45,562 nt of DNA, from positions 1 to 45,562 of the forward strand of contig JANXZX010000130.1 in assembly GCA_025355325.1 (NCBI GenBank). Direction: 5' to 3'. Of this stretch, positions 1-45,562 are shown in pieces. The notes beneath the pieces were generated by a model. That model searched no databases. It had not been told where the DNA came from and saw only the letters and a list, made by a program, of their open reading frames with translations. The number at the start of each line of letters is the position of its first letter. Position 1 is the stretch's first letter. Source of the DNA: Geobacteraceae bacterium (GTDB lineage: Bacteria; Desulfobacterota; Desulfuromonadia; Geobacterales; Pseudopelobacteraceae). A program made the translations under genes and the position numbers.

Positions 1-1
1 T

Positions 2-1294
2 GGCTCAAATGCCGGTCATACCATCGAAACCGGTGGTATACGAATCTCGCTCCATCAAGTGCCGTCCGGCATCTTCTACAAAGACAAAATCCTCTATGTA
101 GGGTCCGGGTGCGTTGTTAATCCGGTGAAGCTGATTGCCGAAATTGCCGAGATCCATGCGGCCGGTGTGTCGCTTGGAGACAGATTCCACATATCGAGCC
201 TCGCGACGCTGGTCCAACCTCATCACATCCTCATTGACCAACTGATCGGCGGCGACATCGGGACGACCGGTCAGGGTATCGGTCCTGCATACTCAGACCG
301 AGCTCTACGTATGAAGGATGGGCGACTTCTGAACATCCGCACTGGTGACCTTCTGTCGGACTTCGACGGCACACTGCGTCAGATCCGGGACAATCTGGAG
401 GCAACCCTGGCAGCCAACAACCTCGAGATCGACACTCTCAACATAAGCCGGACAATGGAGGAATTTGCAAACGCCTCTCGTGAAGTAGTCACGTACATCC
501 AGGAAGACACACTTTTCCTGTCGAAGTTGGTGCGCCAGGGTAAGAACGTGCTGTTTGAGGGCGCTCAGTCGTTCATGCTGGATGTTGTGAAAGGGTCTGT
601 GCCGTACGTTACGTCCAGCTCGACCCAGGCGGCGGCTGCATATTCCGGAGGGGACCTGCCCCCGACTTTCCATCGCAAGACTATCGGAGTTGCCAAGGCA
701 ATCATGTCGCGAGTCGGCAGCGGCCCGTTCTCCTCCGAGTTCGGAGGGGCGCGGTCTGAGGCTTATTGCAAAGAAAAGAGCAGCGCTAAATCCTTTAAGG
801 ACATCGAACGCCAGCAGTCTGCCGGTGACTTGCTGCTCTCTGATGACCCTTTTGAAGTCGGCGTCGCACTTCGCATTATCGGCAACGAATACGGCGCGAC
901 CACGGGCCGCCCAAGGCGCCTTGGATGCCTTGACCTGGTCCAGCTCGCCTATGCTGTAAAAGCCAACGGCGTAGACGAAATTTTCCTCACAAAGTGCGAC
1001 TTGCTGCGAGACTACTCAAAAACAAAAAACGGCACAATGCCGATTGTGACAGGGTACCTGTCGAAGGGCAATTCTATCGACTATGTGCCGGCGTCTGTCA
1101 ACAGCTGCCGTGCACTGGAGACAGCCGTCGAGACCCTTCCATGTTTCACCGTCGACATTTCGACAGTAAAATCAGCAGCTGATCTGCCAAAAGAACTGCT
1201 GACTCTTCTCGAGCGTATCAACGAAACTTCGTGTCAGGTGAGAGGCGTCGGGGTCGGGCCGGAGCGGGACCAGTTTGTGCTGCTTGAGCCATAG
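2..1294 (+). CDS. Adenylosuccinate synthetase-like protein (PurA family), 5' end outside window
   Basis: The reading frame is open from base 2 and enters the window at GSNAGHT, the GHT motif of the nucleotide-binding site of PurA, which joins IMP and aspartate using GTP. Only a short N-terminal part is missing, including the GDEGKG loop with the catalytic Asp. Family motifs follow in order: PSGI, the GTTGQGIGPAY loop, LFEGAQ, VTSSST, EYGATTGRPRR, a KCD guanine-recognition triplet and the terminal GVGPERDQ. The protein is divergent: the usual EGAQGTLLDIDHGTYP segment reads EGAQSFMLDVVKGSVP, and the stretch before EYGATTG is longer than normal. It is probably a paralogue or a transferred variant rather than the housekeeping enzyme, and its substrate could differ. 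No neighbouring purine genes are visible. The family call is firm; the exact reaction is not. Confidence 0.85.
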   Translation, partial: GSNAGHTIETGGIRISLHQVPSGIFYKDKILYVGSGCVVNPVKLIAEIAEIHAAGVSLGDRFHISSLATLVQPHHILIDQLIGGDIGTTGQGIGPAYSDRALRMKDGRLLNIRTGDLLSDFDGTLRQIRDNLEATLAANNLEIDTLNISRTMEEFANASREVVTYIQEDTLFLSKLVRQGKNVLFEGAQSFMLDVVKGSVPYVTSSSTQAAAAYSGGDLPPTFHRKTIGVAKAIMSRVGSGPFSSEFGGARSEAYCKEKSSAKSFKDIERQQSAGDLLLSDDPFEVGVALRIIGNEYGATTGRPRRLGCLDLVQLAYAVKANGVDEIFLTKCDLLRDYSKTKNGTMPIVTGYLSKGNSIDYVPASVNSCRALETAVETLPCFTVDISTVKSAADLPKELLTLLERINETSCQVRGVGVGPERDQFVLLEP

Positions 1295-1349
1295 CGGCAG
1301 CGAACGGCCATGGAGACCTTTGATTTGCCGCCGTTCCCGATTATAATGG

Positions 1350-1379
1350 TTGACACGGCTGCAATTGAATTCCTGTTAT
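1350..1379 (+). promoter_or_regulatory. Candidate sigma70 promoter of the PAS-GGDEF gene
   Basis: TTGACA at 1350-1355 is followed after 18 bp by TGTTAT at 1374-1379, about 50 bp before the GTG start at 1428. The -35 is a perfect match and the -10 matches four of six positions. Confidence 0.45.
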
Positions 1380-1427
1380 TTCCAGGTATCCTTCAGGTAG
1401 TGGTTGTACTGAAGAGGGGTTGTTATT

Positions 1428-2384
1428 GTGAAATCGAAACCGGCAAAACGCACTACAAAAGCCGAGTTGATAGTTGAACTACAGGCGTTACAGCTGATAG
1501 AAAAAGAATATCGGCTGTTGCTCGATGAATCGAGTGACCCGATTTTTGCCTTTTACCCCGATGGTCGATACCGCTATGTGAATCAGGCATTTGCAAACGG
1601 TGTAGGTTTCGAGCGTGCCAACATCATAGGTAGGAAAATATGGGACATTTTCTCCAGAGATGAGGCAGACAAACGTTTTGTGGTGGTAAAGTGGGTATTT
1701 GAAAACAGGGAGACCAGGATCGTCGAGGTACGCGTGCCCCGTCCGGACGGTGATCGCTTTTATATGACTACGGTCAAGCCGATATTGGATGTCTGCGGCG
1801 AGGTGGATTCTGTTATCTGTATTTCCAAGGACATCACTGATCGCAAGGTGATGGAAGAAAAACTGGCTCATATGGCCCAGTACGACGGCCTGACTAATTT
1901 ACCTAATCGGCTATTGTTTTCTGACCGATTGCAGCATGCCATCAGCGAGGCCATCAGAAACCGGACACGACTGGCACTACTATTTATTGATCTCGACAAT
2001 TTTAAAACCGTTAACGATACCAGTGGCCATGAGGTGGGAGATTTGCTGTTACAGGGTGTGGCTAAGCGTCTGCAGACCTGTGTTCGTAAATCGGATACTG
2101 TCGGTCGCATAGCTGGCGATGAATTCGTTATTGTGTTGCCTGGAATCGAGGACGATAACTACGCGCTGGCAGTGGCCGAAAAAATTCGCCATTCTTTATG
2201 TCAACCGTTTGAACTGGATGGTTGCCAAAGTCAGGTGATTTCTACCAGCATCGGGATTGCCATTTACCCGGATCATGGTTCCAATGGAATCGAGCTTACC
2301 CGCAATGCCGATTATGCGATGTACCAGGCCAAAGATAGTGGTCGTAACGGCATAAAGCTGTTCAAGCCTGTGACGACAAGGTAG
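1428..2384 (+). CDS. PAS-GGDEF diguanylate cyclase
   Basis: This is a 318-residue protein predicted to make cyclic di-GMP. It starts at GTG with an AGAGG-type ribosome site upstream. A short coiled segment (about 10-30) is followed by a PAS domain (about 28-145) ending in the usual DITDRK linker, then a GGDEF domain (about 150-315) containing YDGLTNLPNR. The signature is AGDEF (229-233) instead of GGDEF, a variant that is active in some characterised cyclases. An inhibitory RxxD site (RKSD, 220-223) sits five residues before it, so product inhibition is likely. There is no EAL domain, membrane segment or receiver domain, so it should be cytoplasmic with the PAS domain as sensor. The gene appears monocistronic. 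Confidence 0.9.
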   Translation: MKSKPAKRTTKAELIVELQALQLIEKEYRLLLDESSDPIFAFYPDGRYRYVNQAFANGVGFERANIIGRKIWDIFSRDEADKRFVVVKWVFENRETRIVEVRVPRPDGDRFYMTTVKPILDVCGEVDSVICISKDITDRKVMEEKLAHMAQYDGLTNLPNRLLFSDRLQHAISEAIRNRTRLALLFIDLDNFKTVNDTSGHEVGDLLLQGVAKRLQTCVRKSDTVGRIAGDEFVIVLPGIEDDNYALAVAEKIRHSLCQPFELDGCQSQVISTSIGIAIYPDHGSNGIELTRNADYAMYQAKDSGRNGIKLFKPVTTR

Positions 2385-2625
2385 TGATAAATGTGTTTAT
2401 CCATAAACAACAAGTGACTTTTTATCTGTTCTCGTTTATATGTATACAAAAATTATGGTTGGTTTTATAGAGATGTTGCGATGTTTGAAGTTATGGCATG
2501 GCTGCTTCGGATCATTTGCATCATGTGAGCAAGAAATGGAAGAAGGGAAGATCTGAAACAGGAATATACGATACAGGGTACAATATAGGATAATATGGCT
2601 TCATGCTGATGAAAGGGAAAATGGC

Positions 2626-4509
2626 ATGGATAAACGACATTCTTTATCAATCAGAGCTTATATCATTCTCCCAATAGTCATCCTGGTGGTCGTTCAAATA
2701 GGTCTGGTAGTCTTTTCTTCAATACAACAGCGAAACTACGATTATAAAGCATCATCACAACTTGCTATCGGGTTGGGCAATGAAGTACGTAATAATCAAA
2801 ATGTCCTGCTGTCCGGCTCCGAACAGTTTCTTAGCTGTCTCTCCTTTATTCCATGTGTGCTAAACCGTGATGCCCAGGCAACAACGGTTCTTCTTAAAAA
2901 TCTCGTAAAAAAATCACCGGGAATTACAAACATTCTTGTGGCAGACACTACCGGATTAGTCTGGGCATCGGCACTCCCCATGCGTGGAGTCATCATGGCA
3001 AATGACCGGAGGTTTTTCAAAAACGCCATGGCTACCGGGAATTTCTCGTCCGGGGAATTTACAATCGGAAGAGTTCTTAATCAGCCAGCCATCAGTTTCG
3101 GATATCCGATCAAGGATTCATCCGGGAAGATCCGTGATATTGCGATCATTGCCTTTACCCTTTCCCAATACAATGATTTGCTCAAGATAAAAAAAATGCC
3201 TGACTTCAATTCCCTTGTTCTGACTGATCACAAAGGCACGATTCTCTTTGATGCAAATGGTCCTCAGTTTATCGGGAAAAAAGACAAGGATGAAATTTTT
3301 AAACGAATGTCAGAAGGTCCGGACAAAGGTACTTTTGAGGCGGTCGGCATCACGGGGAAAAAACGTTTTTTCGCTTACCAGAAGCTATACGTAAACACGG
3401 AAAGTACGCCGTATATGTACGTACGGGCAGGTGTCCTGAAAGATGCGGTAGTAAGATCAACCCGTAACAATCTCATGATCAATATAAGCATAATGGGAAC
3501 AATAATGTTTTTGTCCATTGGTATCGCGTTCTATTACAGCAAACGCGGCATTCTGGACAAGATTACCTCGCTTCGGGAAGCAACACAGAATGTTGCTGAC
3601 GGCAATCTTGATATTAGTGTTTCCGAGTGCGTTTCTGGTGGCGAACTTGGTGAACTGGGTCATTCCTTTGAAGAAATGGCACGAAAATTAGCAGATGATA
3701 TTGCTGCTCGCGAACAAGTGGAGGCAGCATTAAAAGAAAAGTCGCAGATGCTTGTGGCCCTCAATGACAATCTGGAATTTCAAGTGCACAAGGCTGTAGA
3801 AGAAATCCGTCAAAAGGACCAGATGCTGATACAGCAAAACCGCCTTGCTGCAATGGGTGATATGATCAACAATATAGCTCATCAGTGGCGACAGCCGCTT
3901 AATAATGTAGGCTTGACCATTCAAAGTATTCGTGCAGATTTTTTGACCGGGAATCTTACCCGGGAAAGTCTGGAAGAAGAAGTGAACCAATCGATGCAAT
4001 CAATACGCTATATGTCGCAAACTATTGATGATTTCAGAAGTTATTTCAGGCCTGACAAGGAAAAACAGTCTTTCAGAATCATCAAAGTAGTGAAACATGT
4101 GATTTCACTTATACATCCTACTCTGCAAAACCATGGGATTGAACTTCGTCTGGTGGATGATAATTCAAAAGAAGTTATGGGATATGAAAATGAATTTGGA
4201 CAGGTACTGATTAATGTAATTAACAATGCAAAGGATGCAATTATTGAACGAAAACCAGCAGATCCGTTCATAGAAATACTTTGTTTTCAGGATGGTGAGC
4301 GGTCAGTAGTAACTGTAAAAGATAACGCAGGGGGAATTGATCAATCTATCATCAGCAAAATTTTTGACCCATATTTCACAACTAAATTTCAGAGTCAAGG
4401 AACCGGAATCGGTTTGTATATGTCAAAGATTATAATTGAGATGAATATGGGGGGACATATGTCGGTAAAAAACAGTGGTGATGGCGCTGAGTTCAGAATA
4501 GAAATATAG
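2626..4509 (+). CDS. Sensor histidine kinase with periplasmic Cache-type domain
   Basis: This is a 627-residue membrane kinase. A first TM helix (about 11-31) and a second (about 284-304) bracket a periplasmic region of roughly 250 residues resembling a double Cache (dCache) ligand sensor, with DRRFFKNA and SSGEF stretches. A HAMP linker (about 305-360) and a coiled coil lead to the H-box LAAMGDMINNIAHQWRQPL, with the phospho-accepting His at 419. The ATPase domain has an N-box (NNAKDAI, about 533-539), G1 (DNAGGI, 566-571) and G2 (GTGIGL, 592-597). The HQWRQPL H-box is common in sensor kinases of delta- and epsilonproteobacteria. No receiver domain is attached and no response regulator gene is adjacent, so its partner is elsewhere. 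The ATG at 2626 is preceded by GAAAGGG. Confidence 0.92.
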   Translation: MDKRHSLSIRAYIILPIVILVVVQIGLVVFSSIQQRNYDYKASSQLAIGLGNEVRNNQNVLLSGSEQFLSCLSFIPCVLNRDAQATTVLLKNLVKKSPGITNILVADTTGLVWASALPMRGVIMANDRRFFKNAMATGNFSSGEFTIGRVLNQPAISFGYPIKDSSGKIRDIAIIAFTLSQYNDLLKIKKMPDFNSLVLTDHKGTILFDANGPQFIGKKDKDEIFKRMSEGPDKGTFEAVGITGKKRFFAYQKLYVNTESTPYMYVRAGVLKDAVVRSTRNNLMINISIMGTIMFLSIGIAFYYSKRGILDKITSLREATQNVADGNLDISVSECVSGGELGELGHSFEEMARKLADDIAAREQVEAALKEKSQMLVALNDNLEFQVHKAVEEIRQKDQMLIQQNRLAAMGDMINNIAHQWRQPLNNVGLTIQSIRADFLTGNLTRESLEEEVNQSMQSIRYMSQTIDDFRSYFRPDKEKQSFRIIKVVKHVISLIHPTLQNHGIELRLVDDNSKEVMGYENEFGQVLINVINNAKDAIIERKPADPFIEILCFQDGERSVVTVKDNAGGIDQSIISKIFDPYFTTKFQSQGTGIGLYMSKIIIEMNMGGHMSVKNSGDGAEFRIEI

Positions 4510-4641
4510 TTGTAGTGTTGTGCTGAAAGCCAGGGAATAAACGGCAAGGCCTGCTTCCTGGTGGAACCCGGTCCTGATTCAGGAATAGCAGAAAACTTCA
4601 CACCCCCTTTCATTCCTGTCTTTACGTGTTATAGCGCCGCA

Positions 4642-4854
4642 CTAGAGAGGCATCAAACAACCGTCAATCATTCTGGATTCATGGGCCATGTCCCGGCTGA
4701 TATTTTCAGCAATGGCCAGAGCATCGCGTAACGCTTCATACTTTTCGTAATTATAGCCGTCCACATGTACGGCATCCAGCATAATGCTTTGGCAGCCGAT
4801 AATTTGAGTATTCAGATTATCAAGAAGAATTGCCAACTCACTGTTATATCTCAT
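4642..4854 (-). CDS. Small hypothetical protein, 70 residues
   Basis: The family is not recognised. The protein is short, probably helical and soluble, with Asp/Glu-rich stretches and no signal peptide or membrane segment. AAGGA lies about seven bases before the ATG, which supports it as a real gene. It is transcribed divergently from the MASE3-like kinase gene at 5104, with about 250 bp between them. Two Cys (about 21 and 66) are present but form no known motif. Confidence 0.55.
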   Translation of the reverse strand: MRYNSELAILLDNLNTQIIGCQSIMLDAVHVDGYNYEKYEALRDALAIAENISRDMAHESRMIDGCLMPL

Positions 4855-5103
4855 ATCATCATCCTTAACTCTTTAGTAAATTTAACATAGACAACAGGAT
4901 ACACACCAACGTGAGCGTAAGCAAGACTCTTCATTGCGAATTTGTCGTGGTTCCGTATTTTTTTGTATAACCGGCACAAAGTTAACCCGGTTGGTAAAAG
5001 TCCTGGTCTGCTTTCCGGATATACATTCAATTACGTGAGCTTCTTGACATTTCACTGCTTCGTGCCATGCTTGTTACACAAAGTAGATCATCGGAGCAGC
5101 ATT

Positions 5104-6987
5104 ATGAACAATGTGATAAACCGTCTCTTTATCGGCCTGTTTCTAGTCGTACTCTTTCTGGTTTCCCGGAGCAATTACCTCCTTTTCCACAGCCTTGCGG
5201 AGCTGTTCAGCATTGTTATCGCGTTCGGCATATTTGTTATCGGCTGGAATTCAAAAAAATATTACAACAACAATTACCTGCTCTTTATCGGCATTGCGTA
5301 TCTGTTCGTAGCGTTCTTTGATACCCTCCATACCTTTGCCTATAAGGGAATGACCGTTTTTAAGGGGTTTGACGACAACAACCTCCCTCCACAGCTTTGG
5401 CTGATTGCCCGGTATATGGAAAGTATTGCGCTGTTGCTTGCCCCGTTCTTTTTAAGCCGGCAGCTGAAGCCCTGGCGCGTTTTTTTAATTTTTTCCGGTG
5501 TTTCGCTCTTTGCACTCTATGCCATTCTCTATTCACAAATATTCCCGGTCTGCTTTGTCACAGGATCGGGACTGACCCCGTTTAAAATCGGTTCTGAATA
5601 CCTTATAGACCTGATCCTCCTTGCCGCATTGTACATGCTCCACAAAAACCGGAAGTATTTCGATCCTGATGTCCTGAAACTGCTCGCCCTTTCAATTGCC
5701 TGCACCATGGTTACCGAACTCTGCTTCACTGTGTATGTCAGTCTTTATGGGATCTCCAATCTGGTAGGGCATTTTTTCAAAATATTGTCCTTTTACTTTA
5801 TGTACAGGGCGATTATAGAAACCGCCCTTGCCAAGCCGTATGACTTGCTCTTCAAAAACCTGCAGGAGAGTGAGGAACGTTTCAAGGCCCTCAGTGAGGC
5901 CTCTTTTGGCGGCATTATCATTCATGACAATGGACATATCCTTGAATGCAACAAGGGACTCTCAAGCATGACCGGCTTCCGCTACGAAGAGCTTATCGGC
6001 ATGAATGGCCTTGAACTGATTGCCCCGGAATCTCTTAATACAGTACTGGAACATATCAGGAGTGGCTATGATCAGAGCTATGAAGTGGAAGGGGTTCGCA
6101 AGGATGGCTCAACATTTCCCCTCGCTATAAAAGGAAAAAATGTCACCTACAAGGGGCGTGATGTGCGGGTTATTGAATTTCGCGACATCTCCGAACACAA
6201 ACAGGCCGAAGCTGAACGTGAAAAACTGCTGATGCAGTTGAATCAGGCTCAGAAAATGGAGTCTGTGGGGCGACTGGCCGGCGGAGTAGCCCATGAGTTT
6301 AACAATAAACTTACTGTTATTATGGGATGCGCTGAACTGGCATTGACGAATTTGCATAATCACGAGCGTCTTACCAAGTTCTTGAACGATATAACCAAAG
6401 CGGCTGAGTACTCACGTGATATTGCCGCCCAGCTGCTTGCTTTTTCGCGAAAAAACTATACAGTTCCCCAGATTATTGATCCAAACCGGATTATCGGAGA
6501 AACTACCAAAACTTTGCCAAGAATGATCGGAGAGAACATTCGCTGCACATTCCTGCTGGCAGAAGATATCTGGTTCGTTAAAATTGACCCGGTTCAACTT
6601 GATCAGATCGTTTTGAACATGACTTTAAATGCCCGTGACGCCATGCCTGATGGCGGAGATTTTACAATAACCACCGGTAACGTGGTGCTGGTTGAGGAGG
6701 ATTGTATAGCCGTCCCCGATGCGGTTCCGGGGGAATATGTTCAGATTATATTCCGGGATAATGGAATCGGTATGGACAGTGAGACCATTGCCAAAATTTT
6801 TGAGCCATTTTTTACTACGAAAGGGATTGGAAAAGGTACAGGTCTGGGACTGTCGAGCATCTACGGCATGGTTCGACAGAACAATGGTTATATACAGGTG
6901 AAAAGTGAGCCGGGGCAGGGTTCAGAGTTCGTCGTGTTCCTCCCACGGTATATTGCGCAGGCGATTGCACAATCGGCAGCGGAATGA
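5104..6987 (+). CDS. MASE3-like membrane PAS sensor histidine kinase
   Basis: The start at 5104 (627 residues) has GGAG eight bases upstream; an in-frame start at 4942 would add a 54-residue tail without a ribosome site. Residues 1-240 hold about seven hydrophobic helices, with the FFDTLHTFAYKGM and FFKILSFYFMYRA stretches typical of the MASE3 membrane sensor domain. A PAS domain follows (about 255-365), then H-box GGVAHEFNN with phospho-accepting His397, an N-box (NARDAMP), G1 (DNGIGM) and G2 (GKGTGLGLS). No receiver domain is attached. A TTGACA at 5044-5049 could be the -35 of its own promoter, which also argues for the later start. The ligand of MASE3 domains is not known, so the signal cannot be named. 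Confidence 0.9.
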   Translation: MNNVINRLFIGLFLVVLFLVSRSNYLLFHSLAELFSIVIAFGIFVIGWNSKKYYNNNYLLFIGIAYLFVAFFDTLHTFAYKGMTVFKGFDDNNLPPQLWLIARYMESIALLLAPFFLSRQLKPWRVFLIFSGVSLFALYAILYSQIFPVCFVTGSGLTPFKIGSEYLIDLILLAALYMLHKNRKYFDPDVLKLLALSIACTMVTELCFTVYVSLYGISNLVGHFFKILSFYFMYRAIIETALAKPYDLLFKNLQESEERFKALSEASFGGIIIHDNGHILECNKGLSSMTGFRYEELIGMNGLELIAPESLNTVLEHIRSGYDQSYEVEGVRKDGSTFPLAIKGKNVTYKGRDVRVIEFRDISEHKQAEAEREKLLMQLNQAQKMESVGRLAGGVAHEFNNKLTVIMGCAELALTNLHNHERLTKFLNDITKAAEYSRDIAAQLLAFSRKNYTVPQIIDPNRIIGETTKTLPRMIGENIRCTFLLAEDIWFVKIDPVQLDQIVLNMTLNARDAMPDGGDFTITTGNVVLVEEDCIAVPDAVPGEYVQIIFRDNGIGMDSETIAKIFEPFFTTKGIGKGTGLGLSSIYGMVRQNNGYIQVKSEPGQGSEFVVFLPRYIAQAIAQSAAE

Positions 6988-7065
6988 GCTCTGTTGCATG
7001 TTCAGGATCAATGATGTCGGTTGAGGATGAAGGGGGGGGGCTATCATCCTGAAAACAGTATTTGG

Positions 7066-7100
7066 AACCACGAAGACGCGAAGAACGCAAAGTAAAACAA
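7066..7100. repeat. End fragment of the CCACGAAGACGCGAAG repeat element
   Basis: These 35 bases match, with one mismatch, the right end of the large element at 36997-37031 read on the opposite strand, including CCACGAAGACGCGAAG and the following CAAAGTAAAACAA. It lies in the gap between two convergent genes. It looks like a solo end or a truncated copy. Confidence 0.75.
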
Positions 7101-7217
7101 AAAAAGATATATTAAAACTCATTCATGCCAAACAAAAATATACCCTGCAAGACATAATGTAAAAATATATTCATAGCGACATAACTAAAGTTTATATTCT
7201 ATCGAATATAGAGTCTT

Positions 7218-8024
7218 TCATATTTCTTTCAGGAATGCAGCGATAATCCGGTAGAACTCGTGCCAGTCCGGCGGGAAATCATTGTGCCCGCAGGGGAATT
7301 CGACAAGTCGGGCGCGGGGTGACAATTTCTGCAAATCGCGACCGTGCTTTGGTGGGATGATGGTGTCCCGGCTGCCGTGGAAAATCAGGATTGGCTGTCG
7401 ATATGCGGTCACCACCGCTCCGTTGTCGAAAACGTCCCGCACAAAAAAACCGGGAACAAGGAAACTGCGCGAGAACGGTCTGGTAGAGGTGAATGTGGAC
7501 TGGAGAATAAGCGCCGCGCTTGGGCGCCTGGCTGCAAGGGCACAGGCTGCTCCGCCTCCCAGTGATCGTCCGAAGAGAACTATTCGCCCCGTATCAACGT
7601 CATCTCGTTGCAAGATAGTATCATAGGCCGAGACGGCGGTTTCTGTGATGCTCTTTTCAGAAGGTTCCCCTGAAGATCTGCCATAGCCGGGGTACTCGAC
7701 CAGCAACACTCCCATGCCCAGTTCGCGGAAGCCCTCAAGCTGTTCCGGCAGGTAATCGATAACCTCGCCATTGCCGTGAAAGAAGATCACCAGCGGTCGC
7801 CGTTCTCCCTGTTTTCTTTTGAGAGGCGGCATGAACCACGCCTCTCCTGAACCTGAGGACGTTTCGATTTTGATTGGGCTAATGCCTTCCGGCGGGTTTC
7901 CGTTTACGCGGATTGAGCGGCCAGGGTAGATGAACTGGCGCTGTGTGAAAAAAATCAGCAGAGCGTATATGACATACGCGATACCAGCGAGAGATAAAAA
8001 CCTGAAAATGGGTTTTAGCGGCAC
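7218..8024 (-). CDS. Membrane-anchored alpha/beta hydrolase, BEM46-like
   Basis: This is a 268-residue serine hydrolase fold. An uncleaved N-terminal TM helix (about 8-27) should anchor it to the inner membrane. Visible elements are the oxyanion HGNG (83-86), the nucleophile elbow GRSLGG with Ser154, an acid in HGSRD (Asp220) and the catalytic His247 in GHND. FFTQRQFIYPGR near the N-terminus and YPGYGRSSG are typical of the BEM46/ABHD13-like group. It starts with GTG at 8024, seven bases after GGGAG. The substrate is unknown, most likely an ester or lipid. It lies about 108 bp downstream of the outer-membrane protein gene on the same strand. Confidence 0.88.
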   Translation of the reverse strand: MPLKPIFRFLSLAGIAYVIYALLIFFTQRQFIYPGRSIRVNGNPPEGISPIKIETSSGSGEAWFMPPLKRKQGERRPLVIFFHGNGEVIDYLPEQLEGFRELGMGVLLVEYPGYGRSSGEPSEKSITETAVSAYDTILQRDDVDTGRIVLFGRSLGGGAACALAARRPSAALILQSTFTSTRPFSRSFLVPGFFVRDVFDNGAVVTAYRQPILIFHGSRDTIIPPKHGRDLQKLSPRARLVEFPCGHNDFPPDWHEFYRIIAAFLKEI

Positions 8025-8132
8025 GGTGGATCTCCCGTTCGGCGATATCTACTTCCGTATTGAAAATCACCGGAGCTTTACCGTTGCGACGTCATCCGGT
8101 TTGGAGGTGGCGTTCTATCTTTATTTTGCGTG

Positions 8133-8822
8133 TCAGTATTTGAATCTGACGCCCACGGCAGTAGTATGACTCACGAATTTCATGCTGCTCAGTATGGCCA
8201 GGTCAGAGTCGAAGTAGGCTCTGTCGCTGTCAAAATATCGGTATCCGATATCCAGCGAAAGTTTGCGGTTCAGGGCAATTTCGAGCCCGGCGCCTGCCTG
8301 CCAGGCAAAAACAGTGTCATTTCCTGCGCCGTACAACAGCGGATTACTCGATGTGCCGCTACCGGCGCTTCTCCCGTGGGTATCACTCAGGGCTATGGTG
8401 GCGAAGCCGATACCACCGCCAAGATACGGAGTAATACGGGAATTGTTATGAAAATCAATGAAGCCATTGAACATCCAGGCCAGAACTCCGATATTCCCGG
8501 CCGGTCTATTGTATCTGCTGCCCGTATTCTGGTCGGTAATCGTACGTATTGTCGAATATTTGTATGACAATTCACCCTCAAGACGGATCATGCCGAAATC
8601 ATATCCTCCGGTTCCTCCGATATTGAGACCGGGGTTAAATTCCACCCTGTCGTTATAAGAATAACCGGTAACAAAATCAGTACTAGGCGTGTCAGTGCTC
8701 TCCGGAAACTGTGCACCGATAAATGCGGATGAATATCCTCCAGGAGTACCGCGACCGGCCAGGCAGAGAGAGGGAATGGTCAATATCACAAAAGTAATAA
8801 TAAAAATCGTAAACGGTTTCAT
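8133..8822 (-). CDS. Outer-membrane beta-barrel protein, OmpA/porin-like
   Basis: This is a 229-residue protein with a clear signal peptide (about 1-22, ending CLA). The mature part is a run of amphipathic strands rich in Gly and aromatic residues, including YLGGGIGFATIAL and LSLDIGYRYFDSDRAYF, and it ends in VRFKY, as small eight-stranded outer-membrane barrels of the OMP_b-brl type often do. There is no peptidoglycan-binding domain. GGAGGT lies directly upstream of the ATG. It follows the SulP gene on the same strand after 67 bp and could be co-transcribed with it. The specific function cannot be read from the sequence. Confidence 0.82.
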   Translation of the reverse strand: MKPFTIFIITFVILTIPSLCLAGRGTPGGYSSAFIGAQFPESTDTPSTDFVTGYSYNDRVEFNPGLNIGGTGGYDFGMIRLEGELSYKYSTIRTITDQNTGSRYNRPAGNIGVLAWMFNGFIDFHNNSRITPYLGGGIGFATIALSDTHGRSAGSGTSSNPLLYGAGNDTVFAWQAGAGLEIALNRKLSLDIGYRYFDSDRAYFDSDLAILSSMKFVSHTTAVGVRFKY

Positions 8823-8889
8823 AGGTTACCTCCAACTTAGTTTACTTCTGCTGTTTTTGGCTATAGATTCGTGAACTGTTTGTTCAACC

Positions 8890-11127
8890 TTAGCGTTCCT
8901 CTAGAATCCGCAACTCTAGGTCGGCCTGGCGCAGCCGTTCAGAAATTACAAGGGCGAGACGGACAAATACGTGCTCTCCCAGGAATATGCTGGTCTGAGA
9001 TACCGAATCAAAACGGCTCCGCGAGAGAATAAAAATTTCACTGGCCTCCCTGGCTTCCACATCCGCTGATCGAACACCACTGTCCAGAAAAGCCAGTTCA
9101 CCAAAAAAACCACCTCGTTCGATAGTTGCAATGTGGTGGCGTTTTCCCCCCTCCAGAGGAAGCATTACCTTCACACTTCCCTTCCTGATCAGGAAAAGCT
9201 GGTCGCCATAATCTCCCTGTGTGAAGGCTTTTTCGCCGGCTTGAAGAGACAATTCTTCCATGCAACTCTCAAGCATGACCAAGGCTGACTTGTCAAGTCC
9301 ATGAAATAACTCGAAATCTGCTATGTTCAAGCTCTGTTCTTCATCAATAATGATTGCATTGGCCTTGTCGAGAATCTGCTGTTCCATCCATTCCAGAGCC
9401 TCTTCACGGGTTTCGGCAATCTTTACGCCATCTCTATCACGGACTATTCCCATCTGCGCCAGGTATCGTTCAAAGTCCCGCTGGTCGAGCAGTGCCGAAG
9501 GCATGCCGCTGAACAGCAGTTGGCCCCCCCTCTCTGCCAACTGTGCGTGCATTTGCTCAAATAGGTGGACCGCTGTGTAATCTATCGAGCTTGCGTGGCG
9601 CATGTCGAGGAGCATCCAGGTTTTAGTCCTAAGATCACTTTCCAGTTGAGTAAATAGCTGGTCGGTGGTGCCAAAGAACAGATTGCCTTGCAGTTCACAG
9701 AATACTGCCTGGTCCCCGTTGCGGCTCAAAATATCCCTTTCGGTGCTTCTGCGGCGAATTTTTGACGACATCTGATTAAGATAGCACTTGCGGCGAATGA
9801 CAGGAGCTTTAATCTGTTCGCGAATGAACAGCAGTATGGCAAGCGCAATCCCGACTCCTGAGGCCGCGATAAGATCGACGGTCAACGCTACGACGATTAC
9901 TCCTGCGATAACAGTGAAATCAAGTCGTCCGGCAGGATAGCTCAACAGACGGAACATGGAGCGGTCAAACATGCGCCAGGCGATAACGAGAAGGATTCCG
10001 GACAAAGAGCCGATGGGAACCCAGGCGATGAGGGGGCTCATGAACAGGAGTGCCAACACAACAAAAGCACCTTCCATGATTCCGGCGCGTGGGGTGCGAC
10101 CGCCACTGTTCAAGTTTACCAATGTGGGCCCCATTGTGCCGGCACCAGGCATTCCCCCCAGCAGAAATGAACTGAGATTGCCGATCCCCTGACCGATGAG
10201 CTCCCGATTGGAGTTGTGTCTGTTGCGTGTAAGGGCATCGAGGCCAACACAGGTTTTGAGCGTGTCGATTGACAATAAGGCTGACAGTGTCAAGGCTGGA
10301 ACAAGTATACGTTTGATGCTGGATATCTCAAGGTGAGCGAGGGAAGTCACGCGGTCGGAAATGATCCCGATAAATGAGCCTGATGCCTGAATAGGCCCGA
10401 TAATCAGTGGATTGTGGGTACTGTTGAGTAATTCGGGGCAGAAAGGTGTCATTGAAAAATACGTTATGATGCCGGCAAGCAGACCCAGAATTGCAGCTGG
10501 AATGCGCCGGGTCACCAGGGGGGCCAGGGCCATGACCGCCATTGTGATAATCCCGACCACCAATCCCTGCCATTTCCAGGTGGCTGGTGACATGATACCT
10601 TGTAATAAGGATGTGCCCTTCGGGATTCCGAATAGCTTGGGTAACTGCCCCAAAGCGATGATGATGCCTACGCTGGACAGATATCCACTGACAACCGGAT
10701 ACGGTATGAACTTGATCAGCTTTCCGCCGCCAAGCAGGCCGTAAGAAATCTGTAATCCACCAGCAAACAGTACGGTAAGAGAAACCAGAGGGAGGATCGC
10801 GGCAGGTTCCATCCTGACATCGCTTTGACCGGCCATAAGTCCTGCAATAAGTGCGGACAACACAGCTGCTGCAGGTGCGCATGGTGCTGAAATGAGACCG
10901 GCTGTCCGGCCAAACAGAGGGGCGGCTATTCCGAGAGCGGCAGCGCCCGCAAGTCCCGCCATTGCCCCCTGTCCGGCGTATTCCGGTCCAAGCGTGGTAT
11001 ATACCACGATTCCGAAGGCCGCCGAGGAGGGGAGGGCCACCAGCATGGCGGCCAGTCCTCCCCACACGTCACCGATCCAGGAGGCAGACGATTTCGATGT
11101 CTGTGCAATTGTATCACTCATAGACAA
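8890..11127 (-). CDS. SulP-family anion transporter fused to STAS and cyclic-nucleotide-binding domains
   Basis: This is a 745-residue fusion. Residues about 15-440 form a SulP/SLC26 membrane domain of a dozen or more helices with GLAGAAALGIAAP, the PYPVVSGYLSSVG stretch and LLSIDTLKTCVGLDALT. A cytoplasmic STAS domain (about 475-590) follows. The C-terminus (about 615-735) is a CAP_ED cyclic-nucleotide-binding fold with FTQGDYGDQLFLIRKGSVKV and the phosphate-binding cassette FGELAFLDSGVRSADV, which keeps the key Glu and Arg. The expected substrate is sulphate, bicarbonate or another small anion, with gating by cAMP or cGMP. STAS fusions are the norm for the family; the added nucleotide domain is less common. 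No sulphate-assimilation genes are adjacent. Confidence 0.92.
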   Translation of the reverse strand: MSMSDTIAQTSKSSASWIGDVWGGLAAMLVALPSSAAFGIVVYTTLGPEYAGQGAMAGLAGAAALGIAAPLFGRTAGLISAPCAPAAAVLSALIAGLMAGQSDVRMEPAAILPLVSLTVLFAGGLQISYGLLGGGKLIKFIPYPVVSGYLSSVGIIIALGQLPKLFGIPKGTSLLQGIMSPATWKWQGLVVGIITMAVMALAPLVTRRIPAAILGLLAGIITYFSMTPFCPELLNSTHNPLIIGPIQASGSFIGIISDRVTSLAHLEISSIKRILVPALTLSALLSIDTLKTCVGLDALTRNRHNSNRELIGQGIGNLSSFLLGGMPGAGTMGPTLVNLNSGGRTPRAGIMEGAFVVLALLFMSPLIAWVPIGSLSGILLVIAWRMFDRSMFRLLSYPAGRLDFTVIAGVIVVALTVDLIAASGVGIALAILLFIREQIKAPVIRRKCYLNQMSSKIRRRSTERDILSRNGDQAVFCELQGNLFFGTTDQLFTQLESDLRTKTWMLLDMRHASSIDYTAVHLFEQMHAQLAERGGQLLFSGMPSALLDQRDFERYLAQMGIVRDRDGVKIAETREEALEWMEQQILDKANAIIIDEEQSLNIADFELFHGLDKSALVMLESCMEELSLQAGEKAFTQGDYGDQLFLIRKGSVKVMLPLEGGKRHHIATIERGGFFGELAFLDSGVRSADVEAREASEIFILSRSRFDSVSQTSIFLGEHVFVRLALVISERLRQADLELRILEER

Positions 11128-11264
11128 GCGAATTGTACCATTTTACCCATCCAATTAAATGGTTGGTCTTGTGTCTATTATCTGATGCCGACATGATGAT
11201 TCAACTGTACTGCTAAATATTCATATTTCAAGCGCTCCAATATTTTTGGTGCTTACTGGTCCGC

Positions 11265-11447
11265 TCAGCTGCCGATACCGGTCATGTATTTTACATAGAG
11301 AGGCTTCTGCTCTGTCGGCGGCGCCGCTATTGCCGTCATAATAGTGCTGTTGGAAATTGCCCGTGCAATCTTCATCATGATGGGCTCAAACTCCTCCCAC
11401 AAGCCGACCGCAAGGATTATTGCACCGCATAAGGTAATCGGTTCCAT
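11265..11447 (-). CDS. Small hypothetical membrane-associated protein, 60 residues
   Basis: No family is recognised. The ATG at 11447 has AGGAG with good spacing; a GTG two codons earlier is only one base from that site, so the ATG is preferred. The N-terminus (TLCGAIILAVGLW) is a short hydrophobic helix and the rest is weakly polar. It lies 56 bp downstream of lexA on the same strand and could be part of its transcript. Confidence 0.5.
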   Translation of the reverse strand: MEPITLCGAIILAVGLWEEFEPIMMKIARAISNSTIMTAIAAPPTEQKPLYVKYMTGIGS

Positions 11448-11503
11448 TTTCACTCTCCTGTTTTCTGTTATTCATTTCAGTTCCGATATGATTTCAATGT
11501 CTC

Positions 11504-12130
11504 TTACATCCGACGGTAAACGCCAATCACCTTGCCGACTATGCTGAACTCGCCATCTTCCGGGCGAATGATGATCGGCCCCATATTCGGGTTTGCCGGT
11601 TGCAGCCGGATATGATCCTGCTCCCGATAAAACCATTTAAGGGTTACTTCGCCATCAATCATGGCAACCACGGTATCTTTATTGTCAGCGGTCGGTTGTG
11701 GCCGTACCAGAGCCAGATCGCCATCAATGATGCCTGCATTGATCATTGACTCACCACTCACCCGCAGGAAAAAACAGTCATTTCCCTTAACGGCCATCGG
11801 GTCAACGGAGAAGTATCCCTGAATGTCTTCAATAGCCGGGGCAAGATGCCCGGCCCGGACGGTGCCGACGATCGGCAGGGAAACCGAAGGATTGATCGGC
11901 ATTTTCAGGGTAATTCCCCGATTCACATGATCTCTTTTGATGTACCCCTTACGCTCCAACGCACTGAGATGTTTCATGACCGGCAGCGTTCCCGAAACAT
12001 TCAGGTGTCCCGCGATATCGCGCTGACTGGGAGGATAGCCGTTGTCGCCCGTGTACGAGGTGATGAACTGCAGCACCTGGTTCTGGCGTTGGGTCAGTTT
12101 ATTATTAGCTTGCGGACAATAGGTAGTCAT
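11504..12130 (-). CDS. lexA: LexA-type SOS repressor
   Basis: This is a 208-residue repressor: an N-terminal winged helix-turn-helix (about 10-75, starting KLTQRQNQVLQFI, with YPPSQRDIAGHLNVSG) and a C-terminal S24 autoprotease. The self-cleavage bond is Ala-Gly in VRAGHLAPA, the nucleophile Ser lies in SGESMINAG and the Lys in VTLKWF. It should repress DNA-damage genes until RecA filaments trigger self-cleavage. An upstream ATG at 12169 lacks a ribosome site and would lie on the far side of the -35 box. The ATG at 12130 lies inside a 24-bp palindrome and close to the predicted transcription start. No imuA-imuB-dnaE2 cassette or recA is adjacent, but two lexA genes per genome are reported for Geobacter. 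Confidence 0.93.
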   Translation of the reverse strand: MTTYCPQANNKLTQRQNQVLQFITSYTGDNGYPPSQRDIAGHLNVSGTLPVMKHLSALERKGYIKRDHVNRGITLKMPINPSVSLPIVGTVRAGHLAPAIEDIQGYFSVDPMAVKGNDCFFLRVSGESMINAGIIDGDLALVRPQPTADNKDTVVAMIDGEVTLKWFYREQDHIRLQPANPNMGPIIIRPEDGEFSIVGKVIGVYRRM

Positions 12131-12166
12131 ATGACTACCTATATGATTTTTTTCAGAATGTGTCAA
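12119..12166 (-). promoter_or_regulatory. lexA promoter and overlapping LexA operator
   Basis: On the minus strand TTGACA (12166-12161) and TATAGG (12143-12138) are separated by exactly 17 bp. A perfect 24-bp palindrome at 12119-12142 with core GGTAGTCATATGACTACC covers the -10, the expected start point and the ATG at 12130. The core fits GGTT-N2-C-N4-G-N3-ACC, the box reported for Geobacter LexA as I recall it, except for A at position four. It implies autorepression, and a transcript starting at or within one or two bases of the start codon. Confidence 0.8.
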
Positions 12167-12282
12167 CATTTAAATCAAGTGGAACAAGCAGGGTTGACTG
12201 TTTCAACCGTGCCGGTGTACTGTTGAGTACAAAAGTATCTTGTTGATCCGGATAAACGTCCATTCATGCGAGAATATTTCAA

Positions 12283-12825
12283 ATGATACGAAAAATTATG
12301 CTGATGATGATTCTGACCGCTCTCCTTCTTTCCTGTACTCAGGAATCGCCGGAAATCTCGCAGGTCAAGGGGATTGTCATGCAGTATAATGCGCTGCTTA
12401 CGGACGGCTATTTAAAACAGAATATGAACCCGTTGCAGCGTGTGGCGACCGATGAAATAGCAACCAAGGCCTATCATCACATGGCGGCGCTGGGGGAAAG
12501 CAATGTGCGAATGGTATCGGAGCTGCTGAAGATGACGTTCGATGGGGTGACCTTTGCCGGGCAGGACGCGGTAACGGTAACGACCCGGGAAATGTGGAAT
12601 TTTGCCCATAATAATCTCATTACCGGGCAAACGGTATTCGAAGAAAAAGAGTATCCGTACGATCTGACCTATGAGCTGAAAAAAGTAAATGGCCAATGGA
12701 AGATATACCGTATAACGGCAACAGGTGAGGAGCGAAGCAACGGTGCCTCCGCAGTGAAACCCGGTCCGGCCGGAACCCTTACCGCATCACCGGCAAAAAA
12801 GAGTGGCCGGTTTTCGCGGCCATAA
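12283..12825 (+). CDS. Hypothetical lipoprotein
   Basis: This is a 180-residue protein with a lipoprotein signal: Lys/Arg-containing start, hydrophobic core and lipobox LLSC (Cys18), so it is predicted to be lipid-anchored in the envelope. The mature part (about 25-145) alternates helices with strands ending in VNGQWKIYRI, which resembles an NTF2/SnoaL-like fold, though that is only a suggestion. The C-terminal 35 residues are low-complexity (Pro, Ala, Gly, Ser) and end with basic residues. It is transcribed divergently from lexA with about 150 bp between their starts. No clear Shine-Dalgarno site is seen. Function unknown. Confidence 0.75.
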   Translation: MIRKIMLMMILTALLLSCTQESPEISQVKGIVMQYNALLTDGYLKQNMNPLQRVATDEIATKAYHHMAALGESNVRMVSELLKMTFDGVTFAGQDAVTVTTREMWNFAHNNLITGQTVFEEKEYPYDLTYELKKVNGQWKIYRITATGEERSNGASAVKPGPAGTLTASPAKKSGRFSRP

Positions 12826-12860
12826 GTGATGAAATACCGGAGAAATGGGATTCGAGGTCG

Positions 12861-13277
12861 CTACACAAAACCTAGTTCAACATGTTTTCCGAATACCTTC
12901 GCGATCTTTTCGAGCGTTTTGAGGGTGGGATTGGCTTTGCGGGGATTTTCAAGACGCTGATAAACCTGATAGGAAATATCCAGCTTACGAGCGATTTCAA
13001 CTTGAGTCGCATCGGCTCGTAGTTTGCGGAGCATGATGGCTACCGCCACATGGGGCGCAACGGTAATGTAATGGATCTCTTCACCGGTGATGCTTGACGG
13101 TTCGGGGATACTGAAGTTACGTTCGAAATCGGATGCCAGGCAGCCATTGAGCGCCTCTTCAGCATTCTGTATGGCTTCCTCAATGGTCGTGCCGAAGGTA
13201 ACTACATTTTCCAGATCCGGAAAGGTCACCAGCAAAGCATCATCTTCTTTCACAATATGGGCAGGATAGCTCAACAT
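12861..13277 (-). CDS. hicB: HicB-type antitoxin with C-terminal helix-turn-helix
   Basis: This is a 138-residue protein. The N-terminal half (about 1-65) is the HicB fold: YPAHIVKEDDALLVTFPDLENVVTFGTTIEEAIQNAEEAL. The C-terminal part (about 85-138) is an Xre-type helix-turn-helix (ATQVEIARKLDISYQVYQRLENP), used by this subgroup to bind its own promoter. It neutralises the HicA mRNA-cleaving toxin encoded three bases upstream. Gene order toxin-antitoxin is standard for hicAB. Confidence 0.9.
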   Translation of the reverse strand: MLSYPAHIVKEDDALLVTFPDLENVVTFGTTIEEAIQNAEEALNGCLASDFERNFSIPEPSSITGEEIHYITVAPHVAVAIMLRKLRADATQVEIARKLDISYQVYQRLENPRKANPTLKTLEKIAKVFGKHVELGFV

Positions 13278-13280
13278 GTC

Positions 13281-13466
13281 TTACTCCTTTATTCCGGCCT
13301 GTTTCAGAATTGCATTCAGCAGCCCTTTCGGCAGGTCGGTGGTGCCATGAATCGGGATGGGAACAGACCGGCTTCCTTCGCGTATCATGACGTGATGACT
13401 GCCGGAAATGCGATCAAGACTCCAACCGTGCGATTCTAACAGTTTTTTGAGTTGTTTGCCGGTCAT
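13281..13466 (-). CDS. hicA: HicA-type mRNA interferase toxin
   Basis: This is a 61-residue toxin with a double-stranded-RNA-binding-like fold. It shows the typical LKKLLESHGWSLDRISGSHHVM start, with the catalytic His in GSHHV (His24 by position), and the LPKGLLNAILKQAGI end. It blocks translation by cutting mRNA unless bound by HicB. No Shine-Dalgarno sequence is seen before the ATG, and the predicted promoter leaves only seven bases between -10 and ATG, so the message may be leaderless. The pair looks complete. Confidence 0.9.
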   Translation of the reverse strand: MTGKQLKKLLESHGWSLDRISGSHHVMIREGSRSVPIPIHGTTDLPKGLLNAILKQAGIKE

Positions 13467-13473
13467 GGATATA

Positions 13474-13501
13474 TTTATACATCATATAAGCTGTGTGTCA
13501 A
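13474..13501 (-). promoter_or_regulatory. hicAB promoter
   Basis: On the minus strand TTGACA (13501-13496) and TATAAA (13479-13474) are spaced by 16 bp. The -10 ends seven bases before the hicA ATG (13466), so transcription should start at or next to the start codon. The AT-rich spacer and -10 are the likely HicB target; a clean inverted repeat is not evident. Confidence 0.65.
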
Positions 13502-13636
13502 GCGGGTTGTTGCGTTGATTTGTTTTTCAAACCCTGTATTTTCCCTTCCTCTATTACCACTATCTTCTTTGTTTATGCTCATTGGCCTCTGATTTAAAAT
13601 CCTGATTATTCAATCCGATGGACTTGAGTTATTCGC

Positions 13637-13682
13637 TTGACGATATATGTGATTCGGTATATTATGTGAATATATATTCACA
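13637..13682 (+). promoter_or_regulatory. tetR promoter with overlapping operator
   Basis: TTGACG (13637-13642), a 17-bp spacer and TATTAT (13660-13665) form a strong promoter. A perfect 18-bp palindrome, TGTGAATATATATTCACA, occupies 13665-13682, starting on the last base of the -10 and covering the start point. The same arms and spacing recur at 14297-14320, so this is probably the autoregulatory site of the TetR protein encoded at 13696. Confidence 0.78.
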
Positions 13683-13695
13683 ACGGTAAGGTTTT

Positions 13696-14283
13696 ATGGA
13701 AAAGAAAAGTACTCGTATCCGCAAGGAAGAAATAGTTCAGGCCACCCTTGGTCTTGTCGGAAGCAGGGGGGTGCGTGCTTTGACTATTTCTGCAATCGCA
13801 GAATCAGCCGGAATGTGCGAGGCCAACATATATCGACATTTCAGCGGCAAGGATGGAATCTTTTCTGCTTTAGCGGATTTCATCGGTACCTCGGTCATGG
13901 GTAAAGCCGCCGCAATTGCCGCAGGTAGCCGCAGTCCTCTTGAAAAACTTGAAACCATTTTCTTCTCACATATTTCACTCGTTGCTGATTATCCGGGAAT
14001 CCCGCGATTTATTTTTTCGGAAGACGTTCTTTTGGGGCATCCCGATTTGGCGAAGTCATTGGCAATGCGTATTGGCAACTATGTTGAGACGGTATCGGGC
14101 GTAATTGCGGCAGGTATCGATGAAGGAGAGTTACGACAGAATATTTCACCGCGAGAGACGGCCCTGATTATGCTCGGGATGATTCAGTTTACCGCACTGC
14201 GCCAAACGATGGGTGGCTTGTCCTGCGACATTGAAACCGAGGCCAGAAAGCTCTGGTCCAATTTTCTGATTCTGATTAGCTGA
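13696..14283 (+). CDS. TetR-family repressor of the adjacent export operon
   Basis: This is a 195-residue regulator. The N-terminal helix-turn-helix (about 10-58) has the classic ALTISAIAESAGMCEANIYRHFSGKDGIF sequence split across helices two to four; the rest is an all-helical ligand-binding and dimerisation domain. It lies 68 bp upstream of the TolC gene in the same direction. Matching palindromes before its own gene and before tolC imply that it represses both and releases them when an exported compound binds. The effector is unknown. The start is supported by GTAAGG upstream of the ATG at 13696. Confidence 0.9.
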   Translation: MEKKSTRIRKEEIVQATLGLVGSRGVRALTISAIAESAGMCEANIYRHFSGKDGIFSALADFIGTSVMGKAAAIAAGSRSPLEKLETIFFSHISLVADYPGIPRFIFSEDVLLGHPDLAKSLAMRIGNYVETVSGVIAAGIDEGELRQNISPRETALIMLGMIQFTALRQTMGGLSCDIETEARKLWSNFLILIS

Positions 14284-14296
14284 TTTTTTTTGCCCA

Positions 14297-14320
14297 TTAT
14301 GTGAATATATAATCACATAA
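14297..14320 (+). promoter_or_regulatory. TetR operator and -10 of the export operon
   Basis: Arms TTATGTGA and TCACATAA are perfect inverted repeats with eight bases between them, matching the arms and spacing of the operator at 13665-13682. A consensus TATAAT (14308-14313) lies inside it, 38 bp before the tolC start; no good -35 is visible at the right distance. Confidence 0.72.
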
Positions 14321-14351
14321 AATTCAATTTTTACTATATTGGTAATCTGAT

Positions 14352-15632
14352 ATGAAACAACTTGTATTTATACTTATGGCATTCTTTCTGGTTGGTAGCC
14401 CGCTTTATGCTGCGATGCCCCTGTCCCTTGATGAGGCGGTGGAGTCGGCGCTGAAAAATCATCCCCAGGTGATCGAAGCGGAGGCGAATCTTCGTGGTGC
14501 CGAGGCCAGAACCGGTCAGGCTCAGGCGAATTATTATCCGCAAATCAACTTCTCCGCAGACTGGAACAGAACACGCAGTTACCTCCCAGTACAGGAAAGT
14601 ATCCGGACAACGGAAGTTGGCGTTGCGGCGGTGTATCTGAAGCAGACCATCTTTGATTTCGGTCGCACTGCCGGCAGTGTTGAAGCGGCTCGCAGTAATT
14701 TGGCAGCGGCGGACCAGGCGCGTACCGTATCCCGTCATGATGTGATCCTGCGTGTCAAGAGTGCATTCTATCTGCTTTTTGCTGCCGAAAAGCAGGTTGT
14801 AGCCGTTGCGGAGACCGTCAAGGCACGGTCAATGGTTCTCAACCAGGCTCAGGAATTCTTTCGTCAGGGTATCAGGTCAAAGGTCGATGTCACACAGGCC
14901 GAAGCCAATTTTTTTGCTGCCAAAACGGCATTAATCCGGGCTGAAAATAATCGTGATATTGCCCGGCTTGAGCTTGCAAACGCTATGGGAAACGAATCAC
15001 TGGATGAGTACTCCCCCGTTGAACCGGTTTTTGTACCGGTAACGTTGCCGGAAAAAGGTCAGATACAGCAGTTGGCACTGCGCAATCGTGCCGAGTTGCA
15101 ACAGTTGGCCGCCTTGAAGTCAACGGCGTCCGCCAACCTGAAGACGGCCAGGGGAAGTTATTTGCCGATCCTTTCCGGTACGGCAAATGTGGGTGCTGCA
15201 GATGGTGATATTACCCCTTCCGGCAACGTATGGGGGGTGGGATTGAACCTGACCATGCCGCTTTTCTCAGGGTTTTCCTCGGTTGAGCAGGTGCGGGAAG
15301 CAGCAGCAGCTATTAATGCTATCGAGGCCCGGCAGAGCAACGTACGGCTGCAGATCAGCAAAGAAGTTGAGTCTGCCCGGCTTGGAGTTGACGAGGCCTC
15401 GGCCCGTATGATTTCAACCGACAAGGAAGTCACGGCAACCGGTGAAAATATGTCTTTGGCAGAAGGACGCTATCAGGAAGGGGTCGGCACCATTGTTGAA
15501 GTAACCGATGCGCACGTCCGGGCGCTCGAAGCACGAACGGCCCGCATCCAGGCCATGTATGATTATTACATCGCTTTGGCGCGGCTTGAGCGGTCTGTTG
15601 GCAGCAGTGAAAAGCAGTTTGTTAAGGAGTGA
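14352..15632 (+). CDS. TolC-family outer-membrane efflux protein
   Basis: This is a 426-residue outer-membrane channel. A signal peptide (about 1-20, ending LYA) precedes two OEP repeats with the family pattern LSLDEAVESALKNHPQVIEAEANLRGAEARTGQAQANYYPQI split over the first helix and strand, and a second copy around residues 225-420. Long helical stretches form the periplasmic tunnel. It is the first gene of a four-gene exporter and should connect the inner-membrane ABC pump and its adaptor to the outside. The adaptor gene starts three bases after its stop. Confidence 0.92.
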   Translation: MKQLVFILMAFFLVGSPLYAAMPLSLDEAVESALKNHPQVIEAEANLRGAEARTGQAQANYYPQINFSADWNRTRSYLPVQESIRTTEVGVAAVYLKQTIFDFGRTAGSVEAARSNLAAADQARTVSRHDVILRVKSAFYLLFAAEKQVVAVAETVKARSMVLNQAQEFFRQGIRSKVDVTQAEANFFAAKTALIRAENNRDIARLELANAMGNESLDEYSPVEPVFVPVTLPEKGQIQQLALRNRAELQQLAALKSTASANLKTARGSYLPILSGTANVGAADGDITPSGNVWGVGLNLTMPLFSGFSSVEQVREAAAAINAIEARQSNVRLQISKEVESARLGVDEASARMISTDKEVTATGENMSLAEGRYQEGVGTIVEVTDAHVRALEARTARIQAMYDYYIALARLERSVGSSEKQFVKE

Positions 15633-15635
15633 TAG

Positions 15636-16808
15636 ATGGATCTGATAAAAACCGTGGCTAAAAAGAAAAAATACATGATCTGGCCGGTAGTTCTGGTGGC
15701 TGGAGTCGTTATTCTCAAAATGACATTACTTGCTCCTTCCAAAGTCAAGGTTGTTTCCGTTGAAAAACGTGACCTTACCGCCCAGGTATATGGCAATGGC
15801 ACGGTCGAGGCCAAGGTGGTTGTCGGGGTCTCCAGCAAGATTACCGGTAGAATTGTTCAATTGTACGCCGATCAGGGCGATCAGGTGAAGCGGGGGCAAC
15901 TCCTTGCCAAGCTGGAAAACGATGACTTCCGCCATCAGGAACAACAATCCGAGGCCGGCTTGAGCAAGTCTGCTGCCAGCCTGAATGTTGAACAGGCAAA
16001 TCTCCAAAAGGCCAGAACAAATCTGGTTCTGGCGGAAAAAAATGCCCAGCGCTTTAAAACTCTGGCAGACAAGAATCTGGTTTCCAAGCTGGAGGCAGAG
16101 CAGTATGAGACCGCCTGTCAGGTCGCCCGGGAAGAGGTCACCCGAAGCTCGGCGGCTGTCGAGGCGGTACGGATGGAGCAGCAGGCCGGCCGCGCCGGTG
16201 TCGGTTTTGCCAAAAGCAAGGTTGCGGATACGCGTATCTACGCTCCTCAGGATGGAATCATCATTACCCGTGATTTGGAAACAGGCGCCACTGTCGCGCC
16301 GGGATTGTCGATATTCACCATGGCCGATCCTCGCACCATTTGGGTCAAGGCCAATGTGGACGAATCACAGTTGAAAGGTGTGGCGGTCGGCGGGAAAGCT
16401 CTGATTACCCTGCGCTCCGTACCCTCCGGACAACTTTCCGGACAGGTTGCCCGTCTTGGTCATCAAAGTGACCGTGTTACCGAAGAGCTGGAGGTGGATG
16501 TGGCATTCACTGAACCGCTGAAAAACTTCCGCCTGGGCGAACAGTCCGATGTGTACATCGTATCAGGAATGAAGAAAGACGCAGCGTCGCTTCCCGCAGC
16601 CACTCTTGTCACGAAAGACAAAAAACGGGGAGTCTGGTTGGTAAATAACGGGAAGCTCGCATTCAGGGAAGTAACTGTCGGAATCGTTGATCGCCGTGGT
16701 TTTACCGAAATAGAAAGCGGCCTCAATGCAGGTGAACGCGTTGTGTCAGCACCTTCACCGGTTATGGCAACATTCAGGGAAGGTATGAAGGTGCGGGTCG
16801 CCCAATGA
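15636..16808 (+). CDS. Periplasmic adaptor (HlyD/MFP family) of ABC exporter
   Basis: This is a 390-residue membrane-fusion protein. An N-terminal TM anchor (about 13-30) is followed by a biotinyl-lipoyl half (VSSKITGRIVQLYADQGDQVKRGQLLAKLE, about 65-95), a coiled-coil hairpin (about 100-195), the second lipoyl half (IYAPQDGIIITRDLETGATV, about 205-225) and beta-barrel domains to the C-terminus. It bridges the permease and TolC. AAGGAG lies within the end of the tolC gene, and its stop overlaps the permease start by four bases (ATGA), indicating translational coupling. The closest functional type is MacA or DevB rather than an RND adaptor, because the partner is an ABC permease. Confidence 0.92.
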   Translation: MDLIKTVAKKKKYMIWPVVLVAGVVILKMTLLAPSKVKVVSVEKRDLTAQVYGNGTVEAKVVVGVSSKITGRIVQLYADQGDQVKRGQLLAKLENDDFRHQEQQSEAGLSKSAASLNVEQANLQKARTNLVLAEKNAQRFKTLADKNLVSKLEAEQYETACQVAREEVTRSSAAVEAVRMEQQAGRAGVGFAKSKVADTRIYAPQDGIIITRDLETGATVAPGLSIFTMADPRTIWVKANVDESQLKGVAVGGKALITLRSVPSGQLSGQVARLGHQSDRVTEELEVDVAFTEPLKNFRLGEQSDVYIVSGMKKDAASLPAATLVTKDKKRGVWLVNNGKLAFREVTVGIVDRRGFTEIESGLNAGERVVSAPSPVMATFREGMKVRVAQ

Positions 16809-18007
16809 ATTTAGCACTCCGGGATATACGGTATCATCGCGGCCGGTTCATTCTCACATCCATCGGACTGGGACTCCTTCTTGGGGTTGTTATCAGTATG
16901 GGCGGGATTTACCGGGGGCTTTTTGCCGACGCTCTGGCGGTGCTTGACAGCACAAAGGCTGATATCTGGGTGGTGCAGCAGAATACCAATGGCCCCTTTG
17001 CCGAAAGCTCACGCATTCCGGAGGATATCAAATACCGTATCAAGCTGGTGCCGGGAGTAGCAGAGGCGTCACCTCTTTCTTTTCAAACCATTCAGATAGA
17101 AAAAATGGGCAAACCCTTCCGTTTCTTTCTTATTGGCTATGACACAAATGGCTTTGGCGGGCCGCCGGAAATCGTTGCCGGAAGGAATATCCGTCAGAAA
17201 CACTACGAAATGGTTGTCGCCAAGGCGATGAAGATGGATATAGGCGAAAAAATCCACCTGGGCCTCCACGACTATACCGTTGTCGGGATAACCGGAAAGG
17301 TGGTTTCATCGGGTGGTGACCCTGCCGCTTATGTGTCACTTGCCGATGCCCAGGATATACAGTTCAAAAAAGATAACGATGCCATCAGGAACGATCGGGA
17401 GCGGATCGGAACGAATCTGGCAGCTATTCAGTCTATCTCTCCCTCCCAGGCAAAATATCTGAAACAGAATATTGCCGGTATCACAGAATCAACTCACACG
17501 GTGAATACCATTGTGGCACGCCTGGCACCGGGAGCGAATCTTCACGAAGTACAGGAGCTGATCAGTCGCTGGAACCATTTTCGGCCAATCTCCGTGGAAG
17601 AACAGACGAAGATTCTTACCAAAGGGATGATCGAGAAGGCACGGATGCAGCTTGGACTGTTCCGGATCATCCTGCTGGTCATTTCGGCGGTCATCATCGC
17701 GTTGATAATCTATACTTCGACCCTCGATAAAATCAGGGTAATTGCCACCTTGAAGCTGATCGGTTCGCAAAACCGGGTGATTATCGGCATGATTCTTCAA
17801 CAGTCGCTGCTGATGGGCTTTATTGCCTACTTCATAGGGTATGGCCTGATTCTCCTTACCTATGAGAACTTTCCACGCCGGATAGTCCTGGAAGCGTTTG
17901 ACCTGCAGGTATTATTCGTCATCGTTATTGCGATCTGTACTATTTCAAGTTTTGTCGGTATTCGGAAAGCGCTCAAGGTTGAGCCTGCGGAGGCTCTCGG
18001 TGGATAA
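16805..18007 (+). CDS. ABC exporter permease, MacB/DevC type
   Basis: This is a 400-residue permease with the FtsX/MacB arrangement: one TM helix at the N-terminus (about 15-40), a large periplasmic domain (about 45-275) and three TM helices in the C-terminal 130 residues (starting about 280, 325 and 365). It ends with the typical RKALKVEPAEALGG. No ATPase domain is fused, which places it closer to DevC or the LolC-type permeases than to full MacB. With the adaptor, TolC and the ATPase downstream it forms a complete tripartite exporter (MacAB-TolC or DevBCA-TolC type). The substrate could be a lipid, peptide or toxic compound. Confidence 0.9.
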   Translation: MNLALRDIRYHRGRFILTSIGLGLLLGVVISMGGIYRGLFADALAVLDSTKADIWVVQQNTNGPFAESSRIPEDIKYRIKLVPGVAEASPLSFQTIQIEKMGKPFRFFLIGYDTNGFGGPPEIVAGRNIRQKHYEMVVAKAMKMDIGEKIHLGLHDYTVVGITGKVVSSGGDPAAYVSLADAQDIQFKKDNDAIRNDRERIGTNLAAIQSISPSQAKYLKQNIAGITESTHTVNTIVARLAPGANLHEVQELISRWNHFRPISVEEQTKILTKGMIEKARMQLGLFRIILLVISAVIIALIIYTSTLDKIRVIATLKLIGSQNRVIIGMILQQSLLMGFIAYFIGYGLILLTYENFPRRIVLEAFDLQVLFVIVIAICTISSFVGIRKALKVEPAEALGG

Positions 18008-18011
18008 GGCA

Positions 18012-18713
18012 ATGTATGCGATTGAAGTGGAAAATCTGACCAAAATTTACGGTAAAGGCGACAGTGCCGTCACTGCTCTGGCGGATGCCAGTATTCAGGT
18101 TAAGCCGGGTGAACTGGTCGCCATACTCGGCCCTTCCGGTTCGGGTAAGACGACCCTGCTGACCTGCATTGGACTGATCAATGAACCGACACACGGCAAA
18201 GTCGTTATCGACGGCACTACTGTCGCCGATGGTGGCTGGCATGGCGGCATTGACCTGAAACGGATGCGCCGGGAAAAACTCGGCTTTATCTTTCAGGCTC
18301 ATAACCTGATTCCGTTTTTAACCGCCCGGGAAAATGTTATGGTGGCGCTGGAGATAAATAATTTTTCGCGAAACGAAGCTAAGGCCCGGGCGGCGGAACT
18401 TCTTGTTTCCCTGAATCTTGGCCATCGGCTGAACAATTATCCGTCTGCTCTTTCCGGTGGCGAAGCCCAACGGGTTGCAATTGCCAGGGCCTTGGCCAAC
18501 AAGCCGAAAGTAATTCTGGCAGATGAACCGACTGCTGCTCTTGATACCGAGAATGGCAGAAACGTGATGATTCTTCTGAAAAAACTGGCAATGGAAAATC
18601 ATTCTGCTATCTTGGTGGTCACCCACGATCATCGGATGGTGGAGGGCTTTGACAGGATTTTTCATGTCAGCGATGGTCGGATTGACACAGAGAAGTACAA
18701 CAGCGAAAGCTGA
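18012..18713 (+). CDS. ABC exporter ATP-binding protein, MacB/LolD/DevA type
   Basis: This is a 233-residue ATPase. It has Walker A GPSGSGKTT (40-48), a Q-loop Gln95, signature LSGGEAQR (147-154), Walker B VILADEP (167-173) and switch His205 in THDH. The start at ATG 18012, just after the permease stop (18005-18007), is chosen because the protein then begins MYAIEVENLTKIY like its relatives; a frame extending back to 17898 would overlap the permease gene with no supporting homology. It powers the exporter encoded by the three preceding genes. Confidence 0.93.
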   Translation: MYAIEVENLTKIYGKGDSAVTALADASIQVKPGELVAILGPSGSGKTTLLTCIGLINEPTHGKVVIDGTTVADGGWHGGIDLKRMRREKLGFIFQAHNLIPFLTARENVMVALEINNFSRNEAKARAAELLVSLNLGHRLNNYPSALSGGEAQRVAIARALANKPKVILADEPTAALDTENGRNVMILLKKLAMENHSAILVVTHDHRMVEGFDRIFHVSDGRIDTEKYNSES

Positions 18714-18733
18714 TCCTGTTGTGGAGAATATCC

Positions 18734-19405
18734 ATGTACTGTAACAAAATGCTCGCGCTGCAACAACTCTACCGTACGGCGTCGTTTCTGGCGCTGATCA
18801 CCATTTTCTACAATATCGCCGAAGGGGTGGTTTCGGTCTGGCTCGGTGCAGGAGATGAGACCATCGCTCTGTTCGGGTTTGGCCTTGATTCATTCGTGGA
18901 AGTAATCTCCGGCATCGGAGTCTGGCACATGATCAAACGGTTCGGCAAGGGTGAACATGAGGATCGCGACCCTTTTGAAATCAGAGCTCTGCGCATTACC
19001 GGCGGCGCGTTCTTTGTTCTCGCCGTCGGACTGGTGATAACTGCTATTGTTTCAATCCTGCAGGGACACAATCCTGATACCACCAAATGGGGTATTGTTG
19101 TGTCGGTGGTCTCCATTGTCGCAATGCAGGCCCTCCTTCACTACAAGGTAAAAGTCGGGACCGCTCTCAATTCTCCTGCCATACTGGCCGATGCAGCCTG
19201 CACCCGCACCTGTCTGCAGCTCTCCGTGATACTGCTGATAAGCAGTGTCGGCTATGCTGTGACCGGCATCGGTTATCTGGATTCAATCGGGAGTATCCTT
19301 ATTGCTGTTTTCTCCATCCGCGAAGGTCGGGAAGCGCTGCAAAAGGCCCGCGGGATCGCCTGTTCCTGCTCGTGCAGCTGCCCGACTCCGGGTGACAAAA
19401 CATGA
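18734..19405 (+). CDS. Cation diffusion facilitator-like transporter
   Basis: This is a 223-residue membrane protein with about six hydrophobic helices. YNIAEGVVSVWLG and GFGLDSFVEVISGIGVWHM match helices one and two of CDF metal exporters, and AILADAACTRTCLQLS matches the helix-five region; the LDSFVE and LADAACTRTC acidic residues would form the metal site. The cytoplasmic C-terminal CDF domain is missing and replaced by a short Cys-rich tail (ACSCSCSCP), which may bind metal. GGAG lies seven bases before ATG 18734. It follows the exporter ATPase by 20 bp and overlaps the J-domain gene by four bases, so it probably belongs to the TetR-controlled operon. Confidence 0.8.
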   Translation: MYCNKMLALQQLYRTASFLALITIFYNIAEGVVSVWLGAGDETIALFGFGLDSFVEVISGIGVWHMIKRFGKGEHEDRDPFEIRALRITGGAFFVLAVGLVITAIVSILQGHNPDTTKWGIVVSVVSIVAMQALLHYKVKVGTALNSPAILADAACTRTCLQLSVILLISSVGYAVTGIGYLDSIGSILIAVFSIREGREALQKARGIACSCSCSCPTPGDKT

Positions 19406-19692
19406 CCTATTACGACCTGCAGGAAGCGCTCGGCATTCTGGGGCTGAGAGATCGCTCCAGCATGGGAGAAATCAAAGCCCGTCATCGGGAACTGGTAAAA
19501 CGCTACCACCCGGATACCGGTAATCCGGACGGCGAGGAAACCATTCGCAAAATAAACGCTGCCTACCGGGTTCTGCTGGATTATGTGACAGAGTACCGCT
19601 TTTCGTTTGGCGAAGCTGAATTCTACGAACAGAATCCGGAGGAAAATATGCGGAGGCAATTCATGGATGTCCCCATGTGGGGAAAGAAGTGA
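19402..19692 (+). CDS. Small J-domain (DnaJ-like) protein
   Basis: This is a 96-residue protein whose first 65 residues form a J-domain: YYDLQEALGIL, a helix with KARHRELVKRY, the diagnostic HPD loop (HPDTGNPDG) and the following INAAYRVLLDY helix. The zinc-finger and substrate-binding parts of DnaJ are absent. J-domains stimulate the ATPase of DnaK-type chaperones. The ATG overlaps the stop of the CDF-like gene (ATGA), so the two are translationally coupled and may work on the same membrane protein. Confidence 0.88.
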   Translation: MTYYDLQEALGILGLRDRSSMGEIKARHRELVKRYHPDTGNPDGEETIRKINAAYRVLLDYVTEYRFSFGEAEFYEQNPEENMRRQFMDVPMWGKK

Positions 19693-19879
19693 GCACCAAA
19701 AACAAATATTCGGGTTAAAGTAAAGGAACCTGTTGATGAGTTATTATTCGACAAAGGCACAGGTGAAATACAAGGCGCGGGAAATGCCGGTCTGAGTGAA
19801 ATGGCTTTGGCTGGTGTCTCCTGTTATATCTGCAACACAGTGATGGTAATCGCTTGATACAAAGGTTAAAGGAGTTTGT

Positions 19880-20641
19880 ATGGAACATTTTCTGGCGACA
19901 GTTAAAGAAACGGTCAATCCGGCTACTCAACCGGTAGGTGTCAATCTGATTCGTGATCTTTCGTTGATTGATGGGTTGAAAATAAAGATGCGTGGCAAGC
20001 GGTTGACCATCTGCCAACAGATCGCCTATAGCCGGATGTACTCCTGGTCCACTTGGACAGATGCCGGTACAAGCCACTGTGCACTTGGAGCCGCCTGCAC
20101 CGGCATGATAGCTCCTCCTCAGCGGGTAATCGATGGCTCGGTCAATGCGGGGGTCTACCAGCAAACCAAGCAGGCCGCTGCGGCAATGCAGCAGCAGATG
20201 CCGCGAGTTGAGGCGGGCGTTGCGGGTGTCTTGACGTACCCGTTGACGCGACCTTTCCAGGGGGTGACTCCTGATCTGGTAGTGATCTACGTTAACTCTG
20301 CCCAGGCTATGCGTTTTGTACAAGCCTTCCTTTACCATCAGGGTGGCGAGTTCGTGATGAAATCATCCGGTGATGCGGGCGTATGTTCCCGGGCTGTAGC
20401 CCAAGTGAAATTGACCGGCGAACCGACAATAGAAATCCCCTGTATGGGCGATCGGCGTTTTGCTATGGCTCAAGATCACGAAATAATGGTTGGTATTCCA
20501 TTTGAGTGGTTAGATCGAGCCGCAGAGGGACTCGCAGCGACTCACAAGGCGGGAATCCGCTACCCGGTACCCTTCCAGATCCCTTCAGAATGTGATTTAC
20601 CGCCGGATTATATTACCGGTGAAGATGATACGGTTCTATAG
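19880..20641 (+). CDS. DUF169 family protein
   Basis: This is a 253-residue protein matching the DUF169 pattern: a Cys in RLTICQQIAYSRMYSW, a Cys-rich CALGAACTGM segment, the LTYPLTRPF region and a late GDRRFAMAQDHEIMVGIPFEWL block. The family is common in anaerobes and methanogens and its function is unknown; the conserved Cys residues suggest a metal or redox role. AAAGGAG precedes the ATG. It lies 187 bp after the J-domain gene and is probably a separate transcription unit, perhaps with the two downstream small genes. Confidence 0.85.
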   Translation: MEHFLATVKETVNPATQPVGVNLIRDLSLIDGLKIKMRGKRLTICQQIAYSRMYSWSTWTDAGTSHCALGAACTGMIAPPQRVIDGSVNAGVYQQTKQAAAAMQQQMPRVEAGVAGVLTYPLTRPFQGVTPDLVVIYVNSAQAMRFVQAFLYHQGGEFVMKSSGDAGVCSRAVAQVKLTGEPTIEIPCMGDRRFAMAQDHEIMVGIPFEWLDRAAEGLAATHKAGIRYPVPFQIPSECDLPPDYITGEDDTVL

Positions 20642-20674
20642 AAGACTTTTAGCTGCTTATGCAGAAGGTACATT

Positions 20675-20776
20675 ATGAAAAATCTGTTGGAATATCAATT
20701 CCTCATCCCGCTTGTTCTGCTACTTGGTTTTGCACCGTTTTATCCACAGCCGCACATAGGAGGTACAAAGTGTTAA
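20675..20776 (+). CDS. Very small membrane protein, 33 residues
   Basis: ATG at 20675 has AAGG about eight bases upstream. The product is one hydrophobic helix (FLIPLVLLLGFAPF) followed by YPQPHIGG. The APF-x-P-x-PH pattern resembles the start of small membrane proteins of about 60-70 residues that databases often label RND transporter; that comparison is from memory. The remaining half of such proteins is absent, so this may be a shortened form. Its last codons contain the AGGAGGT ribosome site of the DsrE-like gene and its stop overlaps that gene's GTG start, so the two are probably translationally coupled. Confidence 0.45.
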   Translation: MKNLLEYQFLIPLVLLLGFAPFYPQPHIGGTKC

Positions 20777-21234
20777 TACGACTTTTTATGGTGCTGCTGG
20801 TGATAGTAATTTCTTCACCATCTCTGCATGCTGCTCAAAAACCTGATGACCGGGAAGCATTAGCAGGATTGAAAACCGCAAAAGTAATTTTTGACGTTCG
20901 AGTGGTAGATCTTGAAAAGTTGGTGTTCAATCTGAGACTGTTTAATGAGACCTTGGAGGGAATGGCTGCACAGGGGGTCAAATCAGACATGATAGTTGCT
21001 TTTCGCGGACCGGGGGTAAAGCTCCTTACGGCTACTGTAGTTGATGATGAGGCACTTGAACTTTTCCGGCGTATGAAAAAGAAAGGGGTTCAGTTTGAAG
21101 TATGCGCCGTGGCCATGCGAATATTCAAAGTTGACCCTGCGGGACTTATACCTGAAGTCAAGTTGGTTGCCAACGTATTCAATTCCCTGATCGGGTATCA
21201 GAACAAGGGCTATGCAATGATAGCCATTAATTAA
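20770..21234 (+). CDS. Exported DsrE-like protein
   Basis: This is a 154-residue protein. The GTG at 20770 is chosen because AGGAGGT (20758-20764) lies at ideal distance and the product then begins with a clean signal peptide (about 1-21, ending LHA); a longer frame from 20659 would bury it. The mature part matches periplasmic DsrE/DsrF-like proteins: a strand-rich start KVIFDV, FRGPGVKLLTA, and the GVQFEVCAVAM segment with the single conserved Cys. Such proteins are linked to sulphur relay, but the exported group has no assigned reaction. Confidence 0.8.
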   Translation: MLIRLFMVLLVIVISSPSLHAAQKPDDREALAGLKTAKVIFDVRVVDLEKLVFNLRLFNETLEGMAAQGVKSDMIVAFRGPGVKLLTATVVDDEALELFRRMKKKGVQFEVCAVAMRIFKVDPAGLIPEVKLVANVFNSLIGYQNKGYAMIAIN

Positions 21235-21258
21235 ATCTTGCGGTCAGGGATCCTCTAT

Positions 21259-24200
21259 TTATGACTCATTGTAAAGAGTGCTTATCACACTTCTGAGCGT
21301 AGATAACTTATAGGGCTTTTGAATAAACCCCGCCAACCCTTTGCCGACAAAACGCTGAGTAACCTCCTGTTCGTTATATCCGCTGGACATGATCACCTTC
21401 ACATCCGGCTGGATCCGGCGCAATTCCCGGAATGCCTGTTCGCCATCAAGACGCGGCATGGTGAGGTCGAGTATCACAAAACATATCTTATTCTGATGTT
21501 CCCTGAAGACGTCCAGCGCTTCTCTACCGTTCAGAGCCGTCACTACGTCAAATCCAAGTTCTTTCAGCATCTCGGTGCCGATTCCAATAACGGATTCTTC
21601 GTCATCAACCAACAGAACAGTCCCGCTCCCTTTCCACTCCGCGTGATGGTCACTGCCTCCATTGAACAGCTCTTTCGGCATCTCTCCGGCGGGCAGAAGT
21701 ACCTTGAACGAGGTACCCCGTCCTGGTTCGCTGTAGATCTTTATCGCCCCTTTATGCCCCCGGACAATTCCCAGTACAGCGGCCATCCCCAGACCACGCC
21801 CGGTAAACTTGGTGGTGAAGAAGGGATCAAATATTCTGGATGCAGTCTCCTTGTCCATTCCGCACCCTGTATCAGCAATCTCAAGCCAGACATAGAGGCC
21901 TTCAGGAATCTGCTCATTCAGCCATGCGCTGTTCAGATATCTCCTGTCGCACTGCATGCAACCGGTGCTCACTGCAATAACGCCGCTTTTGTCCCCTATC
22001 GCCTCGGAAGCGTTGATAACAAGATTCATGATGATCTGGCGGAGTTGGGTAGCGTCTGCATCTACTGTTGGCAGAGGAGTGGCAAAGTTGAACCTCAGTA
22101 CGCATTTCTTGGAAATAGAAACTTCCAGCATTTTTGTCATTTCTTCTACCAGACGGCTCATGTCTATAGGCTCAATAACAAATTTTCCTTTGCCGGAGTA
22201 GGCGAGCATCTGTTTTGCAAGGTCAGCTGCCCGGGTCGCAGCCTGCTCAACCTGATGCAGATTGTCTCGAACCGGTGATTCCGGATTGAGCCGCATCAAT
22301 GCGAGATCGGTATTGCCGACAATTGACGTCAGAAGGTTATTGAAGTCATGGGCGATACCTCCGGCAAGGACCCCGAGGCTTTCAAGCTTCTGTGCATGCA
22401 GGAGCTGTTTTTCAAGATTGAGCCGATCTTCCTCATTACGTTTACGATCAGAGATATCCATGAAATTGACGGCAATCGTTCCAGGCCCGCTCCGATACAC
22501 CTGTACGTCGAAGATGCCGTTGACCTTGCCATCATCGTAAGCTGTTTCAAAGGACTGTTGATCAAGTTCACCTGTTGCGACGTTCCGGTACATATCCGGA
22601 ATATTGGTGCCATTCAGTTCCGGGAATGCTTCCTCGATTATCTTCCCGATCAGTTCTTGGTGAGAAATGCCGAGCATCCTGTCGGCGGTCGGGTTGCCGC
22701 CGGTAAAGATCAGATCCCCGTTTAGATCCAATGTGTAAAAATGCATGGCGAGTGGCGATGACTCTACAATACGGCGGAACTTCTCTTCGCTTTGGCGTAA
22801 CGCCTCCTCCATCTGCTTGCGTTCGGATATGTCGCGCACAACGCCGCAATTTCGCTCCTCATCACCAAAGCAGACATAATTGGCGGCGATTTCTACCGGG
22901 TAAATCCGGCCGTCTTTACTGCGATGGCTTGATTCGAAGCGAAGAGTACCGTGTTTGCGCAATTCAGGGAACTGGCGCTGCATCAACTCTCGCGGACTGT
23001 TTGGGTCTATGTCGGAGACCTCCATTAACAGTAGTTCCTCTCGGGTATAACCGAGCGCCCGGCAGGCAGCATCATTAACATCTACGATATGACCATCCGG
23101 TGTGGCCCAGAAGAGTGAATCCGACACAGCATTGACAGAGACACGGGTGAATTGCAGCAGCTCTTCTGCCCGCCTTCGTTCTGTTATGTCGGAAGCAGCT
23201 CCGTACAGTATCATTTCGTCATCAGATGAGCCTTGCACGCAGCAGCATTTATCCGATATCCACCGAATGCTCTGATCCTTTGAGATAATCCTGAATGTGA
23301 GGTCATTTATGTCCCCCGGTCGCAGGTTAGCCAGTGCCGTAGCAGTGGCCTCCTTGTCGTTGGGGTGAACAATTGACAGCCAACAGCCACGTTCAAACAT
23401 TTCGTCGATACTGTAGCCCGATATTGTATTCAAAGCTCCGCCGATCCACTGAATACGGAATGGGGCAGTGCCTCTGCGCGAACATTTATGGACATAGTCT
23501 GAGGTAAGAGAGGCAAACTGGCGATAGTTCTCTTCGCTGGCTACCAGGGCCTCCTGTACCGTTGTGCGTTCATGGATCTCATTTTGAAGCGCTTCGGTAC
23601 TTTGCTCTACCTTATGGCGGAGTCGCAGGTTGAACAGGTAAAGGACGATGAGAGATAGCGCACCTGATATTGTGAAGGCTGTAGCGACAAAAGCCGCAGA
23701 AAAATCATCGTCCACCGGGATACGGATGGATTCGATTGCCCGTATGACACCGGTCGTCTCATTAAAACCACCCTGGCCGGTATAAATCTGCTGCAGCCCG
23801 CTCGGAGCCTCTTTGCGATTGCCATGGCAGCGAATGCAGGCTTGATTGGTTTCAAGGAACGGCTTAGCATAGACCAAATATTTTTGGCCGTTGATGGTCG
23901 TTATCTCGGAGTGGTCTTGCAGATCCCTGTTTGTGTTGAACAGCTTGATAAGTGCCGACTCTTTTTCATCAGCCTTGTTGACCGGGTTACGCGGATTATT
24001 GGCGGCCAGTTTATAGTAAACCGGAGGCAACCCATCTTTGGCCCTGTTTTTGTTGAAGAAGCCGTGCATGACACGGGTGACATATGACGAGGATAGAATT
24101 TCAGGGGCATAGAAGTCCTCTGCAATTTTGCCCTCATCGCGGGCCTTGTAATAGGTTGGGTGCATGACAAGCTGGATGTAATCGTGGAACGACCGATGGG

Positions 24201-24327
24201 ACAGCATAATGCTGTGAAGGTTTTCTTCGGCCTTATGAACCACATACTTGGAAACGGCAGTATATGTAAAAATGCCAAAAGTCGTTGCCAATGCAAGAGC
24301 AAACAGCAGCTGTCGGAAAAATTTCAT
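21259..24327 (-). CDS. Hybrid histidine kinase with c-haem DUF3365 sensor and three PAS domains
   Basis: This is a 1022-residue protein. TM helices at about 8-28 and 212-233 flank a periplasmic DUF3365 (Tll0287-like) domain containing CIRCH (164-168), a CxxCH motif for covalent haem c, so redox, oxygen or NO sensing is likely. Three PAS domains follow (about 262-385, 390-505 and 511-630), then H-box GGIAHDFNN with His660, N-box (NASEAIGD), G1 (DTGCGM), G2 (GRGLGM) and a C-terminal receiver domain (about 902-1020) with phospho-accepting Asp954. It is convergent with the DsrE-like gene and has no adjacent response regulator gene. Confidence 0.93.
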   Translation of the reverse strand: MKFFRQLLFALALATTFGIFTYTAVSKYVVHKAEENLHSIMLSHRSFHDYIQLVMHPTYYKARDEGKIAEDFYAPEILSSSYVTRVMHGFFNKNRAKDGLPPVYYKLAANNPRNPVNKADEKESALIKLFNTNRDLQDHSEITTINGQKYLVYAKPFLETNQACIRCHGNRKEAPSGLQQIYTGQGGFNETTGVIRAIESIRIPVDDDFSAAFVATAFTISGALSLIVLYLFNLRLRHKVEQSTEALQNEIHERTTVQEALVASEENYRQFASLTSDYVHKCSRRGTAPFRIQWIGGALNTISGYSIDEMFERGCWLSIVHPNDKEATATALANLRPGDINDLTFRIISKDQSIRWISDKCCCVQGSSDDEMILYGAASDITERRRAEELLQFTRVSVNAVSDSLFWATPDGHIVDVNDAACRALGYTREELLLMEVSDIDPNSPRELMQRQFPELRKHGTLRFESSHRSKDGRIYPVEIAANYVCFGDEERNCGVVRDISERKQMEEALRQSEEKFRRIVESSPLAMHFYTLDLNGDLIFTGGNPTADRMLGISHQELIGKIIEEAFPELNGTNIPDMYRNVATGELDQQSFETAYDDGKVNGIFDVQVYRSGPGTIAVNFMDISDRKRNEEDRLNLEKQLLHAQKLESLGVLAGGIAHDFNNLLTSIVGNTDLALMRLNPESPVRDNLHQVEQAATRAADLAKQMLAYSGKGKFVIEPIDMSRLVEEMTKMLEVSISKKCVLRFNFATPLPTVDADATQLRQIIMNLVINASEAIGDKSGVIAVSTGCMQCDRRYLNSAWLNEQIPEGLYVWLEIADTGCGMDKETASRIFDPFFTTKFTGRGLGMAAVLGIVRGHKGAIKIYSEPGRGTSFKVLLPAGEMPKELFNGGSDHHAEWKGSGTVLLVDDEESVIGIGTEMLKELGFDVVTALNGREALDVFREHQNKICFVILDLTMPRLDGEQAFRELRRIQPDVKVIMSSGYNEQEVTQRFVGKGLAGFIQKPYKLSTLRSVISTLYNES

Positions 24328-24622
24328 CAGTAACCCCTCAACCTACGCTCTACCAATTCTGCTGCTACAATAAATATTCAGAAGTCATATGCATACGCAA
24401 AATAACGGAATTATCAAAAATAACAATAGTTAATAGCACTGCGTTTCTCACCATAGAGTTGACTATGCTTGACTAATAACCCGATCACAATTGATCCGTC
24501 AATCCATGTGTATGGATATTGATATATTATCTTTCAATACGGAGCTGATTAAGCACTGATTTCCGGCCTTTGCCGGGCATAGCCGCCTGCAGCTCATATT
24601 TTTATCATTATAACCAAATATA
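24328..24622. other. Intergenic region between divergent genes
   Basis: This is an AT-rich spacer between the hybrid kinase gene (minus) and the NifX-like gene (plus). No open frame with a ribosome site, no tRNA and no strong hairpin was found. It presumably holds the kinase promoter, but no convincing -35/-10 pair was recognised on that strand. Confidence 0.4.
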
Positions 24623-24651
24623 TTGACATGCATATATTTGAATAGTATTTT
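24623..24651 (+). promoter_or_regulatory. Promoter of the NifX-like/DUF134 operon
   Basis: TTGACA (24623-24628), a 17-bp spacer and TATTTT (24646-24651) end 31 bp before the ATG at 24683, which also has GGGAG upstream. Confidence 0.65.
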
Positions 24652-24682
24652 GTGCCATATCACATAACAAAGGGAGTATTCA

Positions 24683-25063
24683 ATGAAAGTATGTTTCCCA
24701 GTAGACGGTAACCAGGGATTGGCCAGTCAGATATTCAACCATTTTGGCTCTGCTCCGGAATTTATCATTGTCGATGCTGCATCCAGTGAGTTCGAGTCTG
24801 TCAGTAATAGTGACAAAGTTCATCAGCATGGTGCATGTAACCCGGTTGCAGGTCTTGGCGGGCGTCATATTGATGCAATTGTTGTCGGTGGCATCGGTGG
24901 CGGAGCATTGCATAAATTGACTTCAGCCGGTATACGGGCGTTTAAGGCTCATGGTGGTTCGATTTCTGAAAATCTGGACATGTTGAAGCTTGGTACTCTT
25001 CACGAATATCAGCCAGGCCATACCTGTGGCGGTCACGGTCACTCCCATGGGTGTTCTCACTAA
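24683..25063 (+). CDS. NifX/NifB-domain family (dinitrogenase cofactor-binding-like) protein
   Basis: This is a 126-residue protein of the fold shared by NifX, NafY and the C-terminus of NifB. It shows MKVCFPVDGNQGLASQIFNHFGSAPEFIIVD at the N-terminus and VVGGIGGGALHKLTSAGIRAF in the middle. The tail is rich in His, Cys and Gly (HTCGGHGHSHGC), suggesting metal binding. Stand-alone members with this tail are common in anaerobes that do not need them for nitrogenase and often lie beside DUF134 genes, as here. A role in iron-sulphur or other metal cofactor handling is plausible but unproven. Confidence 0.85.
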   Translation: MKVCFPVDGNQGLASQIFNHFGSAPEFIIVDAASSEFESVSNSDKVHQHGACNPVAGLGGRHIDAIVVGGIGGGALHKLTSAGIRAFKAHGGSISENLDMLKLGTLHEYQPGHTCGGHGHSHGCSH

Positions 25064-25065
25064 TC

Positions 25066-25470
25066 ATGGCGCGGCCACGTAAGCCAAGAAATTGCAGCTG
25101 TCCGCACCGAGCGGGCTACTCCGCGGTTTTTAAACCTGCCGGTACATCGCTCAAAGATTTGGAGATCATCCGTCTTGCCCATGATGAACTGGAAGCACTG
25201 CATCTGTGTGACGGTAAAGATAAGTCTCAGATCGAGGCGGGCATCTGTATGGGTGTCTCACGCGGTACGATTCAACGGCTTCTTTCCAGCGCCCGGTGCA
25301 AAGTGGCACAAGCGCTTGTCGGGCAAAAAGCGCTGGCAATTACAGGCGAGCGGCCGGGACCGGGAGAGGGCGCCGTTGCAGGCCAGGTCGCCGGAGAGAA
25401 GTCTGAATCTCTGGATGAGTTATGTAAATATGGTAGCATACAGTTATATCAGAATGAGACGCTGATCTGA
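25066..25470 (+). CDS. DUF134 family protein
   Basis: This is a 134-residue protein starting at ATG 25066, two bases after the stop of the NifX-like gene; a GTG five codons earlier overlaps that gene. The start MARPRKPRNCSCPH, the FKPAG-T-L segment, and a helix-turn-helix that reads like a sigma-factor region 4 (DELEALHLCDGKDKSQIEAG, then MGVSRGTIQRLLSSARCKVAQAL) are the DUF134 hallmarks. It is likely a DNA-binding regulator, possibly of the metal-binding NifX-like partner. Confidence 0.88.
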   Translation: MARPRKPRNCSCPHRAGYSAVFKPAGTSLKDLEIIRLAHDELEALHLCDGKDKSQIEAGICMGVSRGTIQRLLSSARCKVAQALVGQKALAITGERPGPGEGAVAGQVAGEKSESLDELCKYGSIQLYQNETLI

Positions 25471-25506
25471 CTTGTTTGTTAACAGCAGCCTATTGGAGGA
25501 AATAAT

Positions 25507-27146
25507 ATGACAATAAAAAGAAAAATCCAGTTGATCCTGCTGGGAGGTTGGCTGTTCATTTCTCTTACCGGGATATGTGGTCTTGTTGGGATGCGTGCCA
25601 GCAACAACGAAATCCAGACCATTTATAAGGAAAATCTGTCGACCATCCAAAAGATCGGGCGAGTTACGGAGTTGATGCGAAATAATAGAATCCAGCTTTT
25701 GCTTGCATTACAGCATGATCCGGCTAATCCGGAAATAATGAAATTGCATGATCATGAGCTTACGGTACATACCGATCTCGTTACAAAAAACATTGAGGAA
25801 ATATCAAACATCTGGAAGGAAGTCACATCTGCAAACTTGGATACCGAAGAGAAAAAACTTGCAGATGACTTCGCAGTGAAACGTGGCTCCTTTGTTAAAG
25901 AAGGACTTATGCCTGTGCGAGAGGCTATTCTGGCTGGTAAGTTCTCGGAAGCAACCGAGCTGACTCTTTCCAAGGTCAATCCACTTTTCAAACCGGCGGA
26001 TGAGGCGGCAAAGACAATCCATGACTACGAGAGCAAGGACGCTCTTGCCATCTATAACAGGGCAATGCAGAATTACCATAGGACAATGGGGCTTATTATC
26101 GGCTTGGTGGGTATTGCAATCATCGGATCGGGACTCGTCGGACTACTGGTCATCCGCTCAGTATCTGGGGGCGCAAAGGTATTGATCGAGGCGAGTGTTG
26201 CTATGGCACAAGGTGATCTCAGTCGGCGAATCAGATTGTCCAGTAAGGATGAACTGGGCACTATTGGGGCTTCTTTCGATGATATGGCAGATTCTTTCAG
26301 CAAGGCACTCAATAAGGTAGCCGCAAGCTCAACAGAGGTTGCGGCCGCATCGAACCAGGTACTTAATACAGCAGAACGAATTGCCACCGGGGCCGAAGAG
26401 GTGGCGGCACAGTCATCAACGGTTGCAACTGCCGGAGAGGAGATGGCAGCGACGTCGGGTGACATAGCCCTGAACTGCCAGCTCGCGGTTGAAGGTGCCC
26501 AAGAGCTACTCAAGTTGCAAATGACGGCTTCGACGTTGTTCGCCATACCATCGACGGCATCAAGTTCCGTGGCGCAAAAACTCGTGAAAATGCCGTTATT
26601 ATCGAATCGTTGGGACAGCGTTCCGATCAAATCGGTGCGATTGTCGCAACTATTGAAGACATCGCCGACCAAACCAACCTGTTGGCGCTGAATGCTGCAA
26701 TTGAAGCAGCTCGTGCCGGTGAGCAGGGTCGCGGTTTTGCGGTTGTTGCCGATGAGGTTCGCGCCTTGGCTGAGAGGACTACACGTGCAACAAAAGAAAT
26801 CGGCGATATGATCAAAGCCATTCAAACCGAAACGAAACAGGCGATTGCCTCGATGGAAGAGGGAGTGAGGGGCACTGAACGGGGGGCCGCTGAAGCGGCA
26901 CAATTGGAAACGTCACTAAGTGATATACTTGAGCAGATTAATTCAGTCTCCATGCAGGTCAGCCAGATTGCTACCGCAGCAGAGGAGCAGACGGCAACCA
27001 CAAGCGAGATATCAAACAATATGCACCAGATTACAGAGGTCGTTTGTGATACGGCCCGCGGTGCTCACGAGTCTGCCGCCGCAGCAACACAATTGAACAA
27101 TAATGCCGAAGAGTTGCAGCGCCTCGTACGACAGTTTAAGCTTTAG
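25507..27146 (+). pseudogene. Methyl-accepting chemotaxis protein interrupted by a -1 frameshift
   Basis: GGAGG precedes ATG 25507. The first frame encodes a 4HB-type sensor (TM about 8-30, periplasmic part about 31-190, TM about 192-215), HAMP (about 216-270) and the start of the signalling domain, up to about residue 332 (EGAQ). There the frame shifts: correct chemoreceptor sequence continues one frame over ([19 protein letters not shown]), through the hairpin tip ([19 protein letters not shown]) to the stop at 27146. Missing one A in CAAGA around 26500-26503 explains it, since CAA-AGA would restore the frame. Without that base the product ends at 26691 with about 60 wrong residues. It may be a real inactivating mutation or a sequencing error in an otherwise intact gene. 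Confidence 0.9.
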
Positions 27147-27199
27147 CTCTGTAAATTACTTTTGTAAACCACCAATCCAGGGAGCGGAAGAAAAGTGAA

Positions 27200-27763
27200 A
27201 TGAAGCCGCTATTCAATTTTCAAAAAAAATCCGGTCCGATTGTCGGGAAAGTACTCGTTGTACTGTCGATACTCTGTTTTTGCACAGGCTGCGACAAAAA
27301 ACATCAACTTAAGATCGGCGATAGTTCACCGGCGATTTCGGGCAAGGACATTCGTGGAGAACTGTTCAGCCTTGATCAGTTAAAGGGAAAAGTTGTTATT
27401 ATCTTTTTCTGGACCAATTCGTGTTGCGGGGCAAAACTGAAGCAGCTTGAGCCTTTTTACCGGCAGTATAAGGATAAAGGAATGGAGATTCTGGCTGTTG
27501 ATGTGGGCGATAGCAAAGAAATTGTCGAGTCGTTTGCACAGGCAAACGGCATAACCTTCACCTTAAAGACGGATGAAAATGGTGAAACATCAAAGCGGTA
27601 CGGCATTTTCGGTTTTCCGACTATTTTCATCATTGATCGGAATGGTATCATCAGGGAAAAGATTCATGGAGATGCTCAAACCGGGGTGCTGGAAAAACTT
27701 GTCGTAAAACAGTTCCGGATCCAAAAAGAAGTTGAAGCCAATTATCAAAAAATTCATCCTTGA
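27200..27763 (+). CDS. Thioredoxin-fold (TlpA/ResA-like) lipoprotein with altered active site
   Basis: This is a 187-residue protein. The N-terminus has a hydrophobic signal and a lipobox-like CTGC (Cys31), so it is probably a membrane-attached periplasmic protein. The rest is an AhpC/TSA-TlpA fold: IGDSSPAISGKDIRGELFSLDQLKGKVVIIFFW, then the active-site loop, a long EILAVDVGDSKE stretch and the cis-Pro loop GFPTIFIIDRNG. The active site reads SCCGAK, where TlpA/ResA have WCxxC; the second Cys of the pair is Ala, while an adjacent Cys75-Cys76 pair is present. Normal dithiol chemistry is therefore doubtful, and a peroxidase-like or scaffold role is possible. Confidence 0.85.
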   Translation: MKPLFNFQKKSGPIVGKVLVVLSILCFCTGCDKKHQLKIGDSSPAISGKDIRGELFSLDQLKGKVVIIFFWTNSCCGAKLKQLEPFYRQYKDKGMEILAVDVGDSKEIVESFAQANGITFTLKTDENGETSKRYGIFGFPTIFIIDRNGIIREKIHGDAQTGVLEKLVVKQFRIQKEVEANYQKIHP

Positions 27764-27850
27764 AAAAACAGTTCATAACCACGAAGACGCGAAGTTCACT
27801 AAGAATTCGTAAAGTTATAAAACATTCTGCGATCACCTTTTGGGTGAGAG
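27764..27850. repeat. Uninterrupted partial copy of the CCACGAAGACGCGAAG element
   Basis: This copy matches the left arm (36711-36768) and the later internal part (36945-36976) of the large element, but without the inner insertion. Shared segments include CAGTTCAT, CCACGAAGACGCGAAG, CACTAAGAATTCG and a small hairpin TCACC/GGTGA with a T-rich loop. The right inverted terminus is absent. It lies just after the TlpA-like gene. Confidence 0.8.
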
Positions 27851-27865
27851 TGCATATTAATTGAA

Positions 27866-27899
27866 CAAAAAAATGGGGAAGGCCAAAAGCCTTCCCCAT
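27866..27899 (-). terminator. Rho-independent terminator of the acetate permease operon
   Basis: A perfect 11-bp stem, ATGGGGAAGGC (27873-27883) and its complement (27889-27899), encloses a five-base loop. Read on the minus strand it is followed by a run of seven T (27872-27866), 31 bp after the actP stop. Confidence 0.9.
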
Positions 27900-27929
27900 A
27901 TTGCATTATATCAGCTCTCTGACAAGCAA

Positions 27930-29921
27930 TCAGTGATCGATAGCTTTAGCCATGCCGAGGCCGGTGTTCTGACGGACGTACACTTCGTCAAACATCTCTT
28001 CGGAACGCTTGTTCGGGAACATCAGGCATCCGAGGATGGAGGCGATGAAGCCGAGCGGGATCGAGATGATGCCGGGGTTCTTCAGCTTCAGGATCGGCTC
28101 GCTGAGACCCATAATGGATTTGCCGTCCATGCCCAAAACCTCAACCTTTGCTTTTGCAAGTGCTTTGGTGTCTTTTTCATTCAGTGCTGTACCAGGAGGC
28201 AGGGCAGCCTGTTTTTTCTCCATGGCGACGATTACTTTCTCGGCGCCTTTGGCAACCAGTTTCGGATAGGTCATGTTCGGGGAAACCATAACCAGGCCGA
28301 TGGAGGCGATTGTGCCAACAGTCAAACCGGAGATAACACCGGCGGTGTTGAACTTACGCCAGAACAGCGACAGAACAACGACAGGCAGGTTGCCGGAGGA
28401 GGCAACGGCGAACGCCAGAGCAACCAGGTGGGCAACGTTGGCTTTTTCAGCCATGAGGCCGATCATGATGCCTACAGCGCCGACAACCAGCGAGGTGATA
28501 CGGGCAGCCATAACCTGCTCATGTTGGTCGGCATGGCCGTCTTTGATGACGTTAACATAAATATCGTGGGCGATAGCAGCGGAAGCAGCCAGAACCAGAC
28601 CGGAAACAACGGCGAGGATGGTGGCAAAGGCTACCGAGCAAAGGAACGCGAGGAAGATGTCACCCAGAACAGGAGCAATCTCGGCGCCCAGCGTCTGAGC
28701 GAGGATCAGGGTAGCCATGTTGCCGCCCGGGTCAACCGTGATAATGCCTTGCGGGGTAATGTTTACGGCAGCGCCGAAACCGAGCAGAGTAGTAAGGACG
28801 TAGAAGCCGCCGATGATGAACATGGCGATGATAACAGATTTACGGGCAGCCTGTGCAGTCGGTACGGTGAAGAAACGCATCAGGATGTGCGGCATACCAG
28901 CAGTACCAAGAACGAGGGCCATACCGAGGGAAATCTGGTCGAGCGGTGATTTCATGAACAGACCGGGCTCAAGGAAACGCTGACCGGCATCGACACCGTT
29001 CAGTATTACACCATCTTTCAGAACCAGTTTGGAAACGTGATCCTGAATATCAGGGCTGTTGACGATGGATTCAAAGAAGGCAAAGATGTTGAAATTGCAC
29101 TTAAGCAAAACCAGGAACGACAGCAGGAAGGCGCCCGACATCAGCAGGCCGGCCTTGATGATCTGAACCCAGGTGGTGGCGGTCATGCCGCCGAAAACAA
29201 CGTAGCCGACCATCAGGATACCAACGCCGACGATGGCTGTTTTGTACGGTACGCCAACCAACAGCGCCATCAGCTTGCCTGCGCCAACCATCTGGGCAGT
29301 CAGGTAGAAAGTGGAGACGGCTACGGTGGAGATAGCGGCAAAAGCGCGCACCGGTTTCGGATTGGTACGGAAGGAGAGGATGTCTCCCAGGGTGTACTTA
29401 CCGGCGTTACGGCACGGCTCGGCAACGATCAGGAGCACGGTGATGTAAGCAACCAGCCAGCCGACGGAGTACATGAACCCGTCATAACCGTACAGTGAAA
29501 TCAGGCCGGAAATACCGAGGAACGAGGCGGCAGACATATAGTCGCCGGCAATCGCCCAACCGTTCTGAGTGCCGGTGATACCACCACCTGCGGCATAGAA
29601 GTCGGCAGCTGTTTTGGTCTGTTTGGCGGCCCAGACAACAACAGCCAGTGTGATGCCGATGATGATGGCAAACATGGAGAGGGTGATGGCCTTATTGGCC
29701 TTCAAGGTAACTTTTTTCTTTTCAACCGGTGCCGGAGCGGCAGCAGGGGCTGTGGTTGCTGCACCTGGTGCGGCGATGGCAGGAGTGCCGGGGGTGGCCG
29801 GTGCGGAGGCAGCCGGAGCTGAACCTGGAGCTGCCGGAGCGTTCTTCGGCTCTTCAGCAAAGGCGGCTGCGGCGACGGTGAGGGCTAAGCAGGCTGCGAT
29901 TATAATGTTTTTATAAGTCAT
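27930..29921 (-). CDS. actP: Cation:acetate symporter (SLC5/SSS family)
   Basis: This is a 663-residue transporter predicted to take up acetate, the main electron donor of Geobacter-type bacteria, with sodium or protons. A signal-like N-terminus (about 1-22) is followed by a Pro/Ala-rich linker (about 25-68) and then about 13 TM helices with the SSS motifs DFYAAGGGITGTQNGWAIAGDYMSAASFLG and FGGMTATTWVQIIKAG. The last large loop (about 560-610) is Lys/Ala-rich and hydrophilic. AAGGAGG precedes the ATG. It follows the DUF485 gene by 16 bp and ends at a strong terminator. Very regular, GC-rich codon use suggests high expression. Confidence 0.93.
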   Translation of the reverse strand: MTYKNIIIAACLALTVAAAAFAEEPKNAPAAPGSAPAASAPATPGTPAIAAPGAATTAPAAAPAPVEKKKVTLKANKAITLSMFAIIIGITLAVVVWAAKQTKTAADFYAAGGGITGTQNGWAIAGDYMSAASFLGISGLISLYGYDGFMYSVGWLVAYITVLLIVAEPCRNAGKYTLGDILSFRTNPKPVRAFAAISTVAVSTFYLTAQMVGAGKLMALLVGVPYKTAIVGVGILMVGYVVFGGMTATTWVQIIKAGLLMSGAFLLSFLVLLKCNFNIFAFFESIVNSPDIQDHVSKLVLKDGVILNGVDAGQRFLEPGLFMKSPLDQISLGMALVLGTAGMPHILMRFFTVPTAQAARKSVIIAMFIIGGFYVLTTLLGFGAAVNITPQGIITVDPGGNMATLILAQTLGAEIAPVLGDIFLAFLCSVAFATILAVVSGLVLAASAAIAHDIYVNVIKDGHADQHEQVMAARITSLVVGAVGIMIGLMAEKANVAHLVALAFAVASSGNLPVVVLSLFWRKFNTAGVISGLTVGTIASIGLVMVSPNMTYPKLVAKGAEKVIVAMEKKQAALPPGTALNEKDTKALAKAKVEVLGMDGKSIMGLSEPILKLKNPGIISIPLGFIASILGCLMFPNKRSEEMFDEVYVRQNTGLGMAKAIDH

Positions 29922-29937
29922 GTCGTATCCTCCTTTT

Positions 29938-30249
29938 CTAAAGATGAAGTTCGTCGATCAGTTCTCTGGTTAAACGGTCAAAGTCTTTGTTGGCCACGTG
30001 AGCGTAATAGAGCGCCAGTGCCCAGGAGACGAAAAATTGTGAGAGTGCGAAAACGTAGCCGAAGTTGATGACACCGATCATCTTGATCTTGAACAGACCT
30101 GGTGCATAAGCTGCTCCGATGGGGAGCAGGAAGTAGTACACGCTGGAAAAGATCCACCAGCCGAAAAGGAACGCCTGTTTTTTGTGATGAAGTTCTACGA
30201 ATTTCGGGTTTTTCGCGATTGCTGCCCAATCATACTGTCTTTCTGCCAT
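29938..30249 (-). CDS. DUF485 inner-membrane protein, partner of ActP
   Basis: This is a 103-residue protein with two TM helices (about 28-50 and 60-83) and the DUF485 pattern: NPKFVELHHKKQAFLFGWWIFSSVYYFLLPIG, an FGYVFALSQFFVSW second helix, then LALYYAHVANKDFDRL. The family (YjcH in E. coli) is encoded next to acetate permeases and probably assists them. AAGGAG precedes the start. It is the first gene of the actP unit, 75 bp after the IclR gene on the same strand. Confidence 0.92.
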   Translation of the reverse strand: MAERQYDWAAIAKNPKFVELHHKKQAFLFGWWIFSSVYYFLLPIGAAYAPGLFKIKMIGVINFGYVFALSQFFVSWALALYYAHVANKDFDRLTRELIDELHL

Positions 30250-30323
30250 GAGTTACTCCTTTCGTTTTGTTTGATGTTGTGTGCTTTACCGGCGTCTCCT
30301 TTCTTTAAGATTTGGTGATTTTT

Positions 30324-31100
30324 TCATGCAGGTATATAACCGAATCGCTGAGATGCTAATGCTGCTGCTTCCAAAAGCGATGGAATAATCTCTTTTTCTA
30401 TCCGGTCCCGAACAAGCCTGAAGGAAGGGCCGTGCATTGTGATAGCCCCGATAACATGGCCGGCATAATCTTTGACTGCGACAGCGACGCTGATGAGCCC
30501 CTCGCCAAGACCGCCGATATCAACGGCAATTCCTCCGTTGGCCCTTATTTCCAGCAATTCCGAAGCAAGAGTGGCCGAATTTGGTATATTGCGGGATTTG
30601 CCGTATTTTTTGCTTTTCAGCCACTCTATAACCTCGGCTGATTCCAGAGCTTTCATCACTTTTCCGGCTGCATTGGTAAAATACGGAAATGATTTACCGA
30701 TCAACGGCTCCGCTTTTATCTGCTGATGACAGTCTGCCATGTCCAGAAATAAAACATCATCTCCTTTTATGATTGTCATATAGACGGCCTCATCGTGCTT
30801 TTTGGCAAGTTGGACAATCACCGGATGTGCAATATTTATAATGTTTGAATTTCCGACAAGTTTTTGGGCCAGTGAAAAGGAATTCATGCCGAGTCTGAAG
30901 TTTCCGGAAGGTTTATCGTGTTCTACCAGGCCGTTTTCACAGAGGGTGGCAAGAAGTCTGAATGTTTTGTTCTGGGTCAGGCCGAATTTTAATGCAATTG
31001 CCTTAAGAGTCGAATCCGTCCGATCCTCAGTTAAAAACTCCAGTATTTCAAAGGCCTTATGTACGGATTCAACCGTATATGCTCCAACTTTTTGCGCCAT
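30324..31100 (-). CDS. IclR-family transcriptional regulator
   Basis: This is a 258-residue regulator. A winged helix-turn-helix (about 8-70, VESVHKAFEILEFL and STLKAIALKFGLTQNKTFRLLATLCENGLVEHD) is followed by the IclR effector domain (about 75-255, with YFTNAAGKVMKA and the GGIAVDIGGLGEGLISVAVAV core). The ATG at 31100 has GGGGT six bases upstream; an ATG at 31112 has none. Being directly upstream of the DUF485-actP unit, it probably controls acetate uptake, with a small organic acid as effector. Confidence 0.9.
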   Translation of the reverse strand: MAQKVGAYTVESVHKAFEILEFLTEDRTDSTLKAIALKFGLTQNKTFRLLATLCENGLVEHDKPSGNFRLGMNSFSLAQKLVGNSNIINIAHPVIVQLAKKHDEAVYMTIIKGDDVLFLDMADCHQQIKAEPLIGKSFPYFTNAAGKVMKALESAEVIEWLKSKKYGKSRNIPNSATLASELLEIRANGGIAVDIGGLGEGLISVAVAVKDYAGHVIGAITMHGPSFRLVRDRIEKEIIPSLLEAAALASQRFGYIPA

Positions 31101-31166
31101 AAGACACCCCATTTGCCATTGTGCAGACTGTAAATCAGTAAAAAACTTGCTATATAAATAATTTGG

Positions 31167-31189
31167 TATACAAACTATTTATATGTATA
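31167..31189. promoter_or_regulatory. Inverted repeat in the iclR-marR intergenic region
   Basis: TATACA (31167-31172) and TGTATA (31184-31189) are inverted with 11 bases between them, in a very AT-rich spacer between two divergent regulator genes. TTTGTATAAT at 31236-31245 is related to one arm. It could be a binding site for the IclR or MarR protein, but the AT content makes chance similarity likely. Confidence 0.3.
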
Positions 31190-31344
31190 ACAATATTTTA
31201 TTGTGAAAGCAATAAATAATATTGACTGCCAAATATTTGTATAATAGTGTAAATAACATAGTATAATGAGTAACTTAACAATATCTATCTATCAACTCGT
31301 AGTTAAACTGCGGTTTATAATAAAATGTTTTATGGAGGTTATGC

Positions 31345-31845
31345 GTGAGAAAGAAAACGGATCTTATCGAAGGAATCATTGATGATATCAGACGTATTTT
31401 TCAGGCACTGACAGAACAGTCAAGAAGAGTAGGGTACGAGACGAATCTCACCGGGCCGCAATTATGGGTTGTTAAATTGCTGAAGGAAACATCTCCGATG
31501 AAAGTATCGGATCTGGCGCGCCGCATGTATCTACATCCGGCGACGATGGTGGGGTTGCTGGACAGGCTTGAAGTAAAGGGTTTGCTCAAGCGTACACGGT
31601 CGGAGGATGACCGTCGGGTTGTGTATATAAATCTGACGGAGCAGGGACGCGAGCTGGAAGTTAATTCACCTGAGGTTGTCCAGAATCTTTTGGCTAAGGG
31701 GCTTGAAGGACTTGCAGGACAGGAGTTGAGTGTAATATCAGAGAGTCTGGGGCAGATTGTTCATTTGTTAGGTGTTCAGGACGTGCCGCCACAGTTGATC
31801 ATGACAGCTAAAATAAAAGTGCCGAAGACAAAAGAGCTGCTATGA
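31345..31845 (+). CDS. MarR-family transcriptional regulator
   Basis: This is a 166-residue winged-helix regulator. It has LTGPQLWVVKLLKETSPMKVSDLARRMYLHPATMVGLLDRLEVKGLLKRTRSEDDRR covering the recognition helix and wing, with dimerisation helices at both ends. It starts at GTG 31345, seven bases after GGAGG. It is transcribed away from iclR and its 3' end overlaps the end of the convergent kinase gene by six bases. No transporter or enzyme target is adjacent on its strand. Confidence 0.9.
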   Translation: MRKKTDLIEGIIDDIRRIFQALTEQSRRVGYETNLTGPQLWVVKLLKETSPMKVSDLARRMYLHPATMVGLLDRLEVKGLLKRTRSEDDRRVVYINLTEQGRELEVNSPEVVQNLLAKGLEGLAGQELSVISESLGQIVHLLGVQDVPPQLIMTAKIKVPKTKELL

Positions 31846-34371
31846 ATCAAGAATTGAGCGGACTTTCCGGAGAAGAGTCTCCGGCATGACCGGTTTGCTG
31901 ATAAAGGGTATACTGAAATCGACAGCCAGCTTTCCACTTATGATTTCATTAGCATATCCGCTGATAAAGCAGCCCTTGACGTCAGATCGAAGGACACTTA
32001 TTTCATCCCACGCCTGTTTTCCCGTCATCCTCGGCATGATGGCATCCAATAACACCAGATCAATCCTTTCACTCTGTTTTTGAAATATTTCCACCGCTTC
32101 GACTCCGTCACGAGCCTGAAGCACCTTGTAGCCGTGTGTTTCCAGATGGCTGGCGGTTATTTCCATGAGCATGGAGTCGTCCTCTGCCAGCAGGATTGTT
32201 TCGCTGCCGCGCAGTGATTGCCAGGCATTTCCACCCCCGGCAGCAGATGACTCACTGTCGGACTCTTCACAAAGTGGAAGGTAAATATAAAAAGTCGTTC
32301 CCTGTCCCGGTTTGCTGCTGCACCGGATAAACCCGTTGTGCTGGGAAATGATGCCATGAATCATGGAAAGGCCGAGACCGGTTCCCTTTCCTTTTTCTTT
32401 GGTGGTGAAAAACGGTTCGAATATCCGCTTTACGGTCTGTTCATCCATGCCGGTTCCGGTGTCGCTAATCCGGATTATTGCCTGCTCCCTGGAATCTCCA
32501 TACCCGTGGAGTGCAATAAAACCATGGTCAAGTTTTTTAGAGGTAATACCAATGGTCAGCTTTCCGCCTGACGGCATGGCGTCTCTGGCGTTCGTTGCGA
32601 GGTTCATGAGGACTTGCTGAATCTGTGAGCGGTCAACGGATGAGTACAACGGGTCGGCGGGAAACGTTGTGACAAGCTCGATATCTTCACCGATTACCCG
32701 TTGAAGAAATTTGCAGTTATCAGTAACAAGCCGGACAATGTCGGTATGTTGGAGGTTGAATGTTTGTTTTCTGCTGAAAGCCAGAAGACCTTTGGTAAGT
32801 TCCGCCGCGCGTTCGGTTGCTTTCATGATTTGAGTTGCGCTTTCGCGCGCCTTGGCCTCGGACTGGCCGTTAACCAACAAGTCTCCATACCCCATAATGA
32901 CCGAAAGGATATTATTAAAATCGTGGGCGATGCCGCCTGCCAGAAGTCCGATTGCCTCCATCTTCTGCGACTGGCGTAATTGCTCTTCAAGCCGGTTGTG
33001 TTCCTCTTCAATTCTGGTTCGTTCGGCAATCTCTTCTTCAAGTGCTGCCGTCTGCTCCTCCAGGTTTTGTTGAGCAGCCTCGCGCTCTCCTATCTCTTCT
33101 TCCAGTTCAACAGTTTTTTTCTGTAAAGCTTCATTGCTCTTCTGACGTTCAGCAATTTCTGTTTCGAGCAGCAGGGCGTTTTTGTGCAGATCAACCTCTG
33201 TTTTTTTTCTTTCGATAATTTCAAGTTCCAGTTGAATCTTTCTCTCTTGCAGGGAATGTTCCGCCTGTTTGCGGGCGGCATCTTTATCGGCCAGTGCTGC
33301 CGTCATCGCGTCAAAAGATTGTGCCAGACCTCCAATTTCATCATCAAGGTACGTTAAACCGCTTTTGGTGCCGAGTTCGCCGTTTTCAACCGCCTTAACG
33401 GTAGAAGATAGTTGTTCTATCGGCTGAATAAAAGAACGGTTTGCCAGCATTCGTGAAAACAGATACGAAATAATAAAGGCAAGAAATGTTGTAACTAAAA
33501 TCGAGCCCACGAGTTTCTGCGTTTTTGAGACAACGGCATCATCCGGCACCGATACCCTGATGTAAAGATACGGCGCATCGCCTGTAGAAAGACGTAACCG
33601 TTTGTACCCGAATACGCGTTTATTGCCGTCACGTCCCACATCGACAAAAACGCCGGCTTCCTGCTCTCCCGTCATGTGACTCCACAAAACTGGAACGTCA
33701 AGGATTCCGTTCTTTAATGCACTGCTCTCAAGATATCTGTAGAGCACAATGCCCTTATGATCTATCAAGTTGATTGAAGCATTTGCGGGAAAATGCTGCG
33801 CTTCAAAGATGTTTTTGAACCGGGTAAGATCGAGAGCCGCATACAGAACCGTCAGCGGATTTCCTTCTGCATCAAGGATCGGCAGGGCAAAATGCAGGGT
33901 TGACTTTCCGACAGCCCTGCTTACAGTATATTCGCCGGAGCTGAATTTCTTCGTTCTCAAGGCGTCCAGAAAATATTTTCTGTCATCTATTTTATATCGG
34001 ATCGGCAGCGATTGTTTTACGCCGGTGGCGACTACATTGCCGAGCGGGTCAGCTATGCCGATGTTCATGCTTGACGGACTTTGTTCAAGAATATTGTTGA
34101 GTATCTTTGAACACTCCACGGGATCCATGCGTTTGACTTCAGAGTATTGGGACAGCGTGATTAGCAGGTTCCGTATGCCCTCAATCTGGGCATTATTTTC
34201 CAGTGCTATTGATTGCGCTGCTACGAGGACACCATGCCTGGCTTCTGCGTAGCTTTGATCATATTGGGTTTTCAAAAAATAGAGAAATGCCAGTACGATT
34301 GGCAGCGAAGAAACTGCTATGATGAGAAGGAGTTTTGTCCGGATTGAGCAGCGATGTAAGAAAGTAGGCAT
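31840..34371 (-). CDS. Hybrid sensor histidine kinase with Cache-type input
   Basis: This is an 843-residue kinase. TM helices (about 13-33 and 285-306) flank a periplasmic domain of about 250 residues resembling dCache (DDRKYFLDALRTKKFSSGEYTVSRAVG). A HAMP domain (about 310-362) and a long coiled coil with repeating ELEEEIAER-type segments (about 365-465) lead to H-box GGIAHDFNN with His483, N-box (NARDAMP), G1 (DTGTGM), G2 (GKGTGLGLS), and a C-terminal receiver domain (about 725-843, Asp in LVLLDAIMP). It is a relative of the kinase at 2626 in its input domain. Its promoter should lie in the 34372-34678 spacer. Confidence 0.93.
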   Translation of the reverse strand: MPTFLHRCSIRTKLLLIIAVSSLPIVLAFLYFLKTQYDQSYAEARHGVLVAAQSIALENNAQIEGIRNLLITLSQYSEVKRMDPVECSKILNNILEQSPSSMNIGIADPLGNVVATGVKQSLPIRYKIDDRKYFLDALRTKKFSSGEYTVSRAVGKSTLHFALPILDAEGNPLTVLYAALDLTRFKNIFEAQHFPANASINLIDHKGIVLYRYLESSALKNGILDVPVLWSHMTGEQEAGVFVDVGRDGNKRVFGYKRLRLSTGDAPYLYIRVSVPDDAVVSKTQKLVGSILVTTFLAFIISYLFSRMLANRSFIQPIEQLSSTVKAVENGELGTKSGLTYLDDEIGGLAQSFDAMTAALADKDAARKQAEHSLQERKIQLELEIIERKKTEVDLHKNALLLETEIAERQKSNEALQKKTVELEEEIGEREAAQQNLEEQTAALEEEIAERTRIEEEHNRLEEQLRQSQKMEAIGLLAGGIAHDFNNILSVIMGYGDLLVNGQSEAKARESATQIMKATERAAELTKGLLAFSRKQTFNLQHTDIVRLVTDNCKFLQRVIGEDIELVTTFPADPLYSSVDRSQIQQVLMNLATNARDAMPSGGKLTIGITSKKLDHGFIALHGYGDSREQAIIRISDTGTGMDEQTVKRIFEPFFTTKEKGKGTGLGLSMIHGIISQHNGFIRCSSKPGQGTTFYIYLPLCEESDSESSAAGGGNAWQSLRGSETILLAEDDSMLMEITASHLETHGYKVLQARDGVEAVEIFQKQSERIDLVLLDAIMPRMTGKQAWDEISVLRSDVKGCFISGYANEIISGKLAVDFSIPFISKPVMPETLLRKVRSILDS

Positions 34372-34678
34372 ATTTGAATCCTGCTTGCGAAAATTTATTG
34401 GGGATGAACAGTACTCAAGTTGTCAGCTTGGAGACTATACAGGCCAGTGCAATTGTACCTTCTTTCACAGATATATCATTATTAGGTGACGATTTACAAA
34501 TTACTTTCACAAGAGCGTAATTACCCTAATTGAATAACGTTCCAAGTATTAATGTACGTGTGAAACCATTGTATTAGCTCATGATACTTCTGAAATGTTC
34601 TATTTTTTCATTGACTTAACAAGTCAATGCTACGATATTTAGCAGCCGTGGCAGATCGAATGACGCAAATCCCCTGCT
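34372..34678. other. Intergenic region between divergent genes
   Basis: This AT-rich spacer separates the hybrid kinase gene and a small hypothetical gene. Apart from the palindrome and possible promoter at 34609-34639, no gene or RNA structure was recognised. Confidence 0.4.
34609..34639 (+). promoter_or_regulatory. Palindrome overlapping a possible promoter
   Basis: CATTGACTT (34609-34617) and AAGTCAATG (34621-34629) are perfect inverted repeats around AAC. TTGACT (34611-34616) and GATATT (34634-34639), 17 bp apart, could be the -35 and -10 for the gene at 34718, so a regulator may bind over the -35. Confidence 0.4.
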
Positions 34679-34717
34679 ATGTCAGCAAAACTCCGGACTA
34701 AGGGAAGGAATCAGTGT

Positions 34718-35053
34718 ATGCAACAACCATTACGTGACGTACCACATGATGCTGAAATCATAAGTTTGATCATTGAAAAAACACTTACGAGCGGCATGTT
34801 GGTTGAAGTTTACCTTGTCAAGCATCCGCGCCAGTACGAATCGGCACTTTTCGTTGATGGCCATTACAAGCCCGGCCCACCCCTGCCGCGACCACTGGAA
34901 ACTCCTTCCGAAACGGCAGCTTACTGGATGGGGGTACGCCCGAAAATTGGATTGAGCAAGGAAGAGGGAGATGAAATACTGGGGACGGTGAATGTCCAGA
35001 ATATGATTCATCATTGTCACTTTGTTGATAAATGGGGCGTTTTGGAAGACTAG
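34718..35053 (+). CDS. Hypothetical protein, 111 residues
   Basis: The family is not recognised. GGAAGGA lies eight bases before ATG 34718, which is preferred over an in-frame ATG at 34679 without a ribosome site. The sequence is soluble: an N-terminal helix (AEIISLIIEKTLTSG), a beta-rich middle (VEVYLVKHPRQYESALFVDG), a Pro-rich turn and a C-terminal part with IGLSKEEGDEIL and paired His (HHCHF). It appears to be a single-gene unit ending at a strong hairpin. Confidence 0.65.
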   Translation: MQQPLRDVPHDAEIISLIIEKTLTSGMLVEVYLVKHPRQYESALFVDGHYKPGPPLPRPLETPSETAAYWMGVRPKIGLSKEEGDEILGTVNVQNMIHHCHFVDKWGVLED

Positions 35054-35066
35054 TATCCTTTACCAC

Positions 35067-35100
35067 TACGGCACCCTGTAATGAGCTACAGGGTGCCGTA
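35067..35100. terminator. Strong hairpin between convergent genes, likely terminator
   Basis: A perfect 14-bp stem, TACGGCACCCTGTA (35067-35080) and its complement (35087-35100), encloses a six-base loop, 14 bp after the hypothetical gene and 59 bp beyond the end of the tssH remnant. Neither side has a clear T run, so it may act as a bidirectional or factor-dependent stop. Confidence 0.6.
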
Positions 35101-35158
35101 CATAATGAACCTCGCTATTTCCGCTAAAACTATTTTTCTCTATTATCAGTCAATCTTT

Positions 35159-36662
35159 CTACAAATTAACACGTTTCTCACGTGGCGCACCCTTCTTCTT
35201 GCGCACTATCACCGGCACAGCCGCCTCATCAAAGCCTATGCTGAAATTACCGTCTTTGGCCATGTCCAACCGTACCGTTGTCGGCATATCTCCCGCTCCC
35301 ATCATGGTCAGGATTCTTTCCGAAAGCTGGGGCAGGATCGTGCCGCGCATGATGTGGTCGATATTCCTGGCGCCGGTTTCAACTTCGGTACATCGTTCGG
35401 CAATGCAGTCCAGCACGGCTTTTGAATAGGAAAGCCGCATTTTGTGGCTCTCCAGCAGGCGCGCCGCAAGTTTTTCCAGCCTGAGTGTGACGATCTGTTT
35501 CATAAAGGACGGATCGAGCAGGTAGAAGGGAACGATTGTCATACGGGCCAAAAGTGCCGGTTTGAAATGGCGGGAGAGCATCGGTCTGATAGCTTCCGTC
35601 AGTTCCTCTGGCGTGGGCCGCTCCGTACCTGAACAAAGTTTGCTGATGCCGTCGGAGGCCAGATTGCTGGTCAGGAACAGCACCGTATTTTTAAAGTCGA
35701 TGTCACGCCCTTCGCTGTCGGAGAGGCTTCCTTTGTCGAAGACCTGATAGAACAGGTTGACCACATCCAGATGTGCCTTCTCCACTTCATCCATCAGAAC
35801 CACCGAATACGGCTGGCGGCGCACCGCTTCGGTCAACAGTCCCCCTTCGCCGAAGCCGACGTAACCGGGGGGCGATCCGATCAGGCGACTGACGGTGTGT
35901 GCCTCCTGAAATTCACTCATATTGATAGTGGTCAGAAAACGGTCGCCGCCGAACATCAGATCGGCCACGGCCAGGGCGGTCTCCGTCTTGCCGACGCCGG
36001 AAGGGCCTACCAGCAGGAAAATCCCCTGGGGGCGACTCGGGTCGTTCAATCCGGCTTTGGCAGCGCGGACAGTTTCGCCGATGATTTTGATTGACTCGTC
36101 CTGCCCCTTGATCCGCTGGCGCAGGTCGTTTTCCAACTGCATAACGGAGCCTGCCTGATCGCGCAGAACCTTGCCCAGCGGGATTCCGGTCCAGTCCGAT
36201 ACCACCTTGGCAATCACGTCCGGATCTACCTCAATCCGCACCAGCGGCGCATCGCCCTGCACAGCGTTCAAATCAGAGGTAAGAGTTGCAATTTCTCCCT
36301 TGATTTCTTTCCGGCGCTCTTCCGTCCCCTCTTGTGCGGCCTGCACACCCAGCTCCGTGCGGAGTGCCACCAATTGCTGAGCCAGTCCCTGCTCTGACCC
36401 CGGCGCCCGCCTGGAGCAATCCCATGTCGAGACCGAAAATGGCAACGTCACGCAGAATATCTGGCACAGCCGGGTCGATTTCAAACTGGCGCAGGATCAG
36501 CGGCAGATCGCCCTGCGGTTCTTCAATGAGTTTGGCCAGAACATGTTCCACCGTTACTTCATAGTGGGTACGGGAAACGCAGAGCCCGGCCGCTCCTTCC
36601 AGTGCGCGGGTACAGTGGGGAGTCAGACGGTTCAGCAGGTTTTTGATGTCAACGGTGAGCAT
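35159..36662 (-). pseudogene. tssH: tssH (clpV) remnant with two internal deletions
   Basis: This is what is left of the type VI secretion ATPase ClpV, which recycles contracted sheaths. Residues 1-64 match the Clp N-domain start (VDIKNLLNRLTPHCTRALEGAAGLCVSR, split across helices). The sequence then jumps to VPDILRDVAIFGLDMGLLQAGAG, which belongs after Walker A of the first AAA+ domain, so the rest of the N-domain and that Walker A are lost. About 24 residues later (near 36400) the frame shifts and a second jump lands in the middle domain (EQGLAQQLVALRTEL). From there the second AAA+ domain is intact (GPSGVGKTET; VVLMDEVEKAH) to the end. About 500 of a usual 870-900 codons remain, so it cannot be functional. 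Confidence 0.88.
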
Positions 36663-36710
36663 GTGTGTTAGTTCCTTTGTCGTTTATTTTTAAATATGTT
36701 TTATTCCGCA

Positions 36711-37031
36711 AAAACCAGTTCATTACCACGAAGACGCGAAGTCCACTAAGAATTCGCAAAGTTATAAACCTGAAATCGGCTGTTCATGAACCACAGAGCA
36801 ACTGAGCAACAGAGGAATCAAACTGTTACATCAACAACAGGCATAACCAAAATGGTGAGTTATTATTTCTGGTTTTAACCTTAATTCTTCATTGTTTTTG
36901 CTCAGTTGCTAAGTTGCTCAGTGTTTCAAATGCTTTTTTTTAGGATAAACATTCAGCAATCACCTTTTTGGTGAGAAGGAATTTGAATATATTCTATTGT
37001 TTTACTTTGTGTTCTTCGCGTCTTCGTGGTT
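36711..37031. mobile_element. MITE-like repeat with 16-bp perfect terminal inverted repeats, carrying a nested insertion
   Basis: CCACGAAGACGCGAAG at 36726-36741 is perfectly inverted at 37014-37029, giving about 304 bp between outer ends; similarity to the copy at 27764 starts a little further out, at about 36711. No open reading frame lies inside. The left arm and the later internal part (36945-36976, with a TCACC/GGTGA hairpin) recur uninterrupted at 27764-27850, and the right arm recurs at 7066-7100. The element lies exactly between the truncated tssK and the tssH remnant, where the rest of the type VI cluster would be. It is consistent with a non-autonomous transposable element or a recombination-prone repeat. 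Confidence 0.8.
36769..36944. mobile_element. 176-bp nested repeat with imperfect inverted ends and ATAAA flanks
   Basis: Compared with the uninterrupted copy at 27764-27850, these bases are extra. They are flanked by ATAAA on both sides (36764-36768 and 36945-36949), a likely 5-bp target duplication. The ends are imperfect inverted repeats: CCTGAAA against TTTTAGG, and GAACCACAGAGCAACTGAGC (36789 onward) against GCTCAGTTGCTAAGTTGCTC (36900 onward). It carries no gene. This is a second short repeat family inserted in the first. Confidence 0.72.
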
Positions 37032-37054
37032 CAAAATGCCGTTTTTGATACTGG

Positions 37055-37354
37055 TTACTCCGCAAATCGTTTACTCACCCATGCTTCATCAAAGGCCCGG
37101 TCGTCTGTACAGCCGTTTTCTGCCAAGGAGACAAAAGTTCCGTCAGGAAAAAGAAAATCTCCACCCTGAACGCTGAAAGTACGTGTGCCAAGCGCATCTT
37201 TCCGAAGTGATATTGTCGCTACTCCCCAAAAATGAGGCATGAGATATTTTTGATAAGGGGAGAGAAGCCCCTGGCACGTGCGGTCTAACAGTTGGAAATG
37301 CTGTGGTTGCAGTAAAATTCCCTGGTCCCAGAAAAGTGGTTTTTGTACGTTCAT
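37055..37354 (-). pseudogene. tssK: tssK N-terminal fragment
   Basis: ATG 37354 has AGGA eight bases upstream. The product of about 99 residues matches the start of the type VI baseplate protein TssK: KPLFWDQGILLQPQHFQLLDR corresponds to the family's conserved W-x-G-x-x-L-x-PQHF motif. Full TssK has about 450 residues; here the similarity stops near DEAWV, shortly before a stop codon 24 bp from the edge of the repeat element. The remaining 350 codons are missing from the window, so the gene is truncated by the deletion that removed the core of the cluster. It lies 46 bp after tssJ on the same strand, the usual tssJ-tssK order. Confidence 0.87.
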
Positions 37355-37400
37355 TATTTGTCCTTTGCCCTGGTATGTGTGTATCACTGCCTTTAAACGC

Positions 37401-37952
37401 TTATTTTGCTGCTTCTTTTGTTGTGGCCACTGGTTGCTTTATTTCGTTGGGATCTAAGTGCAGATTAATGACTAATTTTTCTGCCTTCTGTACAAGAACG
37501 GAGCCTTTTTTTACCTCCGATACCGGAATTGCGTAGGTTCTAACGGCGCCTTCCTTCTGCAGGGAGTAATAACCGGCGACGATACCTACATATTTTGCAC
37601 CGTCAGTACGATCCAATGACTCGGTTATTTTTTGTCCGGGTTGGACTACCAGTTTTTTGGAATACGTAACGCTTGACTCAAAACGGTTGCATTCCAATAA
37701 TTTGGGTAGCCCGTCTTTCTCGTCGCTCAACTGGTTGAAACCATTGAGGTCTTTTAGGTTGTAGAGACAGACAAGTAATGAATGTGCCTTTTTTTGGTAG
37801 AGATTTATTTGCGGGTCACTGGTGATTTGGAGCTGTATGGCGTTTTTTTCGTAGCCCCAATCCGGTGGTTGTTTTGCAAGCGGGGTCGAAGAACAGGCAA
37901 AAAGTAGTGAGGCTAGACTGAACCATGAGAGCAGTCTTGTAATGCGAAACAT
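37401..37952 (-). CDS. tssJ: Type VI secretion lipoprotein TssJ
   Basis: This is a 183-residue outer-membrane lipoprotein of the type VI membrane complex. The signal and lipobox LFAC (Cys20) are followed by the TssJ transthyretin-like fold: AIQLQITSDPQINLYQKKAHSLLVCLYNLKDLNGFNQL, a middle strand with VTYSKKLVVQPGQK, and YVGIVAGYYSLQKEGAVRTYAIPV. GGGAGGT precedes the ATG. The gene looks complete, but its partners TssL and TssM are not in the window and tssK and tssH are broken, so it probably has no function in secretion now. Confidence 0.87.
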   Translation of the reverse strand: MFRITRLLSWFSLASLLFACSSTPLAKQPPDWGYEKNAIQLQITSDPQINLYQKKAHSLLVCLYNLKDLNGFNQLSDEKDGLPKLLECNRFESSVTYSKKLVVQPGQKITESLDRTDGAKYVGIVAGYYSLQKEGAVRTYAIPVSEVKKGSVLVQKAEKLVINLHLDPNEIKQPVATTKEAAK

Positions 37953-37968
37953 TGAGACCTCCCTGTAT

Positions 37969-38210
37969 GAAAATAATAGAATTAATAGATGGGGGTGAAA
38001 TTAAAAAATTAATAAATATTAAATAGTTATGTTTATATATAAATTATAATATAAATATATTATGGTCTGCTATGTTATAATAATAGGTACTTAAAAGATA
38101 TGTTGTATTATGATTATAGTAATAATTAATTATATATAGCAAAGCTATTAAACTAATATTTGTAAAGTTGTCAACATAAAAGATTTAACAAAAATAATAA
38201 AAAGTTGTCA
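37969..38210. other. Very AT-rich non-coding island
   Basis: About 240 bp composed almost entirely of A/T runs, including many TATA and ATTAAT stretches, in contrast to the roughly 50% GC of the flanking genes. No gene is seen. It lies upstream of tssJ (minus) and of the phasin-like gene (plus), and may contain the original type VI promoter and a silencing or curved-DNA region. Confidence 0.6.
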
Positions 38211-38330
38211 GTGTCGTTCTTTTGAGGGTGGGATTTGAGTAAATAGATGTGTGGTCTCCTGTTTGCATCACAGTCAGGGTGTGCTAAGCTATACAACGTA
38301 GTTATATTAACGAGCTCAGGGAGGTTTATC

Positions 38331-38627
38331 ATGATGGAGTTGATTGAGAAGGTGGTTATGACGACAATTGGTGTTGCGGCGATTACCCAGAAAAAGGCTG
38401 AGGAATTGGTTGGAGAAATGAAAGACCGTTTCAAATTGAGTGAAGACGAAGGAAAACAGCTGGTTGACAGGATTCAGGCTATTGCTGCTGAAACCAGGGA
38501 AAAAGTTAAAGAGATGGCTGAGGTCGAAGTCAAGAAGGTTGTCGAGCGCTTGGGCCTGGTTCCACGCGAAGAGTTTGACCGGCTGGCCAAACGGGTTCAG
38601 GAACTGGAATCCCGCAGCAACGACTGA
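38331..38627 (+). CDS. Phasin-like / PhaF-type helical protein
   Basis: This is a 98-residue protein. GGGAGG precedes ATG 38331; a frame extending back to 38247 lacks a ribosome site. After a short hydrophobic helix (VVMTTIGVAAITQKKAEELV) it is a long charged amphipathic helix ending in a Leu-zipper-like EEFDRLAKRVQELESR, as in polyhydroxyalkanoate-granule-associated proteins. It lies three bases before the UbiB-type kinase gene, so the two are co-transcribed. It may be an adaptor for that membrane kinase rather than a true phasin. Confidence 0.82.
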   Translation: MMELIEKVVMTTIGVAAITQKKAEELVGEMKDRFKLSEDEGKQLVDRIQAIAAETREKVKEMAEVEVKKVVERLGLVPREEFDRLAKRVQELESRSND

Positions 38628-38630
38628 TTT

Positions 38631-40316
38631 ATGCTCGGATTTCTGAAGATTAATCGGAATATTCGCAGTATCAGGCGATATCTGAACATTGTTCGGGTGC
38701 TCAGCACCTACGGGTTTGACCAGGCTCTAGAAATGCTGGGTCTTGCCGATATGGTGGTGCGGAGTCGCAAGTTATTCAAAAAAACAGTGCCGGATATTGC
38801 CAGGCTTACAGCCGCTGAGCGGATGCGTCTTGCTCTTGAGGAACTCGGGCCGACTTTTATCAAGCTGGGTCAGATTTTATCCACCAGACCGGATGTTATC
38901 CCTCATGCGTTTGTGAGGGAATTTGAAAAGTTGCAGGACAATGTGCCGAGCTTCCCGTTTGCAGAGGTGTTGAGCCAGATATCAACTGAGCTGGGAGGTC
39001 CGGTCGAGCAGTTTTATGCGGAGATTGATCCGGTGCCGCTGGCTGCCGCATCCATCGCGCAGGTGCATCGGGCCCGCTTGAATTCCGGTGAAGACGTGGT
39101 GATCAAGGTGCGTCGCCCCGGTATCGTTGCTGTGGTGGAATCAGATATCAGTGCCTTGATGGCGTTGGCCGGTCTGGCGGAACGTCACGTCCCAGGAAGC
39201 GAGCTGTACGATCCGGTTGGCCTTGTGCGCGAGTTTTCCCGCACCATCCGCAGGGAAATGGACTTTTCACGTGAAGGCCATACTATTGAGAAATTTCGTG
39301 ACAACTTCAAAAGAACATCCTGGATGTATTTTCCTCGTGTTTACTGGGATCAGAGTTCTCGTGCCATTCTGACTATGGAATATGTTGCGGGCATCAAGGT
39401 TTCCGACAGAGATAAACTTTTTGATCAAGGAATCGATGCCAGAGTGATTGCCCGCCGGGGTGCCGATTCATTCCTTGCCATGGTACTCGATCACGGCTTC
39501 TTTCACGGGGATCTCCACCCCGGAAACGTTTTGATTCTACCGGATAATGTGATCTGTCTTCTGGATTACGGTATTGTAGGGCGGTTGGACGAAGAGCTTA
39601 AAACCTTCCTGATCAACATTCTAATTGCCATTGTGAAAAGGGATATGGACGAGGTTGTATCTCTTCTGCTCTTTGCCGGCGATATCTCTGATAATCTGGA
39701 CGTTCGTGCCCTTAAACGGGACATGTCCAATTTTATCGATGGTTATTATGAAATCCCGCTCAAAGAGATTGAAGTCGGGCGTATGTTGACGGAGTTTATC
39801 GAAATCATAACTCTCTATAGTATCAGGATTTCGCCCGACCTGATGATGCTGGCAAAATCACTGGTGTTGATCGAAGGGATGGGGCGGGCGCTTGATCCGG
39901 CCTTTGATATGGTGGAGCATCTGCGACCTTTCATTGAAAAGGCGCTCCGGCGAAAATTTTCTCCTGCGCGTATTTCACGTGACATGAATCAGATCCTGTC
40001 TTCATATATAAGTCTGGCCCGTAATATTCCCCGCGACCTGAAAGAGATCATCAATCGAGTCAACCGCAACAAATTCAAGATAGATCTCGAACATCGCGGC
40101 CTTGACAAGTTCACTGCCGACTTTGATCGCTCTATCAACCGTCTTTCAACCAGTATGATTCTGGCTGCCATGATCATCGGTTCCTCTATTATCATGCAGA
40201 CTGATAAAGGCCCTAAATTTATGAGTTTTCCGGTGCTTGCCTTTATGGGGTATACCATAGCTGGACTTGTCGGACTCTGGCTGGTTTATGCTATCATTAG
40301 ATCGGGGAGGATGTAG
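38631..40316 (+). CDS. UbiB/ABC1-family atypical kinase
   Basis: This is a 561-residue protein of the ABC1/ADCK/UbiB group. It shows the inhibitory KxGQ motif (FIKLGQILSTRPD, about 76-88), the Ala-rich nucleotide loop (PLAAASIAQVHRARL), the ion-pair Lys in VVIKVRRPG, HGDLHPGNVL and the metal-binding LLDYGIVG. Two C-terminal TM helices (about 505-555) anchor it in the membrane. In quinone-making bacteria UbiB supports ubiquinone biosynthesis; in an anaerobe with menaquinone the homologue may serve lipid or quinone homeostasis instead. Confidence 0.92.
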   Translation: MLGFLKINRNIRSIRRYLNIVRVLSTYGFDQALEMLGLADMVVRSRKLFKKTVPDIARLTAAERMRLALEELGPTFIKLGQILSTRPDVIPHAFVREFEKLQDNVPSFPFAEVLSQISTELGGPVEQFYAEIDPVPLAAASIAQVHRARLNSGEDVVIKVRRPGIVAVVESDISALMALAGLAERHVPGSELYDPVGLVREFSRTIRREMDFSREGHTIEKFRDNFKRTSWMYFPRVYWDQSSRAILTMEYVAGIKVSDRDKLFDQGIDARVIARRGADSFLAMVLDHGFFHGDLHPGNVLILPDNVICLLDYGIVGRLDEELKTFLINILIAIVKRDMDEVVSLLLFAGDISDNLDVRALKRDMSNFIDGYYEIPLKEIEVGRMLTEFIEIITLYSIRISPDLMMLAKSLVLIEGMGRALDPAFDMVEHLRPFIEKALRRKFSPARISRDMNQILSSYISLARNIPRDLKEIINRVNRNKFKIDLEHRGLDKFTADFDRSINRLSTSMILAAMIIGSSIIMQTDKGPKFMSFPVLAFMGYTIAGLVGLWLVYAIIRSGRM

Positions 40317-40479
40317 GGTCGCTATTTTTGCCGTAATGAGGGTTTTCTGCGCGTATGGCTACCGAGCAAGATTTTATGATATTAATTTGTACAAGACGCT
40401 TATCTGTAAAGTTTTGTATTGTTAATTAATAACGTATCCTCTATATTTTCTACTTATAAGATATTGGAGGATGATGATT

Positions 40480-41112
40480 ATGGCTAATAAATTTAGTATT
40501 CTTGCTGTGGACGATGGACCGGATAATATTCTGCTTATTGCATCTGCACTCGAAGACGAATATGACATTTTCGTTGCGCTGAATGGATACGATGCGATTA
40601 GCCAGCTTAAAGAGCATAAACCTGATCTGATTCTTCTTGATGTGTTGTTACCTGATATTAATGGTTTTGACGTCTGCAAAATAATCAAGTCCAACGAAGC
40701 ATTTGCCGATATTCCCATAATTTTTCTGACAGCAATGGATTCTCGCGAGGATACACGTATCGGACTTGGCATCGGAGGAATTGATTATCTTACGAAGCCG
40801 GTTGATCTGGATCTACTGATACTTAGAGTACGCAATCACATTGAATCGAAACAACGCAATGATCTGGTGAAGGAACAGCGGGATCTTCTTGTACGTCAGA
40901 AAGAAGAGCTGGAAGCAGCATTGGCCCGTGTTAAACAATTGGAGGGAATAATTCCTATTTGTTCATACTGTAAGAAAATCAGGGATGACCAGAATAGCTG
41001 GCATCAACTTGAACAATATATATCCGATAATTCTGAAGCAGTATTCAGTCACGGGGCTTGCCCCACCTGCGCACGTAAACAAATGGATATGATACGCAAC
41101 CTTACTTTGTAA
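40480..41112 (+). CDS. Response regulator with Cys-rich (zinc-ribbon-like) C-terminal segment
   Basis: This is a 210-residue protein. GGAGG lies nine bases before ATG 40480; ATGs at 40471 and 40474 are too close to it. Residues 1-120 are a receiver domain with DDGPD, phospho-accepting Asp54 (LLDVLLPD), the T in FLTAMD and Lys in LTKP. A coiled coil (about 122-155) leads to IIPICSYCKKIRDDQNSWHQLEQYI and FSHGACPTCARKQ, giving CxxC and CPTC pairs. This tail occurs on many signalling proteins in this group of bacteria and usually carries no named domain; it probably binds metal. No DNA-binding domain is present. Confidence 0.88.
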   Translation: MANKFSILAVDDGPDNILLIASALEDEYDIFVALNGYDAISQLKEHKPDLILLDVLLPDINGFDVCKIIKSNEAFADIPIIFLTAMDSREDTRIGLGIGGIDYLTKPVDLDLLILRVRNHIESKQRNDLVKEQRDLLVRQKEELEAALARVKQLEGIIPICSYCKKIRDDQNSWHQLEQYISDNSEAVFSHGACPTCARKQMDMIRNLTL

Positions 41113-41151
41113 TGTTCCTCAAAGTATCCCCCGCAATTTTCACAATTTAAC

Positions 41152-41943
41152 CTAATATGACAAGCAATTACCGTGCTTTTCATGGTGTTGACCCGCCTTG
41201 TTGCAAACTGGACAACCCTGCATGGAAAAAGGCTTCTCCAGTCTGCATTCCTTAAGCAGTGCGTCATCAAGAAATATCTCTTCTGTTGCTCCATCAGCTA
41301 CAACCATTCCATCGTGCAGAATAATCGTCCGTTGACAAAGTTCCAGCACCATGTCCAGGTCGTGGCTGGTGAAAATCTTCGTATGCTGAAATTCCCGTAA
41401 CAGGGCAATCAGCTGGCGCCGTGCGTGGGGATCAAGTCCACTGGTCGGTTCATCCATAACCAGAATATCGGGTGACATCGCCAGAACCGTGGCAATGGCA
41501 ACCCGTTTTTTTTCTCCACCGGAAAGATGGTAGGGGGGCTTGGTGCTCAGATGGCCTGCGCCAACCTGAGCAAGGGCCTCTGCTACCCGCCGGTCAACGT
41601 CACTGCCTGAAAGTCCGAGATTCAACGGCCCAAAAGCAACATCTTCGAATACTGTCGGCATGAAGAGTTGGTCGTCGGGATTCTGGAATACCATGCCGAC
41701 CGTGCGGCGAATGTCAGGCAGGGTGCTCCTGGAAAGTGGTGTGTCCCCGATCCGGATCTGCCCGGTGGTTGCTTCCAGACAGCCGTTCAGATGCTGAAGG
41801 AGGGTCGATTTGCCCGCTCCGTTGGCTCCGATAATTGCTACCGATTCACCATGCATGATGCGGAACGAGACATCTTTAAGAGCGATAGTCCCATCCGGAT
41901 ACACATGTTGTAGATTCTTTGCTTCAACGGTGTGGTGACTCAT
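41152..41943 (-). CDS. cbiO: Cobalt/nickel ECF transporter ATPase CbiO
   Basis: This is a 263-residue ATPase. The start at 41943 overlaps the cbiQ stop by four bases (ATGA) and gives [18 protein letters not shown] like its relatives; a longer frame to 42036 lies inside cbiQ. Visible motifs are Walker [11 protein letters not shown]-loop FQNPDDQLF, signature LSGGEKKR, Walker B ILVMDEP and the switch His in TSHD. The C-terminus ends in a Cys/His-rich tail ([17 protein letters not shown]) that may sense or bind metal. It energises uptake with CbiQ. Confidence 0.93.
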
Positions 41944-42752
41944 GTGATTATTCCGGTAACCAGTGCCATGATGGCATCGGTAAAAGTGTTCATGCGCAGG
42001 GTGACGCATACAGCTGACCAGGTGAGTACGTAACAAAGTTCGGTTTTACCAAAGCGGGACTGGTGGTGCACAGGGAACCGGCCGACGAAGCCCCGCGCCT
42101 GCATGGCGGTATGGATGTGCTCGGCCCGTTGCCACGTCCGGAGCAGCAGGTGTCCCGCCAGTGAACCGAAGCTAGTGATGCCGAGCCCTTTCTTGCCGCA
42201 TGATCGCAGCTCACGGGCACGGGAAGCTCTGGCGGCTTCATCGGCGAGTACGAATATATAGCGATGCAGGAACAGCAACTGCACGGCGAATAGCTGCGGA
42301 ATCCCCAGACGCTCAAGAGCGTTACAGATCGAGGTGAATCCAGTTGTTCCCATCAGAATGACTGCCGCCCCGACGGTTAGTAAAGAGCGGATTAACAGCG
42401 AAGCGAGCGATATCCAGCCTCCGGTGATTTCCAGTTGGCCGATCTGATACAGTGCCGTATGGTCAAAAACCGGGTTGAAGAGACCAACCATCAACACAAA
42501 CGGGCAAAGGAAAGCGACCTTGCGGACGAGATAGAGAGGTGGCAGTTTGGCTCGTGAAATCATGACGACGGGGAAGATAAAAAAAGGCAACAGGCGAATT
42601 AGCTCATATCTGCCGAACGAAACAACAGAAACTATGAATACAGCTGTCACCAGCACCTTGGCACGTGCGTCGAGAGTGTGGATTGGCGAATCTCTGTCGG
42701 CAAGAAGCTCAAGTTGCTTAAAATCAATGACGGCCGCAGTAATCGATATCAT
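41940..42752 (-). CDS. cbiQ: Cobalt/nickel ECF transporter T-component CbiQ
   Basis: This is a 270-residue membrane protein with about six helices. It starts with the DSPIHTLDARAKVLVT motif of EcfT proteins and carries the two coupling-helix ARG-type signatures around EAARASRARELRS and AMQARGFVGRFP, which dock onto CbiO. The substrate-binding CbiM/NikM and the small CbiN are not adjacent, which is unusual, so the S-component must be elsewhere or shared. The divergent nikR gene points to nickel as substrate. Confidence 0.9.
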   Translation of the reverse strand: MISITAAVIDFKQLELLADRDSPIHTLDARAKVLVTAVFIVSVVSFGRYELIRLLPFFIFPVVMISRAKLPPLYLVRKVAFLCPFVLMVGLFNPVFDHTALYQIGQLEITGGWISLASLLIRSLLTVGAAVILMGTTGFTSICNALERLGIPQLFAVQLLFLHRYIFVLADEAARASRARELRSCGKKGLGITSFGSLAGHLLLRTWQRAEHIHTAMQARGFVGRFPVHHQSRFGKTELCYVLTWSAVCVTLRMNTFTDAIMALVTGIIT

Positions 42753-42785
42753 AAGGGTCTCAAACTCTTTGGAAGGGTATGGATG

Positions 42786-42813
42786 GTATCAGCAGTGACC
42801 GGATCTGTAACAC
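42786..42813. promoter_or_regulatory. Weak candidate NikR operator
   Basis: GTAACAC (42807-42813) matches one half of the GTGTTAC-N14-GTAACAC signal I recall for NikR in related bacteria. The other half at the right distance, GTATCAG (42786-42792), keeps only four of seven bases. It lies between divergent cbiQ and nikR, where such a site is expected. Confidence 0.35.
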
Positions 42814-42927
42814 AAAATTGAAAATAATCACACGAAAAAAGCGAGTCAATTCCCAATCGTGACATTTTGTGAAAAATCGGCTACGATGCCCCGGATTCAA
42901 GTGAGCAAGGGTCTAAGGAGGTCAGTT

Positions 42928-43344
42928 GTGGGACAAACGGTACGATTTGGTATTTCGCTTGATGAAAAATTGTTGCAGAATTTTGATCAGCTGATAGAGC
43001 AGAAAAGCTATATGAACCGTTCCGAGGCGATTCGCGATCTTATCCGGGCGTCGCTGGTCGAGGAACGCTGCGGAGCGGAGAATCAGGAAGCGGTCGGCAC
43101 GGTAACACTGGTCTATAATCACCATGTGCGGGATCTTGCCGATAAACTGACCGACCACCAGCATGACCATCATGATCAGATAATATCCACCCTGCATGTT
43201 CATCTTGATGCCCATAACTGCCTTGAAGTGCTGGTCATTCGCGGGACAGTGCAATTGGTGAAGCAGATCGCCGATGAACTGATCAGCGTCAAAGGGGTCA
43301 AGCATGGCAAGCTGGTGCTGACCACCACCGGAGAGGATCTCTAG
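42928..43344 (+). CDS. nikR: Nickel-responsive regulator NikR
   Basis: This is a 139-residue protein starting at GTG 42928, six bases after AAGGAGG (42915-42921); this gives [15 protein letters not shown], the usual ribbon-helix-helix start. The DNA-binding domain covers about 1-50. The ACT-like C-terminal domain holds the square-planar nickel site HVHLDAHNC (His, His, Cys) and the upstream His in HDHHDQ. It should repress nickel uptake when nickel is plentiful, most likely the divergent cbiQO. Confidence 0.93.
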
Positions 43345-43349
43345 TCACG

Positions 43350-43736
43350 ATGCCGGAGATGAAAACCGCTGCAACGATAGCCATCTTTTGTGCAGGTGGC
43401 GGACTTACACGCTACTACCTGTCCGGCTGGGTGTATAACCTGCTGGGCCGGTCGTTTCCGTACGGCACCTTTGTGGTCAACATCATCGGTGCTTTTTTTA
43501 TCGGATTAATCATGGAGCTTGGCTTACGCAGCACCATGATTCCCGATACCCTCCGGCTCGGGTTGACGGTCGGCTTTCTCGGAGGTTTGACCACATTTTC
43601 CACCTTCAGTTTTGAGACCTTCTCGTTGCTGGAGGATGGTCAGTTCCTGATCGCTTTCACCAATATTCTGGCAAGTGTGCTGGTTTGTCTCCTGTTTACC
43701 TGGCTGGGAATAATAACTGTGAGAACCTTGGCATAA
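43350..43736 (+). CDS. crcB: Fluoride channel CrcB/Fluc
   Basis: This is a 128-residue protein with four TM helices and the Fluc signatures: GGGLTRYYLSG, YGTFVVNIIGAFFIG (with the pore Asn) and GFLGGLTTFSTFSFE (with the Phe-box and TFS stretch). It exports fluoride as a dual-topology dimer. The ATG lies five bases after the nikR stop, so it is probably translated from the same message; no fluoride riboswitch is seen. Confidence 0.93.
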   Translation: MPEMKTAATIAIFCAGGGLTRYYLSGWVYNLLGRSFPYGTFVVNIIGAFFIGLIMELGLRSTMIPDTLRLGLTVGFLGGLTTFSTFSFETFSLLEDGQFLIAFTNILASVLVCLLFTWLGIITVRTLA

Positions 43737-43746
43737 GGATACTGTT

Positions 43747-44091
43747 ATGACTAAACTGATTGGCGAGCAGGTGCTGATGCGGATTTTTATCGGAGAGGGT
43801 GACCGTTTCGGGCACAAACCGCTCTATGAGGCGCTGGTGGAATTGCTGCGGGACGAAGGTTTTGCCGGGGCGACTGTGTTGCGGGGTGTGTGCGGCTTCG
43901 GTGCCAACCGGGTCTACCATACCCAGAAGTTGCTTGATCTTTCGGCGCACCTGCCGCTGGTGGTGGAAGTCGTTGATACACAGGAAAAGATCAACACGAT
44001 CATGCCGCGTATTGATGACATGATGGACGGCGGCATGATCACCCTGGAAAAAGCGACCGTTATCCGCTACAGTCGTGAAGATCAGAAATAA
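43747..44091 (+). CDS. DUF190 (PII-like) protein
   Basis: This is a 114-residue protein with the DUF190 pattern: MRIFIGEGDRFGHKPLYEALVELLRDEGFAGATVLRGVCGFG in several blocks, then LPLVVEVVDTQEKIN and the end VIRYS. Structures of this family have the PII fold, suggesting regulation. It follows crcB by 10 bp, and crcB-DUF190 pairs are frequent in bacteria, so it may tune fluoride export. Confidence 0.92.
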   Translation: MTKLIGEQVLMRIFIGEGDRFGHKPLYEALVELLRDEGFAGATVLRGVCGFGANRVYHTQKLLDLSAHLPLVVEVVDTQEKINTIMPRIDDMMDGGMITLEKATVIRYSREDQK

Positions 44092-44151
44092 TTATTCATG
44101 ATATTAATGTTTCACTACACTAGTTAAATGAACGGTGAGGTCAGAATAACG

Positions 44152-45135
44152 ATGCAAGCTGATGCAAAAATATTTGTCGCAGGCCACCGGGGCATGGTTG
44201 GATCTGCCATAGTCAGAGCACTTCAGCAGGCCGGTTACCGTAACCTGCTGCTCAGATCCCGAACGGAACTGGACCTCTGTAATCAGGGCGATGTTGAAGC
44301 CTTTTTTCGCGAAAACCAGCCGGAATACGTCTTTCTTGCGGCAGCCCGTGTCGGCGGTATCATTGCCAACAGTTCCTATAAAGGTGAGTTCATTCATGAC
44401 AACCTGATGATTCAGAACAACATCATCCACAGTTCCTGGTTATCCGGTGTCAATCGTCTGCTGTTTCTCGGCAGCACCTGCATCTACCCCAAATTTGCCC
44501 CGCAGCCGATGAAAGAAGAATACCTGCTGACCGGCCCTCTTGAACCGACCAATGATGCCTATGCAATAGCTAAAATTGCCGGAATCTGCCAATGCCGCTC
44601 CTACAATCAGCAGTACGGCACTCGCTACCTGTCAGCGATGCCGAACAACCTGTATGGGCCCAATGACAACTTTGATCCGGAAAAGTCGCACGTTCTTCCA
44701 GCCATGATCAGAAAGTTTCATGAAGCGAAGCAGCGTGGTGACACCCAGGTAACAATCTGGGGAACCGGTACTCCGCTGCGCGAATTTCTTCAAGTTGATG
44801 ACCTGGCGGCAGCCTGTGTCTTTCTGATGAACCTTGAAGATTCTCGCTATGATGCGCTGCTGAATGATCCGGTTGCGCCGGCACTGATCAATATCGGTTC
44901 CGGTCAGGAAATAAGCATCCGTGATCTGGCGCTGCTTGTTCAGGATGTAGTCGGTTTTACCGGAACTCTGGTTTTTGACACCAGCAAGCCAGACGGAACG
45001 CCCCGCAAGCTGGCTGATTCATCCCGGATACATGCGCTTGGCTGGCGGCATGGGATTGAACTGCGGGATGGTATAGCAGGAGCGTACCGGTGGTTTCTTG
45101 ATAATTATGCATGGATTGATTCCCGGCGGCCATAG
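44152..45135 (+). CDS. fcl: GDP-L-fucose synthase
   Basis: This is a 327-residue short-chain dehydrogenase/epimerase that converts GDP-4-keto-6-deoxymannose to GDP-L-fucose for surface polysaccharide. It shows the NADP-binding GHRGMVGSA, AAARVGGI, LGSTCIYP with the catalytic Ser, YAIAKIAG with the Tyr-x3-Lys pair, NLYGPNDNFDPEKSHVLPA and LREFLQVDD. ATG 44152 is preferred because the protein then starts just before the Rossmann motif and GAGG lies upstream; ATG 44128 has no ribosome site. The usual partner gmd is not in the window. Confidence 0.93.
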   Translation: MQADAKIFVAGHRGMVGSAIVRALQQAGYRNLLLRSRTELDLCNQGDVEAFFRENQPEYVFLAAARVGGIIANSSYKGEFIHDNLMIQNNIIHSSWLSGVNRLLFLGSTCIYPKFAPQPMKEEYLLTGPLEPTNDAYAIAKIAGICQCRSYNQQYGTRYLSAMPNNLYGPNDNFDPEKSHVLPAMIRKFHEAKQRGDTQVTIWGTGTPLREFLQVDDLAAACVFLMNLEDSRYDALLNDPVAPALINIGSGQEISIRDLALLVQDVVGFTGTLVFDTSKPDGTPRKLADSSRIHALGWRHGIELRDGIAGAYRWFLDNYAWIDSRRP

Positions 45136-45196
45136 TACGTTGAGGCAACTAAATGATACCGATATAACTGTAAATGGATTAAACACTCAACGGCGA

Positions 45197-45349
45197 TTTA
45201 ACAGGGATGCAGGGGATTCAGGGGATAAGATCAGAAGTTTGGACAGAAGATTTGTTTTAACAAGAAGTTTTGGTTTTCATCCCTTTTCCCTTTCATCCCT
45301 GTAAGAAAGATGATCCGGTTTAACAGGGATTCAGAGGATAAGAGCGGAA
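45197..45349. repeat. AACAGGGAT repeat cluster upstream of the GxxExxY gene
   Basis: TTTAACAGGGAT occurs at 45197-45208 and 45319-45330 in the same orientation, followed by related GGATTCAGGGGATAAGA and TTCAGAGGATAAGA stretches. A related copy runs the other way at 45278-45302 (CATCCC, CCCTTTCATCCCTGTA). The block occupies most of the gap before the GxxExxY start, contains no gene, and can fold into stem-loops. Confidence 0.75.
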
Positions 45350-45415
45350 TCGGATTGAAGATTTTTGTTAAACAAAAACCTTTATTTTTATCTTTTTTTC
45401 AAAGGTATTGTCAGC

Positions 45416-45562
45416 ATGGTGCATGAAGAGCTAACAGAGAAAATCCTCAAAGCTTGTTTCGAGGTTAGCAACGAGCTTGGCAGCGGTTTTCTTGAATCTG
45501 TTTATGAGAAAGCCTTATTGATTGCGTTGAGAGACGCAGGGATAAAGGCTGAGTCGCAAAAG
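45416..45562 (+). CDS. GxxExxY family protein, 3' end outside window
   Basis: The first 49 residues are visible. They contain HEELTEKILKACFEVSNELG and GFLESVYEKAL, where GFLESVY is the exact GxxExxY motif that names the family; the Glu belongs to a PD-(D/E)XK-like nuclease fold. AAAGG lies upstream of the ATG. Function is unknown; members are frequently scattered in multiple copies and preceded by short repeats, as here. Confidence 0.88.
   Translation, partial: MVHEELTEKILKACFEVSNELGSGFLESVYEKALLIALRDAGIKAESQK

What the first reader, a model, noticed from the sequence alone, without database searches (positions are those of the whole stretch)
36711..37031. Nested MITE-like elements: one short inverted-repeat element inserted in another
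The outer element has 16-bp perfect inverted ends (36726-36741 and 37014-37029). Compared with an uninterrupted partial copy at 27764-27850, it has gained 176 bp (36769-36944) whose ends are themselves imperfect inverted repeats and which is flanked by ATAAA on both sides. The empty site, filled site and likely target duplication are all visible in one window. Neither element encodes a protein, so both would depend on an enzyme in trans.
Basis: seen in the sequence. Interest (0 to 1): 0.75.

Follow-up and report, generated by a model that had tools for sequence, protein, structure and literature searches.

The report
One miniature transposon inside another
Two families of short, protein-less jumping DNA in a Geobacter-like bacterium have tips like those of a rare bacterial transposon, and one has landed inside the other; unexpectedly, their hairpin arms match arms that flank small nuclease genes in the same genome.

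Summary
The inner element is 36769-36944 (176 bp, CCTGAAA...TTTTAGG) between ATAAA copies at 36764-36768 and 36945-36949. At least 35 places in the draft genome hold inner-element sequence; 19 of 32 two-ended copies have an exact 5-bp target duplication (shuffled pairs: mean 2.4, maximum 8). Seven of 11 outer loci have an empty site. The 16-bp repeats are not the outer ends: its tips lie about 20 bp further out (36706-37047), and 6 of 9 two-ended copies show a 5-bp duplication by eye. Inner tips equal, or differ by one base from, those of an IS1380-like insertion sequence of the same genus (CCTAAAAACGGCAGTT, targets WTNAW); outer tips resemble them. The likely mover is thus a DDE transposase in trans, of which none was found in this genome. 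The inner element entered the same ATAAA in both orientations, so at least twice. Its arms, not its tips or core, match inverted arms around GxxExxY nuclease genes, a link I found in no paper searched. Nested MITEs are ordinary; the shared arm module is the interesting part.

The parts
36706..37047 (+). outer element (with the inner insert), tip to tip; about 161 bp without the insert and one ATAAA
   Evidence: comparison with copies on C218, C161, C190 (two), C102, C132, C6, C11
36706..36724 (+). outer left tip (CCGCAAAAACCAGTTCATT; usual form CCTTGAAAAATCAGTTCATA)
36764..36768 (+). target duplication ATAAA, left copy
36769..36944 (+). inner element, 176 bp, CCTGAAA...TTTTAGG
   Evidence: at least 35 places in the genome, 32 of them two-ended
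36787..36817 (+). inner left arm, units of about 8 nt (CCACAGAG CAACTGAG CAACAGAG)
36898..36928 (+). inner right arm, 84% complementary to the left
36945..36949 (+). target duplication ATAAA, right copy
37031..37047 (+). outer right tip (TCAAAATGCCGTTTTTG)
27758..27850 (+). left part of an outer copy with an empty insertion site; right part missing
7048..7110 (-). right part of another outer copy (end nearest the core approximate)

Best explanation
Both elements are MITEs: short non-coding transposons moved in trans by an IS1380-like DDE transposase. The transposase would recognise tips of the form CCTAAAAACGGCAGTT, cut them out, and join them to a 5-bp staggered cut in a WTNAW target, so that repair leaves a 5-bp duplication. 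The outer family was inserted first and carries a TTATAAA in its middle, a fitting target; an inner-family copy then landed there and duplicated ATAAA. Shown: the copies, boundaries, duplications, empty sites, common tips and nested order. Inferred: that the IS1380-like enzyme is the mover, and that it came from an element since lost from, or missing in, this draft genome.
For: At least 35 places with the inner element in the 4.17-Mb draft (the tool scored 40 of 73 candidates). Exact 5-bp duplication in 19 of 32 two-ended copies and at least 4 of 5 bases in 24 of 32, against means of 2.42 and 10.2 and maxima of 8 and 19 in 5000 shuffles of the pairs. On the left flank, position 2 is T in 31 of 32 and position 4 is A in 29 of 32. 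Outer family: duplication read by eye in 6 of 9 two-ended copies. Of 11 outer loci, 7 are empty, 3 hold the inner element, 1 another insert. The IS1380-like element of G020 has CCTAAAAACGGC tips and TTTAA on both sides; one of G032 has CCTAAAAACGGCAGTTG at both ends. Of 18 inner-family copies looked at in other genomes, 5 (in G008, G035, G002, G010) begin with the identical 16 nt CCTAAAAACGGCAGTT, and so does one copy here (C235). The flanks of IS copies and IS fragments read fit the same target (TTTAA, TTAAT, ATAAT, ATTAT, ATAAA, ATCAT, TTGAT). Pfam DDE_Tnp_1_4 is matched over its cut-off, 81.9 against 34.7 bits.
Against: No such transposase was found in this genome (nothing over the cut-off; none), and only 5 of 141 genomes of the order hold a match at E 1e-60 or better, although 25 of 77 relatives have a match to the composite at E 1e-5 (the weakest of these may be arms only). 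I did not survey this genome for other transposase families. The transposase scores 154.2 bits for NCBIfam IS1380, below the curated 180. Most inner tips here differ from the IS tip at base 8 (CCTAAAAT), and the outer tips are similar rather than equal. Only the G020 copy shows both flanks of an IS. The G029 copy has one clear tip only. The window's outer copy has no clean duplication, and the inner copy on C218 a poor one (ATAAT/ATTAA).
Confidence: 0.76

Rival explanations
1. Both are MITEs with 5-bp duplications, but they are moved by some other, unidentified transposase with similar tips.
For: No IS1380-like transposase found in this genome; one-base tip difference in most copies here; other transposase families were not surveyed in this genome.
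Against: 16 of 16 tip bases shared between an IS and some MITEs of the genus, same target preference and duplication length. The one weak DDE hit here (C62) looks IS4-like, and its similarity to other copies ends without such tips.
Confidence: 0.16
2. The arms, not the tips, drive mobility: the GxxExxY PD-(D/E)XK nuclease, whose genes sit between like arms, cuts or spreads all arm-bearing elements.
For: Arms of both MITE families match arms of GxxExxY cassettes, while cores and tips do not; arms flank GxxExxY genes in 59 of 89 loci examined.
Against: The target duplications lie at the tips, about 20 bp outside the arms. In the 19 GxxExxY flanks printed I saw no such tips, and many of these genes sit at one conserved locus rather than moving.
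Confidence: 0.04
3. The composite moves or is copied as one unit, so the nested copies reflect one insertion event.
For: C218 holds a composite in the same orientation, with ATTAA on both sides of the outer element.
Against: On C149 the inner element lies in the opposite orientation, tips included, at the same ATAAA, so at least two events are needed. The window and C218 composites are only 88% identical.
Confidence: 0.15
4. Assembly error joined two repeats.
For: Draft of 241 contigs; copies on C149, C115, C81, C133 and C63 lie at contig ends.
Against: The window copy is internal to a 45.6-kb contig, the junction has an exact ATAAA duplication, and the join falls at the very tips.
Confidence: 0.02

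Closest known systems
IS1380-family insertion sequences (e.g. ISEcp1)
   Same: 5-bp duplication, as reported for ISEcp1 (TATGA; passages of PMC2887853); the related transposase matches Pfam PF13701 over its cut-off. Tips beginning with CC are recalled as usual for the family.
   Different: These elements carry no gene; the related transposase is below the NCBIfam IS1380 cut-off; no published IS1380 tip sequence was compared.
Chunjie MITE of Geobacter uraniireducens
   Same: Short, non-coding, multi-copy intergenic MITE of a related bacterium; 178-235 bp, one full-length copy plus 37 with conserved ends (passages of review PMC10969869).
   Different: Sequence not compared: the original paper is not held. 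Whether it is the same family is open.
23S rRNA intervening sequences with an S23p gene
   Same: A small gene in a short selfish element; the Coxiella one has 428 nt and lies in helix 45 (start of the abstract of PMC4990558 in the listing). That its ends are complementary is recalled.
   Different: The MITEs carry no gene, and their relation to rRNA was not examined; the parallel concerns the arms only.

Membership tests
MITE (bacterial) | short, no protein encoded | tested here: met
   164-182 bp for 32 inner copies; no ORF of 80 aa or more overlaps 36706-37047
MITE (bacterial) | terminal inverted repeats | tested here: met
   CCTAAAA...TTTTAGG, imperfect beyond
MITE (bacterial) | target site duplication | tested here: met
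   inner 19 of 32 exact; outer 6 of 9 by eye, no chance level computed
MITE (bacterial) | many copies at unrelated sites | tested here: met
   at least 35 places in own genome; 25 of 77 relatives have a match to the composite
MITE (bacterial) | ends match a full-length relative with a transposase | tested here: met
   inner family: in the genus, not in this genome (absent here). Outer family: tips similar only
IS1380 family (of the putative mover) | transposase over curated family cut-offs | tested here: inconclusive
   Pfam DDE_Tnp_1_4 81.9 vs 34.7 met; NCBIfam NF033539 154.2 vs 180 not met, though best hit
IS1380 family (of the putative mover) | 4-5 bp A+T-rich duplication (range recalled) | tested here: met
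   TTTAA on both sides of the G020 element, the one copy with both flanks
IS1380 family (of the putative mover) | transposition shown | not testable with these tools
   needs an assay
REP/RAYT elements | no target duplication (recalled) | tested here: not met
   duplications present
Chunjie MITE | sequence identity to Chunjie | not tested
   paper not held
known RNA family | Rfam match | tested here: not met
   no match up to E 1 in 36500-37200

The most novel reading that the evidence does not exclude
The inverted arms built of roughly 8-nt units (CCACAGAG-CAACTGAG..., CACGAAGA-CGCGAAGA...) are a portable, function-bearing module. It encloses GxxExxY nuclease genes (and, in 7-nt-unit form, TIGR02436 genes) across this order, its two arms change together between species at one conserved locus, and it has been combined with IS1380-type tips to make these MITEs. 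The GxxExxY nuclease or an RNA-processing enzyme would act on the arm hairpin, and the MITEs would exploit the same recognition.
Probability: 0.2. Interest if true: 0.75.

Novelty: new member of a known kind. Interest (0 to 1): 0.48.

Why it matters
The case gives two layers of insertion in a known order, with empty sites, a likely mover and a target base hit at least twice, all in one genome. More widely, the arms shared between MITEs and GxxExxY gene cassettes offer a handle on a very common gene family (39 of 48 genomes searched, own included) that hardly appears in the open papers searched, and make a concrete test possible: does the nuclease recognise its own flanking arms?

Tried and rejected
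The first alignment of inner copies left minus-strand copies unturned and was replaced. The first target-duplication script used a wrong right boundary and gave 4 exact of 31 (one copy was read twice there); corrected. Of the other PF13701 matches in relatives, L122 and L129 have other tips (CCCAGAT..., CCTGACTCC...) in the crude search, and for L121 and L123-L126 it showed nothing convincing. The own-genome PF13701 hit (C62, 19.4 bits) I take for an IS4-like transposase from its sequence (by recall). A possible IS relic on C231 is only a 15-nt match (a tblastn line in that script named a file that I had not made and printed nothing). The 12-nt near-repeat TTAYTCCGCAAA on both sides of the outer element was considered as a target duplication and set aside: its inner half is the outer left tip. 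Derivation of the MITE cores from the GxxExxY gene: no similarity outside the arms. A genome-wide arm vocabulary was rejected: arms at different GxxExxY loci of one genome differ (G049), and in G010, G022 and G055 the arms at the conserved locus do not match those of the MITEs, although they do or nearly do in G000, G002 and G023. The paper search for nested MITEs in bacteria listed mostly papers on eukaryotes and their viruses (listing only); two papers hold 'IS1380 family' together with MITE terms and were not opened. Odds: on checking, I lowered the best explanation from 0.80 to 0.76 because other transposase families were not surveyed in this genome, and raised the first rival from 0.13 to 0.16.

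Full report
The observation. The inner segment is 36769-36944, 176 bp, between ATAAA at 36764-36768 and ATAAA at 36945-36949. The 16-bp inverted repeats are perfect and well above chance. The copy near 27.76 kb has an uninterrupted site, GTTATAAAACATTC, against GTTATAAA-insert-ATAAACATTC.

Copies in the genome. The window is contig C221 of a draft of 4,172,326 bases in 241 contigs. A search with the composite gave 35 places with inner-element sequence; the tool scored 40 of 73 candidates, so this is a lower bound. Two pairs of contig ends share a flank (C81/C133 and C149/C115), so these 35 places may be 33 loci. I took boundaries by one mechanical rule and compared the 5 bases on each side. 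Of the 35 copies, 3 have one end only. Of the other 32, 19 have identical 5-mers and 24 have at least 4 of 5 equal; 5000 shuffles of the pairs gave means of 2.42 and 10.2 and maxima of 8 and 19. The target reads WTNAW. An earlier version of the rule was wrong and is told under Tried and rejected.

The outer element. The copies show that the 16-bp repeats are arms inside the element. The tips lie about 20 bp further out: usually CCTTGAAAAATCAGTTCATAACC on the left, and GGTTCCAAATGCCGTTTTTG or, on C218...TTTTAGG on the right. In 6 of 9 two-ended copies I read a 5-bp duplication by eye, with the end free by one base: ATTAA (C218, C161, C190a), ATTAT (C190b), TTAAA (C6, C11). The window copy, C102 and C132 show none. 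No chance level was computed for this count.

Nesting. Of 11 outer loci whose middle can be read, 7 are empty (C161, C190a, C190b, C102, C132, C6, and 27.7 kb in the window), 3 hold the inner element (the window; C218; C149 with C115, counted as one), and C11 holds an unrelated insert at nearly the same place. On C149 the inner element is reversed, tips included, between ATAAA copies at the same base as in the window, so there were at least two insertions into the same spot. The outer copy on C190 has five WTNAW sites, and the window as a whole has 24 per kb. The reason for the preference is unknown; the site is in a palindromic TTATAA between the arms.

The mover. The Pfam family that holds IS1380 transposases (PF13701) has no match over its cut-off in this genome, but 12 of 77 relatives have one. 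Among these, a 502-aa type occurs in G020, G029 and G032. The G020 copy has CCTAAAAACGGC at both tips and TTTAA on both sides; a G032 copy has CCTAAAAACGGCAGTTG at both tips, one of them at a contig edge; the G029 copy has one clear tip, CCTAAAAACGGCAGCTG. A relative in G126 has CCTAAATCCGGCAGTTGG and CCTATAAAAAGCAGTTGAG, and one in G030 a tip CCTAAAAAAATCAGTTGAG, which resembles the outer element's left tip. Of 18 inner-family copies from other genomes, 5 begin with the identical 16 bases CCTAAAAACGGCAGTT; here one copy does (C235), and most have CCTAAAATCGGCAGTT, one base different. The transposase is closest to IS1380 in NCBIfam (154.2 bits), but below that model's cut-off of 180, so I call it IS1380-like. 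Matches at E 1e-60 or better are in 5 of 141 genomes of the order, and not in this one. Other transposase families were not surveyed in this genome. The enzyme is therefore inferred, not shown, for this strain. A 5-bp duplication by an IS1380-family element is in print for ISEcp1 (passages of PMC2887853).

Host range. A scan of named genomes with a 23-base inner pattern gave 20 stretches, from four metagenome-assembled genomes named as Geobacteraceae, Geobacter, Desulfuromonadales and Deltaproteobacteria; records of the window's own genome may be left out there. Of 77 relatives, 25 have a match to the composite at E 1e-5 (the tool scored at most 9 candidates in each, and the weakest matches may be arms only).

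The arms. This part went beyond the finding. On C104 and on named contig L184, arms like those of the outer and of the inner element, respectively, enclose a GxxExxY gene, a PD-(D/E)XK nuclease by Pfam. The family is in 39 of 48 genomes searched, own included. I examined 89 of its loci (29 of the 30 fetched by the search, one being cut by a contig edge, and 60 taken by me; fragments and broken copies in the list were mostly left out). In 59 the best inverted repeat flanking the gene beats the best of 25 single-base shuffles of one flank; in 30 it does not. The arms consist of units of about 8-9 nt and differ between loci, but match within a locus. Sixteen loci lie between genes that I take for methylmalonyl-CoA mutase and epimerase (names by recall of the sequences); two of these come from named contigs that may duplicate other rows. 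There the left arm scores 24.9 on average with its own right arm and 13.5 with those of other loci; its own is the best or tied in 10 of 16, and L209 (8) is a clear exception. Genes of family TIGR02436 (four-helix-bundle proteins by recall) have such arms too, several of them of 7-nt units, in 17 of 20 loci examined; of 30 fetched, 6 were skipped at contig edges and 4 short or weak ones left out. Similarity between MITEs and cassettes is confined to the arms.

Against a simple story of arm exchange: G010, G022 and G055 have MITE arms unlike those at the conserved GxxExxY locus. I found no paper that describes these arms in the open library, by exact strings and by the name GxxExxY (four papers, none on the subject by title; one passage of one of them read). 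That library lacks most subscription journals.

Structure. Folded as RNA, 36706-37047 gives -103 kcal/mol (100 shuffles: mean -68.3, z -7.8), with the outer and the inner arms each paired. No Rfam family matches. A hairpin transcript is expected from the arms alone and shows no function.

Setting. The element lies between remnants of a type VI secretion locus: a ClpV-like gene in pieces, a TssK homologue of which only profile positions 1-63 of 429 match, and TssJ (ClpV by its place and domains). Deletion by recombination between two outer copies would explain both the truncated genes and the lack of a duplication at this copy. That is inference only.

Verdict. The finding is real and correctly read, and refined here in its ends, tips, target and probable mover. 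As a nested pair of MITEs it is a new member of a known kind. The shared arm module is what would repay further work.

Noticed in passing
window 45428-45562: The window ends inside the start of a GxxExxY (PD-(D/E)XK) gene, one of several copies of this family in the genome.
   Followed up: partly
L209-L298 (GxxExxY loci) and L300-L325 (TIGR02436 loci): Small genes of two families sit between inverted arms made of tandem 7-9-nt units in many loci; arms vary between loci but match within a locus.
   Followed up: partly
L091 1-230 and the tail of L090 (C115 start, C149 end): Two contig ends share a 73-base stretch next to the inner element, but its core is inverted between the arms: assembly artefact or inversion across the arms.
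   Followed up: no
window 27758-27763: The stop codon of the thioredoxin-like gene 27200-27763 lies within the left tip of the outer element (CCTTGA).
   Followed up: no
window 27758-27930 and C132:2649-2787: Outer copies lie beside the 3' ends of two similar sodium:solute symporter genes, in the same order and orientation, but with different left flanks.
   Followed up: no
window 35159-37952: Type VI secretion remnants: ClpV-like gene in pieces, truncated TssK, TssJ; the nested element sits at the break.
   Followed up: partly
C11:28302-28527 (L032, L033): An outer copy carries a different insert near the same ATAAA site, with an internal GACCTCAAAGGTTTTCAAAACCTTTGAGGTC hairpin.
   Followed up: no
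C104:25974-26414 (L092): GxxExxY gene with a frameshift between arms of the outer-element type.
   Followed up: no
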